Shown here: in pieces, positions 1 through 64,000 of the stretch
Position numbering within the stretch: position 1 is the first letter of the stretch
Layout: each line of letters opens with the position of its first letter
From: Chitinivibrionales bacterium
GTDB taxonomy: Bacteria; Fibrobacterota; Chitinivibrionia; Chitinivibrionales; FEN-1185
Direction: 5' to 3'
Length of the DNA stretch: 64,000 bases
NCBI GenBank assembly: GCA_035516255.1
Contig: DATJAL010000045.1
Location: 1-64,000, forward strand
The notes under the pieces: generated by a model
The model's database searches: none
Seen by the model: only the letters and a program-made list of their open reading frames with translations
Told to the model about the DNA's origin: nothing
Position numbers and translations under genes: made by a program

Positions 1-1044
1 TCTGTTATACTCCTGCAGCCGCTTTCGCGCAGCTCGGGGGGGACGGTCGCTCAAAAGGCGCCCGAATTCCAGACCAAACTGGAAAAACTCGCGGCCGTGG
101 TGGACACGCTGCATGCGACGGAACCCGGCTACACGCTCGGCAATACCCCGATCCAGACGTTAAGCGGGCAATTCGATTTTGTTTTGACAAAAAACCATTC
201 CTTCAACGGCGATACCGACGCATTTTGGGACACTGCGCATGTCAAGAAGGAAGCCGGGCACTTTTGGTACACGGTCATCAACAGGACCAATGGCTTGTAT
301 CCGGACAGCATGATTTACCTTGCTATTGGCGACGGCGGTGTTCCGTTCCGTTTGAGTGATCAAAATACGGTTGATTTCACCACGAGCGCATCAGGCAGGC
401 TTTATATAATGGTCGGATACAAGCCTGCGGCAGGAAATTATAGGCCTCAGAACCAGGTTTGGGATTTCGAAGAGCACACCAACGGCATGCTTAACGGCAG
501 TCTCTGGTTTCATGGCAATACCACGCGTGTAGATGCTTTTGGAACTCCCATAGCATACCGGCTGCATTGCACAACCGGTTTTGATACCTGCCGCGGCGAA
601 GTGCCCCATGTGTTTTACCAGACGCGCCAGTCGATTTTCGACGAATTCAAGAATGAGGTGCCCTCCGAATGGACACATCTTGCAACGGTCAAGGCACCGT
701 ACCGTATTCCCAATCCCGGCGGCGACGATAACTCCGGTGGATTCGGCGCCGGTGGGACATACGTCAATTACTGGGGAAGTTATGGGCCAAATCCGTATAA
801 TGCCAATCTTGGCCCGCAGCCGTCCGCCGCTTCCAATAGGCATGTGATAGGGCTGACCGATGCACAACAGGCGGATGACGCATATCATTACAAAGCCACC
901 CCATGCAATATGTATTCATATTTCCTGCATAGGCGTGCCTATGACAGAAAATGTTACGGATTTCCATACGATGACTATGCGAACTGGTCTTCGTATATCG
1001 AGCACGGCGATGTGTCGTGGCTTATTCTTGCGGTAGGGTACTAG
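1..1044 (+). CDS. GH64-like beta-1,3-glucanase, 5' end missing
   Basis: The reading frame is open from base 1, so the start codon and probably a signal peptide lie outside the window; 347 residues are visible. The segments GNTTRVDAFGTPI, the preceding WDFEEHTNG, and the C-terminal YGFPYDDYANW...GDVSWLILAVG resemble the thaumatin-like beta-1,3-glucanase family GH64, which hydrolyses laminarin-type glucan outside the cell. The acidic residues in WDFEE and RVDAFG are the likely catalytic pair by analogy. Unlike the other secreted enzymes here it ends with the catalytic fold and has no extra C-terminal tail. A strong intrinsic terminator follows 28 bp after the stop. The family call rests on motif memory; catalytic activity is inferred. 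Confidence 0.7.
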   Translation, partial: SVILLQPLSRSSGGTVAQKAPEFQTKLEKLAAVVDTLHATEPGYTLGNTPIQTLSGQFDFVLTKNHSFNGDTDAFWDTAHVKKEAGHFWYTVINRTNGLYPDSMIYLAIGDGGVPFRLSDQNTVDFTTSASGRLYIMVGYKPAAGNYRPQNQVWDFEEHTNGMLNGSLWFHGNTTRVDAFGTPIAYRLHCTTGFDTCRGEVPHVFYQTRQSIFDEFKNEVPSEWTHLATVKAPYRIPNPGGDDNSGGFGAGGTYVNYWGSYGPNPYNANLGPQPSAASNRHVIGLTDAQQADDAYHYKATPCNMYSYFLHRRAYDRKCYGFPYDDYANWSSYIEHGDVSWLILAVGY

Positions 1045-1071
1045 CGCGAGCAGTTTAAAATGTTAGAAATC

Positions 1072-1099
1072 AGCCCCGCGAATTTTGCGGGGCTTTTTG
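1072..1099 (+). terminator. Intrinsic terminator after the GH64 gene
   Basis: The stem AGCCCCGC / GCGGGGCT encloses a short AT loop and is followed by TTTTTGTTT. It lies just after the stop codon at 1042-1044. Confidence 0.85.
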
Positions 1100-1194
1100 T
1101 TTGGGATCCCACCGCAAAAAACATTTTCGGAAATTCCATACTATCGAATTGCCAGGAGAGGAGAAATCAGCAACCTTTAAAGGATTATGCCAAT

Positions 1195-1352
1195 CAACCG
1201 TCGCTCGCGGGTGCGCCGCGCCAGCAAAGTGTGGAGCTTGAAGATGTCGGTACCTGGCCGCACCCAGGAGAGGGGGTGCCGGGAACCCCGCGGCTCTCGC
1301 AAGGGGCAGGAGGTCGAGGCCGGGGCGAGAAGTATCTCCCCCGAAAATTCAT
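1195..1352 (+). repeat. Dispersed repeat family R4, copy 1
   Basis: This intergenic stretch shares blocks with the reverse complement of 8785-8962: GCGGGTGCGCC, GGTACCTGGCCGCACCCAGG (one mismatch in the other copy), and a GGTCG...GGCCG...GCGAG...CTCCCCC tail. It fills the gap between the GH64 gene and the convergent PEGA gene. No credible open reading frame uses it. It may be a short non-autonomous mobile element. Confidence 0.65.
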
Positions 1353-1362
1353 TAGAATTTAA

Positions 1363-3774
1363 TTATTGTCCGCATGGCAGTTTCACCACCGCCGCCGGGT
1401 TCTGCCCTTCTTCAAACGTCATTTCCTGCGTGCAGGTTTTGTCGCCCTTGATGAACTGCATGGTGTGCTTGCCCGACGTTACCTTGACATACCCCACATT
1501 CGTTTTTCCCACGAGCTGGCCGTCCATGTAGACCGAGGCCACCGGCGGCACCGAGGAAATGAACACGGTGGCCGGTTTTCTTTCCACGTCGGGCTCGGCA
1601 GGCGGCGGGGGAGCAGGTACCACAGGCGCAGGTGATGCAGGCTGCGGGACAGGAACAGCAGGCTCGGCGGGTTTTGCGGCGACAGGGGCCGATGGCAGAG
1701 GCGGCGGAAGGCTCTCTATGGTCGTCTTGATCGCCTCGAAGGCATCGGGGAACAGGTTTTTTTCAAGCAGTTTGCGGTTGGCATTGAAGATGCGGACGGC
1801 GGTCTCAGTTTTGCCTTGGTCAATCAGTTCATAGAGAAGCGTCAGCTGCCGCTCGGCGGATTCCTGCGCAGCGGACGGCTTTGGTTCTTGCGGGGCGGCA
1901 ACCGGCGCGGGCGGTGGGGCAGGAGGGGGCGCGGCGGCAATAGCGCGTTCCGCCTCAAGATCGGCGACCGCCTTTTCTCCCCGCTTGATCAGGCCGTGCT
2001 GCTCCGCCAGCAATTTGCCGAAAACATTCATCTGTTCCTGTTTGTCAGATTCCGCCGCGGCGCTGTCGCTTCGGGCCTTTGTCATTTTTGACGCAATCGC
2101 GTCAATCGCGTTGTTTTTAAGTTTTATTTCCTCGTTTTTGGCCTCCATGACCTGCTGCGCCTGCGACACAAACACGCTTTTTTCCCTGTCGACCCGCGCG
2201 CTGTCGTCGCGCACCTTCTGCTGACGCGCCGTCACGTTGTCAAGCGCGGTCTCGCAGCGCCGCACCGCCTGCGCCGCCTGCAGGATCGCCTCGGCGGCGG
2301 CCGCAACCTGCTTCTGGCGGCCGGGCTCCTTTCCGGCGATGAGCGCCGCAAGGCCGGCGCGCTGGCGCGCGATGCTGTCGGCCGCCGCGCCCGCGGCGGA
2401 AGATTGGTCGGAAAGGGCGGCATGTTTTGCCGAAAAAGTCTGCGACGTTGTTTCGCAGTATTTCACCGCGGATGCCGAGTCCTGTTCCAATTTTGAAAGG
2501 CGCGGCTTTGCGTTGATCAGCTCCTTCCATGCCCGCGCGATGCCGTCATTGAGCGTCTTGTTCTGCGCCGCGAAGTTTTTTACGATCTGCGCAAACTCCT
2601 TGCCGGCGAGTATGCCGTCGCGGGTGATTTTTTCCCGCGCGGCCGAGGCTGAATCCATCACCGGCTGCAGCGCCGCAAGCTGGCCGCTTGCCCAGTTGTT
2701 TTGTTCCTTCCAGGTTGCGCCCGGCGCTCTTGCCACCGCGGCGCTGAATTCCTCGTCGCGCATGATGTTGTCGAGCTTGCCTTTGTAAACCTCGAGCAGC
2801 TGCGCCTGTTCCGCCTCGGGCCCGGTCGCGGCGGCGCGCAGTTCGCTCGGCTTGTTGAGAAAATCTCTCAGCTTTTCTGAAAGCACGGCCACGGAACTGT
2901 CGAGCTGGAATTTCTCCCGCATGCGCAGGAGCATGGTTTTGCGTGCCTGCGAAGCGGAAAGCAGCGAGTCGATGGAGGCGATGTCCTTTTCGCGTTTCCT
3001 GGAATCTTTCTGGTTCTCGAGCTGCGCCGCGATGCTGTCTTTTTTCGAGGAATTCATCTCCTCGGTCGCTGCCTTGACCGCGGAGTCCCTGCCCGCGATG
3101 AAGCGGCGAAGGTCCTGGATGCGCTTCTGGGCCGCGGCGAGCGAATCATCGGCCGCTTTGCGGCCCGATGCGCTGTCGGCGACCAGCTTTTTCGCCGCCT
3201 CAGAAAGTCTGTCCGCTTTTTTCCGCAACAGGGCGGTTGATTTTTCCATTGCGGCAAGGCTGTCGTTCTGCCGCGCCGCGTCTTTTGCGATGCGCTTTAC
3301 CAGGTCGATGCTGTCGTTGCGGGCGAGCTCAAGCCCGCTTTTTGCCGCGGCGAGTGAATCCTTGGCGGACGAAATGAGCGCGTCGAACATGGTGATCGCC
3401 GAGCGGGATTCCTTTGCCGCCGTGCTTCGGTCCGCATCGCGTCTGGCCTTTGCGCTGTCGATGCCCGAACGGTCTTCGTTCAACTCGGCAAGGGATTTTT
3501 TTTCGCGCTCTGCCTGGCTGTGCAAATCCTGGATGACGCGGTTGAGGGAATCTATGCGCTTGTCGGCCTTTGCCGCGGCCGCTGCGCTGTCCCTGAGGGT
3601 TTTTTCCGCCTGGGCGGTGAGCGCCTTTAATTTTGTCCGTTGTTCATCAATAGTGCGGTTGATTTCCGCGATCTTGAGCGAGCTCTCCGAAAGTTTGTTT
3701 CCTTGGGCGGCCGCCGGAAGGGCAAAGGCAAGGAGTGTTGAGATAAAAGTTAAGCCGATTACCCGCTTATGCAT
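1363..3774 (-). CDS. Periplasmic coiled-coil protein with C-terminal PEGA domain
   Basis: 803 residues. The start at 3774 is chosen because AGGA sits 8 nt upstream and the product begins with a clean signal peptide (MHKRVIGLTFIS...LPAAAQG); longer starts lack a usable ribosome site. Residues ~20-640 are Ala/Lys/Asp/Ser-rich heptad-like sequence with many DSxAAA units, predicted as long coiled coils. A Pro/Ala-rich linker (~690-735) leads to a C-terminal PEGA domain (~737-803: VFISSVPPVASVYMDGQLVG...GKHTMQF...KTCTQEMTF). PEGA domains occur in surface or periplasmic proteins, usually next to the wall or membrane. It converges on the GH64 gene. A structural or scaffolding role is inferred; no enzyme motif is visible. 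Confidence 0.8.
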   Translation of the reverse strand: MHKRVIGLTFISTLLAFALPAAAQGNKLSESSLKIAEINRTIDEQRTKLKALTAQAEKTLRDSAAAAAKADKRIDSLNRVIQDLHSQAEREKKSLAELNEDRSGIDSAKARRDADRSTAAKESRSAITMFDALISSAKDSLAAAKSGLELARNDSIDLVKRIAKDAARQNDSLAAMEKSTALLRKKADRLSEAAKKLVADSASGRKAADDSLAAAQKRIQDLRRFIAGRDSAVKAATEEMNSSKKDSIAAQLENQKDSRKREKDIASIDSLLSASQARKTMLLRMREKFQLDSSVAVLSEKLRDFLNKPSELRAAATGPEAEQAQLLEVYKGKLDNIMRDEEFSAAVARAPGATWKEQNNWASGQLAALQPVMDSASAAREKITRDGILAGKEFAQIVKNFAAQNKTLNDGIARAWKELINAKPRLSKLEQDSASAVKYCETTSQTFSAKHAALSDQSSAAGAAADSIARQRAGLAALIAGKEPGRQKQVAAAAEAILQAAQAVRRCETALDNVTARQQKVRDDSARVDREKSVFVSQAQQVMEAKNEEIKLKNNAIDAIASKMTKARSDSAAAESDKQEQMNVFGKLLAEQHGLIKRGEKAVADLEAERAIAAAPPPAPPPAPVAAPQEPKPSAAQESAERQLTLLYELIDQGKTETAVRIFNANRKLLEKNLFPDAFEAIKTTIESLPPPLPSAPVAAKPAEPAVPVPQPASPAPVVPAPPPPAEPDVERKPATVFISSVPPVASVYMDGQLVGKTNVGYVKVTSGKHTMQFIKGDKTCTQEMTFEEGQNPAAVVKLPCGQ

Positions 3775-4018
3775 GAACATTCCTGATGCTTTGGAGATTA
3801 AAAAGACATTCAATTTAATACTATCATAACTGCAAATGCAAATAAATAAAATTTGGTAAAAACATGCATTGATGCCATAGTTCGCAAAAACATTTCATTC
3901 GATCACCCGGTCCGCGATCGCTGAAAAAAATAGGCAAAAATTGGTTGGTCAATGATATATTATGGGTAGAGCATAAACCCGCCTGATCGTCCATCTTATC
4001 CATTCCCGGAGGTGAACC

Positions 4019-5737
4019 ATGCGTACGGTCCGTATCGCAGTCCTGGCCCTTGTCACGGCGATTTTCTGCCTCAACGCCACAACGCCGCAGCTCGCCGACC
4101 TTCCTTTGCAGAGCAGTATCACCGTGCACGGCATCACCTGGACGTTCGGCCACAACGTGCGCGTCGGCGCATTTGTCAATGGCGACTTCTACGTGGCGGG
4201 CGCCTGCACGGTCACCGCGATAACGCCGGCGCCCACCGTGACGCCCGCGATCAACGGTACAGTGCTCAACATTCCGCCGGGCGATCAGGGTACGGCGTTC
4301 GATTTTCACGGCCCCAATTACCGGCCGCAATACCGGGTATACCCGCCCATCGGTCTCAAGCCGGGCGACGCCCTGGTTTCCACCATCAGCATGGACAGCG
4401 CCGCGCGCATCACGGTGCTTGCCTGGCTTGCGCCCAACCCCGGCACCGAGAGCTGGTGCAAGACCGCCGCGGTGCTCACGTGCATGGCGGCGCCCGTCGC
4501 GACCGACGCGTTCCGGCCGTCGTATTGCGACACCACGCAGAAGCTGTATTACGCCGACAGCATCCGCTGGAACCTGCTGCCCAACCTCCCGCACGTGGGC
4601 AGCATGACAAATGCGAGCCTTCACGAATGGTCATCGCATTTCATGAACAGCCCGTGGCTCGACGTGTGCTTTTTCGGGTTCGACGCGCCGCTCGATTACA
4701 TGACCCATTATTCGGCCGAGACCGGCCGCGCCGTGGGCATCGCCACGCTGTTCCTCATCTGCGACTTTACAAAAGCGCAAAAGGATTCGATCATGAAGGG
4801 GCTTTTACAATACGGAATCGATCTGTGGGGCATCGTGCGCGGGTGCGACGCGTCGCGCGGCTGGCAGGCGCACGGCGGCCACGGCTCGGGCCGCAAGTGG
4901 CCCATGATTTTCGCCGGCATCATGCTGGGCGACGCGGCGATGGCCAGGCCCACCGTTTCCTATCCAAATTTACGGATCGGAGAAGACATGCAGACCAGCT
5001 GGGACTGGTGCTGGGCCACCCGCGATTCCAATTACGTGTACACCGGCCACCAGGGCCTTTGGGACGGCGTGCCCGTGAGCTCGCAGCCGGGATGGGGCCC
5101 ATACGAGAACACGCCGCCGTCGCAGTGGTACTGCTGCGAGTCCGGCTATACCACGCCGCTCGGCGAATCGTACCGCCGCTGCTGCACCAGTCACGCGTGG
5201 ATCGCCGAGGCGCTATCCGCCCGGCTCATGGGCGCGATGGCGCTGTGGGACCATCCGGAGTTTTTCGGCTACTGCGACCGGTGGATGACCGCCGCCTACG
5301 CCGACAGCGCCGAGATCGATTCGATCAAGGCCGAACGGGGCTGGGACTTCTCGGCCGACTGGGAGCGCGAGGGCGCGAGCTGGGACGCGATCACCAACGA
5401 CATGTGGAAGGCGTACCGGAATTCGGCGGCAGTGAGAAGTCAGGACATTTCTGCATGTAAAATAACCCAAGGCCTGACGATTGCTTCCGATTTGCGCGGC
5501 AGGGCCGTGAAAATCAATTATGCCTTATCCAATGTGGCGAGGGTGACGGTTGCGGTTTATGACCTTATGGGAAATCGGATAAGACTCTTGGTTGACGGAA
5601 AAGAGACCTCAGGGACGCATGCAGTGCAATGGGACCGCAGGGACAATCGGGGAAATCTTGTCGGGAGCGGTTGCTATGAAATTGTGGGACAGCTTGACAA
5701 AATAACGCTCGGGAAGCGAATTATATTTGTAAAGTGA
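4019..5737 (+). CDS. Secreted protein of unknown activity with FlgD-like C-terminal tail
   Basis: 572 residues. An ideal ribosome site (GGAGGTGAACC) precedes ATG 4019; the product starts with a signal peptide (MRTVRIAVLALVTAIFCLNA). The body (~25-470) is Trp- and Cys-rich, with HGGHGSGRKWPM and WYCCESGYTTPLGESYRRCC, and helical stretches suggestive of an alpha/alpha-toroid as in some lyases; I do not recognise the family. The last ~85 residues (INYALSNVARVTVAVYDLMG...SGTHAVQWDRRD...KRIIFVK) match the FlgD-Ig / type-IX-like tail seen on several other proteins here. The tail DNA is visibly less GC-rich than the body. A polysaccharide-related role is inferred from tail and neighbours. Confidence 0.72.
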   Translation: MRTVRIAVLALVTAIFCLNATTPQLADLPLQSSITVHGITWTFGHNVRVGAFVNGDFYVAGACTVTAITPAPTVTPAINGTVLNIPPGDQGTAFDFHGPNYRPQYRVYPPIGLKPGDALVSTISMDSAARITVLAWLAPNPGTESWCKTAAVLTCMAAPVATDAFRPSYCDTTQKLYYADSIRWNLLPNLPHVGSMTNASLHEWSSHFMNSPWLDVCFFGFDAPLDYMTHYSAETGRAVGIATLFLICDFTKAQKDSIMKGLLQYGIDLWGIVRGCDASRGWQAHGGHGSGRKWPMIFAGIMLGDAAMARPTVSYPNLRIGEDMQTSWDWCWATRDSNYVYTGHQGLWDGVPVSSQPGWGPYENTPPSQWYCCESGYTTPLGESYRRCCTSHAWIAEALSARLMGAMALWDHPEFFGYCDRWMTAAYADSAEIDSIKAERGWDFSADWEREGASWDAITNDMWKAYRNSAAVRSQDISACKITQGLTIASDLRGRAVKINYALSNVARVTVAVYDLMGNRIRLLVDGKETSGTHAVQWDRRDNRGNLVGSGCYEIVGQLDKITLGKRIIFVK

Positions 5738-5790
5738 AGGACGGAGAGCGCTTTTATCAACAATAATGTGTTTGTTGACAGATTAGAACA

Positions 5791-6807
5791 TCATTTCGCC
5801 TGATTTTTCCATTCAACCGTATCCATCGGTGGAGACTGGGGTTTCTCCTTGATTCCCGCCGATGTGTCAGGCGGCGCCGGAGTTGCGGCAGGCGCGGGTT
5901 TCCCCTCCATGATGTTCTGCGGTTCCGGCGGCGGAGCCGCCGGCGGGGTGCGTTTGGGGAGCGCCTCGTTGTACTTTTCGATGCCCTTGTTCCTGATGAT
6001 CGACGAGGTGATCGCGCTCGCGATGCTGACTGCGGTGAGGCTGAGGCCGATGGTAAGGTTGAGCCGTTGCGCCTTTTTGTCAATTGCGAACATCGTGTCT
6101 CCCATGGTTTCCTGCAGATAGGAGACGAGGGCGAGACAGAGAAAGTCTCCCGCCCACGAGCCCACCTGGAATCCGAGCTCCTTGAAAATCCACGACAGGA
6201 CCGAGCGGCTGCGCGACGCGGGCTGTTCCATGAGCGCGCCCTCGAGCACCGGCTCGGTGAGATACAGTCCCGCCTGCTTGTAGCCGCCGAAGTCAAGTTT
6301 GTCAATATGCATGTCCAGCTCCTGCGAGCGCCTTTTCGCCAGGGAGGCGTTGTAGGCGAGAGCGCCCTTGTACAGCAGGAAGTCGGCGCGGTCGTACAGC
6401 CGCGCCTGCACAAACGACGCGACCTCGGCGCCGATGGTGATGGGGATGGCGTATTTGTAAAGATTGTTGGAAAACGGCATCTTGATTCCAGTGGAGTCAA
6501 CGGCAATGCCCTGCTTCTGGATTGCGTTGTAAATCTGGTAGACTTCGTAGCCGGTCACGCCGGCGTCGATGCACCACAGCAGTGCGCCCACCGAGTGGCC
6601 GCTCCACCGGTACCCCAGCGACCGGTCGGTGTAGTCCATGCTCGTGTCGTGCTTGAGCAGGAAACGCTCAAGCTGAAAATTGCTCACCGAACGGCCGCCC
6701 TGTGAATAGTTCCCCTCGATGGGAAGGGAATCGGAAAGGGGAGCGGCAGGTGCGGATAGGGCAAGGAAGGTCAGAAAGATAAGGGATGAGAATTTAATGG
6801 AGCTCAT
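5791..6807 (-). CDS. Hypothetical exported membrane protein
   Basis: 338 residues. A signal peptide (MSSIKFSSLIFLTFLALSAP) is followed by a region with three or four moderately hydrophobic helices (around 75-95, 120-140, 218-240 and 255-275) and a Pro/Ala-rich, charged C-terminal tail of ~60 residues. No known domain recognised. It converges with the upstream secreted-protein gene and diverges from the next small gene. No terminator of note in the 53-bp gap at 5738-5790. Likely an envelope protein; function unknown. Confidence 0.65.
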   Translation of the reverse strand: MSSIKFSSLIFLTFLALSAPAAPLSDSLPIEGNYSQGGRSVSNFQLERFLLKHDTSMDYTDRSLGYRWSGHSVGALLWCIDAGVTGYEVYQIYNAIQKQGIAVDSTGIKMPFSNNLYKYAIPITIGAEVASFVQARLYDRADFLLYKGALAYNASLAKRRSQELDMHIDKLDFGGYKQAGLYLTEPVLEGALMEQPASRSRSVLSWIFKELGFQVGSWAGDFLCLALVSYLQETMGDTMFAIDKKAQRLNLTIGLSLTAVSIASAITSSIIRNKGIEKYNEALPKRTPPAAPPPEPQNIMEGKPAPAATPAPPDTSAGIKEKPQSPPMDTVEWKNQAK

Positions 6808-6967
6808 ACAATTTTCTCTGAAATATTACTACCCAAAGTATATAATTTTAGTAGTTCATTCGTCAAACCTTTGAGGACATTGGCGCAAGTCATTTTGGAG
6901 GACATCACATATTGGAAAGATATTCGGATAACGGCGTTGCATATATTCTGGCGGCAGGAGGAAGCAT

Positions 6968-7321
6968 ATGAACATTGTTGACAACCAGGAACTAATAAAC
7001 CTGAGAGACGACGCGATCGACGGTATGATAGGGTACCTGTCCTTTGAAGATGCCACGTACACGAGGGACGACGTTGAAGAGTGCAAGAACATCCTGGAAG
7101 AGCACCTTGTCATGCTGTCCCGGGCGCGCAACAATGCCACCGCCACGGAATGCGTCAAGGAAACGGTGCAGCGGTTGAACGACCTCAACAGCAAGGTGGG
7201 AGGGGAACTCATACAGTCCGACCAGCGCGGGGAGATCAGCGAATACATGTGCAAGGCCGGCGCGATGCTGGGATTTAATAAGGAATATGAGGATGTGACG
7301 GAGAAATGGCGGGAATGGTGA
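6968..7321 (+). CDS. Small acidic cytosolic protein, unknown
   Basis: 117 residues, no signal peptide or membrane segment, strongly helical and acidic (MNIVDNQELINLRDD...YMCKAGAMLGFNKEYEDVTEKW). The ribosome site GGCAGGAGGAAGCAT is excellent and fixes the start. It stands alone between two minus-strand genes with a REP-like palindrome pair just downstream. I do not recognise a family; size and style would fit a small regulatory or adaptor protein. Confidence 0.65.
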   Translation: MNIVDNQELINLRDDAIDGMIGYLSFEDATYTRDDVEECKNILEEHLVMLSRARNNATATECVKETVQRLNDLNSKVGGELIQSDQRGEISEYMCKAGAMLGFNKEYEDVTEKWREW

Positions 7322-7357
7322 ATCTGGCATTGTCTGATAACAGCATTCGCTTGATTT

Positions 7358-7416
7358 GTCATTCCCGCGAAAGCGGGAATCCATCCTTACTGGACTCTCG
7401 CTTTCACGGGAGTGAC
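7358..7416. repeat. REP-like inverted hairpin pair (family R1), copy 1
   Basis: GTCATTCCCGCGAAAGCGGG is followed after ~20 bp by its diverged mirror image (TGGACTCTCGCTTTCACGGG...GTGAC). This is the widespread GTCATTCCCGC...GCGGGAATCCA palindrome family (dRS3/REP-like). Seven copies are present in the window. Confidence 0.85.
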
Positions 7417-7452
7417 AAGAATCACCGAATTTCCATCTATATTTTAAAAACT

Positions 7453-8745
7453 TTATTTTTTTACCTCAACCACCCCGATCTTCTCCGCCGCCCCTTGTCC
7501 CGCAATCTTTACTTCCGGTAAACTCCTCCCCAACACATCAAACTTCGGATCAGTCCCGATCCTGTAAAATTTCCCGTTCCTCTGCGCCGAATACACCGGG
7601 ACCCTGTTCAGCGTGCCCGAGCTCCCGTACTCAAACGCGCCCACGTCGATCGCGCTGCCAATTACGGTTCGCGGCTCGCCTGAGCAGTTGTAAACATATT
7701 GAGACACCGGCGTAAGGGAGAATCCGGCCACCGATCCCGGGTCGGCGCCCTTGTCGATCCCCGGCGACAAGGCGGTGAGGTGGTAATTGTAATGCGCGCT
7801 GTCGACGAAGGCCGGCGCGTTGGTGACGATGTTCGCGGCTGAATCCATCTGCCGGTTGCACACCGTGCCGCCGCCGACAAAAAGATTGTTGCAGACTTTC
7901 GGCTTGTTCTGCGTATTGGAAATAGAGATGAATGTGCCTGAATGCTTGTCGTTGACGAAGGTGTTGTCGACAACGTAAAGGGCCGTGTCGTGTCCGGAAA
8001 GGCCTTCCGAGCCGTAGTCCAGTATCGCCGAGTTGTTTGATTTCGGCCCCTGCTCGATCACGTTGCCTATGATAAACGATGTTCCGGCGTTTGGGAGATT
8101 TATTTCGTAGCTCGTCGAGTCGTCTTCGGAGGCTATCCGGTTGTAAAGGATGTAATTGCGGAACGCCCTGCTCTTTATGGTGTGTCCTTCGTTCGATGCG
8201 TGCGTGAAACTGAAGCGCAGCGTAAAGGTGTCGCAGGCCGAGATGTACATGTTGTGGCTGTACCCGTCGCCAAAGCCGTTGTGATAGAATTCGGAGTATT
8301 CGATGACCACGTTGCCGCTGCCGCCGAGGATGCCGTCTTCGTTGTCGTGGAAATAGCAATGGCGGATGGTCACATTACTGCCCTCCTGGCGTATGCCGGC
8401 GCCGTTCTGGTCAGGGACGGTCGCGTTCGAGAACTCGATGTTCTCAACCGTCGTATTGTTTCCGCTTATGACAAGGACGGCCTTTCCGTTCGGGATCACC
8501 GCCGGGGGCTTGAGGTGCGCGAATTCAGAAACGCCGCGGATCACCGTGTTGCTCGCGGCCCAGATGCACGCCTGGTCAAGGTAGGTTCCGGTGTCGATCA
8601 TGACCGTGTCGCCGTCCTGTAAAGCGCCTGACGCGTCGCACGGCGTTTTGTAGGAGCGGGCGGGGCCGACGAGGAGGGTGCGGGCGTCAACTGATGAGAA
8701 TACACAAACAAGCGTCAGGAGCGAGACGAGCAAATACCGGTTCAT
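7453..8745 (-). CDS. Secreted right-handed beta-helix protein
   Basis: 430 residues. The start at 8745 is fixed by GGGAGGCATT immediately upstream and gives a signal peptide (MNRYLLVSLLTLVCVFSSVDA). The body has repeated short strands with Asn ladders (GNNTTVENIEFSNA, GSNVTIRHCYFHDN, GNVVIEYSEFYHN, NAGTSFIIGNVIEQG), typical of pectate-lyase-like parallel beta-helices that bind or cut polysaccharides. No catalytic triad could be assigned, so lyase, hydrolase or binding protein are all possible. The C-terminus keeps a shortened tail (PKFDVLGRSLPE...GVVEVKK) that looks like a degenerate sorting tail. It lies downstream of the GH16 gene on the same strand, separated by a repeat-bearing gap. Confidence 0.75.
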   Translation of the reverse strand: MNRYLLVSLLTLVCVFSSVDARTLLVGPARSYKTPCDASGALQDGDTVMIDTGTYLDQACIWAASNTVIRGVSEFAHLKPPAVIPNGKAVLVISGNNTTVENIEFSNATVPDQNGAGIRQEGSNVTIRHCYFHDNEDGILGGSGNVVIEYSEFYHNGFGDGYSHNMYISACDTFTLRFSFTHASNEGHTIKSRAFRNYILYNRIASEDDSTSYEINLPNAGTSFIIGNVIEQGPKSNNSAILDYGSEGLSGHDTALYVVDNTFVNDKHSGTFISISNTQNKPKVCNNLFVGGGTVCNRQMDSAANIVTNAPAFVDSAHYNYHLTALSPGIDKGADPGSVAGFSLTPVSQYVYNCSGEPRTVIGSAIDVGAFEYGSSGTLNRVPVYSAQRNGKFYRIGTDPKFDVLGRSLPEVKIAGQGAAEKIGVVEVKK

Positions 8746-8784
8746 AATGCCTCCCTTGATAAAAAATAGAAATCTGTCTGGTGG

Positions 8785-8962
8785 GGGAAGTTTCCCCCTC
8801 GCTACGGCCCGACCGCGCTCCAGATTGTTTAAAACAAAATCGTATCCGGTAACTTGCGAGGCCGGTCCTCCGCTACCCCCTCCTGGGTGCGGCCGGGTAC
8901 CGGCATCTGCAAGCTTCATTCTTCCGTTGGGCGCACCCGCGGAGGTCAGTTGAAAGGTAAAA
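8785..8962 (-). repeat. Dispersed repeat family R4, copy 2 (inverted)
   Basis: The reverse complement matches 1195-1352 in blocks: CCGCGGGTGCGCC, GGTACCCGGCCGCACCCAGG, then GGTCGGGCCGTAGCGAG and a CTTCCCCC end. It fills the 226-bp gap between the GH16 and beta-helix genes. Together with copy 1 it forms an inverted pair ~7.6 kb apart. Confidence 0.65.
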
Positions 8963-8971
8963 TAAATTTGG

Positions 8972-10030
8972 TTAAAAAACAATTTTACCTTTTATCCCCG
9001 AAAGCATCCCGTTTCCCAGAAGTAAAAAAATGCCCCTGCTTTTGGGGGCATAAGTTACGCTTTTATTTCCAGGAATAAAAATATCGTCGATGACTTTTCC
9101 ATTCGCCGAAATTATTCTTATGTTCCCCGGTCCACTATGATTATGTAATACACATGTCCGTCCGGCAAGTGTAATCGCGAGTTTATTTTTCGTCTGTGAC
9201 GGCAATGAATGTGTCACCACACTCTGCGCCCCCGACTTTTTATACACCCTCACCCAATCAATGTCAAAATATCCCGGGAACACGGTCGTCGAATCCGGCG
9301 AGCCCGGCCAGTCGCCGCCGAGCGCGAGGTTGACAAGCATGAAAAAGGGCTCGGCCGGAATGCCGTCCGTGGAGCGGAACCGCTCGACGCTGTCGACGTA
9401 CCACACGATCTTCGAAGAGTCCCATTCCACGCCGAAGGTGTGGAAGCCGGCGGAAAAATCCGGGCCGGTCCACGATCCGCCGGTCGACTGGTGCACGCCG
9501 TTCACCAGGTAATGGTTGGTCATGTACACCTTGTCCGGCTCGTCGCCGAGAATTTCGAGTATGTCAATCTCGGGGGGCCATTTGTTGTAGGGAAGGAGCC
9601 AGAACGCGGGCCAGTAGCCCTTACCTTTGGGGATTTTGCACCGGCATTCGAAGTAGCCGAACTGCTGGTCGAACTTGTCCATGGTGATCATCATGCCCGA
9701 CGCGTAGTCCTTGGCGATCGACGGCTGGCCGCAATACCCGTAGTTCACCGCACGCTTCTCGCACGTTTCGCGGTCCAGGCCGTTCGCCACCGAGATGTTT
9801 TCGGGCATGTACGCCTGCAGCTCATTGTTGCGCACGCCGCAAAAGTGGTCGTGCGGGGACCATTTCGATGTGTCAAGCGCGGTGCCGTTGAATTCGTCGT
9901 CGAAGGTGAGCGTCCATGATGCTGTTTTGGGCGGTGCTGCGAAAAGGGAAGGTGAAAAGGCTGCAATGACAAGCGCGTAAAAACAGGAACGGATGCGGAA
10001 GCGGTTCAAGGGATCCTCCCGTCGGTTCAT
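8972..10030 (-). CDS. GH16 family beta-glucanase / laminarinase
   Basis: 352 residues. A signal peptide (YALVIAAFSPSLFA) precedes a GH16 jelly-roll (~38-265): LTFDDEFNG near the start, the catalytic motif EIDILEILG (E-x-D-x-x-E; nucleophile and acid/base Glu), VEWDSSKIVWYVDS and DIDWVRVYKK at the end. Such enzymes hydrolyse beta-1,3 or mixed-linkage glucans outside the cell. The last ~80 residues form a sorting-type tail (IRIISANGKVIDD...). The first ATG (10030) has a weak ribosome site; a TTG at 10009 preceded by GGGAGGATCCC is a better-placed alternative start. The stretch for APKSRGIF also forms a terminator-like hairpin (9024-9051). Confidence 0.9.
   Translation of the reverse strand: MNRREDPLNRFRIRSCFYALVIAAFSPSLFAAPPKTASWTLTFDDEFNGTALDTSKWSPHDHFCGVRNNELQAYMPENISVANGLDRETCEKRAVNYGYCGQPSIAKDYASGMMITMDKFDQQFGYFECRCKIPKGKGYWPAFWLLPYNKWPPEIDILEILGDEPDKVYMTNHYLVNGVHQSTGGSWTGPDFSAGFHTFGVEWDSSKIVWYVDSVERFRSTDGIPAEPFFMLVNLALGGDWPGSPDSTTVFPGYFDIDWVRVYKKSGAQSVVTHSLPSQTKNKLAITLAGRTCVLHNHSGPGNIRIISANGKVIDDIFIPGNKSVTYAPKSRGIFLLLGNGMLSGIKGKIVF
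9024..9051 (-). terminator. Terminator-like hairpin inside the 3' end of the GH16 gene
   Basis: Read on the minus strand: ATGCCCCC, a short loop, GGGGCAT, then seven Ts. It has the form of a good intrinsic terminator but lies ~55-80 nt before the GH16 stop codon, within codons for the tail. Confidence 0.5.
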
Positions 10031-10073
10031 GTCAGTTTGTCAAGTGGTTGTCTCCTCGCTTCAATGACTGTTC

Positions 10074-11192
10074 TCACGGCCACAGCCATAAGAATTTCTG
10101 GATGATGACGCCCAGCAGGAAGAAAAACGCGGCTGCGCCGGCCGCGATCGCCGCGTAGCGCAGGTTGAACGGGATCATCGGCCGTTCGATGGCGGCCACG
10201 ACGTCGTTCATCGACTGGTAACGCCGGTTGCGGTTTTTCGCGAGCATCTTCTTGACCATCGCGGCGGTGCGGCGCGAAACCTGGTTGTTGATATCGCGCG
10301 GGGACGTGAACCCGCCGGTGATGTGTTTGGTGAGAATTTCCTGGGCCGTTGCCCCGGTGTATACCGTGGTGCCGGTGAGCGCGTAGTAGAGCGTGGCGCC
10401 CAGCGAATAGATGTCGGCCCTGGCGTCGATGTCGCGGTTGCCGTCCACCTGCTCGGGCGCCGTGTAATGCACCGATCCCACCATCACACCCTCTTGCGTG
10501 AGCGTGAGGTGCTGCGCGTCGTGGTGCATGGCGATGCCGAAATCGGTGAGCTTGGGCACGCGGTGCACGTCGAACATGATGTTCTCCGGTTTCACGTCGC
10601 GGTGCACCACGCTGTTGGCGTGCGCGTGGCCGAGCGCGCGCGCGATCTGGCGGATGATGGAGAGCGCCTCCTTTTCAGGGAGGAATTTCTTTTTGTCAAC
10701 GTAGTCCTTGAGCGACGGCCCGGGCAGCAGCTCCATCGCGTAGTAGTAGCTGCGGTGCACCCTGCCCGCGTCGAACACCGTCACGATGTTGGGGTGGTCG
10801 AGCTTGATGAGCGCGCGTATCTCCTGGAAGAACCGCATCGCCTTGGTCTTGTCGGCCGTGAGTTCCTGGTTCACCACCTTGATGGCGACCGTTCGGCCCA
10901 TGAACTCGTGGGTCGCTTCGTACACCTTGCCCATGCCGCCTTCGCCGATCAACCTGCCCAGGCGGTAAGGGCCGAAATACTTCCCGTCGCCGGTGCCGAG
11001 CTGGCTGATGTGCTCGAGCTCGTCGATCTGCTCCTCGAGCAGGATTCCCTGTTTGACAAGGATCTCCTCCAGCGTGGTCTCGAACCCGATTTTTTTTCCC
11101 TTTTTCATCATCTCCTGGCACTGTTCCAACTGGGCCTCGGTGACGAGCTTTTTCTCGAGCGCGAGCTTGATGAGGGGAGAGACGTTGTTCAC
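10074..11192 (-). CDS. Membrane-anchored Ser/Thr protein kinase (PknB-like)
   Basis: 372 residues from a GTG start (11192) that overlaps the TGA of the upstream gene (GTGA), preceded by GGGGGAAC. Residues ~5-55 form a small helical module (LEKKLVTEAQLEQCQEMMKK) like that found before some kinases and GspE-type ATPases. The Hanks kinase domain (~73-325) is complete: GEGGMGKV loop, AIKVV Lys, HRDVKPEN catalytic loop, DFG, YTAPEQ. A single C-terminal membrane helix (~345-368) follows, with nothing sizeable beyond it, so the kinase faces the cytosol and has no external sensor. The tight coupling with the radical SAM and membrane genes points to a shared process. Confidence 0.9.
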   Translation of the reverse strand: MNNVSPLIKLALEKKLVTEAQLEQCQEMMKKGKKIGFETTLEEILVKQGILLEEQIDELEHISQLGTGDGKYFGPYRLGRLIGEGGMGKVYEATHEFMGRTVAIKVVNQELTADKTKAMRFFQEIRALIKLDHPNIVTVFDAGRVHRSYYYAMELLPGPSLKDYVDKKKFLPEKEALSIIRQIARALGHAHANSVVHRDVKPENIMFDVHRVPKLTDFGIAMHHDAQHLTLTQEGVMVGSVHYTAPEQVDGNRDIDARADIYSLGATLYYALTGTTVYTGATAQEILTKHITGGFTSPRDINNQVSRRTAAMVKKMLAKNRNRRYQSMNDVVAAIERPMIPFNLRYAAIAAGAAAFFFLLGVIIQKFLWLWP

Positions 11193-12622
11193 GGGTTCCC
11201 CCGTTTTGCATCGAGCGGCGGCATGTCGATGTTCTCGAGGAAGGCGAAGTAGCTGTCGTAGGTGCTGGCGAGCCTGCTCACCAAAAATCTGAACCCGCCC
11301 TTGACGATGAGCGTTTCGAAGCTGAAGCGGAACACGCGGCGAAAGTCCCACACAAGCGCGTCGATCACCACGTTGAGCACGAGCTTGAGGCCCTCGAGCA
11401 AGAGCCGCCGCAGGGAATAAAACTTGTGGTATGCGTTAATCATTTCCTTCTGGAGCTGCACCGCGGTCATGGTCTTGGGCTGATACACGATGTACATGCC
11501 GTTGTAGTTCTCCCACCGCCGGTGGAACAAGCGCTTTTGCGAAACCATGGCGTTGTAAACCGGCGTTCCGGGAAACGGCGTGAGGATGGTGAACTGCACG
11601 GTGTCGATGTGGCGGTCGATGGCGAAATCGACCGTTTGACGCAGGATCTCGACCGTGTCGTTGTCGTCGCCGAAAATGAACATTCCGTGGATGTTGATCC
11701 CGCAGTCGTGGAGCACGTTGATGGCGTTTTCGATGTCGGCGCGCGTCTGGGATTTATGCATGGCCTTAAGCGCGAGGTCATTGATGGACTCGAACCCGAT
11801 GAAAACGATGCGGCAGCCGGCTTTTTCCATTTTCCTGAGAAGCGCGGGGTTGCGCGCGATGTCCTGCCGCACCTGGGCGGTCCACGTGATGTCGATGTCC
11901 TGCGCAAGGATGAGGTCGCACAACTCATCGATGCGGCGCTGGTTGGCCGTGAAGTTGTCGTCGTAGAAGAATACGCTGTTGGTCTTGAAAAAGGTGAGCG
12001 CGTGCTTTACCTCATCGATGATGCGCTGCGGCGACTGAAAGCGGAAGTGTTTGCCGAAGACCTTGGTGACACAGCAGAAGTTGCAGTCGAACGGGCACCC
12101 GCGCGAGGTCATGATGGGGATGATGTCCATGGAATCGACGCCCTGGATCAGACTGTAGTTGATAAGAGGCAACTGCTCGACGTCGTCGATCGCCTCGCCC
12201 TGCACGATCTTTTCCGCGTACTTCCCCTCCACGATGTCGATGATGTTTTTTTCCGCCTCGCCCTGCACGATGCAGTCCGCCGTGTCCTGGAAATCTTCAG
12301 GCACAAGCGAGGCATGGATGCCGCCGACGATGATGCGGCTTTCGGGATAGATGCGGCGGATCTGGTTTGCCAGGGCCTTGGCGCGTGTGGCGGACGTCGT
12401 CAATGATGAAATGCAGAAGACGTCGGCATGGATCGTGAAAGGATCGATCCGCTCAGGCAGCACGCTTTCGTTGTAGATGCGCACGTCGTAGCCGGCATTG
12501 TGCAGGATGGTGCCCAGGTAGAGCGTGCCGGTGAGCGGCAGTTTCATGAAATCTTCAAACACATTGGCCACGGCGCCGGACGGCTCGATGAACACCACAG
12601 ATTTTTTCCGCAGCGCGTTCAT
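11189..12622 (-). CDS. B12-binding radical SAM protein
   Basis: 477 residues. ATG 12622 overlaps the stop of the upstream gene (ATGA), which fixes the start. Residues ~8-140 are a cobalamin-binding-like Rossmann domain (TGTLYLGTILHNAGYDVRIYN, IIVGGIHASLVPEDF). The radical SAM core follows, with SRGCPFDCNFCC supplying the CxxxCxxC cluster and TPFPGTPVYNAM near its end. The C-terminal ~90 residues are helical and partly hydrophobic. Members of this class do methylations or rearrangements on lipids, peptides or cofactors; the substrate cannot be told. It is translationally coupled on both sides. Confidence 0.88.
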   Translation of the reverse strand: MNALRKKSVVFIEPSGAVANVFEDFMKLPLTGTLYLGTILHNAGYDVRIYNESVLPERIDPFTIHADVFCISSLTTSATRAKALANQIRRIYPESRIIVGGIHASLVPEDFQDTADCIVQGEAEKNIIDIVEGKYAEKIVQGEAIDDVEQLPLINYSLIQGVDSMDIIPIMTSRGCPFDCNFCCVTKVFGKHFRFQSPQRIIDEVKHALTFFKTNSVFFYDDNFTANQRRIDELCDLILAQDIDITWTAQVRQDIARNPALLRKMEKAGCRIVFIGFESINDLALKAMHKSQTRADIENAINVLHDCGINIHGMFIFGDDNDTVEILRQTVDFAIDRHIDTVQFTILTPFPGTPVYNAMVSQKRLFHRRWENYNGMYIVYQPKTMTAVQLQKEMINAYHKFYSLRRLLLEGLKLVLNVVIDALVWDFRRVFRFSFETLIVKGGFRFLVSRLASTYDSYFAFLENIDMPPLDAKRGNP

Positions 12623-13092
12623 CTGTCTCTCTCTGCGACCCACACACTGGCGCCTGCAAGGATGAAAATGGTCCACCACAAATCCGCGCTAATCGAAAAC
12701 ACGAAAAAGAACACGACCGATACCGAGATGAGCAGCAGTCCCGAAAGGAGCCAGGTTTTTTTTCTTTTGCAGAGAAGGTAAGCGGTGGTCACAGCGATTC
12801 CCATGAACATGATGAAAACGGGCCAGAACTTTTTAAGCGTTGCCCATGAGGTGAAGTCGCAATAAAGCGCAAGGCCGCTAAAGCAGATCAGATAGATGCC
12901 AACCGTAAGGTACAGCGCCTCTTTGCGGTTGCGCGTCCTGAAAATGCCGATAAACCCTACGCCGAGAATGGTGATGACAACCGGCCACAACTTGTAAAAG
13001 AAGGAAAGGCGGAGCAGCGAATCGATGCCGAGCAGCGCGCCGATGATCCCGAGAAAGATCGCAAAACGGCTGTAGCTGGTGAGTTTGTTCAT
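12619..13092 (-). CDS. Small multi-pass membrane protein (LiaF/DUF5668-like)
   Basis: 157 residues from ATG 13092 (MNKLTSYSRFAIFLG). Five or six hydrophobic helices in closely packed pairs (FAIFLGIIGALLGIDSLL, LWPVVITILGVGFIG, FWPVFIMFMGIAVTT) resemble the membrane part of LiaF/LiaI-type envelope proteins; the repeated LWPV / FWPVFI motif is typical. No soluble domain. It is the first gene of the coupled trio and may sense or report envelope state to the kinase (inference). Confidence 0.7.
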   Translation of the reverse strand: MNKLTSYSRFAIFLGIIGALLGIDSLLRLSFFYKLWPVVITILGVGFIGIFRTRNRKEALYLTVGIYLICFSGLALYCDFTSWATLKKFWPVFIMFMGIAVTTAYLLCKRKKTWLLSGLLLISVSVVFFFVFSISADLWWTIFILAGASVWVAERDR

Positions 13093-13177
13093 GGGCGGTT
13101 TCCGGCCGAAAAAAGCAAATTCAACCAAAGAAAAAGCGATAACGTAAATATATTTGATGCCTTATGCCGCCCGCCGG

Positions 13178-15823
13178 TTACTTCGCCACCACCCTGATGA
13201 GTTTTCCGGGCGCAACCGCACTATCCTCGTCCATGTTGTTTTCCCTGCAGAGATTGTTGACCGGTACGCCGAACGCGGCGGCGATGCGCAGCAGCGTGTC
13301 GCCTTCCTTGACCTTGTAGTAGATGACATCAGGCTGAGCCGCCGCTTTCGCCTGCTGTGCGGAGGGCGTTTCCGACTGTGCAGCGGGCTTTGCGGCCTGC
13401 GAGGGTGTTTCATTGCCTGCCGGGATGAGCAGGGTGTCGCCTGCGCGGACCAGCGAGTCTGCGCCGATGGCGTTTGCCGCCATGAGCGCCGCAACAGTCA
13501 GGGAATATTTCTGCGAAATCCTGAAAAGGTTTTCCCCTTTTGCAACAACATGCCGGCGCTGATCCGCTGCGGCCGGCGCCGTCGTCGGCTTTTGCATCAC
13601 GGTTTTTGATGAGGAACCGCTGTCAACAGAGTCCATGTCCAGTACTTTGATATTTTTCGCCATGGCATTTTTCTGAGAGACCGTGTCCTGCGTTGCCGGG
13701 GCAGGGGAAGGCGCAACAACGGCCGCGACCTGCGCCGGAGTTTTCATGGAAATCACCAGCATCTGGCCGATTTTTATCCTCGGATGCGCCATGTTGAGGT
13801 GGTTGAGCGACGTTAGTTGAAGGAGCGTGATGTTGTATTGACGCGAAATCGAGAAGGGCGTTTCGCCGATTTTTACCACATGCACCCTGTCGGGAACGGC
13901 CTGGCTGGCCGCCGCAGGCGCCTCAGCAGATTGCACGGCCAATTGCACTTGGGCCACTGGTTGGCCTGCTTGCGCGGACGCTGCCGCCGCGACCGGCCCC
14001 GCAGCGGACGCCGCAACCGGCGCGGTTTTGCCTGCTGCAGCGGGCGCAGAGGATGACGCGAGTTCCACAGGAATCGGCCTGCTCACCACAAGAACGCGGC
14101 CCGGCCTGAGAAGTGTGCGGGCCGTGATGCGGTTCCAGCGGCAGAGCTGGGTGATCCGCACATGATAATGACGCGCGATCTTGCCGAGGTTGTCGCCGGG
14201 ACGGATGCGGTGCCGCACCACCACGCCCGAAAACTCGTAGTCCGGAAGGTCAAGCGCCTTGATCTCGGATTCGGGCGGCAGGGAATAGGCCACATCCACG
14301 CCGAGCGTCGTGTCGGACGCCGGAATGAAAAGGTGGTGGCCGGGAACGAGCTTTGAGGCAAGGGTGAGCCGGTTGATTGCGGCGAGCGCGTCGGCAGTCA
14401 CGTTGTGCTGTCCGGCAACATTCTGGATGGTGTCGTTGCGCTTGATCTCATAGCGCAGCCACCGCACCCGTTTCTCGGGCGGCAGTTTCGCATAAAAGGT
14501 GCTCCAGGATTTTTTCTTTCCCGAGGGCAGGTACAGAATGGCGTTGGCGACGTCCGGGGGCGTGCACCAGCGCATGATGTGCGGGTTCATTTTCTTAAGC
14601 GAATCGCAGTCCACGCCGAGTCCCGCCGCAATGTCGGCCATGCTGACGCAGCCGTCCAGGCGCACGGTGTCGAGCGGGAGCGTGCCCGTGGTGGGCATGA
14701 AGACGCCGAAGCATTTCGGGTTTTTTGCAATTGTCAACGCCGCAAGATAGCAGGGCACGTAGTTCTTGGTCTGGCGCGGGAGCCGCTTGAGCGCCCAGTA
14801 GTCGTTGGTCCCGTGGCGGGCGATGCAGCGCGTGACGCCGTTTTCGCCGCAGTTGTAGGCGGCAAGCGCGAGGTGCCAGTTTCCGAATTCGCTGTAGAGT
14901 TTCTTGAGGTAGCCGATGGCCGCCTCGGTGGAACGGATCGGGTCGCGTCGCTCGTCGATCCAGAAGTCCCTCCGCAGGCCGTACAGTTTTCCCGTTGACG
15001 CGATGAACTGCCAGATGCCCAGTGCGTTCGCATACGAGTAGGCGAGCGGGTTGAAGCCGCTCTCAATGAGCGGCAGGTAGGCCAGGTCCTGCGGCAGGCC
15101 GCTGTCCGCGAACATGGTTTTCATGACCGGCAGGTAATACGAAGCGCGAAAAAACCAGCGGTCGACCGTGATGCTCCGGTTTTTAAGGTAAAAATAAAGG
15201 GCGCGCTGCACCCGTTGGTTCCAGACCATGGGGACGTCGTAGGAAAGGTTTTTCTGGCACGCAATGGCGGCCATGGCCACGCTGTCGGACGGAAGCACGT
15301 TCATGGAATCCATCGAAAGCATCATCTGGTTCTGGAACACGGCCATGGTGATGTCTTCGGGCATGGGGTAGGAGGCGGGCATTTGCTCTTTGTAAACGGC
15401 GGCGATCTGCTCGAGATACCGGGCCGGCGGCAGGCGATGGGCGCCTTCGGTCGCCTGGTCCATGTTTTCAACCGCCCGCACCGCCTCCTTGAGGGTGGAA
15501 TCTGCGGACGCGTAGTTGCTGTCGGCGATGTAGGATTTCGCCACCTCGATGAGGTCGGCCGGGTCGTCGTAGATGCTGTCGATTTCGTCTGCCGAGAGAG
15601 AATCGCCGGATTCGGCGGAGTCCGCATACGCGGCGGTGTCGGTCGCTTCCTGAGCGGCGGCAGCGGCTCTGACCGCGGCCGCCTTAACGGCTTGTTGTCT
15701 TTGTGAAGGAGGAACTTTGGCGTGGGTGGAGGCGCAGCCGGAGTCGAGTAGCAGCGATGCGACGGTGAAGAGAAGAAAAAGGAAGAAAGTATTCTTCGAT
15801 TTGAGAAAAGAAAAATCCGGCAA
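13178..15823 (-). CDS. LysM-containing lytic transglycosylase (MltD-like)
   Basis: 881 residues, starting at a TTG (15823) with TAGGAG 7-8 nt upstream; no better start exists. An N-terminal hydrophobic signal ends in LLLDSGC, an imperfect lipobox. The transglycosylase domain (~225-370) shows LIESGFNPLAYSYANALGIW (catalytic Glu) and LALAAYNCGENGV. Five LysM modules follow (near 455-500, 535-580, 650-693, 760-803, 836-880), each with the (K/R)xGDxxxxIA pattern, e.g. YKVKEGDTLLRIA. MltD-type enzymes cut glycan strands in the periplasm; five LysM modules is on the high side. It may be transcribed with the trio 85 bp downstream. Confidence 0.92.
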   Translation of the reverse strand: MPDFSFLKSKNTFFLFLLFTVASLLLDSGCASTHAKVPPSQRQQAVKAAAVRAAAAAQEATDTAAYADSAESGDSLSADEIDSIYDDPADLIEVAKSYIADSNYASADSTLKEAVRAVENMDQATEGAHRLPPARYLEQIAAVYKEQMPASYPMPEDITMAVFQNQMMLSMDSMNVLPSDSVAMAAIACQKNLSYDVPMVWNQRVQRALYFYLKNRSITVDRWFFRASYYLPVMKTMFADSGLPQDLAYLPLIESGFNPLAYSYANALGIWQFIASTGKLYGLRRDFWIDERRDPIRSTEAAIGYLKKLYSEFGNWHLALAAYNCGENGVTRCIARHGTNDYWALKRLPRQTKNYVPCYLAALTIAKNPKCFGVFMPTTGTLPLDTVRLDGCVSMADIAAGLGVDCDSLKKMNPHIMRWCTPPDVANAILYLPSGKKKSWSTFYAKLPPEKRVRWLRYEIKRNDTIQNVAGQHNVTADALAAINRLTLASKLVPGHHLFIPASDTTLGVDVAYSLPPESEIKALDLPDYEFSGVVVRHRIRPGDNLGKIARHYHVRITQLCRWNRITARTLLRPGRVLVVSRPIPVELASSSAPAAAGKTAPVAASAAGPVAAAASAQAGQPVAQVQLAVQSAEAPAAASQAVPDRVHVVKIGETPFSISRQYNITLLQLTSLNHLNMAHPRIKIGQMLVISMKTPAQVAAVVAPSPAPATQDTVSQKNAMAKNIKVLDMDSVDSGSSSKTVMQKPTTAPAAADQRRHVVAKGENLFRISQKYSLTVAALMAANAIGADSLVRAGDTLLIPAGNETPSQAAKPAAQSETPSAQQAKAAAQPDVIYYKVKEGDTLLRIAAAFGVPVNNLCRENNMDEDSAVAPGKLIRVVAK

Positions 15824-16184
15824 ACGATACTCCTATCCGAAGCAATTACGGATTCCCTGGTAATAAAATTAATTTATTCGGGAAAAGTTTTTTAAAGAAA
15901 TGTGAGATTTTGATGAGATTTATTCGTTTGCGATTCGCCGGGTATGCTCGCAAACTCGCACTGCATTCCATCACCGTGCTTGAGTTCAACGTGCCAAGCG
16001 CGCGCTTCTCGCTGGTAAATCAAATGAAAAGGCTTTCGGGACCGGCATGGTTTCATGATCCATATCGTCAAGCACCAATAATCCGCCTTTTAAATCTCCT
16101 GTCTTTTTTCTTGCCTCCATAAACAGCGCCAACCATCTTTATTATTAAGGAAAGGGTTTACTTCTTTTAGTAAAGGGAGGACGT
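15824..16184. other. Intergenic gap, no gene recognised
   Basis: A 361-bp divergent gap between the transglycosylase and OmpA-family genes. It should hold promoters for both. A 70-codon frame at 15910-16122 has no good ribosome site and no family resemblance. A GGGAGG ribosome site at ~16176 serves the OmpA gene. I see no repeat or structured element. Confidence 0.5.
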
Positions 16185-17759
16185 ATGACATTTTTCACGC
16201 ACAAAACCATGGTTATCATGGCAACGGGCGCAATGCTGGTCGCCGCGGTGTGGCCGGACCGGGCCGTAGCCGACACATGGACGCCCATGCCCGCGACCAC
16301 GTCGCTGGGCACGCGGGGGCTTTCGCAGACCGCGTCGGCGCGTGCGCTCGGCGCGGGACGCCTCAACATCACCCTGCAGGGCTCATGGTACCAGCAGAAG
16401 GATTTTTTCCCCGGCGCTCCCAATGCCAACGCGAACATCGTCACGGGCATCGGCGCCCTGGCTTTCGGCGTCAGCAACTACTTTGACGTTTTCGGCGGCG
16501 CGAATTTCTTCGACCTGTCAAAATATACCGTCTCTTCCACCAAGTCGGGATTGGGCACCATGGTGGGCGGCATGCAGGCGTCGCTGCCGCTGCCGCAGGG
16601 CGTTCCCATCTTTCTGGGAGCGCAGGCCATGGCGCTCGGCGGCGTTTCTAAAAACCAGATCAACACGAATTACGCTGACGGATACAACTACCTTGAGACG
16701 CGCGTCCACTGGGACATGCTGGGCAAGGTCATGGAATCGCTCATCCTCGGCAATGAAAGCCGCGGATTCGAGCTGCACCTCAACGAGGGCGCGGACAAGT
16801 CAACCGATCCTTCCACCGACCCGCTGTTGCTGCTCTCCGGCGGGGTGGTGGGACATTTAATTCCGTATTTGTCGCTGGCGGTCGAGGCCAATTCGCGCAC
16901 CTATCTCAAGAAACGTTCTTTTACCACGGATCCTGTATGGATCACGCCGTCTGTCCTCATCCGGACACCCGCCCTTCTCGCTTTTACCATCGGCTGCGAC
17001 ATTTCTGCCGCGCAGAAACGCAAGAACGATCCTGCCCCGCAGTCCCTGGAGCCGTTCCGCCTTTTCGGCAACATGATGTTATCGATCGACTGCCTTGAAG
17101 GACAACGCCGCGCCGTCGCGGAAAAAGCGAAGAACGATTCCATGGAGCACGCGCAGTGCCTTGCCGACGTCCAGCGCATCACCATGATGCGTGACAACAT
17201 AAGAAAAAAACAGCGGGCCGATTCACTTGAGTGCATACGGGTCGGCGACTCGCTCAAGGGCGCCAGCGACGCTTTGGTGCGCAGAATTCAGTCCGATTCC
17301 ATGGCGCTTGAGGCGGCAAAGGCCGAATACAACCGTCTGCTCGCGATCGAGAAGGACCGGCGGTCCGACATGGAGAAAAAGCTGCTTTCTACCGGCATGC
17401 TGATCCTCGACGCAGTCTATTTCGAATCCGGCAGGACCGAGATTTCCATGAATTCAAAGCCGTATCTCAAGATCATCGGCAAAATGCTGGAACGGTATCC
17501 CAAGCTGCAGCTCGAGGTTGGAGGCCATACCGACAACATGGGCAACGCGGCCAAGAACCAGCAGCTCAGCCAGCTGCGCGCCGAGGCGGTGCGCAATTAC
17601 CTGCTGATGGTTGCGCCGTCGATGTCCGAACGGCTTTCGGCAATGGGCTACGGACCGTCCCAGCCCAAGGCCGACAACCGGAGCGCGGCGGGAAGGAAGA
17701 TCAACCGGCGCGTGGAGATCAAGGTGTTGAATCCGGAGGTGCTGAAGGAATATAATTAA
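16185..17759 (+). CDS. OmpA-family outer membrane protein
   Basis: 524 residues, signal peptide (MVIMATGAMLVAAVWPDRAVA). Residues ~35-290 contain alternating amphipathic strands and glycine (LNITLQGSWYQQKDFF, GVSNYFDVFGGANFF, IFLGAQAMALGG), consistent with a beta-barrel. A coiled-coil linker (~300-400) follows, then an OmpA/MotB peptidoglycan-binding domain (~410-520: VYFESGRTEISMNSKPYL, VGGHTDNMGNAAKNQQLSQL, RAEAVRNYL, NRRVEIKVL). It would tether the outer membrane to the wall. Monocistronic: strong GGGAGG site and an intrinsic terminator at 17787-17826. Confidence 0.9.
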   Translation: MTFFTHKTMVIMATGAMLVAAVWPDRAVADTWTPMPATTSLGTRGLSQTASARALGAGRLNITLQGSWYQQKDFFPGAPNANANIVTGIGALAFGVSNYFDVFGGANFFDLSKYTVSSTKSGLGTMVGGMQASLPLPQGVPIFLGAQAMALGGVSKNQINTNYADGYNYLETRVHWDMLGKVMESLILGNESRGFELHLNEGADKSTDPSTDPLLLLSGGVVGHLIPYLSLAVEANSRTYLKKRSFTTDPVWITPSVLIRTPALLAFTIGCDISAAQKRKNDPAPQSLEPFRLFGNMMLSIDCLEGQRRAVAEKAKNDSMEHAQCLADVQRITMMRDNIRKKQRADSLECIRVGDSLKGASDALVRRIQSDSMALEAAKAEYNRLLAIEKDRRSDMEKKLLSTGMLILDAVYFESGRTEISMNSKPYLKIIGKMLERYPKLQLEVGGHTDNMGNAAKNQQLSQLRAEAVRNYLLMVAPSMSERLSAMGYGPSQPKADNRSAAGRKINRRVEIKVLNPEVLKEYN

Positions 17760-17786
17760 CAGGGTTGAGTGATTAAGGTGAAAATG

Positions 17787-17826
17787 AAACCGCGGTCGTC
17801 TAAATGATGATCGCGGTTTTTTTATT
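17787..17826 (+). terminator. Intrinsic terminator after the OmpA-family gene
   Basis: AAACCGCGGTC pairs with GATCGCGGTTT (one mismatch) and is followed by TTTTTT. Confidence 0.85.
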
Positions 17827-17859
17827 AAAGGGTTTTCAAGAAAAAAAGAATCAAGAAAA

Positions 17860-18020
17860 AATATAAAATCAAGATATGGAAGGGCCTCGCCGGCCCTTAG
17901 GCCCGGCAAGGAAAAGGCAAATGACATAATGGAGGTGCGAAGCACCACTACCTTGCCCTTTGGGAATAAAATGACAACATGCTTATTGTTGTCCGCCCTC
18001 CAAACCTCCCACGCCGGGGA
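17860..18020 (+). repeat. Conserved structured intergenic element R5, copy A
   Basis: The only close match is 50912-51080 in the same orientation; over the last 80 positions 72 are identical by eye. It contains three hairpins: AAGGGCC-TCGCC-GGCCCTT, GGTGC-GAA-GCACC and CTCCC..GCCGGGGA, joined by conserved single-stranded blocks (GCAAGGAAA, CAAATGACATAAT, ATGCTTATTGT, GTCCGCCCTCCAAACCTCCC). It lies 100 bp after the OmpA-family stop. It may be a small RNA, a 3'-end element or a miniature mobile element. Confidence 0.7.
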
Positions 18021-18282
18021 AGTTTCTTAGGTTTAAAGCCCTTTAGCCTCAAAAAACCGGGTTTTATTTTCTCTGCATCAACAATAATTTCTTATCAACC
18101 CACCATCGTCCTCCCGCATTCCTGCTTTTCATTTGAGAACCTGACGACAGAAGCATAAAATCCTGTCCACAAATTTATTCCGATTCTTTTTAAAAATAAT
18201 AATAACCAAATTCCAGCAAATGCACAACCAATCTTCTATCAGCAAGTTACATTTATACATCTTTTCAAGAAAAATTTAATAG

Positions 18283-18311
18283 TTGACAATTTTATTAAAA
18301 GTCGTTATATT
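18283..18311 (+). promoter_or_regulatory. Sigma-70-type promoter for the efflux operon, with a candidate operator
   Basis: TTGACA (18283-18288), a 17-bp spacer and TATATT (18306-18311), ~49 bp before the TetR start. Directly downstream, CCGCCGGTCGG is an imperfect palindrome placed where a TetR-type repressor would block initiation. The promoter is near-consensus; the operator is a guess. Confidence 0.75.
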
Positions 18312-18359
18312 TAACCGCCGGTCGGAAAATAATACTCTACGTTAAAAAAGGATTGTTTT

Positions 18360-19013
18360 ATGGATCCCAAAGAAGCCCGTGAACTGGCAATCAAAGACGC
18401 CAAATGCGCGCTTATTCTGGATGCCGCCCATAAAATCTTCTCCGAAAAAGGATACCTTAACGCCCGACTTGAAGACATTGCCGCTGCGGCCGGTTTTTCC
18501 AAGCCCTCGCTGTACAGCTATTACCCGGACAAGGAGGCAATTTATATATCACTCGCGATTCGCGAGATCGAGGCCATGGCCGTAAAAGTCGAGGCAGCGG
18601 CCTCGACCGATGCTCCCTTTAATGTTATCCTCGAATCCATCATGCGCATCGTTTTTGAGAATTTTGCGCAAACACATTCATATTTCAGCACCATGTCCAA
18701 TTTCCAGGCCCTGCGCGCGGTCCGGGATGAAATGTCAAAACACCAGGAGCTCAGGGAACATTTTCATAAAATCATCGGACGCGAGCTTGACTTACTGGAA
18801 AAAGTAATCAAACGGGCGAGCGAAAAGGGTGAAATTGCCGGCGCTTCGGAAACAGGCGGGCTTTCATGGTTCATTCTTTCCCTTGTCCAGGGCGTGCACA
18901 TGCGGTCGTGGATGACCAGAAAGCCCCTCAGCGTGGATTCGGAGGTAAAACGGCTGGTCAATTTCATCATGCATGGAATTTCAAGCAATAAAACGAAGAC
19001 AGGCGGGGAGTGA
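18360..19013 (+). CDS. TetR-family repressor of the efflux operon
   Basis: 217 residues. N-terminal helix-turn-helix (ILDAAHKIFSEKGYLNARLEDIAAAAGFSKPSLYSYYPDKEAIY) is classic TetR; the rest is the helical ligand-binding part. ATG 18360 lies just downstream of a near-consensus promoter; ribosome site AAAAAGG is weak but adequate. The stop lies 2 nt before the TolC start, so it heads the efflux operon and probably autoregulates it. Confidence 0.92.
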   Translation: MDPKEARELAIKDAKCALILDAAHKIFSEKGYLNARLEDIAAAAGFSKPSLYSYYPDKEAIYISLAIREIEAMAVKVEAAASTDAPFNVILESIMRIVFENFAQTHSYFSTMSNFQALRAVRDEMSKHQELREHFHKIIGRELDLLEKVIKRASEKGEIAGASETGGLSWFILSLVQGVHMRSWMTRKPLSVDSEVKRLVNFIMHGISSNKTKTGGE

Positions 19014-19015
19014 TT

Positions 19016-20464
19016 ATGATCAGAAAAATGGCATGCACGTGTTTACTGACGGCCGTGGCGATGTTTTTTGCGGCAGGCGGGGCATTTGCAAACGACGTGG
19101 TGAAGCTGTCGCCGGAAAAATGCGTTGAGCTGGCCAAGACGCAAAGCATGTTCGTCAAGGCATCGCAGTACAACGTGAGGGCGCAGGAGAATGCCGTCAA
19201 GTCCGCCGCCACCGCGTTTCTGCCAACCTTAAGCGGCAGTGTGAGCGCCATGCACATTTATGACAAGCCGCAAATGGAACTGGGCGGCGGCGCCACCAGC
19301 GGTCTTGACTTTTCTTCAATTCCGAAAATTCCCGGCGTGACCGATTCCATCAACAGGGGTGATTTACAACTGATCAATCTGCTCATGCAGTCTTTCGCGA
19401 ATCTGAAAATTGAGACCCCGAACAACATCTACACCGGGTCGCTTAACGTTGAACAGCCGATTTTCATGGGCGGAAGGATCCTCAACGGGTACCTCGCCGC
19501 CAAATACGGCTATGAGGCGCAGAAATATTCACACGGCCGCTTGATCACGGAAATCGGTTTGAGCGCCGACAGGCTTTTCTGGGGATATGTGGGCGCGATC
19601 AAGGGGCTCGAGGCGGTGCAGGAGACAAGGCAGTGGTTTGAGACGCTCTTCAAGGACCAGCAGAAAATGTTCGACAACGGCCTCATCATCGAGCTCGACA
19701 TGCTCAACACGAAGATCCAGGTTGACAACTTCAAATTGACTGAAGAGAAAATGGACAACACCATACGGACGCTGGCCGACCAGTTGCTCCTGTTTGTCGG
19801 CCTTCCGCAGGGATCCGAGATCGATCCCGATACCACCATGCTGACCGCAGCAGACGCGGGTCCGGTTCCCGCCGTCGAGCCCGGTTCCGTTGACCAATGG
19901 GTCGCGGGACGCGAGGACCTTCTCGCAATGAACTGCCAGCTGAAGGCGTTGAAGTCACTCAAAAACCTTCAGCTGGGGGCTTATTTTCCCATGCTCACGG
20001 CCTTCGGCAGTTACGGCGCAAACAACCAGTATTCCACCGTTGAAGGGGACTTTCAAAAAAGCTCCTCGATCGGCGCGCAGCTTTCGTGGACCTTGGTTGA
20101 CTGGGGCAAGGCTTGGCGCGACGCGCAGAAGGTGCAGTGCCAGCTCCAGGCGGCGCAGTTGCAGGCCGACAACATGCGGGACCAGATACGGCTTAAATAT
20201 TTCGAGCTCGGCCGCAAGGTGGATGAAAGCAAAAAGGCCTGTACCATTGCGAAGGAGGACCTCGAAACGGCGCAGAAGGCGCTGAAGGTGGCCAAGCTCA
20301 AATACGACGCGCAATCCATCACGAACACGGAGCTGCTCAACGCGAGGAACCAGCTCACCGGGAAGATCGTCGCGTATGCCCAGGCCCGCATCAACCTTAT
20401 TCTTGCGGAAGAAGAATTTAAGATTGCACCGCTCGGCAGCGGCTCGGCCCAGCAAACGGAATAG
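19016..20464 (+). CDS. TolC-family outer membrane efflux protein
   Basis: 482 residues. ATG 19016 is chosen because GGGGAG lies at the right distance; it begins with a signal peptide (MIRKMACTCLLTAVAMFFAAGGAFA). Two OEP repeats are visible: VELAKTQSMFVKASQYNVRAQENAVKSAATAFLPTL, and the second with ALKVAKLKYDAQSITNTELLNARNQLTG. These form the trimeric outer-membrane channel and periplasmic tunnel. It works with the adaptor and RND pump downstream. Confidence 0.92.
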   Translation: MIRKMACTCLLTAVAMFFAAGGAFANDVVKLSPEKCVELAKTQSMFVKASQYNVRAQENAVKSAATAFLPTLSGSVSAMHIYDKPQMELGGGATSGLDFSSIPKIPGVTDSINRGDLQLINLLMQSFANLKIETPNNIYTGSLNVEQPIFMGGRILNGYLAAKYGYEAQKYSHGRLITEIGLSADRLFWGYVGAIKGLEAVQETRQWFETLFKDQQKMFDNGLIIELDMLNTKIQVDNFKLTEEKMDNTIRTLADQLLLFVGLPQGSEIDPDTTMLTAADAGPVPAVEPGSVDQWVAGREDLLAMNCQLKALKSLKNLQLGAYFPMLTAFGSYGANNQYSTVEGDFQKSSSIGAQLSWTLVDWGKAWRDAQKVQCQLQAAQLQADNMRDQIRLKYFELGRKVDESKKACTIAKEDLETAQKALKVAKLKYDAQSITNTELLNARNQLTGKIVAYAQARINLILAEEEFKIAPLGSGSAQQTE

Positions 20465-20522
20465 CGGTGCCGCTCACAACGAAACAACGGTTTGTACCAT
20501 ACTAAAACGAATAGGGGACCCG

Positions 20523-21587
20523 ATGAAAAAGAGAATTGTTGCCATCGCCTGCCTGTGCGGCGCTATTTCCCTTTCCTGCCTTGCCGGCTGCGGAACCATG
20601 GAGGACCTCGGCAAGAAGAAAGGGGCGACCCAGGCCGCTGCGGGGAAAATAAAATTGGACGTTACCGTCGGCACCGCGGTCAGGCAGACCCTGAACCAGG
20701 AACGCAAGCTCCTCGGCACGCTCGCGGCCTACCGCGAAACCGATCTTGCTCCTTTGTCAATGGGCGCGGCGACGCGCGTGCGGTATCTGCCGGTCAAGAT
20801 CGGCGACTACGTGAAACAGGGGCAGATCGTGGCCAAGATGGACGACGCGCAGTTCGTTTCAACCGACGCGCAGTTCCAGTCTGTCAAGTCTAACTACGAA
20901 CGGACCAAGGCGCTGTACGAATCGAACGCGGTCTCCAAGTCGCAGTTCGAGCAGGCCGAGGCCGCGTACGCGAGCATGAAGCGCCAGCTGGAAAACCAGG
21001 AGGAGAACACCGTGCTCAAGGCGCCGTTCTCCGGCATCGTCACCGCCAAGGCGGTGGAGGAGGGCGAGCTGTTTTCCACACCCATGACCCCGGGCACGTC
21101 CAAGGGCCTTCTGCGCATCAGCCAGCTCGATCCCCTCAAGATCGACCTGGACGTTGACGACCAGACCATTCAGTACGTCAAAAAAGGCATGCAGGTGCTG
21201 TTGACATTCGATAAAACGACGGACAGCATTCCGGTGTACGGAAAGGTCGAGTGGGTGAACCCCGTTGCCAATTCGATGAGCCGCACCTTCGGGGTGCGCA
21301 TCATCGTGCCGAACCCCGAACGCAAAATCTTGCCCGGCTATTTCGCCGAGGCGCACATCCTCATGGGGAAAAAGGAAAACTGCCTCACGGTGCCGCGCGA
21401 GGCCGTTGTTGAAGACAGGGTGTTCGTGATGAAAGACAACATCGCTGTCGCGAAAAAAGTCGAGACCGGCATGATCAACGACGACCTCGCCGAAATAACG
21501 TCGGGAATCAGCGACGGCGACGTTGTGGTGGTGACCGGCAACAAGGCGCTGCCCGACAGCGCGGCGGTGAATGTGGTGAGGAAGTAA
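20523..21587 (+). CDS. RND efflux periplasmic adaptor (MFP) lipoprotein
   Basis: 354 residues from ATG 20523 (AGGGGACCCG upstream). A lipoprotein signal ends at SCLAGC. Lipoyl-like half motifs (VRYLPVKIGDYVKQGQIVAKMD; LKAPFSGIVTAKAVEEGELF) flank an alpha-hairpin (~120-175); a beta-barrel and membrane-proximal domain follow (FGVRIIVPNPERKILPGYFA). It bridges the RND pump and TolC channel. The pump gene follows only after a 297-bp gap filled with repeats and a pseudogene. Confidence 0.93.
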   Translation: MKKRIVAIACLCGAISLSCLAGCGTMEDLGKKKGATQAAAGKIKLDVTVGTAVRQTLNQERKLLGTLAAYRETDLAPLSMGAATRVRYLPVKIGDYVKQGQIVAKMDDAQFVSTDAQFQSVKSNYERTKALYESNAVSKSQFEQAEAAYASMKRQLENQEENTVLKAPFSGIVTAKAVEEGELFSTPMTPGTSKGLLRISQLDPLKIDLDVDDQTIQYVKKGMQVLLTFDKTTDSIPVYGKVEWVNPVANSMSRTFGVRIIVPNPERKILPGYFAEAHILMGKKENCLTVPREAVVEDRVFVMKDNIAVAKKVETGMINDDLAEITSGISDGDVVVVTGNKALPDSAAVNVVRK

Positions 21588-21591
21588 AAAT

Positions 21592-21625
21592 TCACCACGG
21601 AGACACAGAGAACACAGAGAAAATT
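21592..21625. repeat. GCAGAGACGCAGAG-type repeat (family R2), copy 1
   Basis: CACCACGGAGACACAGAGAA followed by CACAGAGAAAA. This belongs to a widespread intergenic repeat (CACCGCAGAGACGCAGAG...AGAGAAAA) present four times in the window. Confidence 0.7.
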
Positions 21626-21654
21626 ATGATTGAAAAACCGATACTTTGATGCGT

Positions 21655-21680
21655 GTCATTCCCGCGAAGGCGGGAATCCA
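21655..21680. repeat. REP-like palindrome (family R1), copy 2
   Basis: Single hairpin GTCATTCCCGCGAAGGCGGG...AATCCA, without its mirror partner, 36 bp before the GIY-YIG remnant. Confidence 0.8.
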
Positions 21681-21716
21681 GTGAACGAACATGGAAAAAT
21701 GTCTTCTAAACAATAG

Positions 21717-21875
21717 TATAGATATTTCTTAGCGAGCAAACGAAACGGAACTCTTTACGCAGGTGTTACGAATGATCTTATCAAAAGAGTTTATCAACAT
21801 CGAAACGGCATAATGGATGGGTTCACGAAGAAATATTCTGTCCATGACCTTGTTTACTTTGACCCACTCAATTAG
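21717..21875 (+). pseudogene. Remnant of a GIY-YIG nuclease gene
   Basis: Reading from 21717 gives 52 codons: ...YFLASKRNGTLYAGVTND, then LIKRVYQHRNGIMDGFTKKY and SVHDLVYFD before TAG 21873. This matches the first half of small GIY-YIG (UPF0213/YhbQ-like) proteins: the LY-x-GVTNDL segment is the GIY-YIG core, and GFTKKY...LVYF follows in the family. There is no start codon (a TAG precedes directly), and the C-terminal half, including the catalytic Glu region, is missing. It sits between adaptor and pump genes next to an R1 palindrome; its stop lies 9 nt before the pump start. Assignment is from the pattern alone but the match is long. Confidence 0.75.
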
Positions 21876-21884
21876 GAAGAAACT

Positions 21885-24800
21885 ATGGCTGAAGAACAAA
21901 CCCAGAAAAGAATCAACCCTTTAGTCGAATTCTCCGTCAGCAAGCGCGTAACCATCACCATGCTCATCCTCATCGTCATGGTGTTCGGGTTCCTTGCGTT
22001 CACGCGGCTGCCGCTCGACATGTTCCCCGACATCTCGTACCCGGTCATCACCGTGGCGACCTCGTACACCGGCGTGGCGCCGGAAGAGGTGGAGCGGCTC
22101 GTGACCGTGCCGCTCGAGGGCGTTATCGCGGGCGTCAACGGCGTGAAGAAGGTGTCCTCCACCTCGTCGGAGGGGTATTCTTCCATCTCCGTCGAGTTCG
22201 AGTGGGGCACCAATCTTGACGCGGCAAGCCAGGACATCAAGGACTTCATCAGCAGGATCAAGGACTTTCTCCCGGACGGCGTGAGCGAGCCCATGGTGCT
22301 CAAGTTCAACATGTCCCAGATCCCGATCATGTTCTCCGGCGTGGCAGGCATCGATAACCCGTACAAGCTCAAGAAATACCTCGAGGATAACGTGCAGCAG
22401 CGCATCCAGCGGCTCGACGGCGTGGCCCAGGTTCTTGTATACGGCGGCAACGACCGCGAGATACAGATAGCCCTCGACCCCACGCGCCTCAAGGGCAAGG
22501 GCATCGGCGTTGACGGCGTGGTGAACGCCCTTCGCATGCAGAACATGAACACGCCGGCGGGCTACATGGTTAACGGCGGCACCGATTACCTCGTGCGCGC
22601 CATGGGCGAGTTCGCCAACGTGGACGACATCAAGAACGCCATCATCGGTGCCGCGGCCGACGGCACGCCCGTGCGGCTCTATGAAGTCGCGGAAGTCAAT
22701 GACACGTACAAGGAAAAGCGGAGTCTTTCGCGCATGAACGGCATGCCCACCGTGTTCCTCATCATTTCCAAGCAGAGCGGCGCCAACACGCTCAAGGTTT
22801 CGCAGCGGGTGAACAAGGAGATCGAGGCGATCAAGAAGGCGCATCCCATGCTGGTGTTCCATACCATTTTGGACCAGGGCGATCCGGTGAAGCGCGTGAC
22901 GGGCAGGACCATCCGCGAGGGGATCATCGGCGCCCTGCTCGCGGTGCTGCTGCTGTTCATCTTTCTCGGCAACATCAGGCCCACGCTCATCATCGCGGTG
23001 GCAATACCGCTTTCCATCATCACCACGTTCATCGCGCTGTACGCGGGCGGCTTCACGCTCAACCTCATGACGCTCGGCGGGTTCGCGCTCGGCATCGGGC
23101 GGCTCGTCGATGACGCCGTGGTGGTCATTGAAAATATCTACCGCCACCTCATGAGGGGCGAGCCGCCGGTGACCGCCGCGCGCAGGGGCGCAAGCGAGGT
23201 CAGCATGGCAATCGCGGCCTCGACGTTCACCACGATCATCGTGTTTCTGCCGCTGCTGTTTTCCACCGGCCTCGCCGGCCAGCTCACGCGCGGCCTGTGC
23301 CTCACCATCATGTTCGCGCTGCTCGCGAGCCTGTTCGTGGCGTTCACCATCGTTCCCATGCTTTCATCCGTGTTTTTCCGAAAGCCGAAAACAGACCGCG
23401 CGGCCTGGTTCGAAAATGTCAAGACGGGCTACGGCTCCTGGCTCTCGTGGGTGCTCGACCATCCGTGGATCACCGCCGGCATCGTGGCCGCGGTCCTCGT
23501 GGTAAGCCTCGGCGCCGGGGCCAAGTTCCTGGGCAAGGAATTCATGCCCGACTCCGACAACGGCATGATGGTGCTCAACGTGGAAATGCCGCAGGGCACT
23601 CCGCTCGAAGAGACCGCCTCGCTCACGGCGCAGCTCCAGAAGCTTCTGCAGTCTTATCCCGAGGTCGGGTTCGTGGGCGAGATGGTGGGCGCCGACGACG
23701 AGAACTCGAGCCACGGCGAGGGCGTGACCGGCCCGAACGGCGCGCAGGTGTTTGTGCGGCTGCTCAATCCCGACCAGCGTGACAAGACGCAGCAGCAGAT
23801 ACAGGACGATTTCCGCAAGCGCCTTCCCGAGCTCAAGAACGCGAAAATCACGCTCATGGCCATGTCCGGGTTCACCATGGGAAGCACCAAGCCGCTCACG
23901 ATCCACGTGTACGGCAACAACCTGGCAACCCTGCGCGACATCTCGCAGAACGTATTGAACGTGGTGAAAGCAATCCCGGGTGTCAAGGACGTGGAATCGT
24001 CGTTCTCAAAGGCAAGGCCGGAATACCATTTCGTCATCGACCGGCAGAAGGCGCTCATGTACGGCCTGATGCCCCTGCAGGTCCAGACGGCGCTCCAGGC
24101 GGCAAACCTCGGCAGCGTGGCCACACAGCTGCGCACCGGCGACGAGGAGATCGACGTGCGGGTCATTCTCGACAAGAGATTCAGGGACAAGCTCGACTAT
24201 CTCCAGCAACTGCCGCTCAAGACGCCGGCGGGCGTCACCATTCCGCTTTCCCAGGTGGCCACGGTGCTTCCGGCCGAGGGGCCCGTGGTGATCAAGCGAG
24301 ACAACAAGTTCCGCGTGGGCATCGTTGACGGCAACATCACGGACAGGCCGCTCGGCGCCATTGTCGCGGATGTCAAGACCCAGCTCGCGCCCATCGAGAA
24401 GTCGCTCCCCGCGGGATATTCCATTTCGTACAAGGGCGATTACGAGAACATGCAGGAAAGCTTCCAGCAGCTGGCCCTGGCGCTCGTGCTTGCGATCCTT
24501 CTCATTTACATGGTGATGGCCTCGCAGTTCGAGAGCCTGGTGCACCCGTTCACCATCATGTTCACCATCCCGCTCGCCGGCATCGGCGTGGTATGGATCC
24601 TGCTCCTGCTCGGCAAGACGCTTTCGATGGTTTCGTTCCTCGGCGTCATCATCCTCACCGGCATCGTGGTGAGCAACGGCATCGTCATGGTGGACTACAT
24701 CAACCAGTGCCGTCACGCCGGCATGGCCATACGCGACGCCATTCTCGAGGGATGCAAGACCCGCCTGCGGCCCGTGATCATCACCGCTGGCGCCACCATC

Positions 24801-24989
24801 ATCGCCATGATCCCCATGGGATTTTTCGGCGGCACCGAGGGCGCGGCCACGAGTCCCATGGCACTTTCGGTGATCGGCGGCCTCATCAGCGCGACGTTCC
24901 TCACGCTTTTCGTTGTGCCGCTGGTTTACAACGTGCTCGACCAGATCGGCGCATGGGTAAAGAGGGGTGTTAAAAGGGTGATCGGGTAA
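21885..24989 (+). CDS. RND-family efflux pump (AcrB/MexB-like)
   Basis: 1034 residues, normal for the family. N-terminal helix (VTITMLILIVMVFGFLAFTR LPLDMFPD region) is followed by two periplasmic porter loops and twelve membrane helices. The proton-relay acidic pair is present (GIGRLVDDAVVVIENIYRHL, near residue 407). The second half has GVVILTGIVV-like helices and PMGFFGGTEGAATSPMA. It exports drugs, lipids or metabolites with the adaptor and TolC. TAGGAAGAAACT provides the ribosome site. The upstream gap contains inserted repeats, so coupling with the adaptor gene may be weakened. Confidence 0.95.
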   Translation: MAEEQTQKRINPLVEFSVSKRVTITMLILIVMVFGFLAFTRLPLDMFPDISYPVITVATSYTGVAPEEVERLVTVPLEGVIAGVNGVKKVSSTSSEGYSSISVEFEWGTNLDAASQDIKDFISRIKDFLPDGVSEPMVLKFNMSQIPIMFSGVAGIDNPYKLKKYLEDNVQQRIQRLDGVAQVLVYGGNDREIQIALDPTRLKGKGIGVDGVVNALRMQNMNTPAGYMVNGGTDYLVRAMGEFANVDDIKNAIIGAAADGTPVRLYEVAEVNDTYKEKRSLSRMNGMPTVFLIISKQSGANTLKVSQRVNKEIEAIKKAHPMLVFHTILDQGDPVKRVTGRTIREGIIGALLAVLLLFIFLGNIRPTLIIAVAIPLSIITTFIALYAGGFTLNLMTLGGFALGIGRLVDDAVVVIENIYRHLMRGEPPVTAARRGASEVSMAIAASTFTTIIVFLPLLFSTGLAGQLTRGLCLTIMFALLASLFVAFTIVPMLSSVFFRKPKTDRAAWFENVKTGYGSWLSWVLDHPWITAGIVAAVLVVSLGAGAKFLGKEFMPDSDNGMMVLNVEMPQGTPLEETASLTAQLQKLLQSYPEVGFVGEMVGADDENSSHGEGVTGPNGAQVFVRLLNPDQRDKTQQQIQDDFRKRLPELKNAKITLMAMSGFTMGSTKPLTIHVYGNNLATLRDISQNVLNVVKAIPGVKDVESSFSKARPEYHFVIDRQKALMYGLMPLQVQTALQAANLGSVATQLRTGDEEIDVRVILDKRFRDKLDYLQQLPLKTPAGVTIPLSQVATVLPAEGPVVIKRDNKFRVGIVDGNITDRPLGAIVADVKTQLAPIEKSLPAGYSISYKGDYENMQESFQQLALALVLAILLIYMVMASQFESLVHPFTIMFTIPLAGIGVVWILLLLGKTLSMVSFLGVIILTGIVVSNGIVMVDYINQCRHAGMAIRDAILEGCKTRLRPVIITAGATIIAMIPMGFFGGTEGAATSPMALSVIGGLISATFLTLFVVPLVYNVLDQIGAWVKRGVKRVIG

Positions 24990-25102
24990 GAGTTGATGCG
25001 TTGAAAAGTTGACGAGTAAATGGGTGGGGGAACTCTTCGGTGTGGCAAGGATTTTGCAATATACCTTCCTTGGTTGGTCAGGGAGTCCCAAAGGGAGGTA
25101 CT

Positions 25103-25510
25103 ATGGACAGCACAAAAACAAACGGATTTAAATCTGAATATGTTCCCGGCGTGTGCAACATCGGACCTGCGGAAAGACGTTTGCGGAGAAAGTCTGGCTG
25201 GATAGGGATCGGCGTTGGCATCGGTTTGTGGGCAGCGCTTGCGTTCGTCAAAGCGCCGCAGGCATGGCGGCTGCTCGTTTTTTTTCCCGCAAGCCTCGCT
25301 GCGTCGGGATATCTCCAGTCCGCTTTTCATTTCTGCGCCAATTTCGGCATGCGGGGTGTTTTCAATTTTGGACCCGAAGTGGGGAAAACAGATACTGTTC
25401 TTCAGGCCGAATTCCGAAAGAAGGACCGGCGCAAGGCGTCGCTCATTCTGCTTTTGTCCGGTGTCATCGGTGCGATTGCGGCCGCTGCGGCCTTTTTGGT
25501 CAAAACTTAA
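25103..25510 (+). CDS. Small membrane protein with CNIG motif
   Basis: 135 residues. AAGGGAGGTACT precedes ATG 25103, fixing the start. A short N-terminal segment with VPGVCNIGPAERRLRR is followed by two hydrophobic hairpin helices (WIGIGVGIGLWAALAFV, AWRLLVFFPASLAASGYL), a HFCANFGMRGVFNFG loop, and a C-terminal helix (ILLLSGVIGAIAAAAAFLV). The Cys-containing loops on one side could bind metal. I know no function. The gene lies 26 bp before the ABC transporter genes. Confidence 0.72.
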   Translation: MDSTKTNGFKSEYVPGVCNIGPAERRLRRKSGWIGIGVGIGLWAALAFVKAPQAWRLLVFFPASLAASGYLQSAFHFCANFGMRGVFNFGPEVGKTDTVLQAEFRKKDRRKASLILLLSGVIGAIAAAAAFLVKT

Positions 25511-25535
25511 ACGGAAATGATTCGTTGATCCGTCT

Positions 25536-26528
25536 ATGATCGCCGTACAAACAGAAAATCTCGCCAAACGTTTCAAAAAATTCCTTGCGGTGGACGGCAT
25601 TTCCTTTACGGTGAATGAAGGGGAAGTGTTCGGGTTTCTCGGACCCAACGGCGCGGGCAAGACCACCACCATCAACATGCTTTCGACGCTGATCGCCCCG
25701 TCATCGGGCGGCGCCCGGATCATGGGTTACGATATTGTCAAGAAGCGCAACGAGGTCCGGCGGTCCATCGGTGTGGTGTTCCAGGACCCGGCCCTCGACA
25801 GCAGGCTCACCGGCCGGGAGAACCTGGAGTTCCACGCGCACATGTACGGCATGCCGGCGCGGGAGCGCAACGGCAGGATCGCTGAAGTACTCGCCCTCGT
25901 GGAGCTCGAAGACAAGGCGGCCGCCCGCGTGGAAACATATTCCGGCGGCATGAAGCGCAGGCTCGAAATCGCACGCGGCCTCATGCACCGGCCCAAGGTC
26001 CTGTTCCTCGACGAGCCTACCATAGGGCTCGATGCACAGACCCGGCGCCACATATGGACCTACGTCAAGAAACTCAATGCCGAAACCGGCATCACCATGA
26101 TCCTCACCACCCATTACATGGAGGAGGCCGATGCTCTCTCTCACCGGATCCTTATCCTCGACCGCGGCAGGATCGTGGCGCTCGACACGCCGTCGGCGCT
26201 CAAGGACGTTTTGGGCGGGGACGTGATCGAGCTCGGCATTGCGGGCGACACATCATCATTTGTCAATGCCATGCGCTCGGCCGGCTGGGTAAAGAGCGTT
26301 GCGGCGAACGATGGATGCGTGCGGCTCAGCCTCGAAAAGGCCGAACTGCACGTGGCGCCCGTGGTCCAGGCCGCGGCGGATCACGGCGTGGCGCTATCGT
26401 GTGTGAACATCAGAAAGCCGAGCCTGGACGATGTGTTCATCCATTTTACGGGCAAGACGATCCGCGAAGGCGGCAATGACGCAACAGAGGGAAAACCGTC
26501 CAGGCGCGGACACCGAAGGCGCAGGTAG
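25536..26528 (+). CDS. ABC-2 exporter ATP-binding protein (DrrA-like)
   Basis: 330 residues. Walker A GPNGAGKTTT, signature YSGGMKRRLEIARG, Walker B VLFLDEPTIGLD and switch His (ILTTHYMEEAD) are all intact. The extra C-terminal domain (~235-320) is that of drug/polysaccharide-type ABC-2 ATPases. The ribosome site is weak. The stop lies 3 nt before the permease, so both form one exporter. Substrate unknown. Confidence 0.92.
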   Translation: MIAVQTENLAKRFKKFLAVDGISFTVNEGEVFGFLGPNGAGKTTTINMLSTLIAPSSGGARIMGYDIVKKRNEVRRSIGVVFQDPALDSRLTGRENLEFHAHMYGMPARERNGRIAEVLALVELEDKAAARVETYSGGMKRRLEIARGLMHRPKVLFLDEPTIGLDAQTRRHIWTYVKKLNAETGITMILTTHYMEEADALSHRILILDRGRIVALDTPSALKDVLGGDVIELGIAGDTSSFVNAMRSAGWVKSVAANDGCVRLSLEKAELHVAPVVQAAADHGVALSCVNIRKPSLDDVFIHFTGKTIREGGNDATEGKPSRRGHRRRR

Positions 26529-26531
26529 GGC

Positions 26532-27293
26532 ATGCGGATTCTTCTCGTCATTTATATTCTGTGGCTCAGGGACATGAAACGCTTCATGCGGTCGCCGTCG
26601 CGCATCGTGGGCAGCGTCACGCTTCCGCTGCTCACGCTCGTGGCGCTCGGCGCGGGCTTCGGCCGAATGCCGATTCCCGGCATGAATTCGCCGAACTACC
26701 TTTCGTTCCTTGTGCCGGGCATGGTGGGGATGACCATCCTGTTCGGCGGCGTGTTTTCCGGCATGTCGGTCTTGTGGGACCGCCAGTACGGGTTTCTCAA
26801 GGAAATCATGGTGGCGCCGGTGCCGCGGGTCGCCATTGTTGTCGGCCGCATCACCAGCGGCAGCACGACCGGCGTGATCCAGGCCTCGGTCATCGCGCTC
26901 ATGGCGACGTTTCTCGGTTTTGCGCTTCCGTCCCTGCCCGGTTTTCTCCTTGCGCTGGTGTTCATGATCTTCATCTCGGTTATTTTTACGGGCATCGGCC
27001 TGGTGTTCGCCTCGCGCATGAAGGACGAGCAGGGGTTCGGGCTGATCATGAATTTTCTCATCCTGCCGTTTCTGTTTCTTTCCGGCGCCTTTGCGCCCAT
27101 CGGAAATCTGCCCGCGTGGGTGCGGACATTCTCCTATATCGATCCGCTCACCTACGGTGTGGAGGGCCTGCGCGCAGCCTTGCTCGGCTCTTCCGCGATC
27201 CCCCTCGTGCTGAGCTTCTCGGTGTGCGCGGCGTGCGCTTTGATGCTGGTGCTTGTCGGCGCGTGGTTCTTCGAGACGAGCGAAGCGGTGTGA
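26532..27293 (+). CDS. ABC-2 type permease
   Basis: 253 residues with six membrane helices and the ABC-2 signature region (FLILPFLFLSGAFAPIGNLP...IDPLTYGVEGLRAALLG), as in DrrB/NodJ-type permeases. It pairs with the ATPase immediately upstream. A GC stem with a T-run at 27379-27417 may end this transcript. Confidence 0.9.
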   Translation: MRILLVIYILWLRDMKRFMRSPSRIVGSVTLPLLTLVALGAGFGRMPIPGMNSPNYLSFLVPGMVGMTILFGGVFSGMSVLWDRQYGFLKEIMVAPVPRVAIVVGRITSGSTTGVIQASVIALMATFLGFALPSLPGFLLALVFMIFISVIFTGIGLVFASRMKDEQGFGLIMNFLILPFLFLSGAFAPIGNLPAWVRTFSYIDPLTYGVEGLRAALLGSSAIPLVLSFSVCAACALMLVLVGAWFFETSEAV

Positions 27294-27378
27294 GAAGTTA
27301 TAGCGGAAAGCGTTGACGGGTTAAGAGCTGAGACAAGAAAATACGGTTCAAAGTGAAGATTTTACGGAGGTGAATGTT

Positions 27379-27417
27379 GTTCCGTTAGCCTGCAACTTGG
27401 AACGCGGAACTTTTTTT
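27379..27417 (+). terminator. Possible terminator after the ABC exporter genes
   Basis: GTTCCG and CGGAAC can pair across a ~20-nt loop and are followed by seven Ts. The long loop makes this only moderately convincing. Confidence 0.4.
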
Positions 27418-28321
27418 AACGCTTCTTTTTCTTTTCTTTTTTAATCCCCTTTTTGTTTTCCGGATAGCCGACAGGAATCACCTTGCGCGTTGTATCCTTT
27501 AGCGTGCTGTCGGCCGTGGAATCCCGGGGCGGGGGAAGGCCGGAAAGCTGGGTGTATCCCGAATCATCGAGCATGTGCCTGCGGTAAAGGTTGTTTGCCA
27601 TCACCACGACCCGCTTCTGGATGAACGCGCTCTTGTCGTTGAGCGGGGAGACCCTGCTCGGCATCGCAAGGACCGCGGCGAGACGGGAAGCCTCGTTCAA
27701 GGTGAGGCGCGAGCACGGCTTTTTAAAATATGCCTGCGAGGCCGCCTCGCACCCGAAAATATTGTCGCCCCACTCGGCATAGTTCAGGTATAGTTCCAGT
27801 ATTCTGTTTTTGTCAAGGTATTTCTCCAGAAGAAGGGTGTAGCCCATCTCCTTCGCCTTGCGCACGAAATTTTTTTCGTGGTCGCAGAAAAGGTTTTTCG
27901 CGAGCTGCTGGGTGATGGTGCTCGCGCCGCGGGCAATGCGGTTCTTGTCCTTGTTGTATTCGAACGCCTCCAGAATCGCCTCGATGTCGAACCCCGGGTG
28001 CGTGTAAAAACCGTCGTCCTCGGCCGCGACCACCGCGTTCTGCAACGACCGCGAAATGGAATCGAGCGGCACGAAACGCTGCAGCAGCGTGTCGGGTTTC
28101 TTCTGGGCCCGGAGCGCGGCGCGGTACCGCTTCATGTATTCGGTCTGCGACGGGTTGTGGTCAACGAGAAATTTCACGTCGCGGAACGGCTTCGAGACCA
28201 GGAAATACCCGTAAACGATGAGGACGGTGCCGGCAAGGGAAAACACCACGGCGTAGGTGAGAAGAAGTGCTTTGATGATGCGCCAAAAAAAATATAAAAT
28301 CTTTGATAAATATTTTACCAT
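27416..28321 (-). CDS. mtgA: Monofunctional peptidoglycan transglycosylase (GT51)
   Basis: 301 residues from ATG 28321; a start at 28360 would add a basic stretch before the membrane anchor and cannot be excluded, as neither has a clear ribosome site. One N-terminal membrane helix (LLLTYAVVFSLAGTVLIVYGY) is followed by the GT51 domain: VVAAEDDGFYTHPGFD (catalytic Glu), RGASTITQQLAKNLF, KEMGYTLLLEKYL...ILELYLN. It polymerises lipid II into glycan strands at the outer face of the inner membrane. The C-terminal ~30 residues are very Lys-rich (KKGIKKEKKKKR). No transpeptidase domain. Confidence 0.9.
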   Translation of the reverse strand: MVKYLSKILYFFWRIIKALLLTYAVVFSLAGTVLIVYGYFLVSKPFRDVKFLVDHNPSQTEYMKRYRAALRAQKKPDTLLQRFVPLDSISRSLQNAVVAAEDDGFYTHPGFDIEAILEAFEYNKDKNRIARGASTITQQLAKNLFCDHEKNFVRKAKEMGYTLLLEKYLDKNRILELYLNYAEWGDNIFGCEAASQAYFKKPCSRLTLNEASRLAAVLAMPSRVSPLNDKSAFIQKRVVVMANNLYRRHMLDDSGYTQLSGLPPPRDSTADSTLKDTTRKVIPVGYPENKKGIKKEKKKKR

Positions 28322-28464
28322 GATGGTATAATGTTTCTTAAGACGGGAAAGAACCCGCATATCCGGCGCGTGATGGAAAAAGCACCTAAAAATAGTACTT
28401 TGCTGTGGTGCCGGAGAGAAATTAGTTGTTCCGAATCGATTGCTTTTGAAAGGGGACAAGGATA

Positions 28465-28929
28465 ATGCAGACCAATACTCACGGCATGATAAGCCTTTTT
28501 CTCATTTTCATGGCCATTGCCGTTGCATTGGGTGCCGTGGTGCTGAAGTCGCCCCTTTTCGCGCTCATCTATCTCGGCATCTGCGCAATATGTTTTCTGA
28601 ACATTGTTTTTTCGTATTGCGCAAAATGCCCGTGCAGGGAAAAAGACTGCAGCCACGGGTTTTTGGGATCGCTCACGAAAATCATGCCCAAACGGAAGGA
28701 AGGCCCGTACACTTTTATTGACATTCTTTCCACGCTCATCTCCATCGGCGCGATTCTGATGATACCACACCTGTGGCTCGTGTACAACATTCCGTCGCTC
28801 ATACTGTTCTGGCTGCTCATCATCGTTGCCGCGCTCGAAATCATTTTTCTCGTGTGCCCGGACTGCGCCAACAAGAATTGCTATTTGTGCCCGGGAAAAA
28901 GCAAATCGGTAAAAAAGTTTTCCGCATAA
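28465..28929 (+). CDS. Cys-rich four-helix membrane protein
   Basis: 154 residues. AAGGATA precedes ATG 28465. Two pairs of membrane helices (~8-48 and ~85-130). Each pair is followed by a Cys cluster: CAKCPCREKDC (after helix 2) and CPDCANKNCYLCPG (after helix 4). The paired clusters face the same side and could bind metal or an Fe-S cluster, or be redox active. I recognise no named family. It precedes the secreted-enzyme run by 31 bp, but the connection may be only positional. Confidence 0.72.
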   Translation: MQTNTHGMISLFLIFMAIAVALGAVVLKSPLFALIYLGICAICFLNIVFSYCAKCPCREKDCSHGFLGSLTKIMPKRKEGPYTFIDILSTLISIGAILMIPHLWLVYNIPSLILFWLLIIVAALEIIFLVCPDCANKNCYLCPGKSKSVKKFSA

Positions 28930-28960
28930 CGGTTTCCGAATTCTCTCCACGCGGTGTGTT

Positions 28961-30124
28961 ATGAAAGAATTCCAGCGTTACTGGTATATCGCATGCTGCG
29001 CCGTATTCTGCATTTTTAATTCCGCCATGGCGCAGAACGAGTGCCAGAACTGGCAGGCCAATCACAGCGACTGGATCTTCTGCGACGATTTCGAGGACAC
29101 CGGCTCCCTGGTGAAACCGGGAAGGTATTTTGAATACGACAGCAATGCCGGTGACTTTGTCCCGAAACCGGGCCTCGGCGTCAACGGCTCGCGCGGCATG
29201 CAGGTGCGGTGGCAGGCGGGCGAGGTGGGCGCGGGGAGCATCAAGCTTTCGTTCGGCAGGAACCCGAACGCCTACATGAATAAACAGAACATACGGCCTA
29301 CCCAGGATTTCAGGGAAATTTATTACCGCATGTACCTCAAGATGCAGACCGGCTGGCAGGGGAGCCCGGCCAAGCTTTCGCGCGCCACGTGCTTTACTTC
29401 CGCGAACGACTGGCGCCAGGCCATGATCGCCCATCTGTGGAGCGACGACAGCGCGCACCTGCTCATCGACCCCGCGAGCTGCGTGAACGCCGCGGGCGTC
29501 GTGCAATGCACCACCTACAACGATTTCAACCACCTTACCTGGCTGGGCAACAAGAGCGGCATTACGCCGCTGTTCGCCACCAGCAACAGCGGCAAATGGT
29601 TCTGCATCGAGGCGCACGTGAAGCTCAACGACCCCGGGGTCGCAAACGGCGTCCAGGAGTTCTGGATCGACGGCAACCTCGAGGCGCGGCGGGAAGGCCT
29701 CAATTTCGTCGGCACCTATTCCGATTACGCAATCAACGCGGTGTTCTTCGAGAACTACTGGAACGCGGGATCGCCGGTGCAGCAGGAGCGGTATTTCGAC
29801 AACATCGTGGTGTCGACGAAGCCGATCGGGTGTTTGCAGGCCGGCGTGATGGTTCCGGAAGGGAAATACGGGACAGCGAATGACAGGAAAATTACTATAA
29901 CGGTATTCCGGAGGAATGGGAAAGACATCCTTGAGATTAGGAACGCCATTGCCGGACGTTACCACATAGTTACATTGACAGGAAGGAGAATTGCCGAAGG
30001 TGAGGTGGCCAGGAATGGTCGCACCACTGTTGATTTATCGGAAATACCGTTTGGGATATATTTTGCAGGTATAAATGCAGTGGACGGGGGATTGGTTGAA
30101 AAACGGCTTGTCGGAGGAAAATAA
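28961..30124 (+). CDS. Secreted jelly-roll protein, polysaccharide-lyase-like, with C-terminal tail
   Basis: 387 residues. Signal peptide (CCAVFCIFNSAMA). The body (~25-290) looks like a concanavalin-type jelly roll of lyase or lectin type: FCDDFEDTG near the start, REIYYRMYLKMQTGW, GKWFCIEAHVKLN, GVQEFWIDGNLEARR, and FFENYW...YFDNIVVSTKPIG at the end. Proteins of this plan include alginate/glucuronan lyases, but no catalytic residues can be assigned. The last ~75 residues are a type-IX-like tail (YHIVTLTGRRIAEGE...VDLSEIPFGIYFAGI). The tail DNA is AT-richer than the body. Confidence 0.72.
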   Translation: MKEFQRYWYIACCAVFCIFNSAMAQNECQNWQANHSDWIFCDDFEDTGSLVKPGRYFEYDSNAGDFVPKPGLGVNGSRGMQVRWQAGEVGAGSIKLSFGRNPNAYMNKQNIRPTQDFREIYYRMYLKMQTGWQGSPAKLSRATCFTSANDWRQAMIAHLWSDDSAHLLIDPASCVNAAGVVQCTTYNDFNHLTWLGNKSGITPLFATSNSGKWFCIEAHVKLNDPGVANGVQEFWIDGNLEARREGLNFVGTYSDYAINAVFFENYWNAGSPVQQERYFDNIVVSTKPIGCLQAGVMVPEGKYGTANDRKITITVFRRNGKDILEIRNAIAGRYHIVTLTGRRIAEGEVARNGRTTVDLSEIPFGIYFAGINAVDGGLVEKRLVGGK

Positions 30125-30157
30125 TCAACAATAGTAAAAGGCCATTGTGAGGAGAGA

Positions 30158-31801
30158 ATGCAGAACCTCGATTATAAATCAGGAAGTCATCCTTTTCCGC
30201 ATCAGCCAATCTTCATCCATTCTGTTTTTTTACTGATAGTTTCTTCATTTACATTTACCATACGCGCCCAAACCACCGCCGTCCCCGTCACCGACTTCCT
30301 CAACTCCATCGGCGTCTGTACCCACATCGGCCAGGGCGTTGACAACGCGGCCCAGAGCGCGACCGCCATGACCTATGCCGGCATCCGCAACCTTCGCGAC
30401 GACGGCAGGAGCAGCCACATTCAGGACTGGATAACGGTGTACGACCAGTCGGGCGTCCGCACCTGCTTGTTGACAGATCAGAATATCACCAGCACCGTGA
30501 CCATGGCAAAGCAGCTCCGCGCCGCCGGCGCGCTCCTTGCGGTGGAGGGCCCCAACGAGCCGAACAACTGGCCGGTCACGTATCAGGGCCAGACATCGTC
30601 GGACACCACGTCGCTGCCGATTGCCAAGTTCCAGAGGGACCTGTATGCGGCTGTCAAGGCCGAGCCGGCGCTCAGCGGCATTCCGGTGTTTCATTCGAGC
30701 GAGGCGGGCGGGAGCGAGCCTGACAACTGCGGCCTGCAATTCCTTACCATCCCGGCCGGCGCGGGCACGCTCATGCCCGACGGAACGGTGTTCGCCGATT
30801 TTGCCAACACCCATAACTATGTTTGCGGAACGCAGAACGCGGACCTCGGTGACAATCAGGCATGGAACGCGGCAGACCCGACGCTCAACGGGCCATGGGA
30901 CGGGCTGTATGTTGAATATGGACACACGTGGTGGGGAGCGGGTTTCAACGGTTACACCAACCAGCAATTACTCACCCTGCCGAGAGTGACCACCGAAACC
31001 GGCTGGACAACAGGCGGCACCGGAAAAAACATCACCGAGGACCAGCAGGGAAGGCTTTTTCTCAATCTCTATCTTTCGCAGTTCAAACGGAACTGGAAAT
31101 ATACCTTCATTTACATGTTGAGAGATGATCCGAATCAAGGTTACTGGGGCCTTTTCCATACCGACTATACCCCGAAACCGTCGGGCACGTATCTGCACAA
31201 TTTTACCGCCATTCTCGCCGACACGGGGACGATTGCAACGCCGGGGCGGCTTGATTATTCCATCCCGTCCCAGCCCGCGACCGTGCATGACCTCCTGATG
31301 CAGAAGCATGACGGCACGTTGGAACTTGCGGTGTGGAGCGAAAAGGCGAGCGGGACCGAGGCGGTCACGGTGAACCTGAACGCTGTTTTCGCAACGGTAA
31401 AGGTATACGATCCCGTGGCCGGCGCTGCGCCGGCTCAAAATCTGTCCAATGCGAACAGCGTGCAGCTTTCCCTGAGCGACCATCCGGTCATCATTGAGAT
31501 TCCGAATCAAGCGGCCGCCGCGCCATTGACCCGCGGGGAAAAGCATGTTGACAATGCGGACTTCACCGTAGATGCTTCCGCAACAAATGCAGTGATCAGA
31601 TATTATACCGGTTCGAGTCAAGGGGTAACCTTTTTTCTCTATGACATGCGGGGACGGCTTGTAAAAACGCTGGCGGACGGAAATCAGGACGCGGGATATC
31701 ATGCGGTTTTTCTTTCCGAACACGGTAAAAACGGTGTTTACTTTTGCCGGATGGAAACCGAAGGGATTTCTGCAGCGCGAAAAATTCAAATTGTCAGATA
31801 A
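30158..31801 (+). CDS. Secreted clan-A-like glycoside hydrolase with C-terminal tail
   Basis: 547 residues; GAGGAGAG precedes ATG 30158 and the product has a signal peptide (FLLIVSSFTFTIRA). The body reads as a TIM barrel: FLNSIGVCTHIGQG at strand 1, VEGPNEPNNW (Asn-Glu, likely acid/base) and VTTETGWTT (likely nucleophile Glu), as in GH5/GH39/GH30-type clan A enzymes. A small beta domain follows (LAVWSEKASGTEAVTVNLN). The C-terminal ~85 residues are a sorting-type tail (FFLYDMRGRLVKTLADG...NGVYFCRMETEG). Substrate unknown, probably a plant or microbial polysaccharide. Confidence 0.78.
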   Translation: MQNLDYKSGSHPFPHQPIFIHSVFLLIVSSFTFTIRAQTTAVPVTDFLNSIGVCTHIGQGVDNAAQSATAMTYAGIRNLRDDGRSSHIQDWITVYDQSGVRTCLLTDQNITSTVTMAKQLRAAGALLAVEGPNEPNNWPVTYQGQTSSDTTSLPIAKFQRDLYAAVKAEPALSGIPVFHSSEAGGSEPDNCGLQFLTIPAGAGTLMPDGTVFADFANTHNYVCGTQNADLGDNQAWNAADPTLNGPWDGLYVEYGHTWWGAGFNGYTNQQLLTLPRVTTETGWTTGGTGKNITEDQQGRLFLNLYLSQFKRNWKYTFIYMLRDDPNQGYWGLFHTDYTPKPSGTYLHNFTAILADTGTIATPGRLDYSIPSQPATVHDLLMQKHDGTLELAVWSEKASGTEAVTVNLNAVFATVKVYDPVAGAAPAQNLSNANSVQLSLSDHPVIIEIPNQAAAAPLTRGEKHVDNADFTVDASATNAVIRYYTGSSQGVTFFLYDMRGRLVKTLADGNQDAGYHAVFLSEHGKNGVYFCRMETEGISAARKIQIVR

Positions 31802-31856
31802 GAAATGATGAATTAATTATTGCTATTGTTTAAAAATATCTGCTCGTTGCTCGTGT

Positions 31857-31968
31857 TGACCTCAACCCCCGGCCCCTTCTCCGGATCGGAGAAGGGGAGA
31901 AGGAAGTCCTCATTTGGAATATCCCTCTCCGATTCGGGGCGTGGCTGCCGAAGGCCGGGGTGAGGTCA
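31857..31968. repeat. MITE-like repeat (family R3), copy 1
   Basis: A 112-bp element with inverted ends: TGACCTCAACCCCCGGCC at the left and GGCCGGGGTGAGGTCA at the right. Internal hairpin CCCCTTCTCCGGATCGGAGA...AGGGG. No coding capacity. Confidence 0.75.
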
Positions 31969-32048
31969 GTTGACAAATAAATCAATAAACCGTATATTCT
32001 CATCTGAAGAATCACGGCGATTTCCCATGCAATTACTGAGAGGATAGC

Positions 32049-34511
32049 ATGAAAAAATCAACGCAGAATTTTATCATCCAATCGTTGATCATTTTCCTTT
32101 TAACCGCATCAACAATCCTTGCCGCCTTTGGATATGACTGGCATCCCCTGCGCATCGGCGCCGGAGGATGGCTCGTGGGCATGGACATAGCGCCCGACGG
32201 CACCAAGGTGGTGCGCGCCGACACCTATGGGGCGTATCTGTGGACCGCTACGCAGTGGCAGCAGCTTGTCACGGCGACCAGCATGCCCGCGGCCGATGTT
32301 GCCGTTGACAACGCGGCAGGCGTTTACGAAATTCGCATCGCGCCGAACAATACAAATCGCTTTTACATGATGTACAACGGAAACGTGTATCGTTCCGACA
32401 ACAGGGGAACGGCCTGGGCCAAAACGGCTTTCGCGCCTGTCACCGGCTGCGACGCGAACGACAACTACCGCATCAACGGACAGAAAATGGCAGTCGATCC
32501 GGCAAATCCCGATGTGGTCTATGTCGGGACCACGCTCAACGGCGTCTGGGTGACTGCAAACGGCGGGTCAAGCTGGGCGCAGGTGAGCACGGTCCCAACC
32601 GGCGGCGCGGGCGGCATCACCGGCATTGCGTTTGACGCCGGTTCTGGAACCACGGGCGGAAAAACCAACATGATTTACCTCTGCAGCTGGGGCAACGGCG
32701 TATACCGTTCAACAGACGCGGGCGGCTCGTTTACAAAAGCAACAGGCGGCCCCACGACGGTGAACAACGCGATTGTCGCAGGCGACGGCATCTACTATGC
32801 TGCGGACGGCACCGCCGCCTGGAAATACGCGTCCGGCGCGTGGACCAATATCAACGCGTCCGGCGGATGGCACAGCATCGCGGTGGATCCTGCAGACCCG
32901 GCGCGCATCGTCGTTGGAAGCGACGGCGGGAACCTCGACCAGTCGCTAGACAGGGGCGCAACTTGGGGCGGCACCATCTGGGGCTCGACCGCGCATCCGC
33001 AAACCCGGGTGGCATCCGACATCCCGTGGCTGGCATGGACGGCGGAAAGCTACATGTCGAACGGCAACATGATCTTCGATCCTTCGGCAACCAACAAGCT
33101 CTTCTTCTCGGAAGGGATCGGCGTCTGGTACACCAACCTTTCGAGAACCCAGACCTGGGACAGCGGCGTGGTGTGGAACTCGCAGAGCGCGGGCATAGAG
33201 CAGCTGGTGGCCAACGAGATCGTTTCGCCGCCGGCCGGCCGCCCGTTGGTTGCCTCGTGGGACAGGCCGGTGTTTTATGTGGCCGACCCCGATTCGTATC
33301 CGTCAAAGCACGGGCCGGACAACCAGAACGCCATCATCGCCGGATGGGCGCTCGACTGGGCGTCGAACGTGCCCTCGTTCATCGCCGGCCTGTTCAACTG
33401 GGGAACCACGGAAAAATCCAGCTACTCGACCGACCACGGACAGACCTGGCACGCCTTTCCTTCGCATCCGGCAAATTTCGGGAACGGCGGCTCCATCGCG
33501 GCGGCTTCGCCGGACAACATCGTATGGGTACCGGAAAACAACATGGTTCCGTATTACACAAAAGACGGCGGAACAACCTGGTCGCTGGTAAACGCGCCCG
33601 GCGCGGCCGCCACCGGAGAGACCGGCTGGGGATTCGCCTATTATCTCAACCGGCACATCGTTGCGGCGGACCGAAAGATCATCGGCACCTTTTACCTGTA
33701 CAACTACCTCAAGGGCCTTTACAAATCGGTTGACAGCGGAAGCACGTGGACGCTCGTCCATGCCGGCGAAATAACCCCGTGGTCAAGCTACAACGCAGAG
33801 CTCAAGACGGTGCCGCTGCACGCAGGACACCTGTTCTTCACCGGCGGCCCCCAGGGCGGAGCGGGATCTTCACATCCGGAAAACGAGCCGTTCATGCGCT
33901 CCACGGACGGCGGCGCGACCTGGACGGCCGTCCCCAATGTTCTTGAAGTGCGATGCTTCGGGTTCGGCGTGGAGGCAGGCTTGAGCGCCTACACGACCAT
34001 TTACATTTGCGGATGGGTGAATAATGTTTACGGTATCTGGCGCTCGGACAGTCTGTTTAGCGCCTGGACGCAGATCGGCGACTGGCCGCTGGGCAGCATC
34101 GACAACATAAAGACCATCAGCGGGGACATGAATGAGTATGGAACGGTGTACGTGGGGTTCTCCGGGTCGGGATATGCGTACGGGAAAATCGCGGCAAGTG
34201 CAGCAGGGCCGAGCAAGAAAAAAATGCCAGTGAGACTTGATGGGATGAATTTGAAAATCAACAGACTGCCGCAACGGGATATTGTGGAAATTTCCTTTTC
34301 GATTGTTACTGATGGACAAGTCGATATTTCAATTTATAACGCTGATGGAAGATTGATCAGACAATTGGTCAATAAAGATTTTCAGGCGGGATCATACTAT
34401 ACAAAATGGAACGGCAGAGGTGAACGTGGAGTTGTATCGGGGGGAATTTATTTTGTGAAGATGAAATCCAGTACGGCGGAACTATCGCAGAAAATTGTTT
34501 TGATGGAATGA
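32049..34511 (+). CDS. Secreted GH74-like beta-propeller xyloglucanase with C-terminal tail
   Basis: 820 residues. GAGAGGATAGC precedes ATG 32049; signal peptide (SLIIFLLTASTILAAFG). The body (~30-720) holds repeated BNR/propeller blades: YRSDNRGTAWAKT, VTANGGSSWAQVS, YRSTDAGGSFTKA, STDHGQTWHAFP, YKSVDSGSTWTLV, RSTDGGATWTAVP, and MAVDPANPDVVYVGT, as in two-propeller GH74 endo-xyloglucanases. The GGWLVGMDIAPDGTKVVRAD start fits GH74, where an early Asp is catalytic. The last ~85 residues are a FlgD-like tail (VDISIYNADGRLIRQLVN...GIYFVKMKS). By eye GC is 37/60 at 33001-33060 but 18/60 in the tail at 34321-34380. Confidence 0.8.
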   Translation: MKKSTQNFIIQSLIIFLLTASTILAAFGYDWHPLRIGAGGWLVGMDIAPDGTKVVRADTYGAYLWTATQWQQLVTATSMPAADVAVDNAAGVYEIRIAPNNTNRFYMMYNGNVYRSDNRGTAWAKTAFAPVTGCDANDNYRINGQKMAVDPANPDVVYVGTTLNGVWVTANGGSSWAQVSTVPTGGAGGITGIAFDAGSGTTGGKTNMIYLCSWGNGVYRSTDAGGSFTKATGGPTTVNNAIVAGDGIYYAADGTAAWKYASGAWTNINASGGWHSIAVDPADPARIVVGSDGGNLDQSLDRGATWGGTIWGSTAHPQTRVASDIPWLAWTAESYMSNGNMIFDPSATNKLFFSEGIGVWYTNLSRTQTWDSGVVWNSQSAGIEQLVANEIVSPPAGRPLVASWDRPVFYVADPDSYPSKHGPDNQNAIIAGWALDWASNVPSFIAGLFNWGTTEKSSYSTDHGQTWHAFPSHPANFGNGGSIAAASPDNIVWVPENNMVPYYTKDGGTTWSLVNAPGAAATGETGWGFAYYLNRHIVAADRKIIGTFYLYNYLKGLYKSVDSGSTWTLVHAGEITPWSSYNAELKTVPLHAGHLFFTGGPQGGAGSSHPENEPFMRSTDGGATWTAVPNVLEVRCFGFGVEAGLSAYTTIYICGWVNNVYGIWRSDSLFSAWTQIGDWPLGSIDNIKTISGDMNEYGTVYVGFSGSGYAYGKIAASAAGPSKKKMPVRLDGMNLKINRLPQRDIVEISFSIVTDGQVDISIYNADGRLIRQLVNKDFQAGSYYTKWNGRGERGVVSGGIYFVKMKSSTAELSQKIVLME

Positions 34512-34532
34512 CTGGCTGATGAGAATTTGTGC

Positions 34533-34594
34533 GTCATTCCCGCGGAAGCGGGAATCCAATCTGGGAATGGATCCCCGATCAGGTCGGGGATGAC
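34533..34594. repeat. REP-like hairpin pair (family R1), copy 3
   Basis: GTCATTCCCGCGGAAGCGGG...AATCCA followed by a second, diverged hairpin GGATCCCCGATCAGGTCGGG...GATGAC. Between the GH74-like gene and the end of atpC. Confidence 0.8.
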
Positions 34595-34678
34595 AAGTCA
34601 ACTGAAACTGCCTTGTAGTAGCCTTCAAAATGTCAGTTTTAAATTATTGAAAAATGAAGAGGGATAAAATGGATTTCG

Positions 34679-35116
34679 TTACTTTTTTTCCTGCACTGCT
34701 TGCGCCCCCGCCGCCTTCTTCGCCACCTTGATCCTCGCCTCGGCCTTCATCACCCTGTATTTTGCAGCCTTGATTTCCGCGAAGCTCTGCGCCTTTTTCA
34801 TTTCCATTTCCGCGCTTTCCATCTCCCTGAGCGCCCGTCCCATGTCGATTTCGTTGCAGCGCTCCGCGGTTTCGGTGATCACCGAAACGTCGTTCTTTCT
34901 CACCTCGAGGAACCCGCCCGAAATCGCCATGCATTCGGTTTTCTTGTCGCGGGTGATGCGGATTTCTCCCGGATCGAGCCGCGACAGCAGGGGAGCGTGG
35001 TCGAACAGGATTCCCAGTTCGCCCTCTGAGCCGGGGAACACCGCAAAGTCCACCTTTTCGGAAAAGACCTTCCGTTCCGGGGTGACGATGTCGAGTTGAA
35101 AGGTTTTGTCAGACAT
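34679..35116 (-). CDS. atpC: ATP synthase F1 subunit epsilon
   Basis: 145 residues. N-terminal beta-sandwich (FQLDIVTPERKVFSEKVDFAVFPGSEGELGILFDHAPLL) and C-terminal helical hairpin (EIDMGRALREMESAEMEMKK) of the epsilon subunit, which links the rotor to F1 and inhibits ATP hydrolysis. Last gene of the operon, separated from atpD by a 130-bp gap that contains a repeat. Confidence 0.95.
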   Translation of the reverse strand: MSDKTFQLDIVTPERKVFSEKVDFAVFPGSEGELGILFDHAPLLSRLDPGEIRITRDKKTECMAISGGFLEVRKNDVSVITETAERCNEIDMGRALREMESAEMEMKKAQSFAEIKAAKYRVMKAEARIKVAKKAAGAQAVQEKK

Positions 35117-35133
35117 TTTTTTTCTATCGTTTG

Positions 35134-35241
35134 CGCCTCACCCTTTTCTCCCCCGGCCCCTCTTCCCCTCTCCCACGAGTGGAGAGGGGAAGAGGGGTGC
35201 CCATGAACGACGTGAATGGGCGGGGTGATGGGGAGAGGCGA
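35134..35241. repeat. MITE-like repeat (family R3), copy 2, inside the atp operon
   Basis: Begins GCCTCACCCTTTTCTCCC and ends GGGTGATGGGGAGAGGC, with a long inner hairpin CCCCTCTCCCACGAGTGGAG...AGGGG. It fills almost the whole gap between atpD and atpC. Confidence 0.7.
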
Positions 35242-35246
35242 GACCT

Positions 35247-37575
<2,329 letters not shown>

Positions 37576-37637
37576 TGATTAATCTCAATTTTCTAATTTG
37601 ATATTTTATTGACGTTTTTTGATATGAATAAACCTCG

Positions 37638-39143
37638 TTACATCCTCTGTTTCTTAAACGTCTCGACCGCCGCAATCAGCGCCTTTCTATTATCCTCGGT
37701 AATTTCCTTTTTCTGCCGAATGCTGTCGAGAATGCCCACATGAACGCGCTCCACGAATTTTGCCAGCTCTTTTTCGAAGCTGCGCATCTGCGCCACCGGG
37801 ATGTCGTCGAGCAGGCCGTAGGATCCGGCGGCGATGATGAGGATCTGGTTCTCAAACGGCATGGGCTCGTGCTCGTCTTGCTTGAGGATCTCCACCATGC
37901 GCTCGCCGCGCGTGATCTGCGCCTTTGCCGATTTGTCAAGGTCTGAGCCGAACTGCGCGAACGCGGCGAGCTCGCGGTATTGCGCGAGGTCGAGGCGCAG
38001 CTTTCCCGCCACCTGGCGCATTGCCTTGAACTGGGCCTTGCCGCCCACGCGCGACACCGAAATTCCCACGTTGATGGCCGGCCGCACGCCGGAGTAGAAC
38101 AGACTGCCTTCCAAATAAATCTGTCCGTCTGTGATGGAGATGACGTTGGTCGGGATGTACGCCGACACGTCGCCCGCCTGCGTCTCGATGATGGGCAGGG
38201 AAGTGAGCGACCCGCCGCCGAGCTTGTCGGAAAGCTTCGCCGACCGTTCCAGGAGGCGCGAGTGGAGGTTGAAGATATCGCCGGGATACGCCTCGCGACC
38301 CGGCGGCCTGCGCAGCAGCAGGGACAATTGACGGTATGCGTATGCGTGTTTGGAAAGGTCGTCGTAAATGACAAGCGCATGGCCGCCCTTGTCGCGGATC
38401 TCCTCGCCGAGCGCGGTGCCCGCATACGGCGCGATGTACTGCAGGGGGGCGGGATCGGACGCCGACGCGGACACGATCACCGAATACGACATGGCGCCCG
38501 CGTCTTCGAGCACCTTGTGCACGCGCGCGATCGACGACTGCTTCTGGCCGATGGCCACGTAGATGCAGATGACGCCCGTGCCCTTCTGGTTGAGGATCGT
38601 GTCGATGGCAACCGCGGTCTTGCCCGTGCCGCGGTCGCCGATGATGAGCTCGCGCTGGCCGCGGCCGATGGGGATCATCGCGTCGATGGCCTTCCAGCCG
38701 GTGAGCAGCGGCTCCTTCACGGGCTGGCGGTCAACCACGCCTTTTGCGCGCTCTTCGAGCAGGCGGAACTTTGTCGCCTTTACCGGCCCCTTGCCGTCGA
38801 GCGGCTGGCCGATGGGGTTGATGATGCGGCCGATGGTCTCGCTGCCCACCGGCACTTCCATGATCCTGCCCGTGCAGCGAACGGTCTCGCCCTCCTTGAT
38901 GGACGTGTCGTCGCCGAAGATCACCACGCCCACGTTGTCGGGCTCGAGGTTGAGCGCCATGCCGTACACGCCGCTGTCGAACTCCACGAGCTCGGCGTAC
39001 ATGCATTTGTCAAGTCCGTAGATGCGCGCGATGCCGTCGCCGACTTGGATCACGGTGCCGGTCGAGACCATTTCGAGCCTCGTCTGGTACGATTCGATCT
39101 GTTTTTGGATGATCCGGGTGATTTCTTCGGGTCTGATGTTCAT
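37638..39143 (-). CDS. atpA: ATP synthase F1 subunit alpha
   Basis: 501 residues. Non-catalytic nucleotide site GDRGTGKTA (~170), signature [12 protein letters not shown] and [20 protein letters not shown] region intact. Forms the hexamer with beta. The 192-bp gap to the upstream atpH is unusually long for this operon and carries an R2 repeat pair. Confidence 0.98.
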
Positions 39144-39191
39144 GGTGCTCTCTCTCTGTTTATGGCCTAACCTGACAATTCAAGAATACCC

Positions 39192-39323
39192 CACCGCAAA
39201 GGCGCAGAGAAAACAATACACATGATAGTTTTTTGAGGGTGATTGAGGGTACTTTTTGCATATTTATTTTGTTCTCTCTGTCTTTTCTTCTCTGCGCTCT
39301 CCGTGTCTCTGCGGTGAGTTTTT
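39192..39323. repeat. Inverted pair of GCAGAGACGCAGAG-type repeats (family R2), copy 2
   Basis: CACCGCAAAGGCGCAGAGAA at the left and TCTCTGCGCTCTCCGTGTCT...GCGGTG at the right form a ~130-bp inverted pair between atpH and atpA. They could fold into a long stem in the atp mRNA. Confidence 0.75.
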
Positions 39324-39335
39324 GAGTTATCCGGA

Positions 39336-39875
39336 CTAGAACGACGTTATGGTCTCTTTGAGCCGTTTCAATTGAAACGCGACGCTGCCGTCGATCACCC
39401 GGTCGCCCAGAATGATACGCATCCCTCCCATGAGGGAGGGGTTGACCTCCGAGGTGATGACGATGTTCTTCTCCAGGCTTTTGGTGAGGCTTGCCTTGAT
39501 TTTCTTGAGGGTCTCGCCCGAAGGCCGGGAGACGCTTTCGGTCCTCACGTTCACCCGGTTCTCGTCCCGGTCGAGCATGTCGGAAAAACACCGGGCGATG
39601 GCGGTGCAGTGGAAAATCCTTTTCTTGTCGATGATGAACCCCATGAACTTCATGGTGACGTTTTCGCACGAAGGCGCGAACAGCGCGGCCATGACCTTCT
39701 TTTTCTCCTCCGCCGTGATCTCGGGATGGTACAGCACGCGCTTGAGGTCCGGGTTCGCATCGATGCTGTGAGAAATGTCGTTCAAGTTCTCGCACACCTT
39801 GGCGGTATTTCCCAGTGTGATTGAGATTTTGTGCAAACCACGAGCGTATCTGAGAGCGAGCGAAGTGTTAAACAT
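39336..39875 (-). CDS. atpH: ATP synthase F1 subunit delta
   Basis: 179 residues. Typical N-terminal RYARGLHKIS and C-terminal VITSEVNPSLMGGMRIILGD...QLKRLKETI. It joins F1 to the peripheral stalk. Its start lies 100 bp from atpF, a gap filled by an R1 hairpin pair. Confidence 0.95.
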   Translation of the reverse strand: MFNTSLALRYARGLHKISITLGNTAKVCENLNDISHSIDANPDLKRVLYHPEITAEEKKKVMAALFAPSCENVTMKFMGFIIDKKRIFHCTAIARCFSDMLDRDENRVNVRTESVSRPSGETLKKIKASLTKSLEKNIVITSEVNPSLMGGMRIILGDRVIDGSVAFQLKRLKETITSF

Positions 39876-39905
39876 ACTTTTTTTGGTTGATTTGAAAGTT
39901 TTTGT

Positions 39906-39969
39906 GTCACTCCCGCATACGCGGGAGTCCAGTCAACAAAACATGGATTCCCGCTTTCGCGGGAATGAC
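39906..39969. repeat. REP-like hairpin pair (family R1), copy 4, inside the atp operon
   Basis: GTCACTCCCGCATACGCGGG...AGTCCA and its mirror TGGATTCCCGCTTTCGCGGG...AATGAC lie between atpF and atpH. Confidence 0.88.
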
Positions 39970-39975
39970 ACCACA

Positions 39976-40473
39976 TTAATTCTTCTTTATTTCCGTCTTT
40001 CCCAAATCATCAATAAACGATTCCACCAGCTTGCGGTCGGTGGCCTCGTCGATCTCCCGCTTGAGCAGCTGCTTTGTCGCGAGGATGGAAAGCGTCGCCA
40101 CCTCGCGCCGCACCTCCGAAAGCGCCTTCTGTTTTTCCTGGTCAATCTCGCGCCGCGCCTTTTCGAGGAGCTGCTCCGATTCCCTGAGCGCCTCGCCCTT
40201 GATGGCCTCCTTGATATGGCTTCCCTCCACCGTGGCCTTCTCGATTTCGGCCTTTGCGCTTTTTTTGATCTGGTCAAGCTGGTCGCGGCACTCGTTTTTA
40301 AGCCCTTCCACCTCGGTTTTCTGTTTTTCGATGTCAGCAAAAGTGTTCCTGATGTCATCGGAACGCTTTTTCATGAAGGGACGGATGTAGCGGTTGAAAA
40401 GGAAACCGAGAACGGCGATCAGAATGATGAAATTGACGATTTGGTACACCAGAAGTTTGAGACTGAAATCCAT
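39976..40473 (-). CDS. atpF: ATP synthase Fo subunit b
   Basis: 165 residues from ATG 40473 (AAAGGACTGT upstream). One N-terminal membrane helix (LVYQIVNFIILIAVLGFLFN) and a long charged coiled coil that forms the peripheral stalk. A single b gene, so the stalk should be a b homodimer. Confidence 0.95.
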   Translation of the reverse strand: MDFSLKLLVYQIVNFIILIAVLGFLFNRYIRPFMKKRSDDIRNTFADIEKQKTEVEGLKNECRDQLDQIKKSAKAEIEKATVEGSHIKEAIKGEALRESEQLLEKARREIDQEKQKALSEVRREVATLSILATKQLLKREIDEATDRKLVESFIDDLGKTEIKKN

Positions 40474-40557
40474 ACAGTCCTTTCTTTGCACGTTTCATCG
40501 CAGCGCCGGCGCGCCGATGCCGCGGAGATGCACCCGCAACAACGGCGGATGACGCAA

Positions 40558-40827
<270 letters not shown>

Positions 40828-40882
40828 TTAAAGATAAGCCAGCGTTTCTATGGCCTTTGCAGTATATAAAGTTGCCGAGACT

Positions 40883-41581
40883 TCAATGGCCCTCATCCGA
40901 AGCCACGGCACCGGACAGATATACCATGGTCAGCAATGAAAAGACAAAACCCTGGATCGGTATCGTTACGACACTGTCCACCAGCATCCATGTCGTGGGG
41001 GCTACGAGGGCGCAAAACGCAAAGAGAATTTTTATGATTGTCTCCCCGGCAAAGATGTTCGAAAACAAGCGGAGCGACAGTGAAAGGGGCCTCGCGAATT
41101 CCGATATGATCTCAATCGGAATCATGATGGGCGCCATTGCGGGAACAGGCCCCAGGAAATGCTTGAAGTGCTTCAATCCATGCTTCGAAATACCCACATA
41201 ATTGTAGAAGAGAAAGACGGTTATTGCCACGGCGGCCGGCGTACTGAGATAACCCGTGGGAGACAGCATGCCGGGAATCAGCCCTATGTAGCTTGCGACA
41301 AGGACAAACAGCATGATGCTGACGACAAGGGGGAAATACGCCGGTCCTTTCGGACCGACGATATCCGCAAGATATCCCTCGATAAATGCGGTAAGCGATT
41401 CGATGGCATTCTGCACGCCGCCGGGAACTCTCCTTAATCGTGCCACAGTGACGATGATGAGCGCAACAATAACCGTCATTGCAAGCCATGTATACCACAC
41501 TACGAGCGACTCATGCGGCGTGAGAAACGGCAGGCACGGGGCGCCCAGCCATTGAAGCAGTAAAAATTCGTTCTGTTCCAT
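40883..41581 (-). CDS. atpB: ATP synthase Fo subunit a
   Basis: 232 residues. Membrane helices include the essential Arg helix (ISEFARPLSLSLRLFSNIFA) next to the c ring. ATG 41581 overlaps the upstream stop (TGATG), so it is coupled to the small gene before it. Confidence 0.96.
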   Translation of the reverse strand: MEQNEFLLLQWLGAPCLPFLTPHESLVVWYTWLAMTVIVALIIVTVARLRRVPGGVQNAIESLTAFIEGYLADIVGPKGPAYFPLVVSIMLFVLVASYIGLIPGMLSPTGYLSTPAAVAITVFLFYNYVGISKHGLKHFKHFLGPVPAMAPIMIPIEIISEFARPLSLSLRLFSNIFAGETIIKILFAFCALVAPTTWMLVDSVVTIPIQGFVFSLLTMVYLSGAVASDEGH

Positions 41582-41874
41582 CAGGGCTTTAACCCTTTAA
41601 CAATGAAGAAAATTTTTCCAACGATAGACACCAGTATTGCAGAGCATAAAAGCCATGGAAGTGGAACAATTTTAACGTGCCACAGAAACAATACAACTGT
41701 CACGAAGAGAACAAGCCTAGCACCCTCGGCGATCCCGGCAATGGCGCGCTTGACCGATGTGGCATTGACGACGAAAAGTCTTGCCGTGTAAAAGAAACCC
41801 GTTGCGTCGGCCAATCCGATGGCGCAGCCTATTGCCACACTAAGAACCGTATTTCCGAAGTGTCCTGAAAACAT
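41581..41874 (-). CDS. AtpI-like membrane protein of the atp operon
   Basis: 97 residues with four short hydrophobic helices, the position and size expected for the second small Fo-assembly protein (AtpI or N-ATPase AtpR-like). Its ATG lies 35 bp inside the preceding gene in another frame, and its stop overlaps atpB by one base. These proteins assist c-ring assembly or Mg2+ supply; the exact role is uncertain. Confidence 0.75.
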   Translation of the reverse strand: MFSGHFGNTVLSVAIGCAIGLADATGFFYTARLFVVNATSVKRAIAGIAEGARLVLFVTVVLFLWHVKIVPLPWLLCSAILVSIVGKIFFIVKGLKP

Positions 41875-42061
41875 TCAGAAATCCCGCGCCTATGCCCAAG
41901 AAAATAAAAATAATGGTGAATGCCGGCGCCGTGTGAAAATGCCTGTCGATCGCGGCCCCGACAAAGTATCCGATCGCCACCGATGCGACCAGCGCGAAAC
42001 CCACGCTGGTGAGCCGCGCCAGATCCGCGATTTCGCGCCTCTTGTTTTCTTTGTCTTCCAT
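41840..42061 (-). CDS. AtpZ/AtpI-family protein, first gene of the atp operon
   Basis: 73 residues, two membrane helices (VGFALVASVAIGYFVGAAID, FTIIFIFLGIGAGFLNVFR), matching the small F0F1-ATPase-associated AtpZ family. The first ATG follows a T-rich leader without a good ribosome site. A candidate promoter lies at 42087-42115. Confidence 0.82.
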   Translation of the reverse strand: MEDKENKRREIADLARLTSVGFALVASVAIGYFVGAAIDRHFHTAPAFTIIFIFLGIGAGFLNVFRTLRKYGS

Positions 42062-42086
42062 AAAAAAAGGGCCGCGGGCTCAGGTA

Positions 42087-42115
42087 ATGGTACCATGGTT
42101 ACCGGCATGCGTCAA
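42087..42115 (-). promoter_or_regulatory. Candidate promoter of the atp operon
   Basis: On the minus strand TTGACG, a 17-bp spacer and TACCAT, ~26 bp before the first ATG of the operon. The -35 is good, the -10 moderate. Confidence 0.45.
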
Positions 42116-42744
42116 CAGTAAGTTTTTCTCTCTCTGCACGGAAAAAAGGTCAAATAAGATTGAATAATATAATTGAAAAATCAATTCGAAAAAACATTAA
42201 TGGCTGCGGGGGTTTGGGCTATTGAAAAATTTTGTTGATTTTTTCAGGAGCGGCATTTTTGCTATAAGCATTGAGGTGGAGGACGAACGGGATGCGTGAC
42301 TTTTCTGTAAATAAATAAATTCTGCATGCCGCTGTCTTGTTGAAGGCAGAGCAGTGGCCGGACTTGCTTTTTGATACTGGGGATGATTTAGATTATAAGC
42401 AAAGGTCAAGTTCAATGTCGGGGCGGCAGTGGTACGCGCGTTTTTAAGCTTTTAGCCGCGTGGAAACATGCAAGTCAATAAACTGAAATACATTATAAAA
42501 TTGCCTTTTGTGTGGTCTTGGCACTGGTACTACGGATTATTATTTCTGGAGTTGAACATTTAACTTTACATTGGTTGCAAGGGTGATTTCTGACGGTTGT
42601 AAATTTATGCCGTTTGGATGCTATCCTATTTTTAAAACACTATTGAAAACCCTCCGTGTGGCACTGCCGCCACTTCGATAAACGCTGGGCAGGCCCGTCC
42701 GTGTTTTCCGGAACCCACGTTAGTTCAACTGTCTGACATGTCAA

Positions 42745-42766
42745 GTACTATTCTTTGTTATAGTAC
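42745..42766. promoter_or_regulatory. Inverted repeat GTACTAT-8-ATAGTAC
   Basis: Perfect 7-bp inverted repeat upstream of the PilZ gene; half-site shared with the 14-bp palindrome at 42859-42872 (AAATAGTACTATTT). Possible operator. Confidence 0.35.
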
Positions 42767-42858
42767 AGCTTAAATGCTTATCCGCCAACACAATGTCCAA
42801 AACCCCCAAATCATTGACATGGCGGCCACCCAAACAACCTCTCGACACGCCGCGTCCA

Positions 42859-42872
42859 AAATAGTACTATTT
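42859..42872. promoter_or_regulatory. Perfect palindrome AAATAGTACTATTT
   Basis: 14-bp perfect palindrome ~130 bp before the PilZ start. The core AGTACTAT also occurs at 42744-42751 and at 53174-53181, where it overlaps the -10 of the M23 gene; the inverse, ATAGTACT, is at ~28392. Possible binding site. Confidence 0.35.
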
Positions 42873-43000
42873 GAAGAAGTCCAATACCTATTTTATAATG
42901 CAAGCGGTTTGCAAACAGGACAAAAGGATTTATTGGCACATTGTAAATCAGCAGTGATTTCTATGACTTCGCTTTACGGACTGGAGTGGAGAAAAACGCT

Positions 43001-44029
43001 ATGCACCTAGCAATCTACATCGGCATCGGCGTGCTCGTTGCCGGCCTTATCCTTCTTATTATTTTCGAAATACATTCGCACCGGAGGCCTCCGCTGCCGC
43101 AGGCGCAGTCGCAGGACCTTTTCAACGAATCGGCGGACCGGGTCGGCCTTACCACGGAGGAGCGCGAAAAACTTCTTTCGCTCCTGTCGTACCAGAAGGC
43201 GTTGGATCCGAACACCATTTTCCAGTCCCTGCCGCTTTTCGAGCGGTGCATTGACGCGGAAGTCGGCCGTCTGCAGAAGAGCGACAAGGCAGTGGCGGCA
43301 GACGGTCCGGAAGAAAAGCTCCTGTCGGAAATCAGGAGGAAGCTCGGCTTTTCTTACATCCCGCTGGAGCACCCGCTCGTCTCTACGCGCAACATCGCGA
43401 TCGGCCAGGTGGGGTCGCTGTTCGGCAAAGAGGGGAACAAGGCGATTTTCAACAAGGTGTCGGTGGTCGGCAACAACAATTTTTTTCTCACGGTCCAGTA
43501 CGACGTTGAGGGCGAGGACCGTTCCCGCGCCGTATCGGACACCGAGGTCAGATTCGTGTTCGCGCGCCAGAGCGACGGCCTGTACGGCGTGCAGGTGAAA
43601 GTCGCAAACAGCAAGGAGCCCGGCGTGCTCGATCTCCTCCATACGCTGGACATCCGCCGCAACCAGCTGCGGCAGTACGTGCGCGTGCCCACCGACCTTT
43701 CGTTGCGCTTCAGGCTGCTTACCACCAAGAACCCGGACAAGAGCGAAATCCTGCGCGGCCATCTCATCACCACGAGAATGTGCGACATCTCCGGCGGCGG
43801 GCTCAGCTTCAAGCACAACCAGGCCCTGCGTCTGGGAGACCTGATCGGCATCTCCTTTGACCTGCCGGGCCAGATGCTGAGCGGCATAACGGGAAAGATC
43901 GTGCACCTTTCCCTACAGGAGGACAAGGAGGGGCACCAGTTCAAGCATCACGTACAGTTTGTCACGATCGAGCAGGGCCAGCGCGATGACATCATCCGGT
44001 ATGTGACCGAAAAAGAACGTCAGTCGTAA
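43001..44029 (+). CDS. PilZ-domain c-di-GMP effector with membrane anchor
   Basis: 342 residues. ATG 43001 is chosen because GGAG lies 9 nt upstream; a GTG at 42986 is less likely. One N-terminal membrane helix (IYIGIGVLVAGLILLIIF), a YcgR-like middle, then a PilZ domain (~225-335) with RRNQLRQYVRVP (RxxxR) and DISGGGLSF (D-x-S-x-x-G), the two c-di-GMP-binding motifs. It would respond to c-di-GMP at the inner face of the membrane. The STAS gene follows 17 bp downstream. Confidence 0.88.
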   Translation: MHLAIYIGIGVLVAGLILLIIFEIHSHRRPPLPQAQSQDLFNESADRVGLTTEEREKLLSLLSYQKALDPNTIFQSLPLFERCIDAEVGRLQKSDKAVAADGPEEKLLSEIRRKLGFSYIPLEHPLVSTRNIAIGQVGSLFGKEGNKAIFNKVSVVGNNNFFLTVQYDVEGEDRSRAVSDTEVRFVFARQSDGLYGVQVKVANSKEPGVLDLLHTLDIRRNQLRQYVRVPTDLSLRFRLLTTKNPDKSEILRGHLITTRMCDISGGGLSFKHNQALRLGDLIGISFDLPGQMLSGITGKIVHLSLQEDKEGHQFKHHVQFVTIEQGQRDDIIRYVTEKERQS

Positions 44030-44046
44030 CATCAGAGGACAATACC

Positions 44047-44385
44047 ATGCCGTTGAAAATCAGGATGAAAAAGGTGAAGTCAATTCCGGTCGTCGAGGTT
44101 GAGGGCCGGGCGACGGACCTTGACGTGAAAAGATTTTCAAAAAAGCTGCAGGATCTTTATAAAAAGGGGGATCCGCGGATCGTGGTCGACCTGAGCAAAA
44201 CGAAGTTCGTGGACAGTCACGGACTCGGCATCATCGTGTATTACAACACGCTCTTGCAGAAGCAGGGAAGGCAGCTCGTGGTCCTCAATGGCAATCCCGA
44301 CGACCACAACTACGTGCGGCGGCTGTTCGAGCTCACGAACCTCGATAAGGTCATGCGCACCATCGGTTCAATCAGCGAGTTATAA
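44047..44385 (+). CDS. STAS-domain anti-sigma factor antagonist
   Basis: 112 residues, a single STAS domain (VVEVEGRATDL, DPRIVVDLSKTKFVDSHGLGI). The phosphorylatable Ser is in VDSHGLG. Such proteins switch partner regulators (RsbV/SpoIIAA type). No anti-sigma kinase is in the window. In operon with the PilZ gene. Confidence 0.88.
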   Translation: MPLKIRMKKVKSIPVVEVEGRATDLDVKRFSKKLQDLYKKGDPRIVVDLSKTKFVDSHGLGIIVYYNTLLQKQGRQLVVLNGNPDDHNYVRRLFELTNLDKVMRTIGSISEL

Positions 44386-44404
44386 CGCAGAAACTTTACA
44401 GATT

Positions 44405-44440
44405 GACCGCAGAGACGCGGAGTGCGCAGGGCATGGAAAA
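44405..44440. repeat. GCAGAGACGCAGAG-type repeat (family R2), copy 3
   Basis: GACCGCAGAGACGCGGAGTG followed by CGCAGGG, just downstream of the STAS gene. Confidence 0.65.
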
Positions 44441-44470
44441 GGGATCTCTAAAAATTGGTTTTGCAACGGT

Positions 44471-44546
44471 GTCATTCCCGCGAAAACGGGAATCCATTTT
44501 AGTATCTTTACCGAAGAGGATGGACTCCCGCTTTCGCGGGAGTGAC
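44471..44546. repeat. REP-like hairpin pair (family R1), copy 5
   Basis: GTCATTCCCGCGAAAACGGG...AATCCA and the mirror TGGACTCCCGCTTTCGCGGG...AGTGAC, in the convergent gap between the STAS gene and dapL. Confidence 0.88.
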
Positions 44547-44610
44547 AGTTCATGTTTTAGCTTCCCAACGGTGAGTTTTCTTTTTAATAAATCAATCAAG
44601 CAAATACAAA

Positions 44611-45843
44611 TTATTTTTTCTTCCCCACCGCCGCACGTATCCTGTCCACCGCTTTTTCAACGTTCTTGCGGCTGTTGAACGCGCTGAGCCGCACGAACCC
44701 CTCCCCGCATTTTCCGAAGCCCGCCCCGGGCGTGCACACCACTCCTGCCTTGTCAAGCAGCATGTCGAAAAACTGCCACGAGTCCGTGCCCGTGTCGAAC
44801 CAGATGTACGGCGCGTTTTTCCCGCCCGAGCAGGGGTAGCCGAGGTCCGAGAGCGCGGAAACGATGATGCGGGCGTTTTCGAGGTAGAAATCATTGAGTT
44901 CGCGCACCTGCTTTTGTCCCTCCTTCGAGTAGATTGCCTCGGCGGCGCGCTGCACCATGTAGCATACGCCGTTGAATTTCGTGGTGTGGCGCCGGTTCCA
45001 CAGGGCGTGCAGCGATTGCGGGCTTGCCGAGGAATCGTAGGCCACGCATTCCTTGGGAACAACGGTGTATGCGCAGCGCGTTCCGGTGAATCCTGCCGTT
45101 TTTGAATAGCTGCGGAACTCCACGGCCACCTTCCGCGCGCCGGGGATCTCGTAAATGCTGTGCGGGACAGTCTTGTCACGGATGAAAGCCTCGTAGGCGG
45201 CGTCGTACAAGATGATTGCCTTGTTCACGATGGCCCATTCCACCCATTGCGTAAGCTGCTGTTTTGTTATAATGGCGCCCGTCGGGTTATTGGGAAAACA
45301 GAGGTAGATGAGGTCAACATGCTCCGGCGGCAGCTCGGGCACGAAACAATTGCCCGCCACCGATTCAAGATAATAAATACCCTTGTAGCGTCCGTTTTCA
45401 AACTGGCCGGTGCGGCCGGCCATGACATTGGTGTCGACATACACGGGATACACCGGGTCGGGGATCGCGATTTTTATGTTGTTGGAAAACAACTCCTGAA
45501 AGTTGCCGGTGTCGCATTTGGCGCCGTCGGAGATGAAAATTTCTTCGGGCGAAACGTCGGCGCCGCGCGCCGTGAAGTCCCATTTCGCAATTTTTTCCCT
45601 TAAAAATCCATACCCCTGCTCGTCGCCGTACCCGTGGAACGTCGCGTCGCGCGCCATTTCGTCGGTGGCCTTGTGGAACGCCTCGATGCACACCTTGGGC
45701 AGCGCGCGCGTCACGTCGCCGATGCCGAGCCGGAGAATCTCGCGCTTAGGGTGTTTTTTTCTGAAGGCGTCAATGCGTTTGGCGACATCGGAAAAAAGGT
45801 ACGAGGATTTGAGCTTGAGGTAGTTTTCGTTGATCGTGATCAT
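44611..45843 (-). CDS. dapL: LL-diaminopimelate aminotransferase
   Basis: 410 residues, usual length. PLP aminotransferase fold with Schiff-base Lys in [10 protein letters not shown] (~245), [20 protein letters not shown] and YDAAYEAFI, all characteristic of DapL. It converts tetrahydrodipicolinate directly to LL-diaminopimelate for lysine and peptidoglycan, bypassing the acyl pathways. Stands alone. Confidence 0.96.
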
Positions 45844-46043
45844 GGAATCCCCCGGTTGCCTGGTAGGCGCTAGCTGCTGGACGTCATATGATAATTCATG
45901 TAGCGGAAAATGTCAATTGTTCGAAAGATCAAAATTCCCCGGCAAAGCGTTTTCTGTTTTATTGTCTCGAAAGAATGCGGCCGGATTGATATAATTAATC
46001 ACTGCTCAAATTATTTTAACCACTTTATCATGAAAGAATTGCA

Positions 46044-48257
46044 ATGGGAATCTTATCTGAACAGGAAATAAACGACATCGTCCGCAGCGATTTGCGCGAT
46101 CCCTTCAAGACGCTCGGCATGCACTGGGAAAAAAAAGGGATCAGCGTGCGCGCGTTTCTCCCCGAGGCGGCGGCGGTCGCGGTATGCGGCCGGGGCAGGA
46201 CCAGGTTTTCTCAGGAAATGGCAAAAGTCAACGAGGCGGGCGTTTTTGAACTGGCGATTCCCGCCAAAAAGAAATTTTTCAAGTATGAATTTTCCTGCAC
46301 GCTCCACGACGGATCGCAAAAACGCATCATCGACCCGTACGGATTTCTTCCCGTGATGACCGAGGACTCACGCTACCTGTTCAACGAGGGCACGCACCAG
46401 CGCGTCTATGACGATCTCGGCTCGCATGAAAAGACCGTGGGCGGCGAAAAGGGCTGTGTGTTCGCGGTGTGGGCGCCCAACGCCAAGCGCGTGTCGCTCG
46501 TGGGAAATTTCAACGGCTGGGACGGCAGGCGGCACCCCATGCGGCTTTTGGGCTCGTCGGGCGTGTGGGAGTTGTTCGTTCCCGGCATCGGCACGGGGGC
46601 GATTTACAAATACGAAATAAAGAAATACTGGGGCGACCACCTCATCCTCAAGACCGACCCCTACGGCTACCGGCAGGAACCGCCGCCGAACCACGCCTCC
46701 ATCGTGGCCGATCTTGACGCTTTTACGTGGGAAGACACCGAATGGATCGAGCGCCGGGCCAAGGGAAACCTGCTCAAGCAGCCCATGTCCATCTACGAGG
46801 TGCATCTCGGCTCGTGGCGGAAGGCGGGGCCGCGGCGCGGCGGCGACTGGCTGAGTTACCGCGATCTCGCCGTGCAGCTTGCGCAGTATGTCAAGGAGAT
46901 GGGCTTCACGCACGTGGAGCTGCTGCCCGTGCAGGACCACCCGTACGAGCCGTCGTGGGGGTACCAGGTGTGCGGATTTTACGCTCCCAACCACCGGTTC
47001 GGCCCGCCGCAGGACTTCCAGTTCTTCGTGAACCATCTGCACAAGAATGGCATCGGCGTGATCATCGACTGGGTGCCGGGCCATTTCCCCAAGGATTCGT
47101 ACGGGCTTGCCCATTTCGACGGCTCGCACCTTTATGAATACGAGGACCCGCGCGAGGGCGAGCACAAGGACTGGGGCACCCTCATTTTCAACTGGGGCAG
47201 GCACGAGGTGCGGAATTTCCTGTTTGCAAACGCGCTGTTCTGGATCGAGAAGTTCCACGTTGACGGCCTGCGGGTCGACGCGGTGGCGTCCATGCTCTAC
47301 CGCAACTACAGCCGCAAAAACGGGGAGTGGATCCCCAACCGGCACGGCGGCGTGGAAAACGAGGAGGCCGTGAACTTCCTCCAGACCATGAACCGTCTCG
47401 TGCACGAGAAATTCCCCGGCGCGGTCACCATCGCCGAAGAAAGCACGGCCTGGCCGCTTGTGTCGCGGCCCACGTACCTGGGCGGCCTCGGGTTCACCTT
47501 TAAGTGGAACATGGGCTGGATGAACGACATCCTGCTGTACTTTTCAAAGGAACCCGTCCACCGCAAATACCACCAGGGCCAGATCACGTTTGCGCTGTGG
47601 TACGCGTTCACCGAAAACTTCATTCTCGTGGTCTCGCACGACGAGGTGGTGCACGGCAAGCGCAGCCTCATCGAGAAAATGCCCGGCGACGTGTGGCGCA
47701 AGTTCGCGAACGTGCGCGCGTTTTTCGGGTTCATGTTCGGACACCCCGGCAAGAAGCTCATGTTCCAGGGCTGCGAATTCGGCATGCACTGGGAGTGGGA
47801 CGCCGAACAGTCGATCAACTGGCATATTTTATCGGAAGAGGACGACTGCTTCCACCACAACGGGCTCATGCGGCTCATCCGCGACCTCAACCGCCTTTAC
47901 AAAAACGAACCGGCCTTGTGGGAGCAGGACTACGAGCAGGCGGGGTTTACCTGGATAGACTTTCACGACTCCGACAACTCCATCATCGCGTTCATCAGAC
48001 GCGGCAGGGAATGGCACAACATCTTGGTGTTCGTGTGCAATTTCACGCCCGTGGTGCGGCGGCATTACCGGATCGGCGTCCCGTTCGGTGGGCGTTACGA
48101 TGAAATTTTTAACACCGACGCGAAGGAATACGGCGGCGCGGGCTACGGCAACGACGGCGGCAGAAACGCCGACATGGTGCCCATCCACAACCAGCCCCTG
48201 TCGCTCGACCTTTCGCTGCCGCCGCTGAGTGTTTTGATTTTTAAATGGAAGAGATGA
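46044..48257 (+). CDS. glgB: 1,4-alpha-glucan branching enzyme
   Basis: 737 residues. Two N-terminal CBM48-type domains (FLPEAAAVAVCGRG; VWAPNAKRVSLVGNFNGWDG) and a GH13 barrel: nucleophile Asp in GLRVDAVASM (~411), acid/base Glu in TIAEESTAWP (~465), third Asp in VSHDEVVHGK (~532). It introduces alpha-1,6 branches into glycogen. No other glycogen genes are nearby. An inverted repeat (GCCCCGG...CCGGGGC, 48286-48317) lies just downstream without a T-run. Confidence 0.96.
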   Translation: MGILSEQEINDIVRSDLRDPFKTLGMHWEKKGISVRAFLPEAAAVAVCGRGRTRFSQEMAKVNEAGVFELAIPAKKKFFKYEFSCTLHDGSQKRIIDPYGFLPVMTEDSRYLFNEGTHQRVYDDLGSHEKTVGGEKGCVFAVWAPNAKRVSLVGNFNGWDGRRHPMRLLGSSGVWELFVPGIGTGAIYKYEIKKYWGDHLILKTDPYGYRQEPPPNHASIVADLDAFTWEDTEWIERRAKGNLLKQPMSIYEVHLGSWRKAGPRRGGDWLSYRDLAVQLAQYVKEMGFTHVELLPVQDHPYEPSWGYQVCGFYAPNHRFGPPQDFQFFVNHLHKNGIGVIIDWVPGHFPKDSYGLAHFDGSHLYEYEDPREGEHKDWGTLIFNWGRHEVRNFLFANALFWIEKFHVDGLRVDAVASMLYRNYSRKNGEWIPNRHGGVENEEAVNFLQTMNRLVHEKFPGAVTIAEESTAWPLVSRPTYLGGLGFTFKWNMGWMNDILLYFSKEPVHRKYHQGQITFALWYAFTENFILVVSHDEVVHGKRSLIEKMPGDVWRKFANVRAFFGFMFGHPGKKLMFQGCEFGMHWEWDAEQSINWHILSEEDDCFHHNGLMRLIRDLNRLYKNEPALWEQDYEQAGFTWIDFHDSDNSIIAFIRRGREWHNILVFVCNFTPVVRRHYRIGVPFGGRYDEIFNTDAKEYGGAGYGNDGGRNADMVPIHNQPLSLDLSLPPLSVLIFKWKR

Positions 48258-48398
48258 CTTCGATTAGTGGGCCGTTCACGAACCTAGCCCCGGATAATTA
48301 ATTTGGCCGGGGCGGTCTCCCTTGTACCCGTGACCTGCAGGCGCCAAAATTATTATGTATGTTGGTTCTGTATTATTTTAGTAAAAAAGGAGGACACC

Positions 48399-48623
48399 AT
48401 GAAAAGAATCTATCGTGATACCGATAATAAAATGGTCGCCGGCATCTGCGCGGGAATAGGGGAGATGATCAACGTCGATCCGACGATCGTTCGGCTTGCC
48501 TTTGTGTTCGTCACCTTAGTCACCGTTTTTTTTCCGTGCATCATCGCCTATCTGGTGGGGTGGGTGATTATTCCGGAGAAAAAAGACCTTAAGGTTGATC
48601 CGGATAAAAAACAGGCACCTTGA
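48399..48623 (+). CDS. PspC-domain membrane protein
   Basis: 74 residues. AAGGAGGACACC precedes ATG 48399. RDTDNKMVAGICAGIGEMIN and VDPTIVRLAFVFVTLVT are the PspC signature, followed by a membrane helix and a short charged tail. PspC proteins take part in membrane stress responses; no other psp gene is near. A terminator follows directly. Confidence 0.9.
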   Translation: MKRIYRDTDNKMVAGICAGIGEMINVDPTIVRLAFVFVTLVTVFFPCIIAYLVGWVIIPEKKDLKVDPDKKQAP

Positions 48624-48642
48624 CAATAGAGATTTACGGTCA

Positions 48643-48671
48643 AAAGCCGGGCTCCATGCCCGGTTTTTTTT
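48643..48671 (+). terminator. Intrinsic terminator after the PspC gene
   Basis: CCGGGC-TCCAT-GCCCGG followed by eight Ts. Confidence 0.88.
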
Positions 48672-48677
48672 ATCGTT

Positions 48678-49049
48678 ATGAGCAAGATCATAAAAATATT
48701 CGCCGCCTACGCGATCATCAGCGGCATTGCCATGGTCGTGCTGTGGGGAATTTTATTCCTGACCGGTTTTTCAGCCGATAAAATGAGCCATACGCCGGTT
48801 GCGTTCTGGGGATTGATCGCCGCGGAAAGTATTACCGCGACGGCGCTGGTCTGCGGCGGAATCGGGATTCTCAAGAGTAAATTCTGGGGAAATAGTCTCA
48901 CGTTCACCGCCATGGGAATGCTCCTGTACGCGGTCGTCTTTGCATCCGGAGCGTTTGCCCAGCAGAAGAATATTCTTCTATCCTCCTTTTTTGTCCTCAT
49001 TTTTTGCGCGACGGCGGTTATACTGCTGATGAATTTATTCCGTAAGTAA
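48678..49049 (+). CDS. Four-helix membrane protein, unknown
   Basis: 123 residues with four membrane helices and short loops (IIKIFAAYAIISGIAMVVLWG, VAFWGLIAAESITATALVCG, FTAMGMLLYAVVFASGA, FFVLIFCATAVILLMNLF). It begins directly after the PspC terminator with a weak ribosome site. No family recognised. Confidence 0.65.
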   Translation: MSKIIKIFAAYAIISGIAMVVLWGILFLTGFSADKMSHTPVAFWGLIAAESITATALVCGGIGILKSKFWGNSLTFTAMGMLLYAVVFASGAFAQQKNILLSSFFVLIFCATAVILLMNLFRK

Positions 49050-49173
49050 AAATATTCCTCCGATCCATCATCCAATCGAGAGCACGTTACAAATAGCCAT
49101 TGCAGAAACGCGCTGCAAATGGTAAAATTAATAGCTTTATAATCCTTGCACACTTATCCTGGGAACGGGCACG

Positions 49174-50889
49174 ATGGACACGGAAAACATGGCCAAGGAT
49201 CAGTTGTTATCGGAACTGAAAGAGTCGCGCCGCCAGAGGGAAAAGCTGCAGGCGAGCCTCGACCGCATCATCGACATCACGGCGGGAATCATCTACGTGC
49301 TCGATCCCGAAGGCAAGTTTGTGTTTGTCAACAATGCCGTTGACGAGATCCTCCATTATGACCCCGAGGAGCTCATCGGCAAGCATTTCTCCGAGATCAT
49401 GCCGCCCAACGAGTACGAGCGCGTGAGCAGGCTGTTCGTGCTGCCGAGGCTCGCGGGCAAGAAAACCGGCGACGAGGCGGCGCCGAAACTTTTCGACGAG
49501 CGGCGCACCGGCAGCCGCAAGACAAAAAACCTCGAGGTGCAGCTCCTCACCAAATCGCAGAAGGACGTCCGCATCATGGCCGGCGACGTGACCGGCATCA
49601 TCGCCGTGGAGGGCGCGTACGACCGAGGGCTCATGGAGAAGAACAAGAACAAGGCGGTCGCGTTCGTGGGCAGTCAGGGCCTGATCTTCGACATTACCAA
49701 GTACAAGCAGACCGAGAAGGAGCGCCTCGACATCCAGCGTCGGCTGCTCGAACTGCAGAAAATGGACGCGCTCGGCAGACTTGCCGAGGGCATTGCGCAC
49801 GATTTCAACAACAAGCTCGGAACGATCCTGGGGTGCGCCGAGATGATGAAGCAGAACATCGGGCCCGCGGCGCGCGAGCTCGACGCCTACATCAACCCGG
49901 TGATTTCGGCGAGCAAGCACGCGGCCGATCTCACGGGCAAGCTCCTGCTCTTCGCGCGCAGCAGCACGCGCGCCGAGGAGGACGTCGCCATCCACGGCCT
50001 CGTGCTCAACGTGGTGCGCCTGCTCGAGCACACGGTTGACAAGCGGATATCCATCCAGCAGTCGCTGCTGCCGCAGTCGCCGGTGGTGCGCGGGGACCTC
50101 AAGCAGATCCAGAGCGCCATCCTCAACATCGCCATCAACGCGTGCGACGCCATGCCGGAAGGCGGCAAGCTCGTTTTTGAGACCACCGTCCATGCGGCCG
50201 ACGGCGCCTTCAAGCGCGCGCATCCCCATGGCTGGGAGGCCGAGAACTACGTCTGCCTTTCGGTGAAAGACACCGGCGTGGGAATGGACAAGAACGTGCA
50301 GTCGCACCTATTCGAGCCCTTTTTCACGACAAAGACTGACGGATCGGCCCTCGGCATGGGCCTCACGAGCATCTCAAACTGCGTCAAAAGTCATCATGGT
50401 TTTATCGATGTCGACAGCGCGCCGGGCAAGGGCACGCGCTTCGACGTATACCTGCCGCTTGAGCGGCTCGACCAGCCCGCCGCGGCAAGCGCCGAGCCTG
50501 TCCAGAAAACCGTGAAGGGAAGCGGCCGCATTCTCGTGGTGGACGACGAGCTTTCGTTCCTCAGCGTGTCAAAAGACATTTTGGAAGACCTCGGTTACAC
50601 CGTGGCTACCTGCAGGGGCGGCAAAGAAGCGGTGGAATATTACCGTACCCACAACAAAGGGATCGACTGCGCCATTATCGACGTGATGATGGCGGACCTT
50701 TCCGGATGCGACTGCTTCAGGGAGATGAAAAAGATCAACCCTTCGGTCAGGGCGATCATCTCCAGTGGCTACGGACGGAACAAGGACGTGGACGCGGTGC
50801 TCGGGGAAGGCGTCGCCGAATTCATCCAGAAGCCGTTTGAGGCGGCGAAGCTGTCGCAGGTGGTGGCGAAGGTGCTGGCAATGAAATGA
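49174..50889 (+). CDS. Hybrid histidine kinase: PAS-HisKA-HATPase-receiver
   Basis: 571 residues, soluble. N-terminal coiled coil, PAS domain (~30-80: ITAGIIYVLDPEGKFVFVNN) interrupted by a longer loop, HisKA with phospho-His in GIAHDFNNKLG (~208), HATPase (NACDAMPEGG, VKDTGVGMD, GMGLTSISNCV), and a C-terminal receiver (ILVVDDELSFLSVS, phospho-Asp in IIDVMMADLSG ~502, Ser/Lys downstream). The HDFNN form is typical of NtrB/hybrid kinases. No response regulator or receptor neighbour, so it is an orphan; input ligand unknown. Confidence 0.92.
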   Translation: MDTENMAKDQLLSELKESRRQREKLQASLDRIIDITAGIIYVLDPEGKFVFVNNAVDEILHYDPEELIGKHFSEIMPPNEYERVSRLFVLPRLAGKKTGDEAAPKLFDERRTGSRKTKNLEVQLLTKSQKDVRIMAGDVTGIIAVEGAYDRGLMEKNKNKAVAFVGSQGLIFDITKYKQTEKERLDIQRRLLELQKMDALGRLAEGIAHDFNNKLGTILGCAEMMKQNIGPAARELDAYINPVISASKHAADLTGKLLLFARSSTRAEEDVAIHGLVLNVVRLLEHTVDKRISIQQSLLPQSPVVRGDLKQIQSAILNIAINACDAMPEGGKLVFETTVHAADGAFKRAHPHGWEAENYVCLSVKDTGVGMDKNVQSHLFEPFFTTKTDGSALGMGLTSISNCVKSHHGFIDVDSAPGKGTRFDVYLPLERLDQPAAASAEPVQKTVKGSGRILVVDDELSFLSVSKDILEDLGYTVATCRGGKEAVEYYRTHNKGIDCAIIDVMMADLSGCDCFREMKKINPSVRAIISSGYGRNKDVDAVLGEGVAEFIQKPFEAAKLSQVVAKVLAMK

Positions 50890-50911
50890 AATTATTTTGG
50901 GGTTTGCAAAA

Positions 50912-51080
50912 AAATAAAATTCAAATTTAAGATATGATAGGGGCTCCGCCCCTAAAACCCCGCAAGGAAAGGGCAAATGACATAATAAAAGGTGCGAAGC
51001 ACCACCACTACTTCACCCTTTCGGAATAAAATGACAAAATGCTTATTGTAGTCCGCCCTCCAAACCTCCCCCGCCGGGGA
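50912..51080 (+). repeat. Conserved structured intergenic element R5, copy B
   Basis: Same orientation and layout as 17860-18020: hairpin AGGGGC-TCC-GCCCCT in place of AAGGGCC-...-GGCCCTT, the same GGTGC-GAA-GCACC hairpin, then ATGCTTATTGT, GTCCGCCCTCCAAACCTCCC and CCGCCGGGGA. It begins ~23 bp after the histidine-kinase stop. The remaining gap to proS (51081-51318) shows nothing recognisable. Confidence 0.7.
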
Positions 51081-51318
51081 GGCTACCGCCTGATCTTGTC
51101 ACTGCCTAGAATCATGGTTTTTAGTTTCCATTCAAAGAAGGGCTGTCTAGAAATCAATAGGATTATCTGGAGATTCAATACATCAAAAGTTGTTCCATTT
51201 TAATTTCCCTTTTATATCCCTTGATTTCTCCTCCTCCTCGCTCTTATTTTATTCAAGTTCTTTTTTACCCCCCAAACGTATTTAATATCACATAGGAAAG
51301 CCTTCAAGGCCAGCTTTC

Positions 51319-53052
51319 ATGTTTTGGAAAAACGCCTTCATTTACACGCTTCGCGAAGACCCTGCCGAGGCCGAGACCATCAGCCACAAGCTCATGCTGC
51401 GCGCGGGCATGATACAAAAGGTCGCGGCGGGAATCTATAATTACCTTCCGCTGGGACTGCGGGTCATTTCAAAAATCGAGGCCATCATCCGCGGGGAAAT
51501 GAATTCCTGCGGCGCCACGGAACTGCTTATGCCCATGGTGGTCCCGGCCGAGCTGTGGCAGGAGAGCGGCCGGTGGGACAAATACGGGCCTGAGCTGTTG
51601 AGATTGACAGACAGGAAAAACAACCCGTTCCTTCTCGGCCCCACGCACGAGGAGGTGGTGGTTGACGTGGTGCGCAGAAGCGTGCGCTCGTACCGCGATC
51701 TGCCGCTGTGCCTGTACCAGATACAGACCAAGTTCCGCGACGAGGTGAGGCCGCGCTTCGGGCTCATGCGCGGCCGCGAGTTCATCATGAAGGACGCGTA
51801 TTCGTTCCATGCTCATGAAAAGTCCCTTGACGAAATGTATAAAACGATGTACAGGGCCTACACCGCAATTTTCAAACGGTGCGGTCTGGAGTTCAGGCCG
51901 GTGATGGCCGACTCGGGGAACATCGGCGGCAGCGTGACGCACGAGTTCCACGTGCTGGCCGACTCCGGCGAAGACACCATCGCGTTCTGCGATTCGTGCG
52001 ATTATGCCGCGAACATCGAAAAGGCGGCAGCCAAACAGCCGGCTCACGCTTCGGTGCCTGCCGATTCCTTGCAGCCGTCCGAGGTCGCCACGCCGGGAAA
52101 AACAAGCATTGAAGAAGTTTCCGCGTTTCTCAAAGTATCTCCCCGTGAAACCGTCAAGATGCTCATTTACGAGGTGGACGCTGCGCATTACGTCGGAGTG
52201 TGCATACGCGGCGATCTCACGGTCAACGAAGTCAAGCTCCGCGGCGTTCTCAACGCAAATCAGGCGGTTATTCCGCCGGATGAGGCCGTTAAGACAAAGC
52301 TCGGCCTCACGGTTGGATATCTTGGCCCGCGCAATCTTCCTACCGGCGTGCTCAAGGAGGTCATTGCTGATCACTCCGTGAAGGCCATGGGAAAAGGCGT
52401 GTGCGGCGCCAACAGGGATGGGTTTCATATCATCAACGTGTATCCGTCCCGCGATTTGACGTTCAACCGTTACGAAGACATCAGCACCGTGGTTGAGGGC
52501 GATGTGTGCCCGGACTGCGGCAAAGGCAAGCTTGCGATGCGTAAGGGTATAGAGGTGGGCCAGGTGTTCAAGCTTGGCGACAAATATGCAAAACCGATGA
52601 ACCTGACCTTCCTTACTGAGCAGAACACCGAAAGCGTCATGACCATGGGGTGCTACGGCATCGGCGTGGGCCGCACGGCTGCGGCCGCCATAGAGCAGAA
52701 CCACGACGAGAACGGCATCATCTGGCCTGCGGCAATAGCGCCCTATGCCGTGATGCTGCTTTGCCTCGACACGGGAAGTGAAGAAACCATGGCGGTGTCA
52801 AAGGGCATTCATGATGAGCTGGAAAAGAACGGCGTCGACGTGCTGTTCGACGACAGGCCCGAACGGCCGGGCGTAAAATTCAAGGACGCTGACCTTATCG
52901 GATGCCCGTTCAGGGTCACGGTGGGACAGCGCGGGCTCAAGGAGGGGATCGTCGAAGTCAAGCGAAGGGCGGAGAAAGCGTTTGTGAAGGTTCCTAAAGA
53001 GTCCTGCATCAAAACAATTCTTGAAGTGGTCAAAAAGGAAATCCGCGGGTAA
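51319..53052 (+). CDS. proS: Prolyl-tRNA synthetase
   Basis: 577 residues, bacterial type with an inserted YbaK-like editing domain (~230-385; note EVSAFLKVSPRETVKMLIY). Class II motifs are present: motif 1 around LPLGLRVISKIEAIIRGEMN, motif 2 FRDEVRPRFGLMRGREF, motif 3 GCYGIGVGRTAAAAIE. It charges tRNA-Pro and clears Ala-tRNA-Pro. The ribosome site is weak. Confidence 0.97.
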   Translation: MFWKNAFIYTLREDPAEAETISHKLMLRAGMIQKVAAGIYNYLPLGLRVISKIEAIIRGEMNSCGATELLMPMVVPAELWQESGRWDKYGPELLRLTDRKNNPFLLGPTHEEVVVDVVRRSVRSYRDLPLCLYQIQTKFRDEVRPRFGLMRGREFIMKDAYSFHAHEKSLDEMYKTMYRAYTAIFKRCGLEFRPVMADSGNIGGSVTHEFHVLADSGEDTIAFCDSCDYAANIEKAAAKQPAHASVPADSLQPSEVATPGKTSIEEVSAFLKVSPRETVKMLIYEVDAAHYVGVCIRGDLTVNEVKLRGVLNANQAVIPPDEAVKTKLGLTVGYLGPRNLPTGVLKEVIADHSVKAMGKGVCGANRDGFHIINVYPSRDLTFNRYEDISTVVEGDVCPDCGKGKLAMRKGIEVGQVFKLGDKYAKPMNLTFLTEQNTESVMTMGCYGIGVGRTAAAAIEQNHDENGIIWPAAIAPYAVMLLCLDTGSEETMAVSKGIHDELEKNGVDVLFDDRPERPGVKFKDADLIGCPFRVTVGQRGLKEGIVEVKRRAEKAFVKVPKESCIKTILEVVKKEIRG

Positions 53053-53155
53053 AAGGCTCGACTCGTTACACGAACGGGCCCTGCTCATTTTAAATGATAT
53101 CAAAGGATTATGTTTTAAGGTTTAAGGTAATTAATGCCCATCATATAAAATATGA

Positions 53156-53185
53156 TTGACTTGTTATTCAGTCCAGTACTATAAT
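53156..53185 (+). promoter_or_regulatory. Promoter of the M23 peptidase gene
   Basis: TTGACT (53156-53161), 18-bp spacer, TATAAT (53180-53185), 28 bp before the M23 ATG. The -10 overlaps an AGTACTAT element like that upstream of the PilZ gene. Confidence 0.7.
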
Positions 53186-53212
53186 TATGATTACCCGAGG
53201 AACCATGAAAAT

Positions 53213-54145
53213 ATGAAAAAGCCGGCATTCTCGCTTCTTTTTGTAAATTCCTGTTCGTCAAGCAAGGTGCGGCGCGTGCCCTTGAACAGGGCCGTAATCG
53301 GGATTTTCTTCACCGTGCTCCTCTTAGGAACGCTTGGCCTGGGGCGCTGCATTTACTTTGCGACCTCCTACGGCTTCGCAAGACTGGACATGCATTTCAA
53401 TCTCAACGAAAACGCACAGCTTAAGAAGAAAATCAATTTTTATTCAAAATACGCCCATGAAGAAGGAAGCCGCCTCAACCGGATCATAGGATTTGAAGAT
53501 AAAGTCCGCCTGCATTTCGGCATGGAACAGATCAGCGACGACGTGCGCAAGGTGGGCGTAGGAGGAAGGCCTTCCGCGAACGACCTGATCATTGCGTCGC
53601 TCGAAGATCCGTCCGTTATGAAAACCGATTCGATAAAGGAGAATATTCTTACCCTGCTCCGCCAGGCGCATCTCGAGGATACGACCTTCGGCAAAATGGC
53701 GGTGGAGTTTGACAGAAAATTCGACCTATGGTCTCAACGTCCTGCGATATCTCCGGTGGGGGGGCGCCTCACCTCCGGGTTCGGATACCGCATTCATCCG
53801 TTTACCGGCTACAACGTATTCCACGAAGGCATAGACATCTCCAACCTCATCGGCACCCCGATTCACGCGACGGCGGACGGGATCGTTTCTTATGTAGGGT
53901 ACAAGACCTATTTCGGCAATGTTGTTGAAATCAGTCATCCGGCGAGCGGGTTCAAGACCGTGTTCGGACATCTGAATAAAGGAGCGGTGGTTTTGGGGCA
54001 GGTCATAAAACGCGGCGAGCTCATTGGCTACATGGGCAACAGCGGCAGAAGCACGGGCCCCCACCTTCACTACGAAGTTCGTCAGCTCAGCACCGTGCAG
54101 AACCCTCTTCAATTCATCCTGCCCACCGATACCATGGTGGACTGA
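53213..54145 (+). CDS. Membrane-anchored M23 peptidase (peptidoglycan endopeptidase)
   Basis: 310 residues from ATG 53213. N-terminal membrane helix (VIGIFFTVLLLGTLGLGRCIYF), coiled coil (~60-110), and a C-terminal LytM/M23 domain: SGFGYRIHPFTGYNVFHEGID (His and Asp ligands), GPHLHYEV (HxH). Zinc ligands intact, so an active endopeptidase or activator is likely. Upstream, ATG 53205 has the better-spaced GAGG site but encodes only M-K-I before a TGA overlapping the real ATG (ATATGA). Confidence 0.9.
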   Translation: MKKPAFSLLFVNSCSSSKVRRVPLNRAVIGIFFTVLLLGTLGLGRCIYFATSYGFARLDMHFNLNENAQLKKKINFYSKYAHEEGSRLNRIIGFEDKVRLHFGMEQISDDVRKVGVGGRPSANDLIIASLEDPSVMKTDSIKENILTLLRQAHLEDTTFGKMAVEFDRKFDLWSQRPAISPVGGRLTSGFGYRIHPFTGYNVFHEGIDISNLIGTPIHATADGIVSYVGYKTYFGNVVEISHPASGFKTVFGHLNKGAVVLGQVIKRGELIGYMGNSGRSTGPHLHYEVRQLSTVQNPLQFILPTDTMVD

Positions 54146-54169
54146 CCACGGCTGCTCAAACCGTTTTGC

Positions 54170-54589
54170 ATGACCGCGTTTCCCATGGTTTCCCTTCGTG
54201 AAATAACCATCACCTCGCAGGCGCGCTGCCAGTGGATCGACATCACCGCCGACGTGGAAAGCGCGTTGGGCAAATGCGGCGTGAAAAGCGGCATCTGCTG
54301 CGTTGCAAGCCTTCATACCACCGCCGGGATCACCATCAACGAGAACGCGGACCCGGACGTGGGCAGGGATTTTTTCCACGCGCTGGAGAAAATCGTCCCG
54401 GCCCGCGGCGGCTACCTGCACGGCGAGGGGAATTCGGACAGCCACGTCAAGGCGTCGCTGGTAGGGCTTTCGGTGCACGTGCCGGTGAAAGACGGGCGCC
54501 TGGTGCTGGGCACGTGGCAGTCGGTTTACTTCTGCGAGTTCGACGGGCCGAGAAGGCGGAAGGTCGCAGTTACTATGATGGGGGAGTAA
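54170..54589 (+). CDS. yjbQ: YjbQ family protein (UPF0047)
   Basis: 139 residues, full length. SLHTTAGITINENADPDVGR, HGEGNSDSHVKASLVG and LGTWQSVYFCEFDGPR are the family motifs; the His/Asp/Glu residues form the active pocket. Members have weak thiamine-phosphate-synthase activity; the true role is unknown. Starts 24 bp after the M23 gene; a later ATG (54185) is possible. Confidence 0.92.
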   Translation: MTAFPMVSLREITITSQARCQWIDITADVESALGKCGVKSGICCVASLHTTAGITINENADPDVGRDFFHALEKIVPARGGYLHGEGNSDSHVKASLVGLSVHVPVKDGRLVLGTWQSVYFCEFDGPRRRKVAVTMMGE

Positions 54590-54596
54590 GAAAAAA

Positions 54597-54630
54597 TTGC
54601 CACAGAGACACAGAGGACGCAGAGAAAAAG
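54597..54630. repeat. GCAGAGACGCAGAG-type repeat (family R2), copy 4
   Basis: TGCCACAGAGACACAGAGGA followed by CGCAGAGAAAAAG, right after yjbQ. Confidence 0.7.
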
Positions 54631-54647
54631 AAAGTTAAGGATGTAGA

Positions 54648-54712
54648 GTGAAGAGTGAATAGAAAGAAATCACGCAACTCTTAACTCTTCACTATTAACT
54701 CTTCACTTTTTT
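54648..54712 (+). terminator. Terminator-like hairpin after yjbQ
   Basis: GTGAAGAGT pairs with ACTCTTCAC across ~40 nt that also contain a second ACTCTTCAC copy, followed by six Ts. It ends 7 bp before the convergent Yip1-like gene. Confidence 0.55.
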
Positions 54713-54718
54713 AATCTG

Positions 54719-55471
54719 CTAAAGTCCCTTTAAGATATCTTTTACAAAAAATCCCGCCCCGATTGCCGCGGCCAAAGCAACCGCCAACAAAATCCCGATA
54801 ATAACAATCGGCAGAAGGATGATCATCACCGCCTTGAACGTGCTCATGCGGTGGACTTTGGAAAATGCAGCTGCCAGGATTATCACGGAGAAAACCGCTG
54901 AAAGGAAACTGCCGGCAACAGGAATCAGATTGAACGCCGATGCGCTTTCACTGTAGCACACCGCCATGAAGGTCGATGTGATGTCCCGGTGCTTGGTGCG
55001 GCCGAGAACGACGAGTGCGTGGAAGTAGGCCGTGACAACGAATTCCTTTATTGCAATCATCAACGGCATGAACATGAGCGTGATTGCCGAAGATGCCTTT
55101 TCGTTTTGGAGCCAGCCAAGCCAGGGCAGGGATGAGAGCATGGCGGAATCAATGAAAAAGCGGGTCCAGATGAAACTGAGCACGCCGCCGGTAGAGCCGA
55201 GAATCAGGGCATAAACAAACGCCATGCCTGTCTTGCGGGAATCGGCCATTCTGGCAAAGAACGGCGATGGATTGGCGAGGCAGTCACGGAGCGTTCGCAA
55301 GAGGGCGGGAAAAACCCCAAGTGTTTCCACGGATTCCCAGGGGACAGTTCCTGGCTCCGGTTGACCGCTTTTGATATGCTGGGCGCTGCTCAGCAATGCG
55401 TGACCGCAGACGGGGCAGAATTTCGCATCCGCGAAGGTGACTTGCGCGCCGCATTTGGGGCAGGTAATCAT
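54719..55471 (-). CDS. Zinc-ribbon Yip1-family membrane protein
   Basis: 250 residues. An N-terminal zinc ribbon (CPKCGAQVTFADAKFCPVCG) is followed by a Yip1-like domain with five membrane helices (~75-245). Bacterial Yip1-like proteins have no defined function. No signal peptide. Starts at ATG 55471 after a 324-bp divergent gap that carries an R1 repeat. Confidence 0.8.
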   Translation of the reverse strand: MITCPKCGAQVTFADAKFCPVCGHALLSSAQHIKSGQPEPGTVPWESVETLGVFPALLRTLRDCLANPSPFFARMADSRKTGMAFVYALILGSTGGVLSFIWTRFFIDSAMLSSLPWLGWLQNEKASSAITLMFMPLMIAIKEFVVTAYFHALVVLGRTKHRDITSTFMAVCYSESASAFNLIPVAGSFLSAVFSVIILAAAFSKVHRMSTFKAVMIILLPIVIIGILLAVALAAAIGAGFFVKDILKGL

Positions 55472-55535
55472 GGATGATTTTTTTCTGAAAATTATTCCAT
55501 TATATCGAAGTGACTACGTGTTGACTGATGCTAAA

Positions 55536-55620
55536 GCCATTCCCGCGCGGCGCGCAAGCTCCATGAAAGCGGGAATCCACTTAAACAGAAGGATGGCCTC
55601 CCGATTTCGCAGGAGAGACA
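55536..55620. repeat. REP-like hairpin pair (family R1), copy 6, diverged
   Basis: GCCATTCCCGCGCGGCG... with extra bases before GAAAGCGGGAATCCA, then a diverged mirror GGCCTCCCGATTTCGCAGGA...GACA. Lies between the Yip1-like gene and hldD. Confidence 0.7.
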
Positions 55621-55795
55621 AGATCTGTTGAGGCATCTTCATGGATTTGTATCTGACTGCCGACCGGTGACTGCTGACGGATCATTTCATTCTTGCCTGA
55701 CGTGCTTCATATAACGTACCGATATAATGTAAAATATATATTTTCAATGTAATTAATCTGTCCGTGAGCAACAACTCTTTTCCGGAGGCTTTCGC

Positions 55796-56770
55796 GTGAT
55801 CGTAGTTACCGGCGGCGCAGGATTCATCGGCAGCGTGCTGGTGTGGCGGCTGAACCTTTCGGGCCGCGACGACATCCTTATCGTCGACCACTTGGGCAAG
55901 GCCGAGAAGTGGAAAAACCTCGCGTCCCTTTCGTTCGCCGACTATCTGGACAAAGGGGAATTCATCACGCGGCTCGAGGCCGGGGACTTCAAGAACAGCA
56001 TCGACGTGCTGTTCCATCTGGGCGCGTGCTCGTCCACCACCGAGACCGACGCGTCGTACCTTATGGAAAACAACTTCAGGTATTCGGCGCGCATCGGCAC
56101 GTGGTGGGAATCGCACAAGACCGCGCGCTTCATCTACGCGTCGAGCGCGGCCACCTACGGCGCCGGCGAAAAAGGCTATACCGACGACGAGGCAAAGCTT
56201 TCGGGCCTTCGGCCGCTCAACATGTACGGCTACTCCAAGCACGCATTCGACCTGTACGCGCGGCGCAAGGGCTGGCTCAAGGAGATCGCCGGGCTCAAGT
56301 ATTTCAACGTGTTCGGGCCCAATGAGAACCACAAGGCAGACATGCGCAGCGTGATCAACAAGGCGTTCCCGCGCATGCGCGACGAGGGAAGGATTTCGCT
56401 GTTCGAATCACACCGGCCCGACTATAAAAACGGCGAGCAGCGCCGCGATTTCATCTACGTGAAGGACGCGGTGGAGATGACGCTGTTCTTCATGGAGCAA
56501 CGCACGGTGTCGGGCATTTACAACATCGGGACCGGCGAGGCGCGCTCGTGGAACGACGTGGCGAACGCCATGTTCGCGGCGCTCAACAAGAAACCCGCAA
56601 TCCAATACATTCCCATGCCGCCGGAAATACGGCCGAAATACCAGTACTTCACGCAGGCAGAAATGGCAAAGCTCAAGGCCGCCGGTTGTACCCATCAATG
56701 CAGGCCTCTAGAAGAAACGGTAGCAGAATACATACACGAGTATCTTCAAAAGGGCGGGTTGATTTCCTGA
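55796..56770 (+). CDS. hldD: ADP-L-glycero-D-manno-heptose 6-epimerase
   Basis: 324 residues from GTG 55796 (CGGAGG upstream). Extended SDR fold: GGAGFIGS (NAD-binding), catalytic Tyr-Lys in YGYSKHAF (~143-147), FNVFGPNENHK and RRDFIYVKDAV, all matching HldD. It makes the heptose donor of LPS inner core, evidence of a didermic envelope. No other LPS genes adjacent. Confidence 0.93.
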   Translation: MIVVTGGAGFIGSVLVWRLNLSGRDDILIVDHLGKAEKWKNLASLSFADYLDKGEFITRLEAGDFKNSIDVLFHLGACSSTTETDASYLMENNFRYSARIGTWWESHKTARFIYASSAATYGAGEKGYTDDEAKLSGLRPLNMYGYSKHAFDLYARRKGWLKEIAGLKYFNVFGPNENHKADMRSVINKAFPRMRDEGRISLFESHRPDYKNGEQRRDFIYVKDAVEMTLFFMEQRTVSGIYNIGTGEARSWNDVANAMFAALNKKPAIQYIPMPPEIRPKYQYFTQAEMAKLKAAGCTHQCRPLEETVAEYIHEYLQKGGLIS

Positions 56771-56821
56771 TTGGCTATACCCTCTTTGTCAACATATTAG
56801 TTGGGTGCACCGCTACTTTTA

Positions 56822-56887
56822 TCGGGGGCGTCGCCCCCGAACCCCCACCTACTTTTCTTCTGCAGCGAAGAAAAGTAGCCAAAGACG
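56822..56887. repeat. Hairpin repeat (family R7)
   Basis: CGGGGGCG-TCG-CGCCCCCG-like stem followed by CCCCC and the perfect inverted repeat CTACTTTTCTTC-TGCAGC-GAAGAAAAGTAG. The second hairpin type is common between genes of many bacteria. The rest of the 394-bp convergent gap (56771-57164) holds only the R6 repeat. Confidence 0.7.
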
Positions 56888-57085
56888 CCGCGCCTGCAGT
56901 GCCGTCTTGTCCCTCGGCAGTCGGGCGGCCCGTGAACTCACCCGTGCGAAAGAAAAAAGATTAGCGGGTTCGGACAGCACGAGCGGCTGATCCTCCTGCC
57001 CCAGGGGCGGCACTGATGGCGTTAGAAAAAAGACAATTGTGGTAATTGACTTATGCCGGCGTTAGGTGGACCGGAGGGTGCGCTA

Positions 57086-57132
57086 GAGCGCATTGCCGGC
57101 CGACCCCGCGAAGCGGGGAACGCCCGGATTTA
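57086..57132. repeat. Dispersed repeat family R6, short copy
   Basis: GAGCGCATTGCCGGCCGACC followed by the hairpin CCCCGCGAAGCGGGG and AACGCCCGGATTTATT. The longer copy at 60946-61063 has the same ends with ~85 bp inserted. It lies 33 bp before the end of the PfkB-like gene, in a convergent gap. Confidence 0.7.
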
Positions 57133-57164
57133 TTATTTGCTGACAAATACGTGGTCAAGAAATA

Positions 57165-58100
57165 TCAGCCTAAATCATCTTTAGTGGGAAGCGAAGTAAC
57201 CGTCCCGCCCTTCATTCCCTTAAATAAAGCAACGTTATTGGCAAATTGCGCGGCCGTAAACGGATCGAACCCCCGTGCGATGCTGTGCAGAAACCCGCCG
57301 TTGAACGCGCTGCCGATGAGGGTGACGTCGTTCACGGATTCCTTTCCCGGCGTGATGGGGAATTCCTCGATTTTTCCCTGGTACCCAACGAGACACCCCT
57401 TGTCGCCGTTCTTCACGGCCACGATCGACACGCCGCGGTCCCATAAAAATCCTATTACGTCAAGCGGACGCTCGTAGCCGAACAGGGCCTTGGATTCGTC
57501 GGGTGCCGACGGCAGCATCACGTCGACGAGCGGCAGCACGCTCCACAGGCACTCCTTGGCGTCGTCGAGCGACCAGAGGCGCAGACGGAGGTTTGGGTCG
57601 TAGGCAACCATGATGTCGTTGATGTGCGCGAGGTGGAATGCCTTGAACACCGTGTGCCGCGCGGCCTTCGACACCGCCTGCAGCTCGCTCGACGCGTACA
57701 CGATCTTGCTGTTCTCGATGAGGTCGTCGTAAATGAGCGCGGGCGTGATGGACTGGGCCGCGCTGCCCGGCCGGTGGAACAGGTACTCGCGCTCCTCGGC
57801 GTTGCGCGGGCTCGTGAGGTACATGCCGTTGTATCCCTGGCAGGTGATGGCGTGGTCGATGTTGATGCCCTGGCCGATGAGCGATTCGCGGATGAACGAG
57901 TGGAACGGGTCGCACGCGATGGCCGACACGAGCGACACGGCGGAGCCGAGCCGCGCCGCAGTCACCGCGGTGACGATGTCGCCGCCGCCGATTGACTTCT
58001 GGTACTTTTCGGCGGAGGAAATGTCGCCGTCGCTGCGCATCTCCACAAACGTCTCGCCGATGGCGAGCAGGTCGAAGTCCCTGATATAGGCGGGTTTCAT
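57165..58100 (-). CDS. PfkB-family sugar kinase-like protein lacking the catalytic Asp
   Basis: 311 residues. The ribokinase/PfkB fold is clear: IGETFVEMRSDGD, GGGDIVTAVTAARLGSAVSL (sugar-side motif), VAYDPNLRLRLW, and VKNGDKGCLVG. In the second signature, normally D-T-x-G-A-G-D-A-F, this protein reads DVTLIGSAFNGGFL: the catalytic Asp is Ser (residue 264, codon AGC at 57309-57311) and the GAG anion hole is LIG. Phosphotransfer should therefore be lost or strongly altered. The start overlaps the stop of the ADP-ribosylglycohydrolase gene (ATGA). Possible roles: sugar or nucleoside sensor, or partner subunit. Confidence 0.85.
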   Translation of the reverse strand: MKPAYIRDFDLLAIGETFVEMRSDGDISSAEKYQKSIGGGDIVTAVTAARLGSAVSLVSAIACDPFHSFIRESLIGQGINIDHAITCQGYNGMYLTSPRNAEEREYLFHRPGSAAQSITPALIYDDLIENSKIVYASSELQAVSKAARHTVFKAFHLAHINDIMVAYDPNLRLRLWSLDDAKECLWSVLPLVDVMLPSAPDESKALFGYERPLDVIGFLWDRGVSIVAVKNGDKGCLVGYQGKIEEFPITPGKESVNDVTLIGSAFNGGFLHSIARGFDPFTAAQFANNVALFKGMKGGTVTSLPTKDDLG

Positions 58101-59074
58101 GGCACCCCCACCGGGCTGCGGGCCGTTTTTGCGGCGGCCCTGTTGACAAAACGGTCTATCGCAACGTCGAGTTCGTCTTTTCTCGCCAGGGAAGCGAGCC
58201 AGTCAGCGGGGACGGAATCGAGGCCGTAGAGCGCGCCCGCCATGCCGCCGGCCACCATGCCCGTGGTGTCGGTGTCGAGGCCCAGGTTCACCGCCGAGAG
58301 AAGAACATCCCTGGTGGTGGAATGGGTGAGCGTGCACCACAGGGCCGCTTCCAGTGTGTCAACCAGGTATCCCGACGACCGTATTTCGCTTTCCTTGAGG
58401 CCGGGGACCGCAAACGAGATGATGCGCATGTAATGCGAGAGTTCGTTCCGGTATTCGGGCTTGGCGGAATAAAACGCCAGCGCGCGGGAAACGGCGTTGT
58501 GATACGCCTGTTCCCTATCGCCGGCGGAAAGCATTTCCTGCACCAGGAGGCAGTAGATGCCGCACCCCACTTTGGAGCGCGTATGGGCGTGCGTTATCGC
58601 GGAAATTTCGTGCGCGCGGGCAAGCAGGTCCTCGGTGGGACTGTCGTGGAAATAAAGCGCCACGGGCAGCATGCGCATGAGCGAGCCGTTGCCGTTGTCG
58701 TCCTCGCCCGTGCAGCCGGACTGCGCCGCGCTCGCGCCGTCGTGATATATCCTGTCAAGCGCGAGGTAGGTGGTGAGGCCCGCGTCGAACACGAACCCGG
58801 TGGGAGTCCAGTACGATTCGAAAAGCCAATTGCAGAAGGTTTTTCCCATGGCCTCGAGGTCGTAGCCGCCTGCGAGGTTTTCCATGGTGCACAGGACAAG
58901 CGCGGTGTCGTCGGACCAGGTGCCTTCGGGCTGGTCGTACCTGCCGTAGCCGAGCATGTTCTTGACAGAACAGAGCGCGAGCTGCTGGCGCGTGGACGAT
59001 TCTACGGGCACGCCGAGCGCGTCTCCCGCGATCCCGGCGTACAGCGCCGCTTTCATCTTTTTCGTGAGGCCCAT
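58097..59074 (-). CDS. ADP-ribosylglycohydrolase (DraG family)
   Basis: 325 residues. The all-helical DraG fold with both metal-binding motifs: TWSDDTALVL (~52-61) and GLDTDTTGMVAGGMAGALYG (~266-285). Ends on the ATG of the PfkB-like gene. DraG enzymes remove ADP-ribose from proteins or hydrolyse free ADP-ribosyl compounds; no ADP-ribosyltransferase is nearby, so a small-molecule substrate is plausible. AGGAG is only 2 nt from ATG 59074; a later ATG at 59056 is possible. Confidence 0.92.
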   Translation of the reverse strand: MGLTKKMKAALYAGIAGDALGVPVESSTRQQLALCSVKNMLGYGRYDQPEGTWSDDTALVLCTMENLAGGYDLEAMGKTFCNWLFESYWTPTGFVFDAGLTTYLALDRIYHDGASAAQSGCTGEDDNGNGSLMRMLPVALYFHDSPTEDLLARAHEISAITHAHTRSKVGCGIYCLLVQEMLSAGDREQAYHNAVSRALAFYSAKPEYRNELSHYMRIISFAVPGLKESEIRSSGYLVDTLEAALWCTLTHSTTRDVLLSAVNLGLDTDTTGMVAGGMAGALYGLDSVPADWLASLARKDELDVAIDRFVNRAAAKTARSPVGVP

Positions 59075-59313
59075 TGCTCCTATGAAAATAACATTTTAAG
59101 GAAAGGCGGGTTATATTTTTTTACGGGACCAACAGGAGTGGCGGCAGTGCGGGCTGTTTATCGTGGAAGGAGACGGATGTTTCACCGCAAAGCAATGTAA
59201 AAGATTGATTGAGTCATGGATTGATGGGCTCTCGAAATATCAAGCACCGTGTCTGCTTCTGCCTTTCCCATGGGGATCCATCGCAGCAAGAAAAACAGAA
59301 TATGAGGTGCCGC

Positions 59314-60930
59314 ATGAAATCAATTCTTCCAATCTGCTGTCTTTCCGCAATCCTCCTTTTCTCACCTTGCTTTTCCGCCAACTGGTTTGTCGACAATGCT
59401 CTCCCTTCCGCCGGCGCGCACGACGGAAAAAACTGGGCATCGGCGTGGAGAAGCCCGGCGGATGCCGCGGGGCTTGGCGCGGGAGACACGGTGTATATCA
59501 GCGGCGGGGCGGCTGGCACGTCGCAGACGTACGGCGGGGTGGTGAGCCCGGGATTCGACCACTGGCAGCCCGCGGGCGGAACACCGGGCGATCCCATTGT
59601 TTACAAAATAGGACAAGATGCCCTTCACAACGGCACCGCCGTGTTCGACGGCGCCGCCGGCAACCCGGCCGGCTGGCTCGGGTATCCTAATTACAACAAC
59701 TCGACCAACGTGAGCAACGCGGTGATCAGCGGCGACGCCGGCGACGGCAAACGGCATTTCAGCGTGAGGAATTACGATACGGCGCCGCACGGCCTTGCCG
59801 TGATTGATTTTTCGCAGAACCTCAGGATTTCCTACGTTGACTTCGGAAAAGTGTACGGCGGCCTGAACGGCGGCAATATCAACGGGTTTGAGTTCGACCA
59901 CAACTATGCGGTTGTCGCCGACACCACCGCCGATCATTTCGCGGCCCTGGCGCTCGCCGGCACCGGCTGGGACCAGAACAGAATCCACGACAACATCCTG
60001 TATGTTCCCACGCGCGCAGGCGGCTTCGGCGCCGACTGCTTCCAGGGATGTTCCGACGGGTGCAGCATCTACAGCAACAAAATTGTAGGGTACTTGACAA
60101 ACTACACCGGCGGCCAGCACCAGGACGGCTGGCAGGCGCTGGGCGGCAGCTACATCAAGATGTACGACAACACCTTTATCGGCATCACCAATTACGCCGT
60201 GTACGCCGAGGCGCTGTACGGCGACTTCACCCATATGTGGATCTACAACAACATTTCGGTGAACTGCGGCGGCGGCATCATCGCGGGACAGTCGGGCGGC
60301 GCCACCGCGTCCATGACGTTCACCGACGTGGTGATCGCGAACAACCTCGTTGACAACGCGGACCAGCCGTATGCGCTCAACAACATCACGGCGCTGCCCG
60401 CCTCGTTTGTCAACTGCGTCATGGCCAACAACGTCTGCGTCGCGTGCCGCGGCGGGTTCGGCCTCACCGGCAACACCACCACGCCTTCCACCGCCAATGT
60501 GGAAATCGCCGCGGCCGCGGCCCCGCCAGACTTTGTCCGGTTTTCGGCGGGGGACACGATGAATGACTACCACCTGCTGGCCGGCGCCTCGGCGCTGATC
60601 GGAGCGGGAACCAACCTTACGCAGTATTTCTCTTATGACAAGGACAATAATGCCCGTCCCGCCGCCGGAGCGTGGGACATAGGGCCATACGTTTATAAAA
60701 ACGCGTCCGTAAAAGATGTGATGCAAAGGCATGTTGAAGGACAAATCATTCCGCGCGCAGCCATTATAAAGAAATCAATCTTTCAAACATATTTGAGAGA
60801 CAATGGGGGATTGCGGGTGTTTTATCTTACTGGACGAGTGTTTGATCGATCTGTGGATGTCCATGAAGGCGTTTATCTGGTCCGTTTACCAGACGGCAAA
60901 ACATCGAGGATGATTGAAGTTGTTAGATAA
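59314..60930 (+). CDS. Secreted beta-helix protein with C-terminal tail
   Basis: 538 residues. ATG 59314 is chosen for GAGGTG just upstream and a clean signal peptide (MKSILPICCLSAILLFSPCFS). The start of the mature protein (WFVDNALPSAGAHDGKNWAS) is typical of secreted right-handed beta-helix proteins. Asn-rich rungs follow (NISVNCGGGIIAGQSGG, VVIANNLVDNADQP). No catalytic set recognised; a lyase or binding role for polysaccharide is likely. The C-terminal ~75 residues are a divergent sorting-type tail (VFYLTGRVFDRSVDVHEGVY), with lower GC (25/60 at 60781-60840 against 37/60 at 60301-60360, by eye). Confidence 0.76.
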   Translation: MKSILPICCLSAILLFSPCFSANWFVDNALPSAGAHDGKNWASAWRSPADAAGLGAGDTVYISGGAAGTSQTYGGVVSPGFDHWQPAGGTPGDPIVYKIGQDALHNGTAVFDGAAGNPAGWLGYPNYNNSTNVSNAVISGDAGDGKRHFSVRNYDTAPHGLAVIDFSQNLRISYVDFGKVYGGLNGGNINGFEFDHNYAVVADTTADHFAALALAGTGWDQNRIHDNILYVPTRAGGFGADCFQGCSDGCSIYSNKIVGYLTNYTGGQHQDGWQALGGSYIKMYDNTFIGITNYAVYAEALYGDFTHMWIYNNISVNCGGGIIAGQSGGATASMTFTDVVIANNLVDNADQPYALNNITALPASFVNCVMANNVCVACRGGFGLTGNTTTPSTANVEIAAAAAPPDFVRFSAGDTMNDYHLLAGASALIGAGTNLTQYFSYDKDNNARPAAGAWDIGPYVYKNASVKDVMQRHVEGQIIPRAAIIKKSIFQTYLRDNGGLRVFYLTGRVFDRSVDVHEGVYLVRLPDGKTSRMIEVVR

Positions 60931-60945
60931 TTAATTTTATTTGCA

Positions 60946-61063
60946 GGAGCGCATTGCCGGCCGACCCATCGCCGAAGGCGACTTCGGGCGGTCCGGCAAC
61001 GAGGCCGATAGGCCGAGCCCGGAAGGAGGCCCGCCCCGCGGAGCGGGGGAACGCCCGATCCTT
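60946..61063. repeat. Dispersed repeat family R6, long copy
   Basis: Same ends as 57086-57132 (GAGCGCATTGCCGGCCGACC ... CCCCGCGGAGCGGGGGAACG) with ~85 bp of extra hairpin-rich sequence between them. Followed by TCCTTTTTTATT, so it could terminate the beta-helix transcript. It ends 9 bp before the convergent EamA gene. Confidence 0.7.
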
Positions 61064-61071
61064 TTTTATTA

Positions 61072-61959
61072 TTATCTTTTCACCATCACTAAAACAATCG
61101 CCGCAAGAATCAGCACCGCGCCGGACAATCTCTCCCAGAACACCTTTCTTCCCAGCAGCCTTTCTTCATTTCCCAGAAATTTTCCGAACCACCAGATGAA
61201 CAGCACGCTCCACATGCCGCGCGAGCTGAAAACAATGTTCATGGCCGTGGCGTTGCCGAAGCGCGAAAGCGCGACCGCCATGGCGACTCCCTGAATGGAA
61301 ATGAACACGATGCTGGCTATCAGCCACCAGGACACCGGTGATGGAAACAGCATCCTGGTCTTGCGGAACATTGGATAAAACCCGAGCGACAGCACCGCGA
61401 CAATGAAGAACATGACGGAGATGTAGCGGTCTGCGCCAAAGCCCGGCGCCCATTTCTGTATGTAAATGTCGCACAGGGCGAAACAGATTGAGCACAGCAG
61501 GGAATAGGTCATGGTGGGTACAAAGCCCTTTTTGCTTTTCTCGCTGTTACCGCGCAGCAGCGCCAGCGCGATGACCGCCAGCGCCGACGCCACCCACCAC
61601 AGCACCGGCACCGGTATGCCGAGCAGCATCACGGTGAAAAATGCTACCATGATCACCTTTGCGCCGAGCAGCGGCGTGGCAACCGAAACATCCCCGCACT
61701 TTAACGATAATAGCGAAAACGTCTGGCCGGCTATGAAAATGACGCTGGTAAAAAGCGGCTTTGCATAATCCATGTGACCGGGCGCATTGATACCCATGAT
61801 AAAAAAGGGAACAGCAATAAGGAATGTTCCGATGTTGGAAAGAAAGTTGATATACCAGATGTTTCCGCCGTGCTCCATGACTTTTTTGAAAAGCATGGCG
61901 GCGAGGGTGTAGGTGATGGCGCTGAGGAGGGGGAGGGTGAGATATAATGGAAAGGTCAT
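61072..61959 (-). CDS. EamA/DMT-family transporter
   Basis: 295 residues, ten membrane helices in two five-helix EamA repeats, length typical of drug/metabolite transporters. C-terminal FLGNEERLLGRKVFWERLSGAVLIL is typical of the second repeat. Substrate unknown. Stands alone between convergent and divergent neighbours. Confidence 0.85.
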   Translation of the reverse strand: MTFPLYLTLPLLSAITYTLAAMLFKKVMEHGGNIWYINFLSNIGTFLIAVPFFIMGINAPGHMDYAKPLFTSVIFIAGQTFSLLSLKCGDVSVATPLLGAKVIMVAFFTVMLLGIPVPVLWWVASALAVIALALLRGNSEKSKKGFVPTMTYSLLCSICFALCDIYIQKWAPGFGADRYISVMFFIVAVLSLGFYPMFRKTRMLFPSPVSWWLIASIVFISIQGVAMAVALSRFGNATAMNIVFSSRGMWSVLFIWWFGKFLGNEERLLGRKVFWERLSGAVLILAAIVLVMVKR

Positions 61960-62119
61960 GATAATCCTGGAGCGGGTTTGATGATTGGATAAAATAATTA
62001 TTATCGTTTGATGTTCCTACGGCGCACAGAAATGTTATTTGAAAGGATTTTTCTTGGCCTTTCAGGGCATTTACAAATGGTCTTCTAGCATTTGCGATGC
62101 AATCAAAAAATGCTCATTA

Positions 62120-62149
62120 TTGACATAATATATAGGAAAGACATATTTT
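62120..62149 (+). promoter_or_regulatory. Candidate promoter of cmk
   Basis: TTGACA (62120-62125), 18-bp spacer, TATTTT (62144-62149), 28 bp before the cmk ATG. Confidence 0.6.
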
Positions 62150-62176
62150 AATCCATCAAAAAAATCATCCTATTCA

Positions 62177-62857
62177 ATGCCTAATTCAGAACAACACGTT
62201 GTCATCGCCATAGACGGTCCTGCAGGATCCGGCAAAAGCTCCACGGCCAAGCGGGTCGCCGCGCAGCTTGGAATCCTGCATCTTGACACAGGCGCAATGT
62301 ACCGGGCGGTCACGCTCAAGTGCCTGAGGGGAAAAATACCATACCAGGACCACGTGAAGGTGGCCGCGCTGGTGAAGGACACGAACATATCCTTTTCGGG
62401 CATGGCGCCTTCCATGCGCGTGTGGATGGACGGCGAAGACGTCACCGACGCGATCCGCGGCGACGAGGTGACGAAAAACGTATCCGACTACTGCGTGGTC
62501 CCTATCGTGCGCACCGTGCTCGTTGACCTGCAGAGAAAAATCGCCGGAGGCCAATCGCTGGTGTGCGAAGGCAGGGACATCGGAACCGTGGTGTTCCCGA
62601 AGGCCGGGCTGAAGTTTTACATGGTGGCCTCGGTGGAGGAGCGGGCGAGACGGCGGCAAAAAGATTTCGCGGCATTGGGGATAAAAAAAGGACTTGAGGA
62701 ACTTGCCGCGGAGATTAGAGAGCGGGACAGAAAAGACTCAAGCAGACCGAATAGCCCTTTATGTAAAGCATCCGATGCTGAAGAGATTGATACAACAAAT
62801 TTGAGTCTGGATCAACAGGTGACGTACATAGTTGACAAAGCAAGAAAGTATCTTTAG
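62177..62857 (+). CDS. cmk: Cytidylate kinase
   Basis: 226 residues. P-loop IDGPAGSGKSSTAKRVA, LDTGAMYRAVTLKCL, VCEGRDIGTVVFPKAGLKFY and RARRRQKDF are all diagnostic. It phosphorylates CMP and dCMP. The order cmk-rpsA is widely conserved. The promoter region is at 62120-62149. Confidence 0.97.
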   Translation: MPNSEQHVVIAIDGPAGSGKSSTAKRVAAQLGILHLDTGAMYRAVTLKCLRGKIPYQDHVKVAALVKDTNISFSGMAPSMRVWMDGEDVTDAIRGDEVTKNVSDYCVVPIVRTVLVDLQRKIAGGQSLVCEGRDIGTVVFPKAGLKFYMVASVEERARRRQKDFAALGIKKGLEELAAEIRERDRKDSSRPNSPLCKASDAEEIDTTNLSLDQQVTYIVDKARKYL

Positions 62858-62881
62858 GTTCTTTTACATTGCGACCGCATT

Positions 62882-62957
62882 GTCATGCTCGACTTTGATT
62901 GGGCATCCAGTAATCAGAGTCTACGGGAAGATGGATTCCCGCTTTCACGGGAATGAC
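62882..62957. repeat. REP-like hairpin pair (family R1), copy 7
   Basis: Left hairpin of a variant type (GTCATGCTCGACTTTGATTG...GGCATCCA) and right hairpin TGGATTCCCGCTTTCACGGG...AATGAC, in the gap between cmk and rpsA. Confidence 0.8.
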
Positions 62958-63040
62958 AAATCGAAAAATAATCATCCAGAATGAGTTATGTTTCTTTAGC
63001 CAATATCCATAAACCTTAACCAATTAATTCAGGAGTAAGT

Positions 63041-64000
63041 ATGTCCGAGTCCTCAGTTAAATCCAAAAATGGACAGTCGGCAACCGACGCGCACGGCAAC
63101 GCAGTGGACCTGTCCGAGTTCGAGGAAAGCTACTACAAGCCCGAGGAAGTCCAGACAAAGCTGGAGAGCTACAAGCAGTCGCTCGAGGGCATTGAGGAAG
63201 GCAAGGTGGTGAAGGGCCGCATCCTCAAGGTCACCGACAAGGAAGTATTCGTGGATGTCAATTTCAAGTCCGAGGGAATCATCCCCCTTGCCGAGTTCAA
63301 GGACGTTGCACAGTACAAGGAAGGGGACGAGATAGAGGTTTTTCTGGAGCAGGTGGAAGACAGCGAGGGCCAGCTCATCCTTTCGAAGTCCCGCGCCGAT
63401 TTCCTGCGCGTGTGGGACCGGATATATCAGGCGTTCGAGAAGCAGGAGACCATTGAAGGGCGTATTCTGCGCCGAATCAAGGGCGGCGTGGTGGTCGATT
63501 TGTTCGGCGTGGACGCGTTCCTGCCCGGATCGCAGATTGATTTGCGGCAGATCCCGGACATGGATTCGCTCATCAACAAGACCTTCAAGTTCCGCGTGAT
63601 CAAGGTGAACAAGGCGCGCCGCAACATCGTAGTGTCGCGCCGCGTGATCCTCGAGGAGGACCGCAACCAGCAGCGCGAAAAGATCCTCGCCGAGCTCGAA
63701 AAGGGCCAAGTGCGCGAGGGAACGGTCAAGAACATCACCGATTTCGGCGCGTTTATCGATCTGGGCGGCGTGGACGGCCTGCTGCACATCACCGACATGT
63801 CGTGGGGCCGCGTGAACCACCCGTCGGAGATCGTGGCGCTCGGCGACAAGGTGAAGGTAAAGGTGCTTGACTTCAACGAAAACAAGGAACGCATCTCGCT
63901 CGGCCTCAAGCAGCTCACTGAGCACCCGTGGAAAGGCGTCGAGGACAAGTTCCCCGAGGGCGCGCGCGTGCGCGGCAAGATCGTGTCCATCACCGACTAC
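63041..64000 (+). CDS. rpsA: 30S ribosomal protein S1, 3' end beyond the window
   Basis: 320 codons visible from ATG 63041 (AGGAGTAAGT upstream), open to the last base. Three successive S1 RNA-binding repeats are visible: GKVVKGRILKVTDKEVFVDV, IEGRILRRIKGGVVVDLFGV and VREGTVKNITDFGAFIDLGG, with a fourth beginning (GARVRGKIVSITDY). S1 brings mRNA to the ribosome. The R1 repeat upstream could affect co-transcription with cmk. Confidence 0.97.
   Translation, partial: MSESSVKSKNGQSATDAHGNAVDLSEFEESYYKPEEVQTKLESYKQSLEGIEEGKVVKGRILKVTDKEVFVDVNFKSEGIIPLAEFKDVAQYKEGDEIEVFLEQVEDSEGQLILSKSRADFLRVWDRIYQAFEKQETIEGRILRRIKGGVVVDLFGVDAFLPGSQIDLRQIPDMDSLINKTFKFRVIKVNKARRNIVVSRRVILEEDRNQQREKILAELEKGQVREGTVKNITDFGAFIDLGGVDGLLHITDMSWGRVNHPSEIVALGDKVKVKVLDFNENKERISLGLKQLTEHPWKGVEDKFPEGARVRGKIVSITDY

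Follow-up and report, generated by a model that had tools for sequence, protein, structure and literature searches.

A TGTC-tagged 65-nt hairpin, probably a mobile element, nested inside a second repeat in a Fibrobacterota genome

The conserved feature found at 17.9 and 50.9 kb of the window (the whole 64,000-nucleotide stretch of DNA analysed here) is two nested elements, a unit of about 65 nt lying inside an outer repeat. On account of its copy number, its empty sites, its insertions nested in other repeats and its insertions inside genes, we consider the inner unit to be a non-autonomous mobile DNA hairpin that moves without target duplication, and not a gene regulator (probability roughly 0.85). 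The unit has a covarying structure, is present in many copies and has precise empty sites. The source genome, a MAG assigned to the Fibrobacterota, comprises 61 contigs totalling 4.28 Mb, and it was compared with one congener (G001). Judging from the matching places of its units, G001 appears to be the genome of L033, the Fibrobacteres isolate fen_1185.

Results

The first-pass annotation had described one structured element of 165 bp in two copies. The sequence match was reproduced, with 72 of the last 80 positions identical without gaps (17941-18020 against 51001-51080); the best of 200,000 random pairs of 80-mers from the window matched at 40 positions. The hairpins it named are also present, the first as AAGGGCC..GGCCCTT at 17880 and TAGGGGC..GCCCCTA at 50938, the second (GGTGCGAAGCACC) at 17934 and at 50991. 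However, the feature is not a single element. Partial matches in a nucleotide search of the genome break off at fixed points, and copies of the outer sequence (L007, L008 and L029) have nothing between GCATTT and TCC; a unit of about 65 nt has been inserted in a repeat of about 110 bp (Table 1). The compensating change in the first hairpin was correctly read, and recurs in further copies (GGGGC/GCCCC, AGGGCC/GGCCCT, AAGGCC/GGCCTT and AAGGGC/GCCCTT), but it is a property of the outer repeat, whose own hairpin covaries. A position just after a stop codon applies to the 50.9 kb copy only, the 17.9 kb copy lying about 110 bp beyond a stop and downstream of a strong intrinsic terminator (17786-17820) that follows an OmpA-family gene (16185-17759). 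In variants of the outer repeat at L114, L116 and L161 the hairpin bears an additional GAGCTGCGCCAGCTCGCTC-type insertion.

Table 1. Positions of the inner unit, the arms of the outer repeat and unit-free host repeats in the window.
Feature	Position	Strand	Evidence
Inner unit, copy 1, reading TGTCATTTTATTCC-stem-GGTAGT-GGTGC/TTC/GCACC-...-stem	17913..17976	-	R1 model 78.5 bits, E 4e-17; alignment, covariation
Inner unit, copy 2	50969..51036	-	R1 model 77.5 bits, E 6.8e-17
Outer repeat arm with AAGGGCC/GGCCCTT hairpin, copy 1	17870..17912	none	Unit-free copies L007, L008/L230, L029; congener L231, L237
Outer repeat arm with ATGCTTATTG..CCGCCCTCCAAACCTCCCACGCCGGGG, copy 1	17977..18023	none	Unit-free host copies
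Outer repeat arm with TAGGGGC/GCCCCTA hairpin, copy 2	50927..50968	none	Unit-free host copies; hairpin variants
Outer repeat arm with CCCTCCAAACCTCCCCCGCCGGGGAGGC, copy 2	51037..51083	none	Unit-free host copies
Unit-free host repeat, other family, palindrome CTACTTTTCTTCTGCAGCGAAGAAAAGTAG	56823..56917	+	Joined-flank query, matched span 417-510, junction at 450
Unit-free host repeat, third family, GCGTTAGGTGGACCGGAGGG..GCGCAT^TGCCGGCC	57039..57125	+	Joined-flank search; filled relatives L129, L121, L124

Read on the minus strand, the unit (62-68 nt here) has the form TGTCA(C/T)TTC(A/G)TTCC-nn-stem-AAGGTAGT-hairpin-CCATTATGTCATTTGCC-stem, in which an unpaired tag, TGTCA(C/T)T..TTC(C/T), leads into a bipartite stem-loop; the stem begins about 17 nt into the unit, and the typical loop is TTC. 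No position of the TGTCA start is conserved in fewer than 71 of the 76 distinct units, and the bases of TGTC (positions 1-4) are each kept in 71-74 of them. In the alignment of these 76 units, which was fitted to the structure and to that extent favours the pairing statistics, the two main helices make up 12 pairs; 91% of their cells are paired, and 11 of the pairs have changed on both sides. Double-changed cells numbered 153, as against 39.8 in shuffles, and slid controls gave 37-43% pairing. The stem appears as AAGGG/CCCTT, CTTGG/CCAAG, TGAGG/CCTCA or CTGGG/CCCGG, and the hairpin as GGTGC/GCACC, TGCGC/GCGCA or CAATGCC/GGCATTG; pairing is less strong in a third helix, the short GGTA/TRYC (82% paired). 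Because G-T wobbles exceed A-C cells on the minus strand (85 against 12, and 36 against 12 when the most skewed pair is left out), we take this to be the strand on which the inner unit folds. The earlier argument that kept pairing suggests selection on a structure stands as far as the pairing is concerned, which is real; the pairing is either selected or mechanically maintained.

A search with the R1 model, built from 17 copies of the unit, found 41 places in this genome (40 with E < 0.001), 50 copies in the congener and 1-8 copies in each of 17 other genomes from this order. Under stricter filters the same search found no unit outside the order in a sample of 151 Fibrobacterota genomes, nor was one found in 37 genomes of other phyla. 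Collections of viruses, plasmids and phages gave no match, the viral search being for one exact pattern. At four loci in G027 and G032 (L171, L173, L176 and L177) the contig ends at, or about 50 bp beyond, near-identical units, which suggests a recent multiplication that broke the assembly.

The joined flanks of eleven filled sites were searched in this genome and the congener. Matches spanning the junction were obtained many times over, in six families of host repeat; these comprise the outer repeat together with five or more unrelated ones. When filled and empty sites are aligned the unit is simply missing, mostly with no bases duplicated or lost, and the one or two Ts at its edges leave room for a duplication of a single base at most. 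The left flank ends with T in 64 of 76 units and the right flank starts with T in 69 of 76. Two of the families lie empty in the window and host the unit elsewhere: an interspersed palindrome (CTACTTTTCTT..AAGAAAAGTAG, at 56823-56917), whose left arm is occupied by the unit on contig C52 of the source genome (G000, L115), and the GCGTTAGGTGGACCGGAGGG..TGCCGGCC repeat at 57039-57125.

Palindromes serve as host sites in some cases, the unit interrupting them close to the centre or within one arm (L125, with 20-bp arms, L137, L170 and L180), and in five genomes (G000, G003, G021, G025 and G032) the unit occupies or adjoins an arm of related palindromes of the CTACTTTT...AAAAGTAG type. A palindromic-flank score of at least 11 was reached at 5 of 75 sites, compared with about 0.2% of mismatched flank pairs, the majority of unit flanks not being palindromic. 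Within the window the GC skew is not strong enough to show whether insertion is biased towards one replication strand.

Y2 transposase genes of the IS91 type contain the unit as well, at six points. In G012 (L148 and L165) the unit lies between HIPN and NGEH, between YSN and NSRG, and before FNPHVH; in G025 (L149) it separates HI from PGKGEH; and in the congener (L261) it is found between DLIH and WHSHIH and again in KCP..CGG, the latter with one extra base. The protein match of L261 to an intact Y2 transposase ends at the unit (1454) and restarts just past it (1526); two units disrupt the Y2 gene at this locus. The Y2 genes of L148 and L165 are riddled with various small inserts besides the unit, for example a stretch encoding PFGHPSAVLS.

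All six gene-internal insertions being in Y2 genes, these transposases could themselves be what moves the unit, with its build-up in their genes as a consequence. Co-occurrence points the same way, units being present in 15 of 17 genomes with Y2 and in 4 of 23 without it (p 1.4e-5, and 0.007 in genomes of at least 3.5 Mb), although this comparison is confounded by the larger size of unit-bearing genomes (mean 4.9 versus 3.1 Mb) and by kinship among the genomes. Against a Y2 mover, no Y2 gene was detectable in this genome despite its 41 unit hits, and among 20 Y2 loci the intact ones carry no unit, ends included; units were seen only at L280, a broken gene with units inside it, and weakly at L282. 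A specific role of Y2 transposases is unlikely in our judgement, and at these 20 loci the unit does not have ends in common with an autonomous Y2 element.

Other possible sources of the moving enzyme were also examined. No significant unit lies within 1.5 kb of 31 Y1/RAYT (RAYT/IS200) loci, and a RAYT as owner was rejected, a different REP (CCCGACCTGAAGGTCGGG) flanking the RAYT of this genome and other REPs flanking the congener's. The RAYT-like gene of this genome (L031 1210-1809, G000:C16) is flanked by repeats of the GGCCCG-CACCTTCAGGT-CGGGCC type, a REP system distinct from the unit. In the congener a RAYT/IS200-like gene (L203 1150-2250, G001:C33) lies in an array of the short palindromes CCCGGGGC..GCCCCGGG, CCTTCAGGG and CCCCAACGGGG. 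Between the paired units of L189, L260 and L261 no plausible autonomous element was found.

Discussion

On the mobile-hairpin reading the unit would insert beside T, duplicating one base at most, and its targets would be IS91-type transposase genes and other repeats, some of them palindromic. In the window the unit would have come to lie inside two copies of the second repeat, and the composite would have spread as a repeat family. Movement might proceed through a single-stranded intermediate whose hairpin form a transposase acting in trans would recognise; this enzyme would be of the HUH type, either Y1 (IS200/RAYT-like) or Y2 (IS91-like). This step, which we infer from insertion without target duplication, a fold specific to one strand and palindromes among the targets, rests on analogy, since the Y1/RAYT loci examined and the ends of intact Y2 genes are free of units and this genome has no detectable Y2 gene, and we would put such candidate single-strand movement at a little short of an even chance. 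A further and rather doubtful proposal is that the unit represents a minimal class of mobile element: a hairpin of 65 nt, tagged with TGTC and lacking a coding relative, for which insertion into other repeats and IS91-type transposase genes is precise and duplication-free. It might use the single-stranded DNA exposed by the latter and be moved by machinery as yet undescribed.

Most copies of the unit lie within other repeats, and so the unit might be immobile in itself, a module of larger BIME-like mosaics that are reshuffled by recombination and gene conversion. Filled and empty host copies are indeed intermixed in a tree of the host repeats (a weakly supported tree, in which at most two forced changes can be counted), and units stand in tandem in L118, L128 and L134. 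However, the same precise ends recur in six unrelated host repeats and in transposase genes, without homology in the flanks, which makes a mosaic origin improbable.

The first-pass annotation had offered three readings, a regulatory RNA, a 3'-end element or a miniature mobile element, and of these the last is retained. A structured RNA, or an attenuator or stability element at 3' ends, serving the host would agree with the strong covariation, with G-U wobble on one strand and with the intergenic position of both copies in the window. Yet the copies track host repeats and not genes, units lie inside transposase genes, copy 1 stands behind a terminator, and the congener's HK-proS spacer, orthologous to the 50.9 kb site, is without the element. 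(For the 17.9 kb copy synteny is not usable, the best OmpA homologues of the congener having different neighbours.) As the annotation had noted, no named RNA family is recognisable: Rfam gave 0 matches in the window above the gathering threshold, and searches at the gathering threshold and at permissive ones gave no relevant hit, the sole sub-threshold one (in L153) being unrelated. We regard a regulatory role as very improbable. Very improbable, too, is an IS110/IS1111-type DEDD recombinase as mover, which would also account for palindromic targets and the missing target duplication, but the congener with its 50 copies has no IS110 match, there is no co-occurrence, and 12 IS110 loci are free of units.

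Mobility and compensating changes had been set against each other in the annotation; here both occur together. Nor is the missing target duplication an argument against mobility for a class of duplication-free hairpins. A more general caution is that compensatory stem changes in pairs of intergenic sequences do not on their own prove a regulatory RNA.

How REPs of the CGTC/TGTC type move without a dedicated transposase is a stated open question (PMC3733652). The present family adds a case supported by covariation within one order, in which filled and empty host repeats, and protein-coding genes among the hosts, can be set side by side. With such filled and empty pairs the ends, the target rule and the partner enzyme therefore become testable.

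Our literature searches found no earlier description of the unit, and it was compared with several known systems. Like a MITE it is small, non-coding, multi-copy and, on our reading, mobile; it was not assigned to the MITEs, having neither terminal inverted repeats (the TGTCA end is unpaired with the other end) nor target duplication. The complementary end boxes of an integron attC site (RYYYAAC and GTTRRRY) are absent, the unit ending in TGTCA and in CCCTT, CCTCA or CCAAG. It shares with non-autonomous elements of the IS200/IS605 type a hairpin end, here a covarying one, and the lack of target duplication, here seen in the empty sites. Insertion sequences that target REPs are reported to be coding IS elements that insert into palindromic repeats (PMC1525189); the unit resembles these in its palindromic-repeat targets and differs in being a non-coding hairpin of 65 nt.

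GTAG REP and REPIN repeats are mobilised by RAYTs (PMC3733652, PMC3116915). The unit is likewise a hairpin, and many copies in this genome have a GTAG-like foot (AAGGTAGT-hairpin), but in other genomes the foot is replaced by GTATTC, GAATTC, GAGTCC and others, so that it is not kept across the order. Moreover, units do not flank any of the 31 Y1/RAYT loci, and the two RAYTs inspected have other REPs. Membership of the GTAG REP/RAYT group was rejected on these grounds.

A close likeness is to the CGTC-tagged REPs, which include Neisseria dRS3 and Rickettsia RPE-4/RPE-6. These multi-copy repeats carry an unpaired terminal tag in which CGTC is often TGTC, have no known dedicated transposase, and in some cases insert in genes, with a family in H. 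neapolitanus lying inside palindromes (PMC3733652). The unit has a comparable unpaired TGTC tag at one end, is multi-copy without a known dedicated transposase, and is found in palindromes and genes. However, in CGTC REPs a stem of 8-9 bp, starting with A-T pairs, stands right behind the tag, together with a loop of 4-5 bases and a CCA tail (PMC3733652), whereas the unit has a longer unpaired linker after the tag, a bipartite stem starting about 17 nt in, typically a TTC loop and a total length of about 65 nt, and so falls outside that definition. We therefore file the unit as a REP-like, duplication-free mobile hairpin of different anatomy, belonging to neither the CGTC nor the GTAG superfamily.
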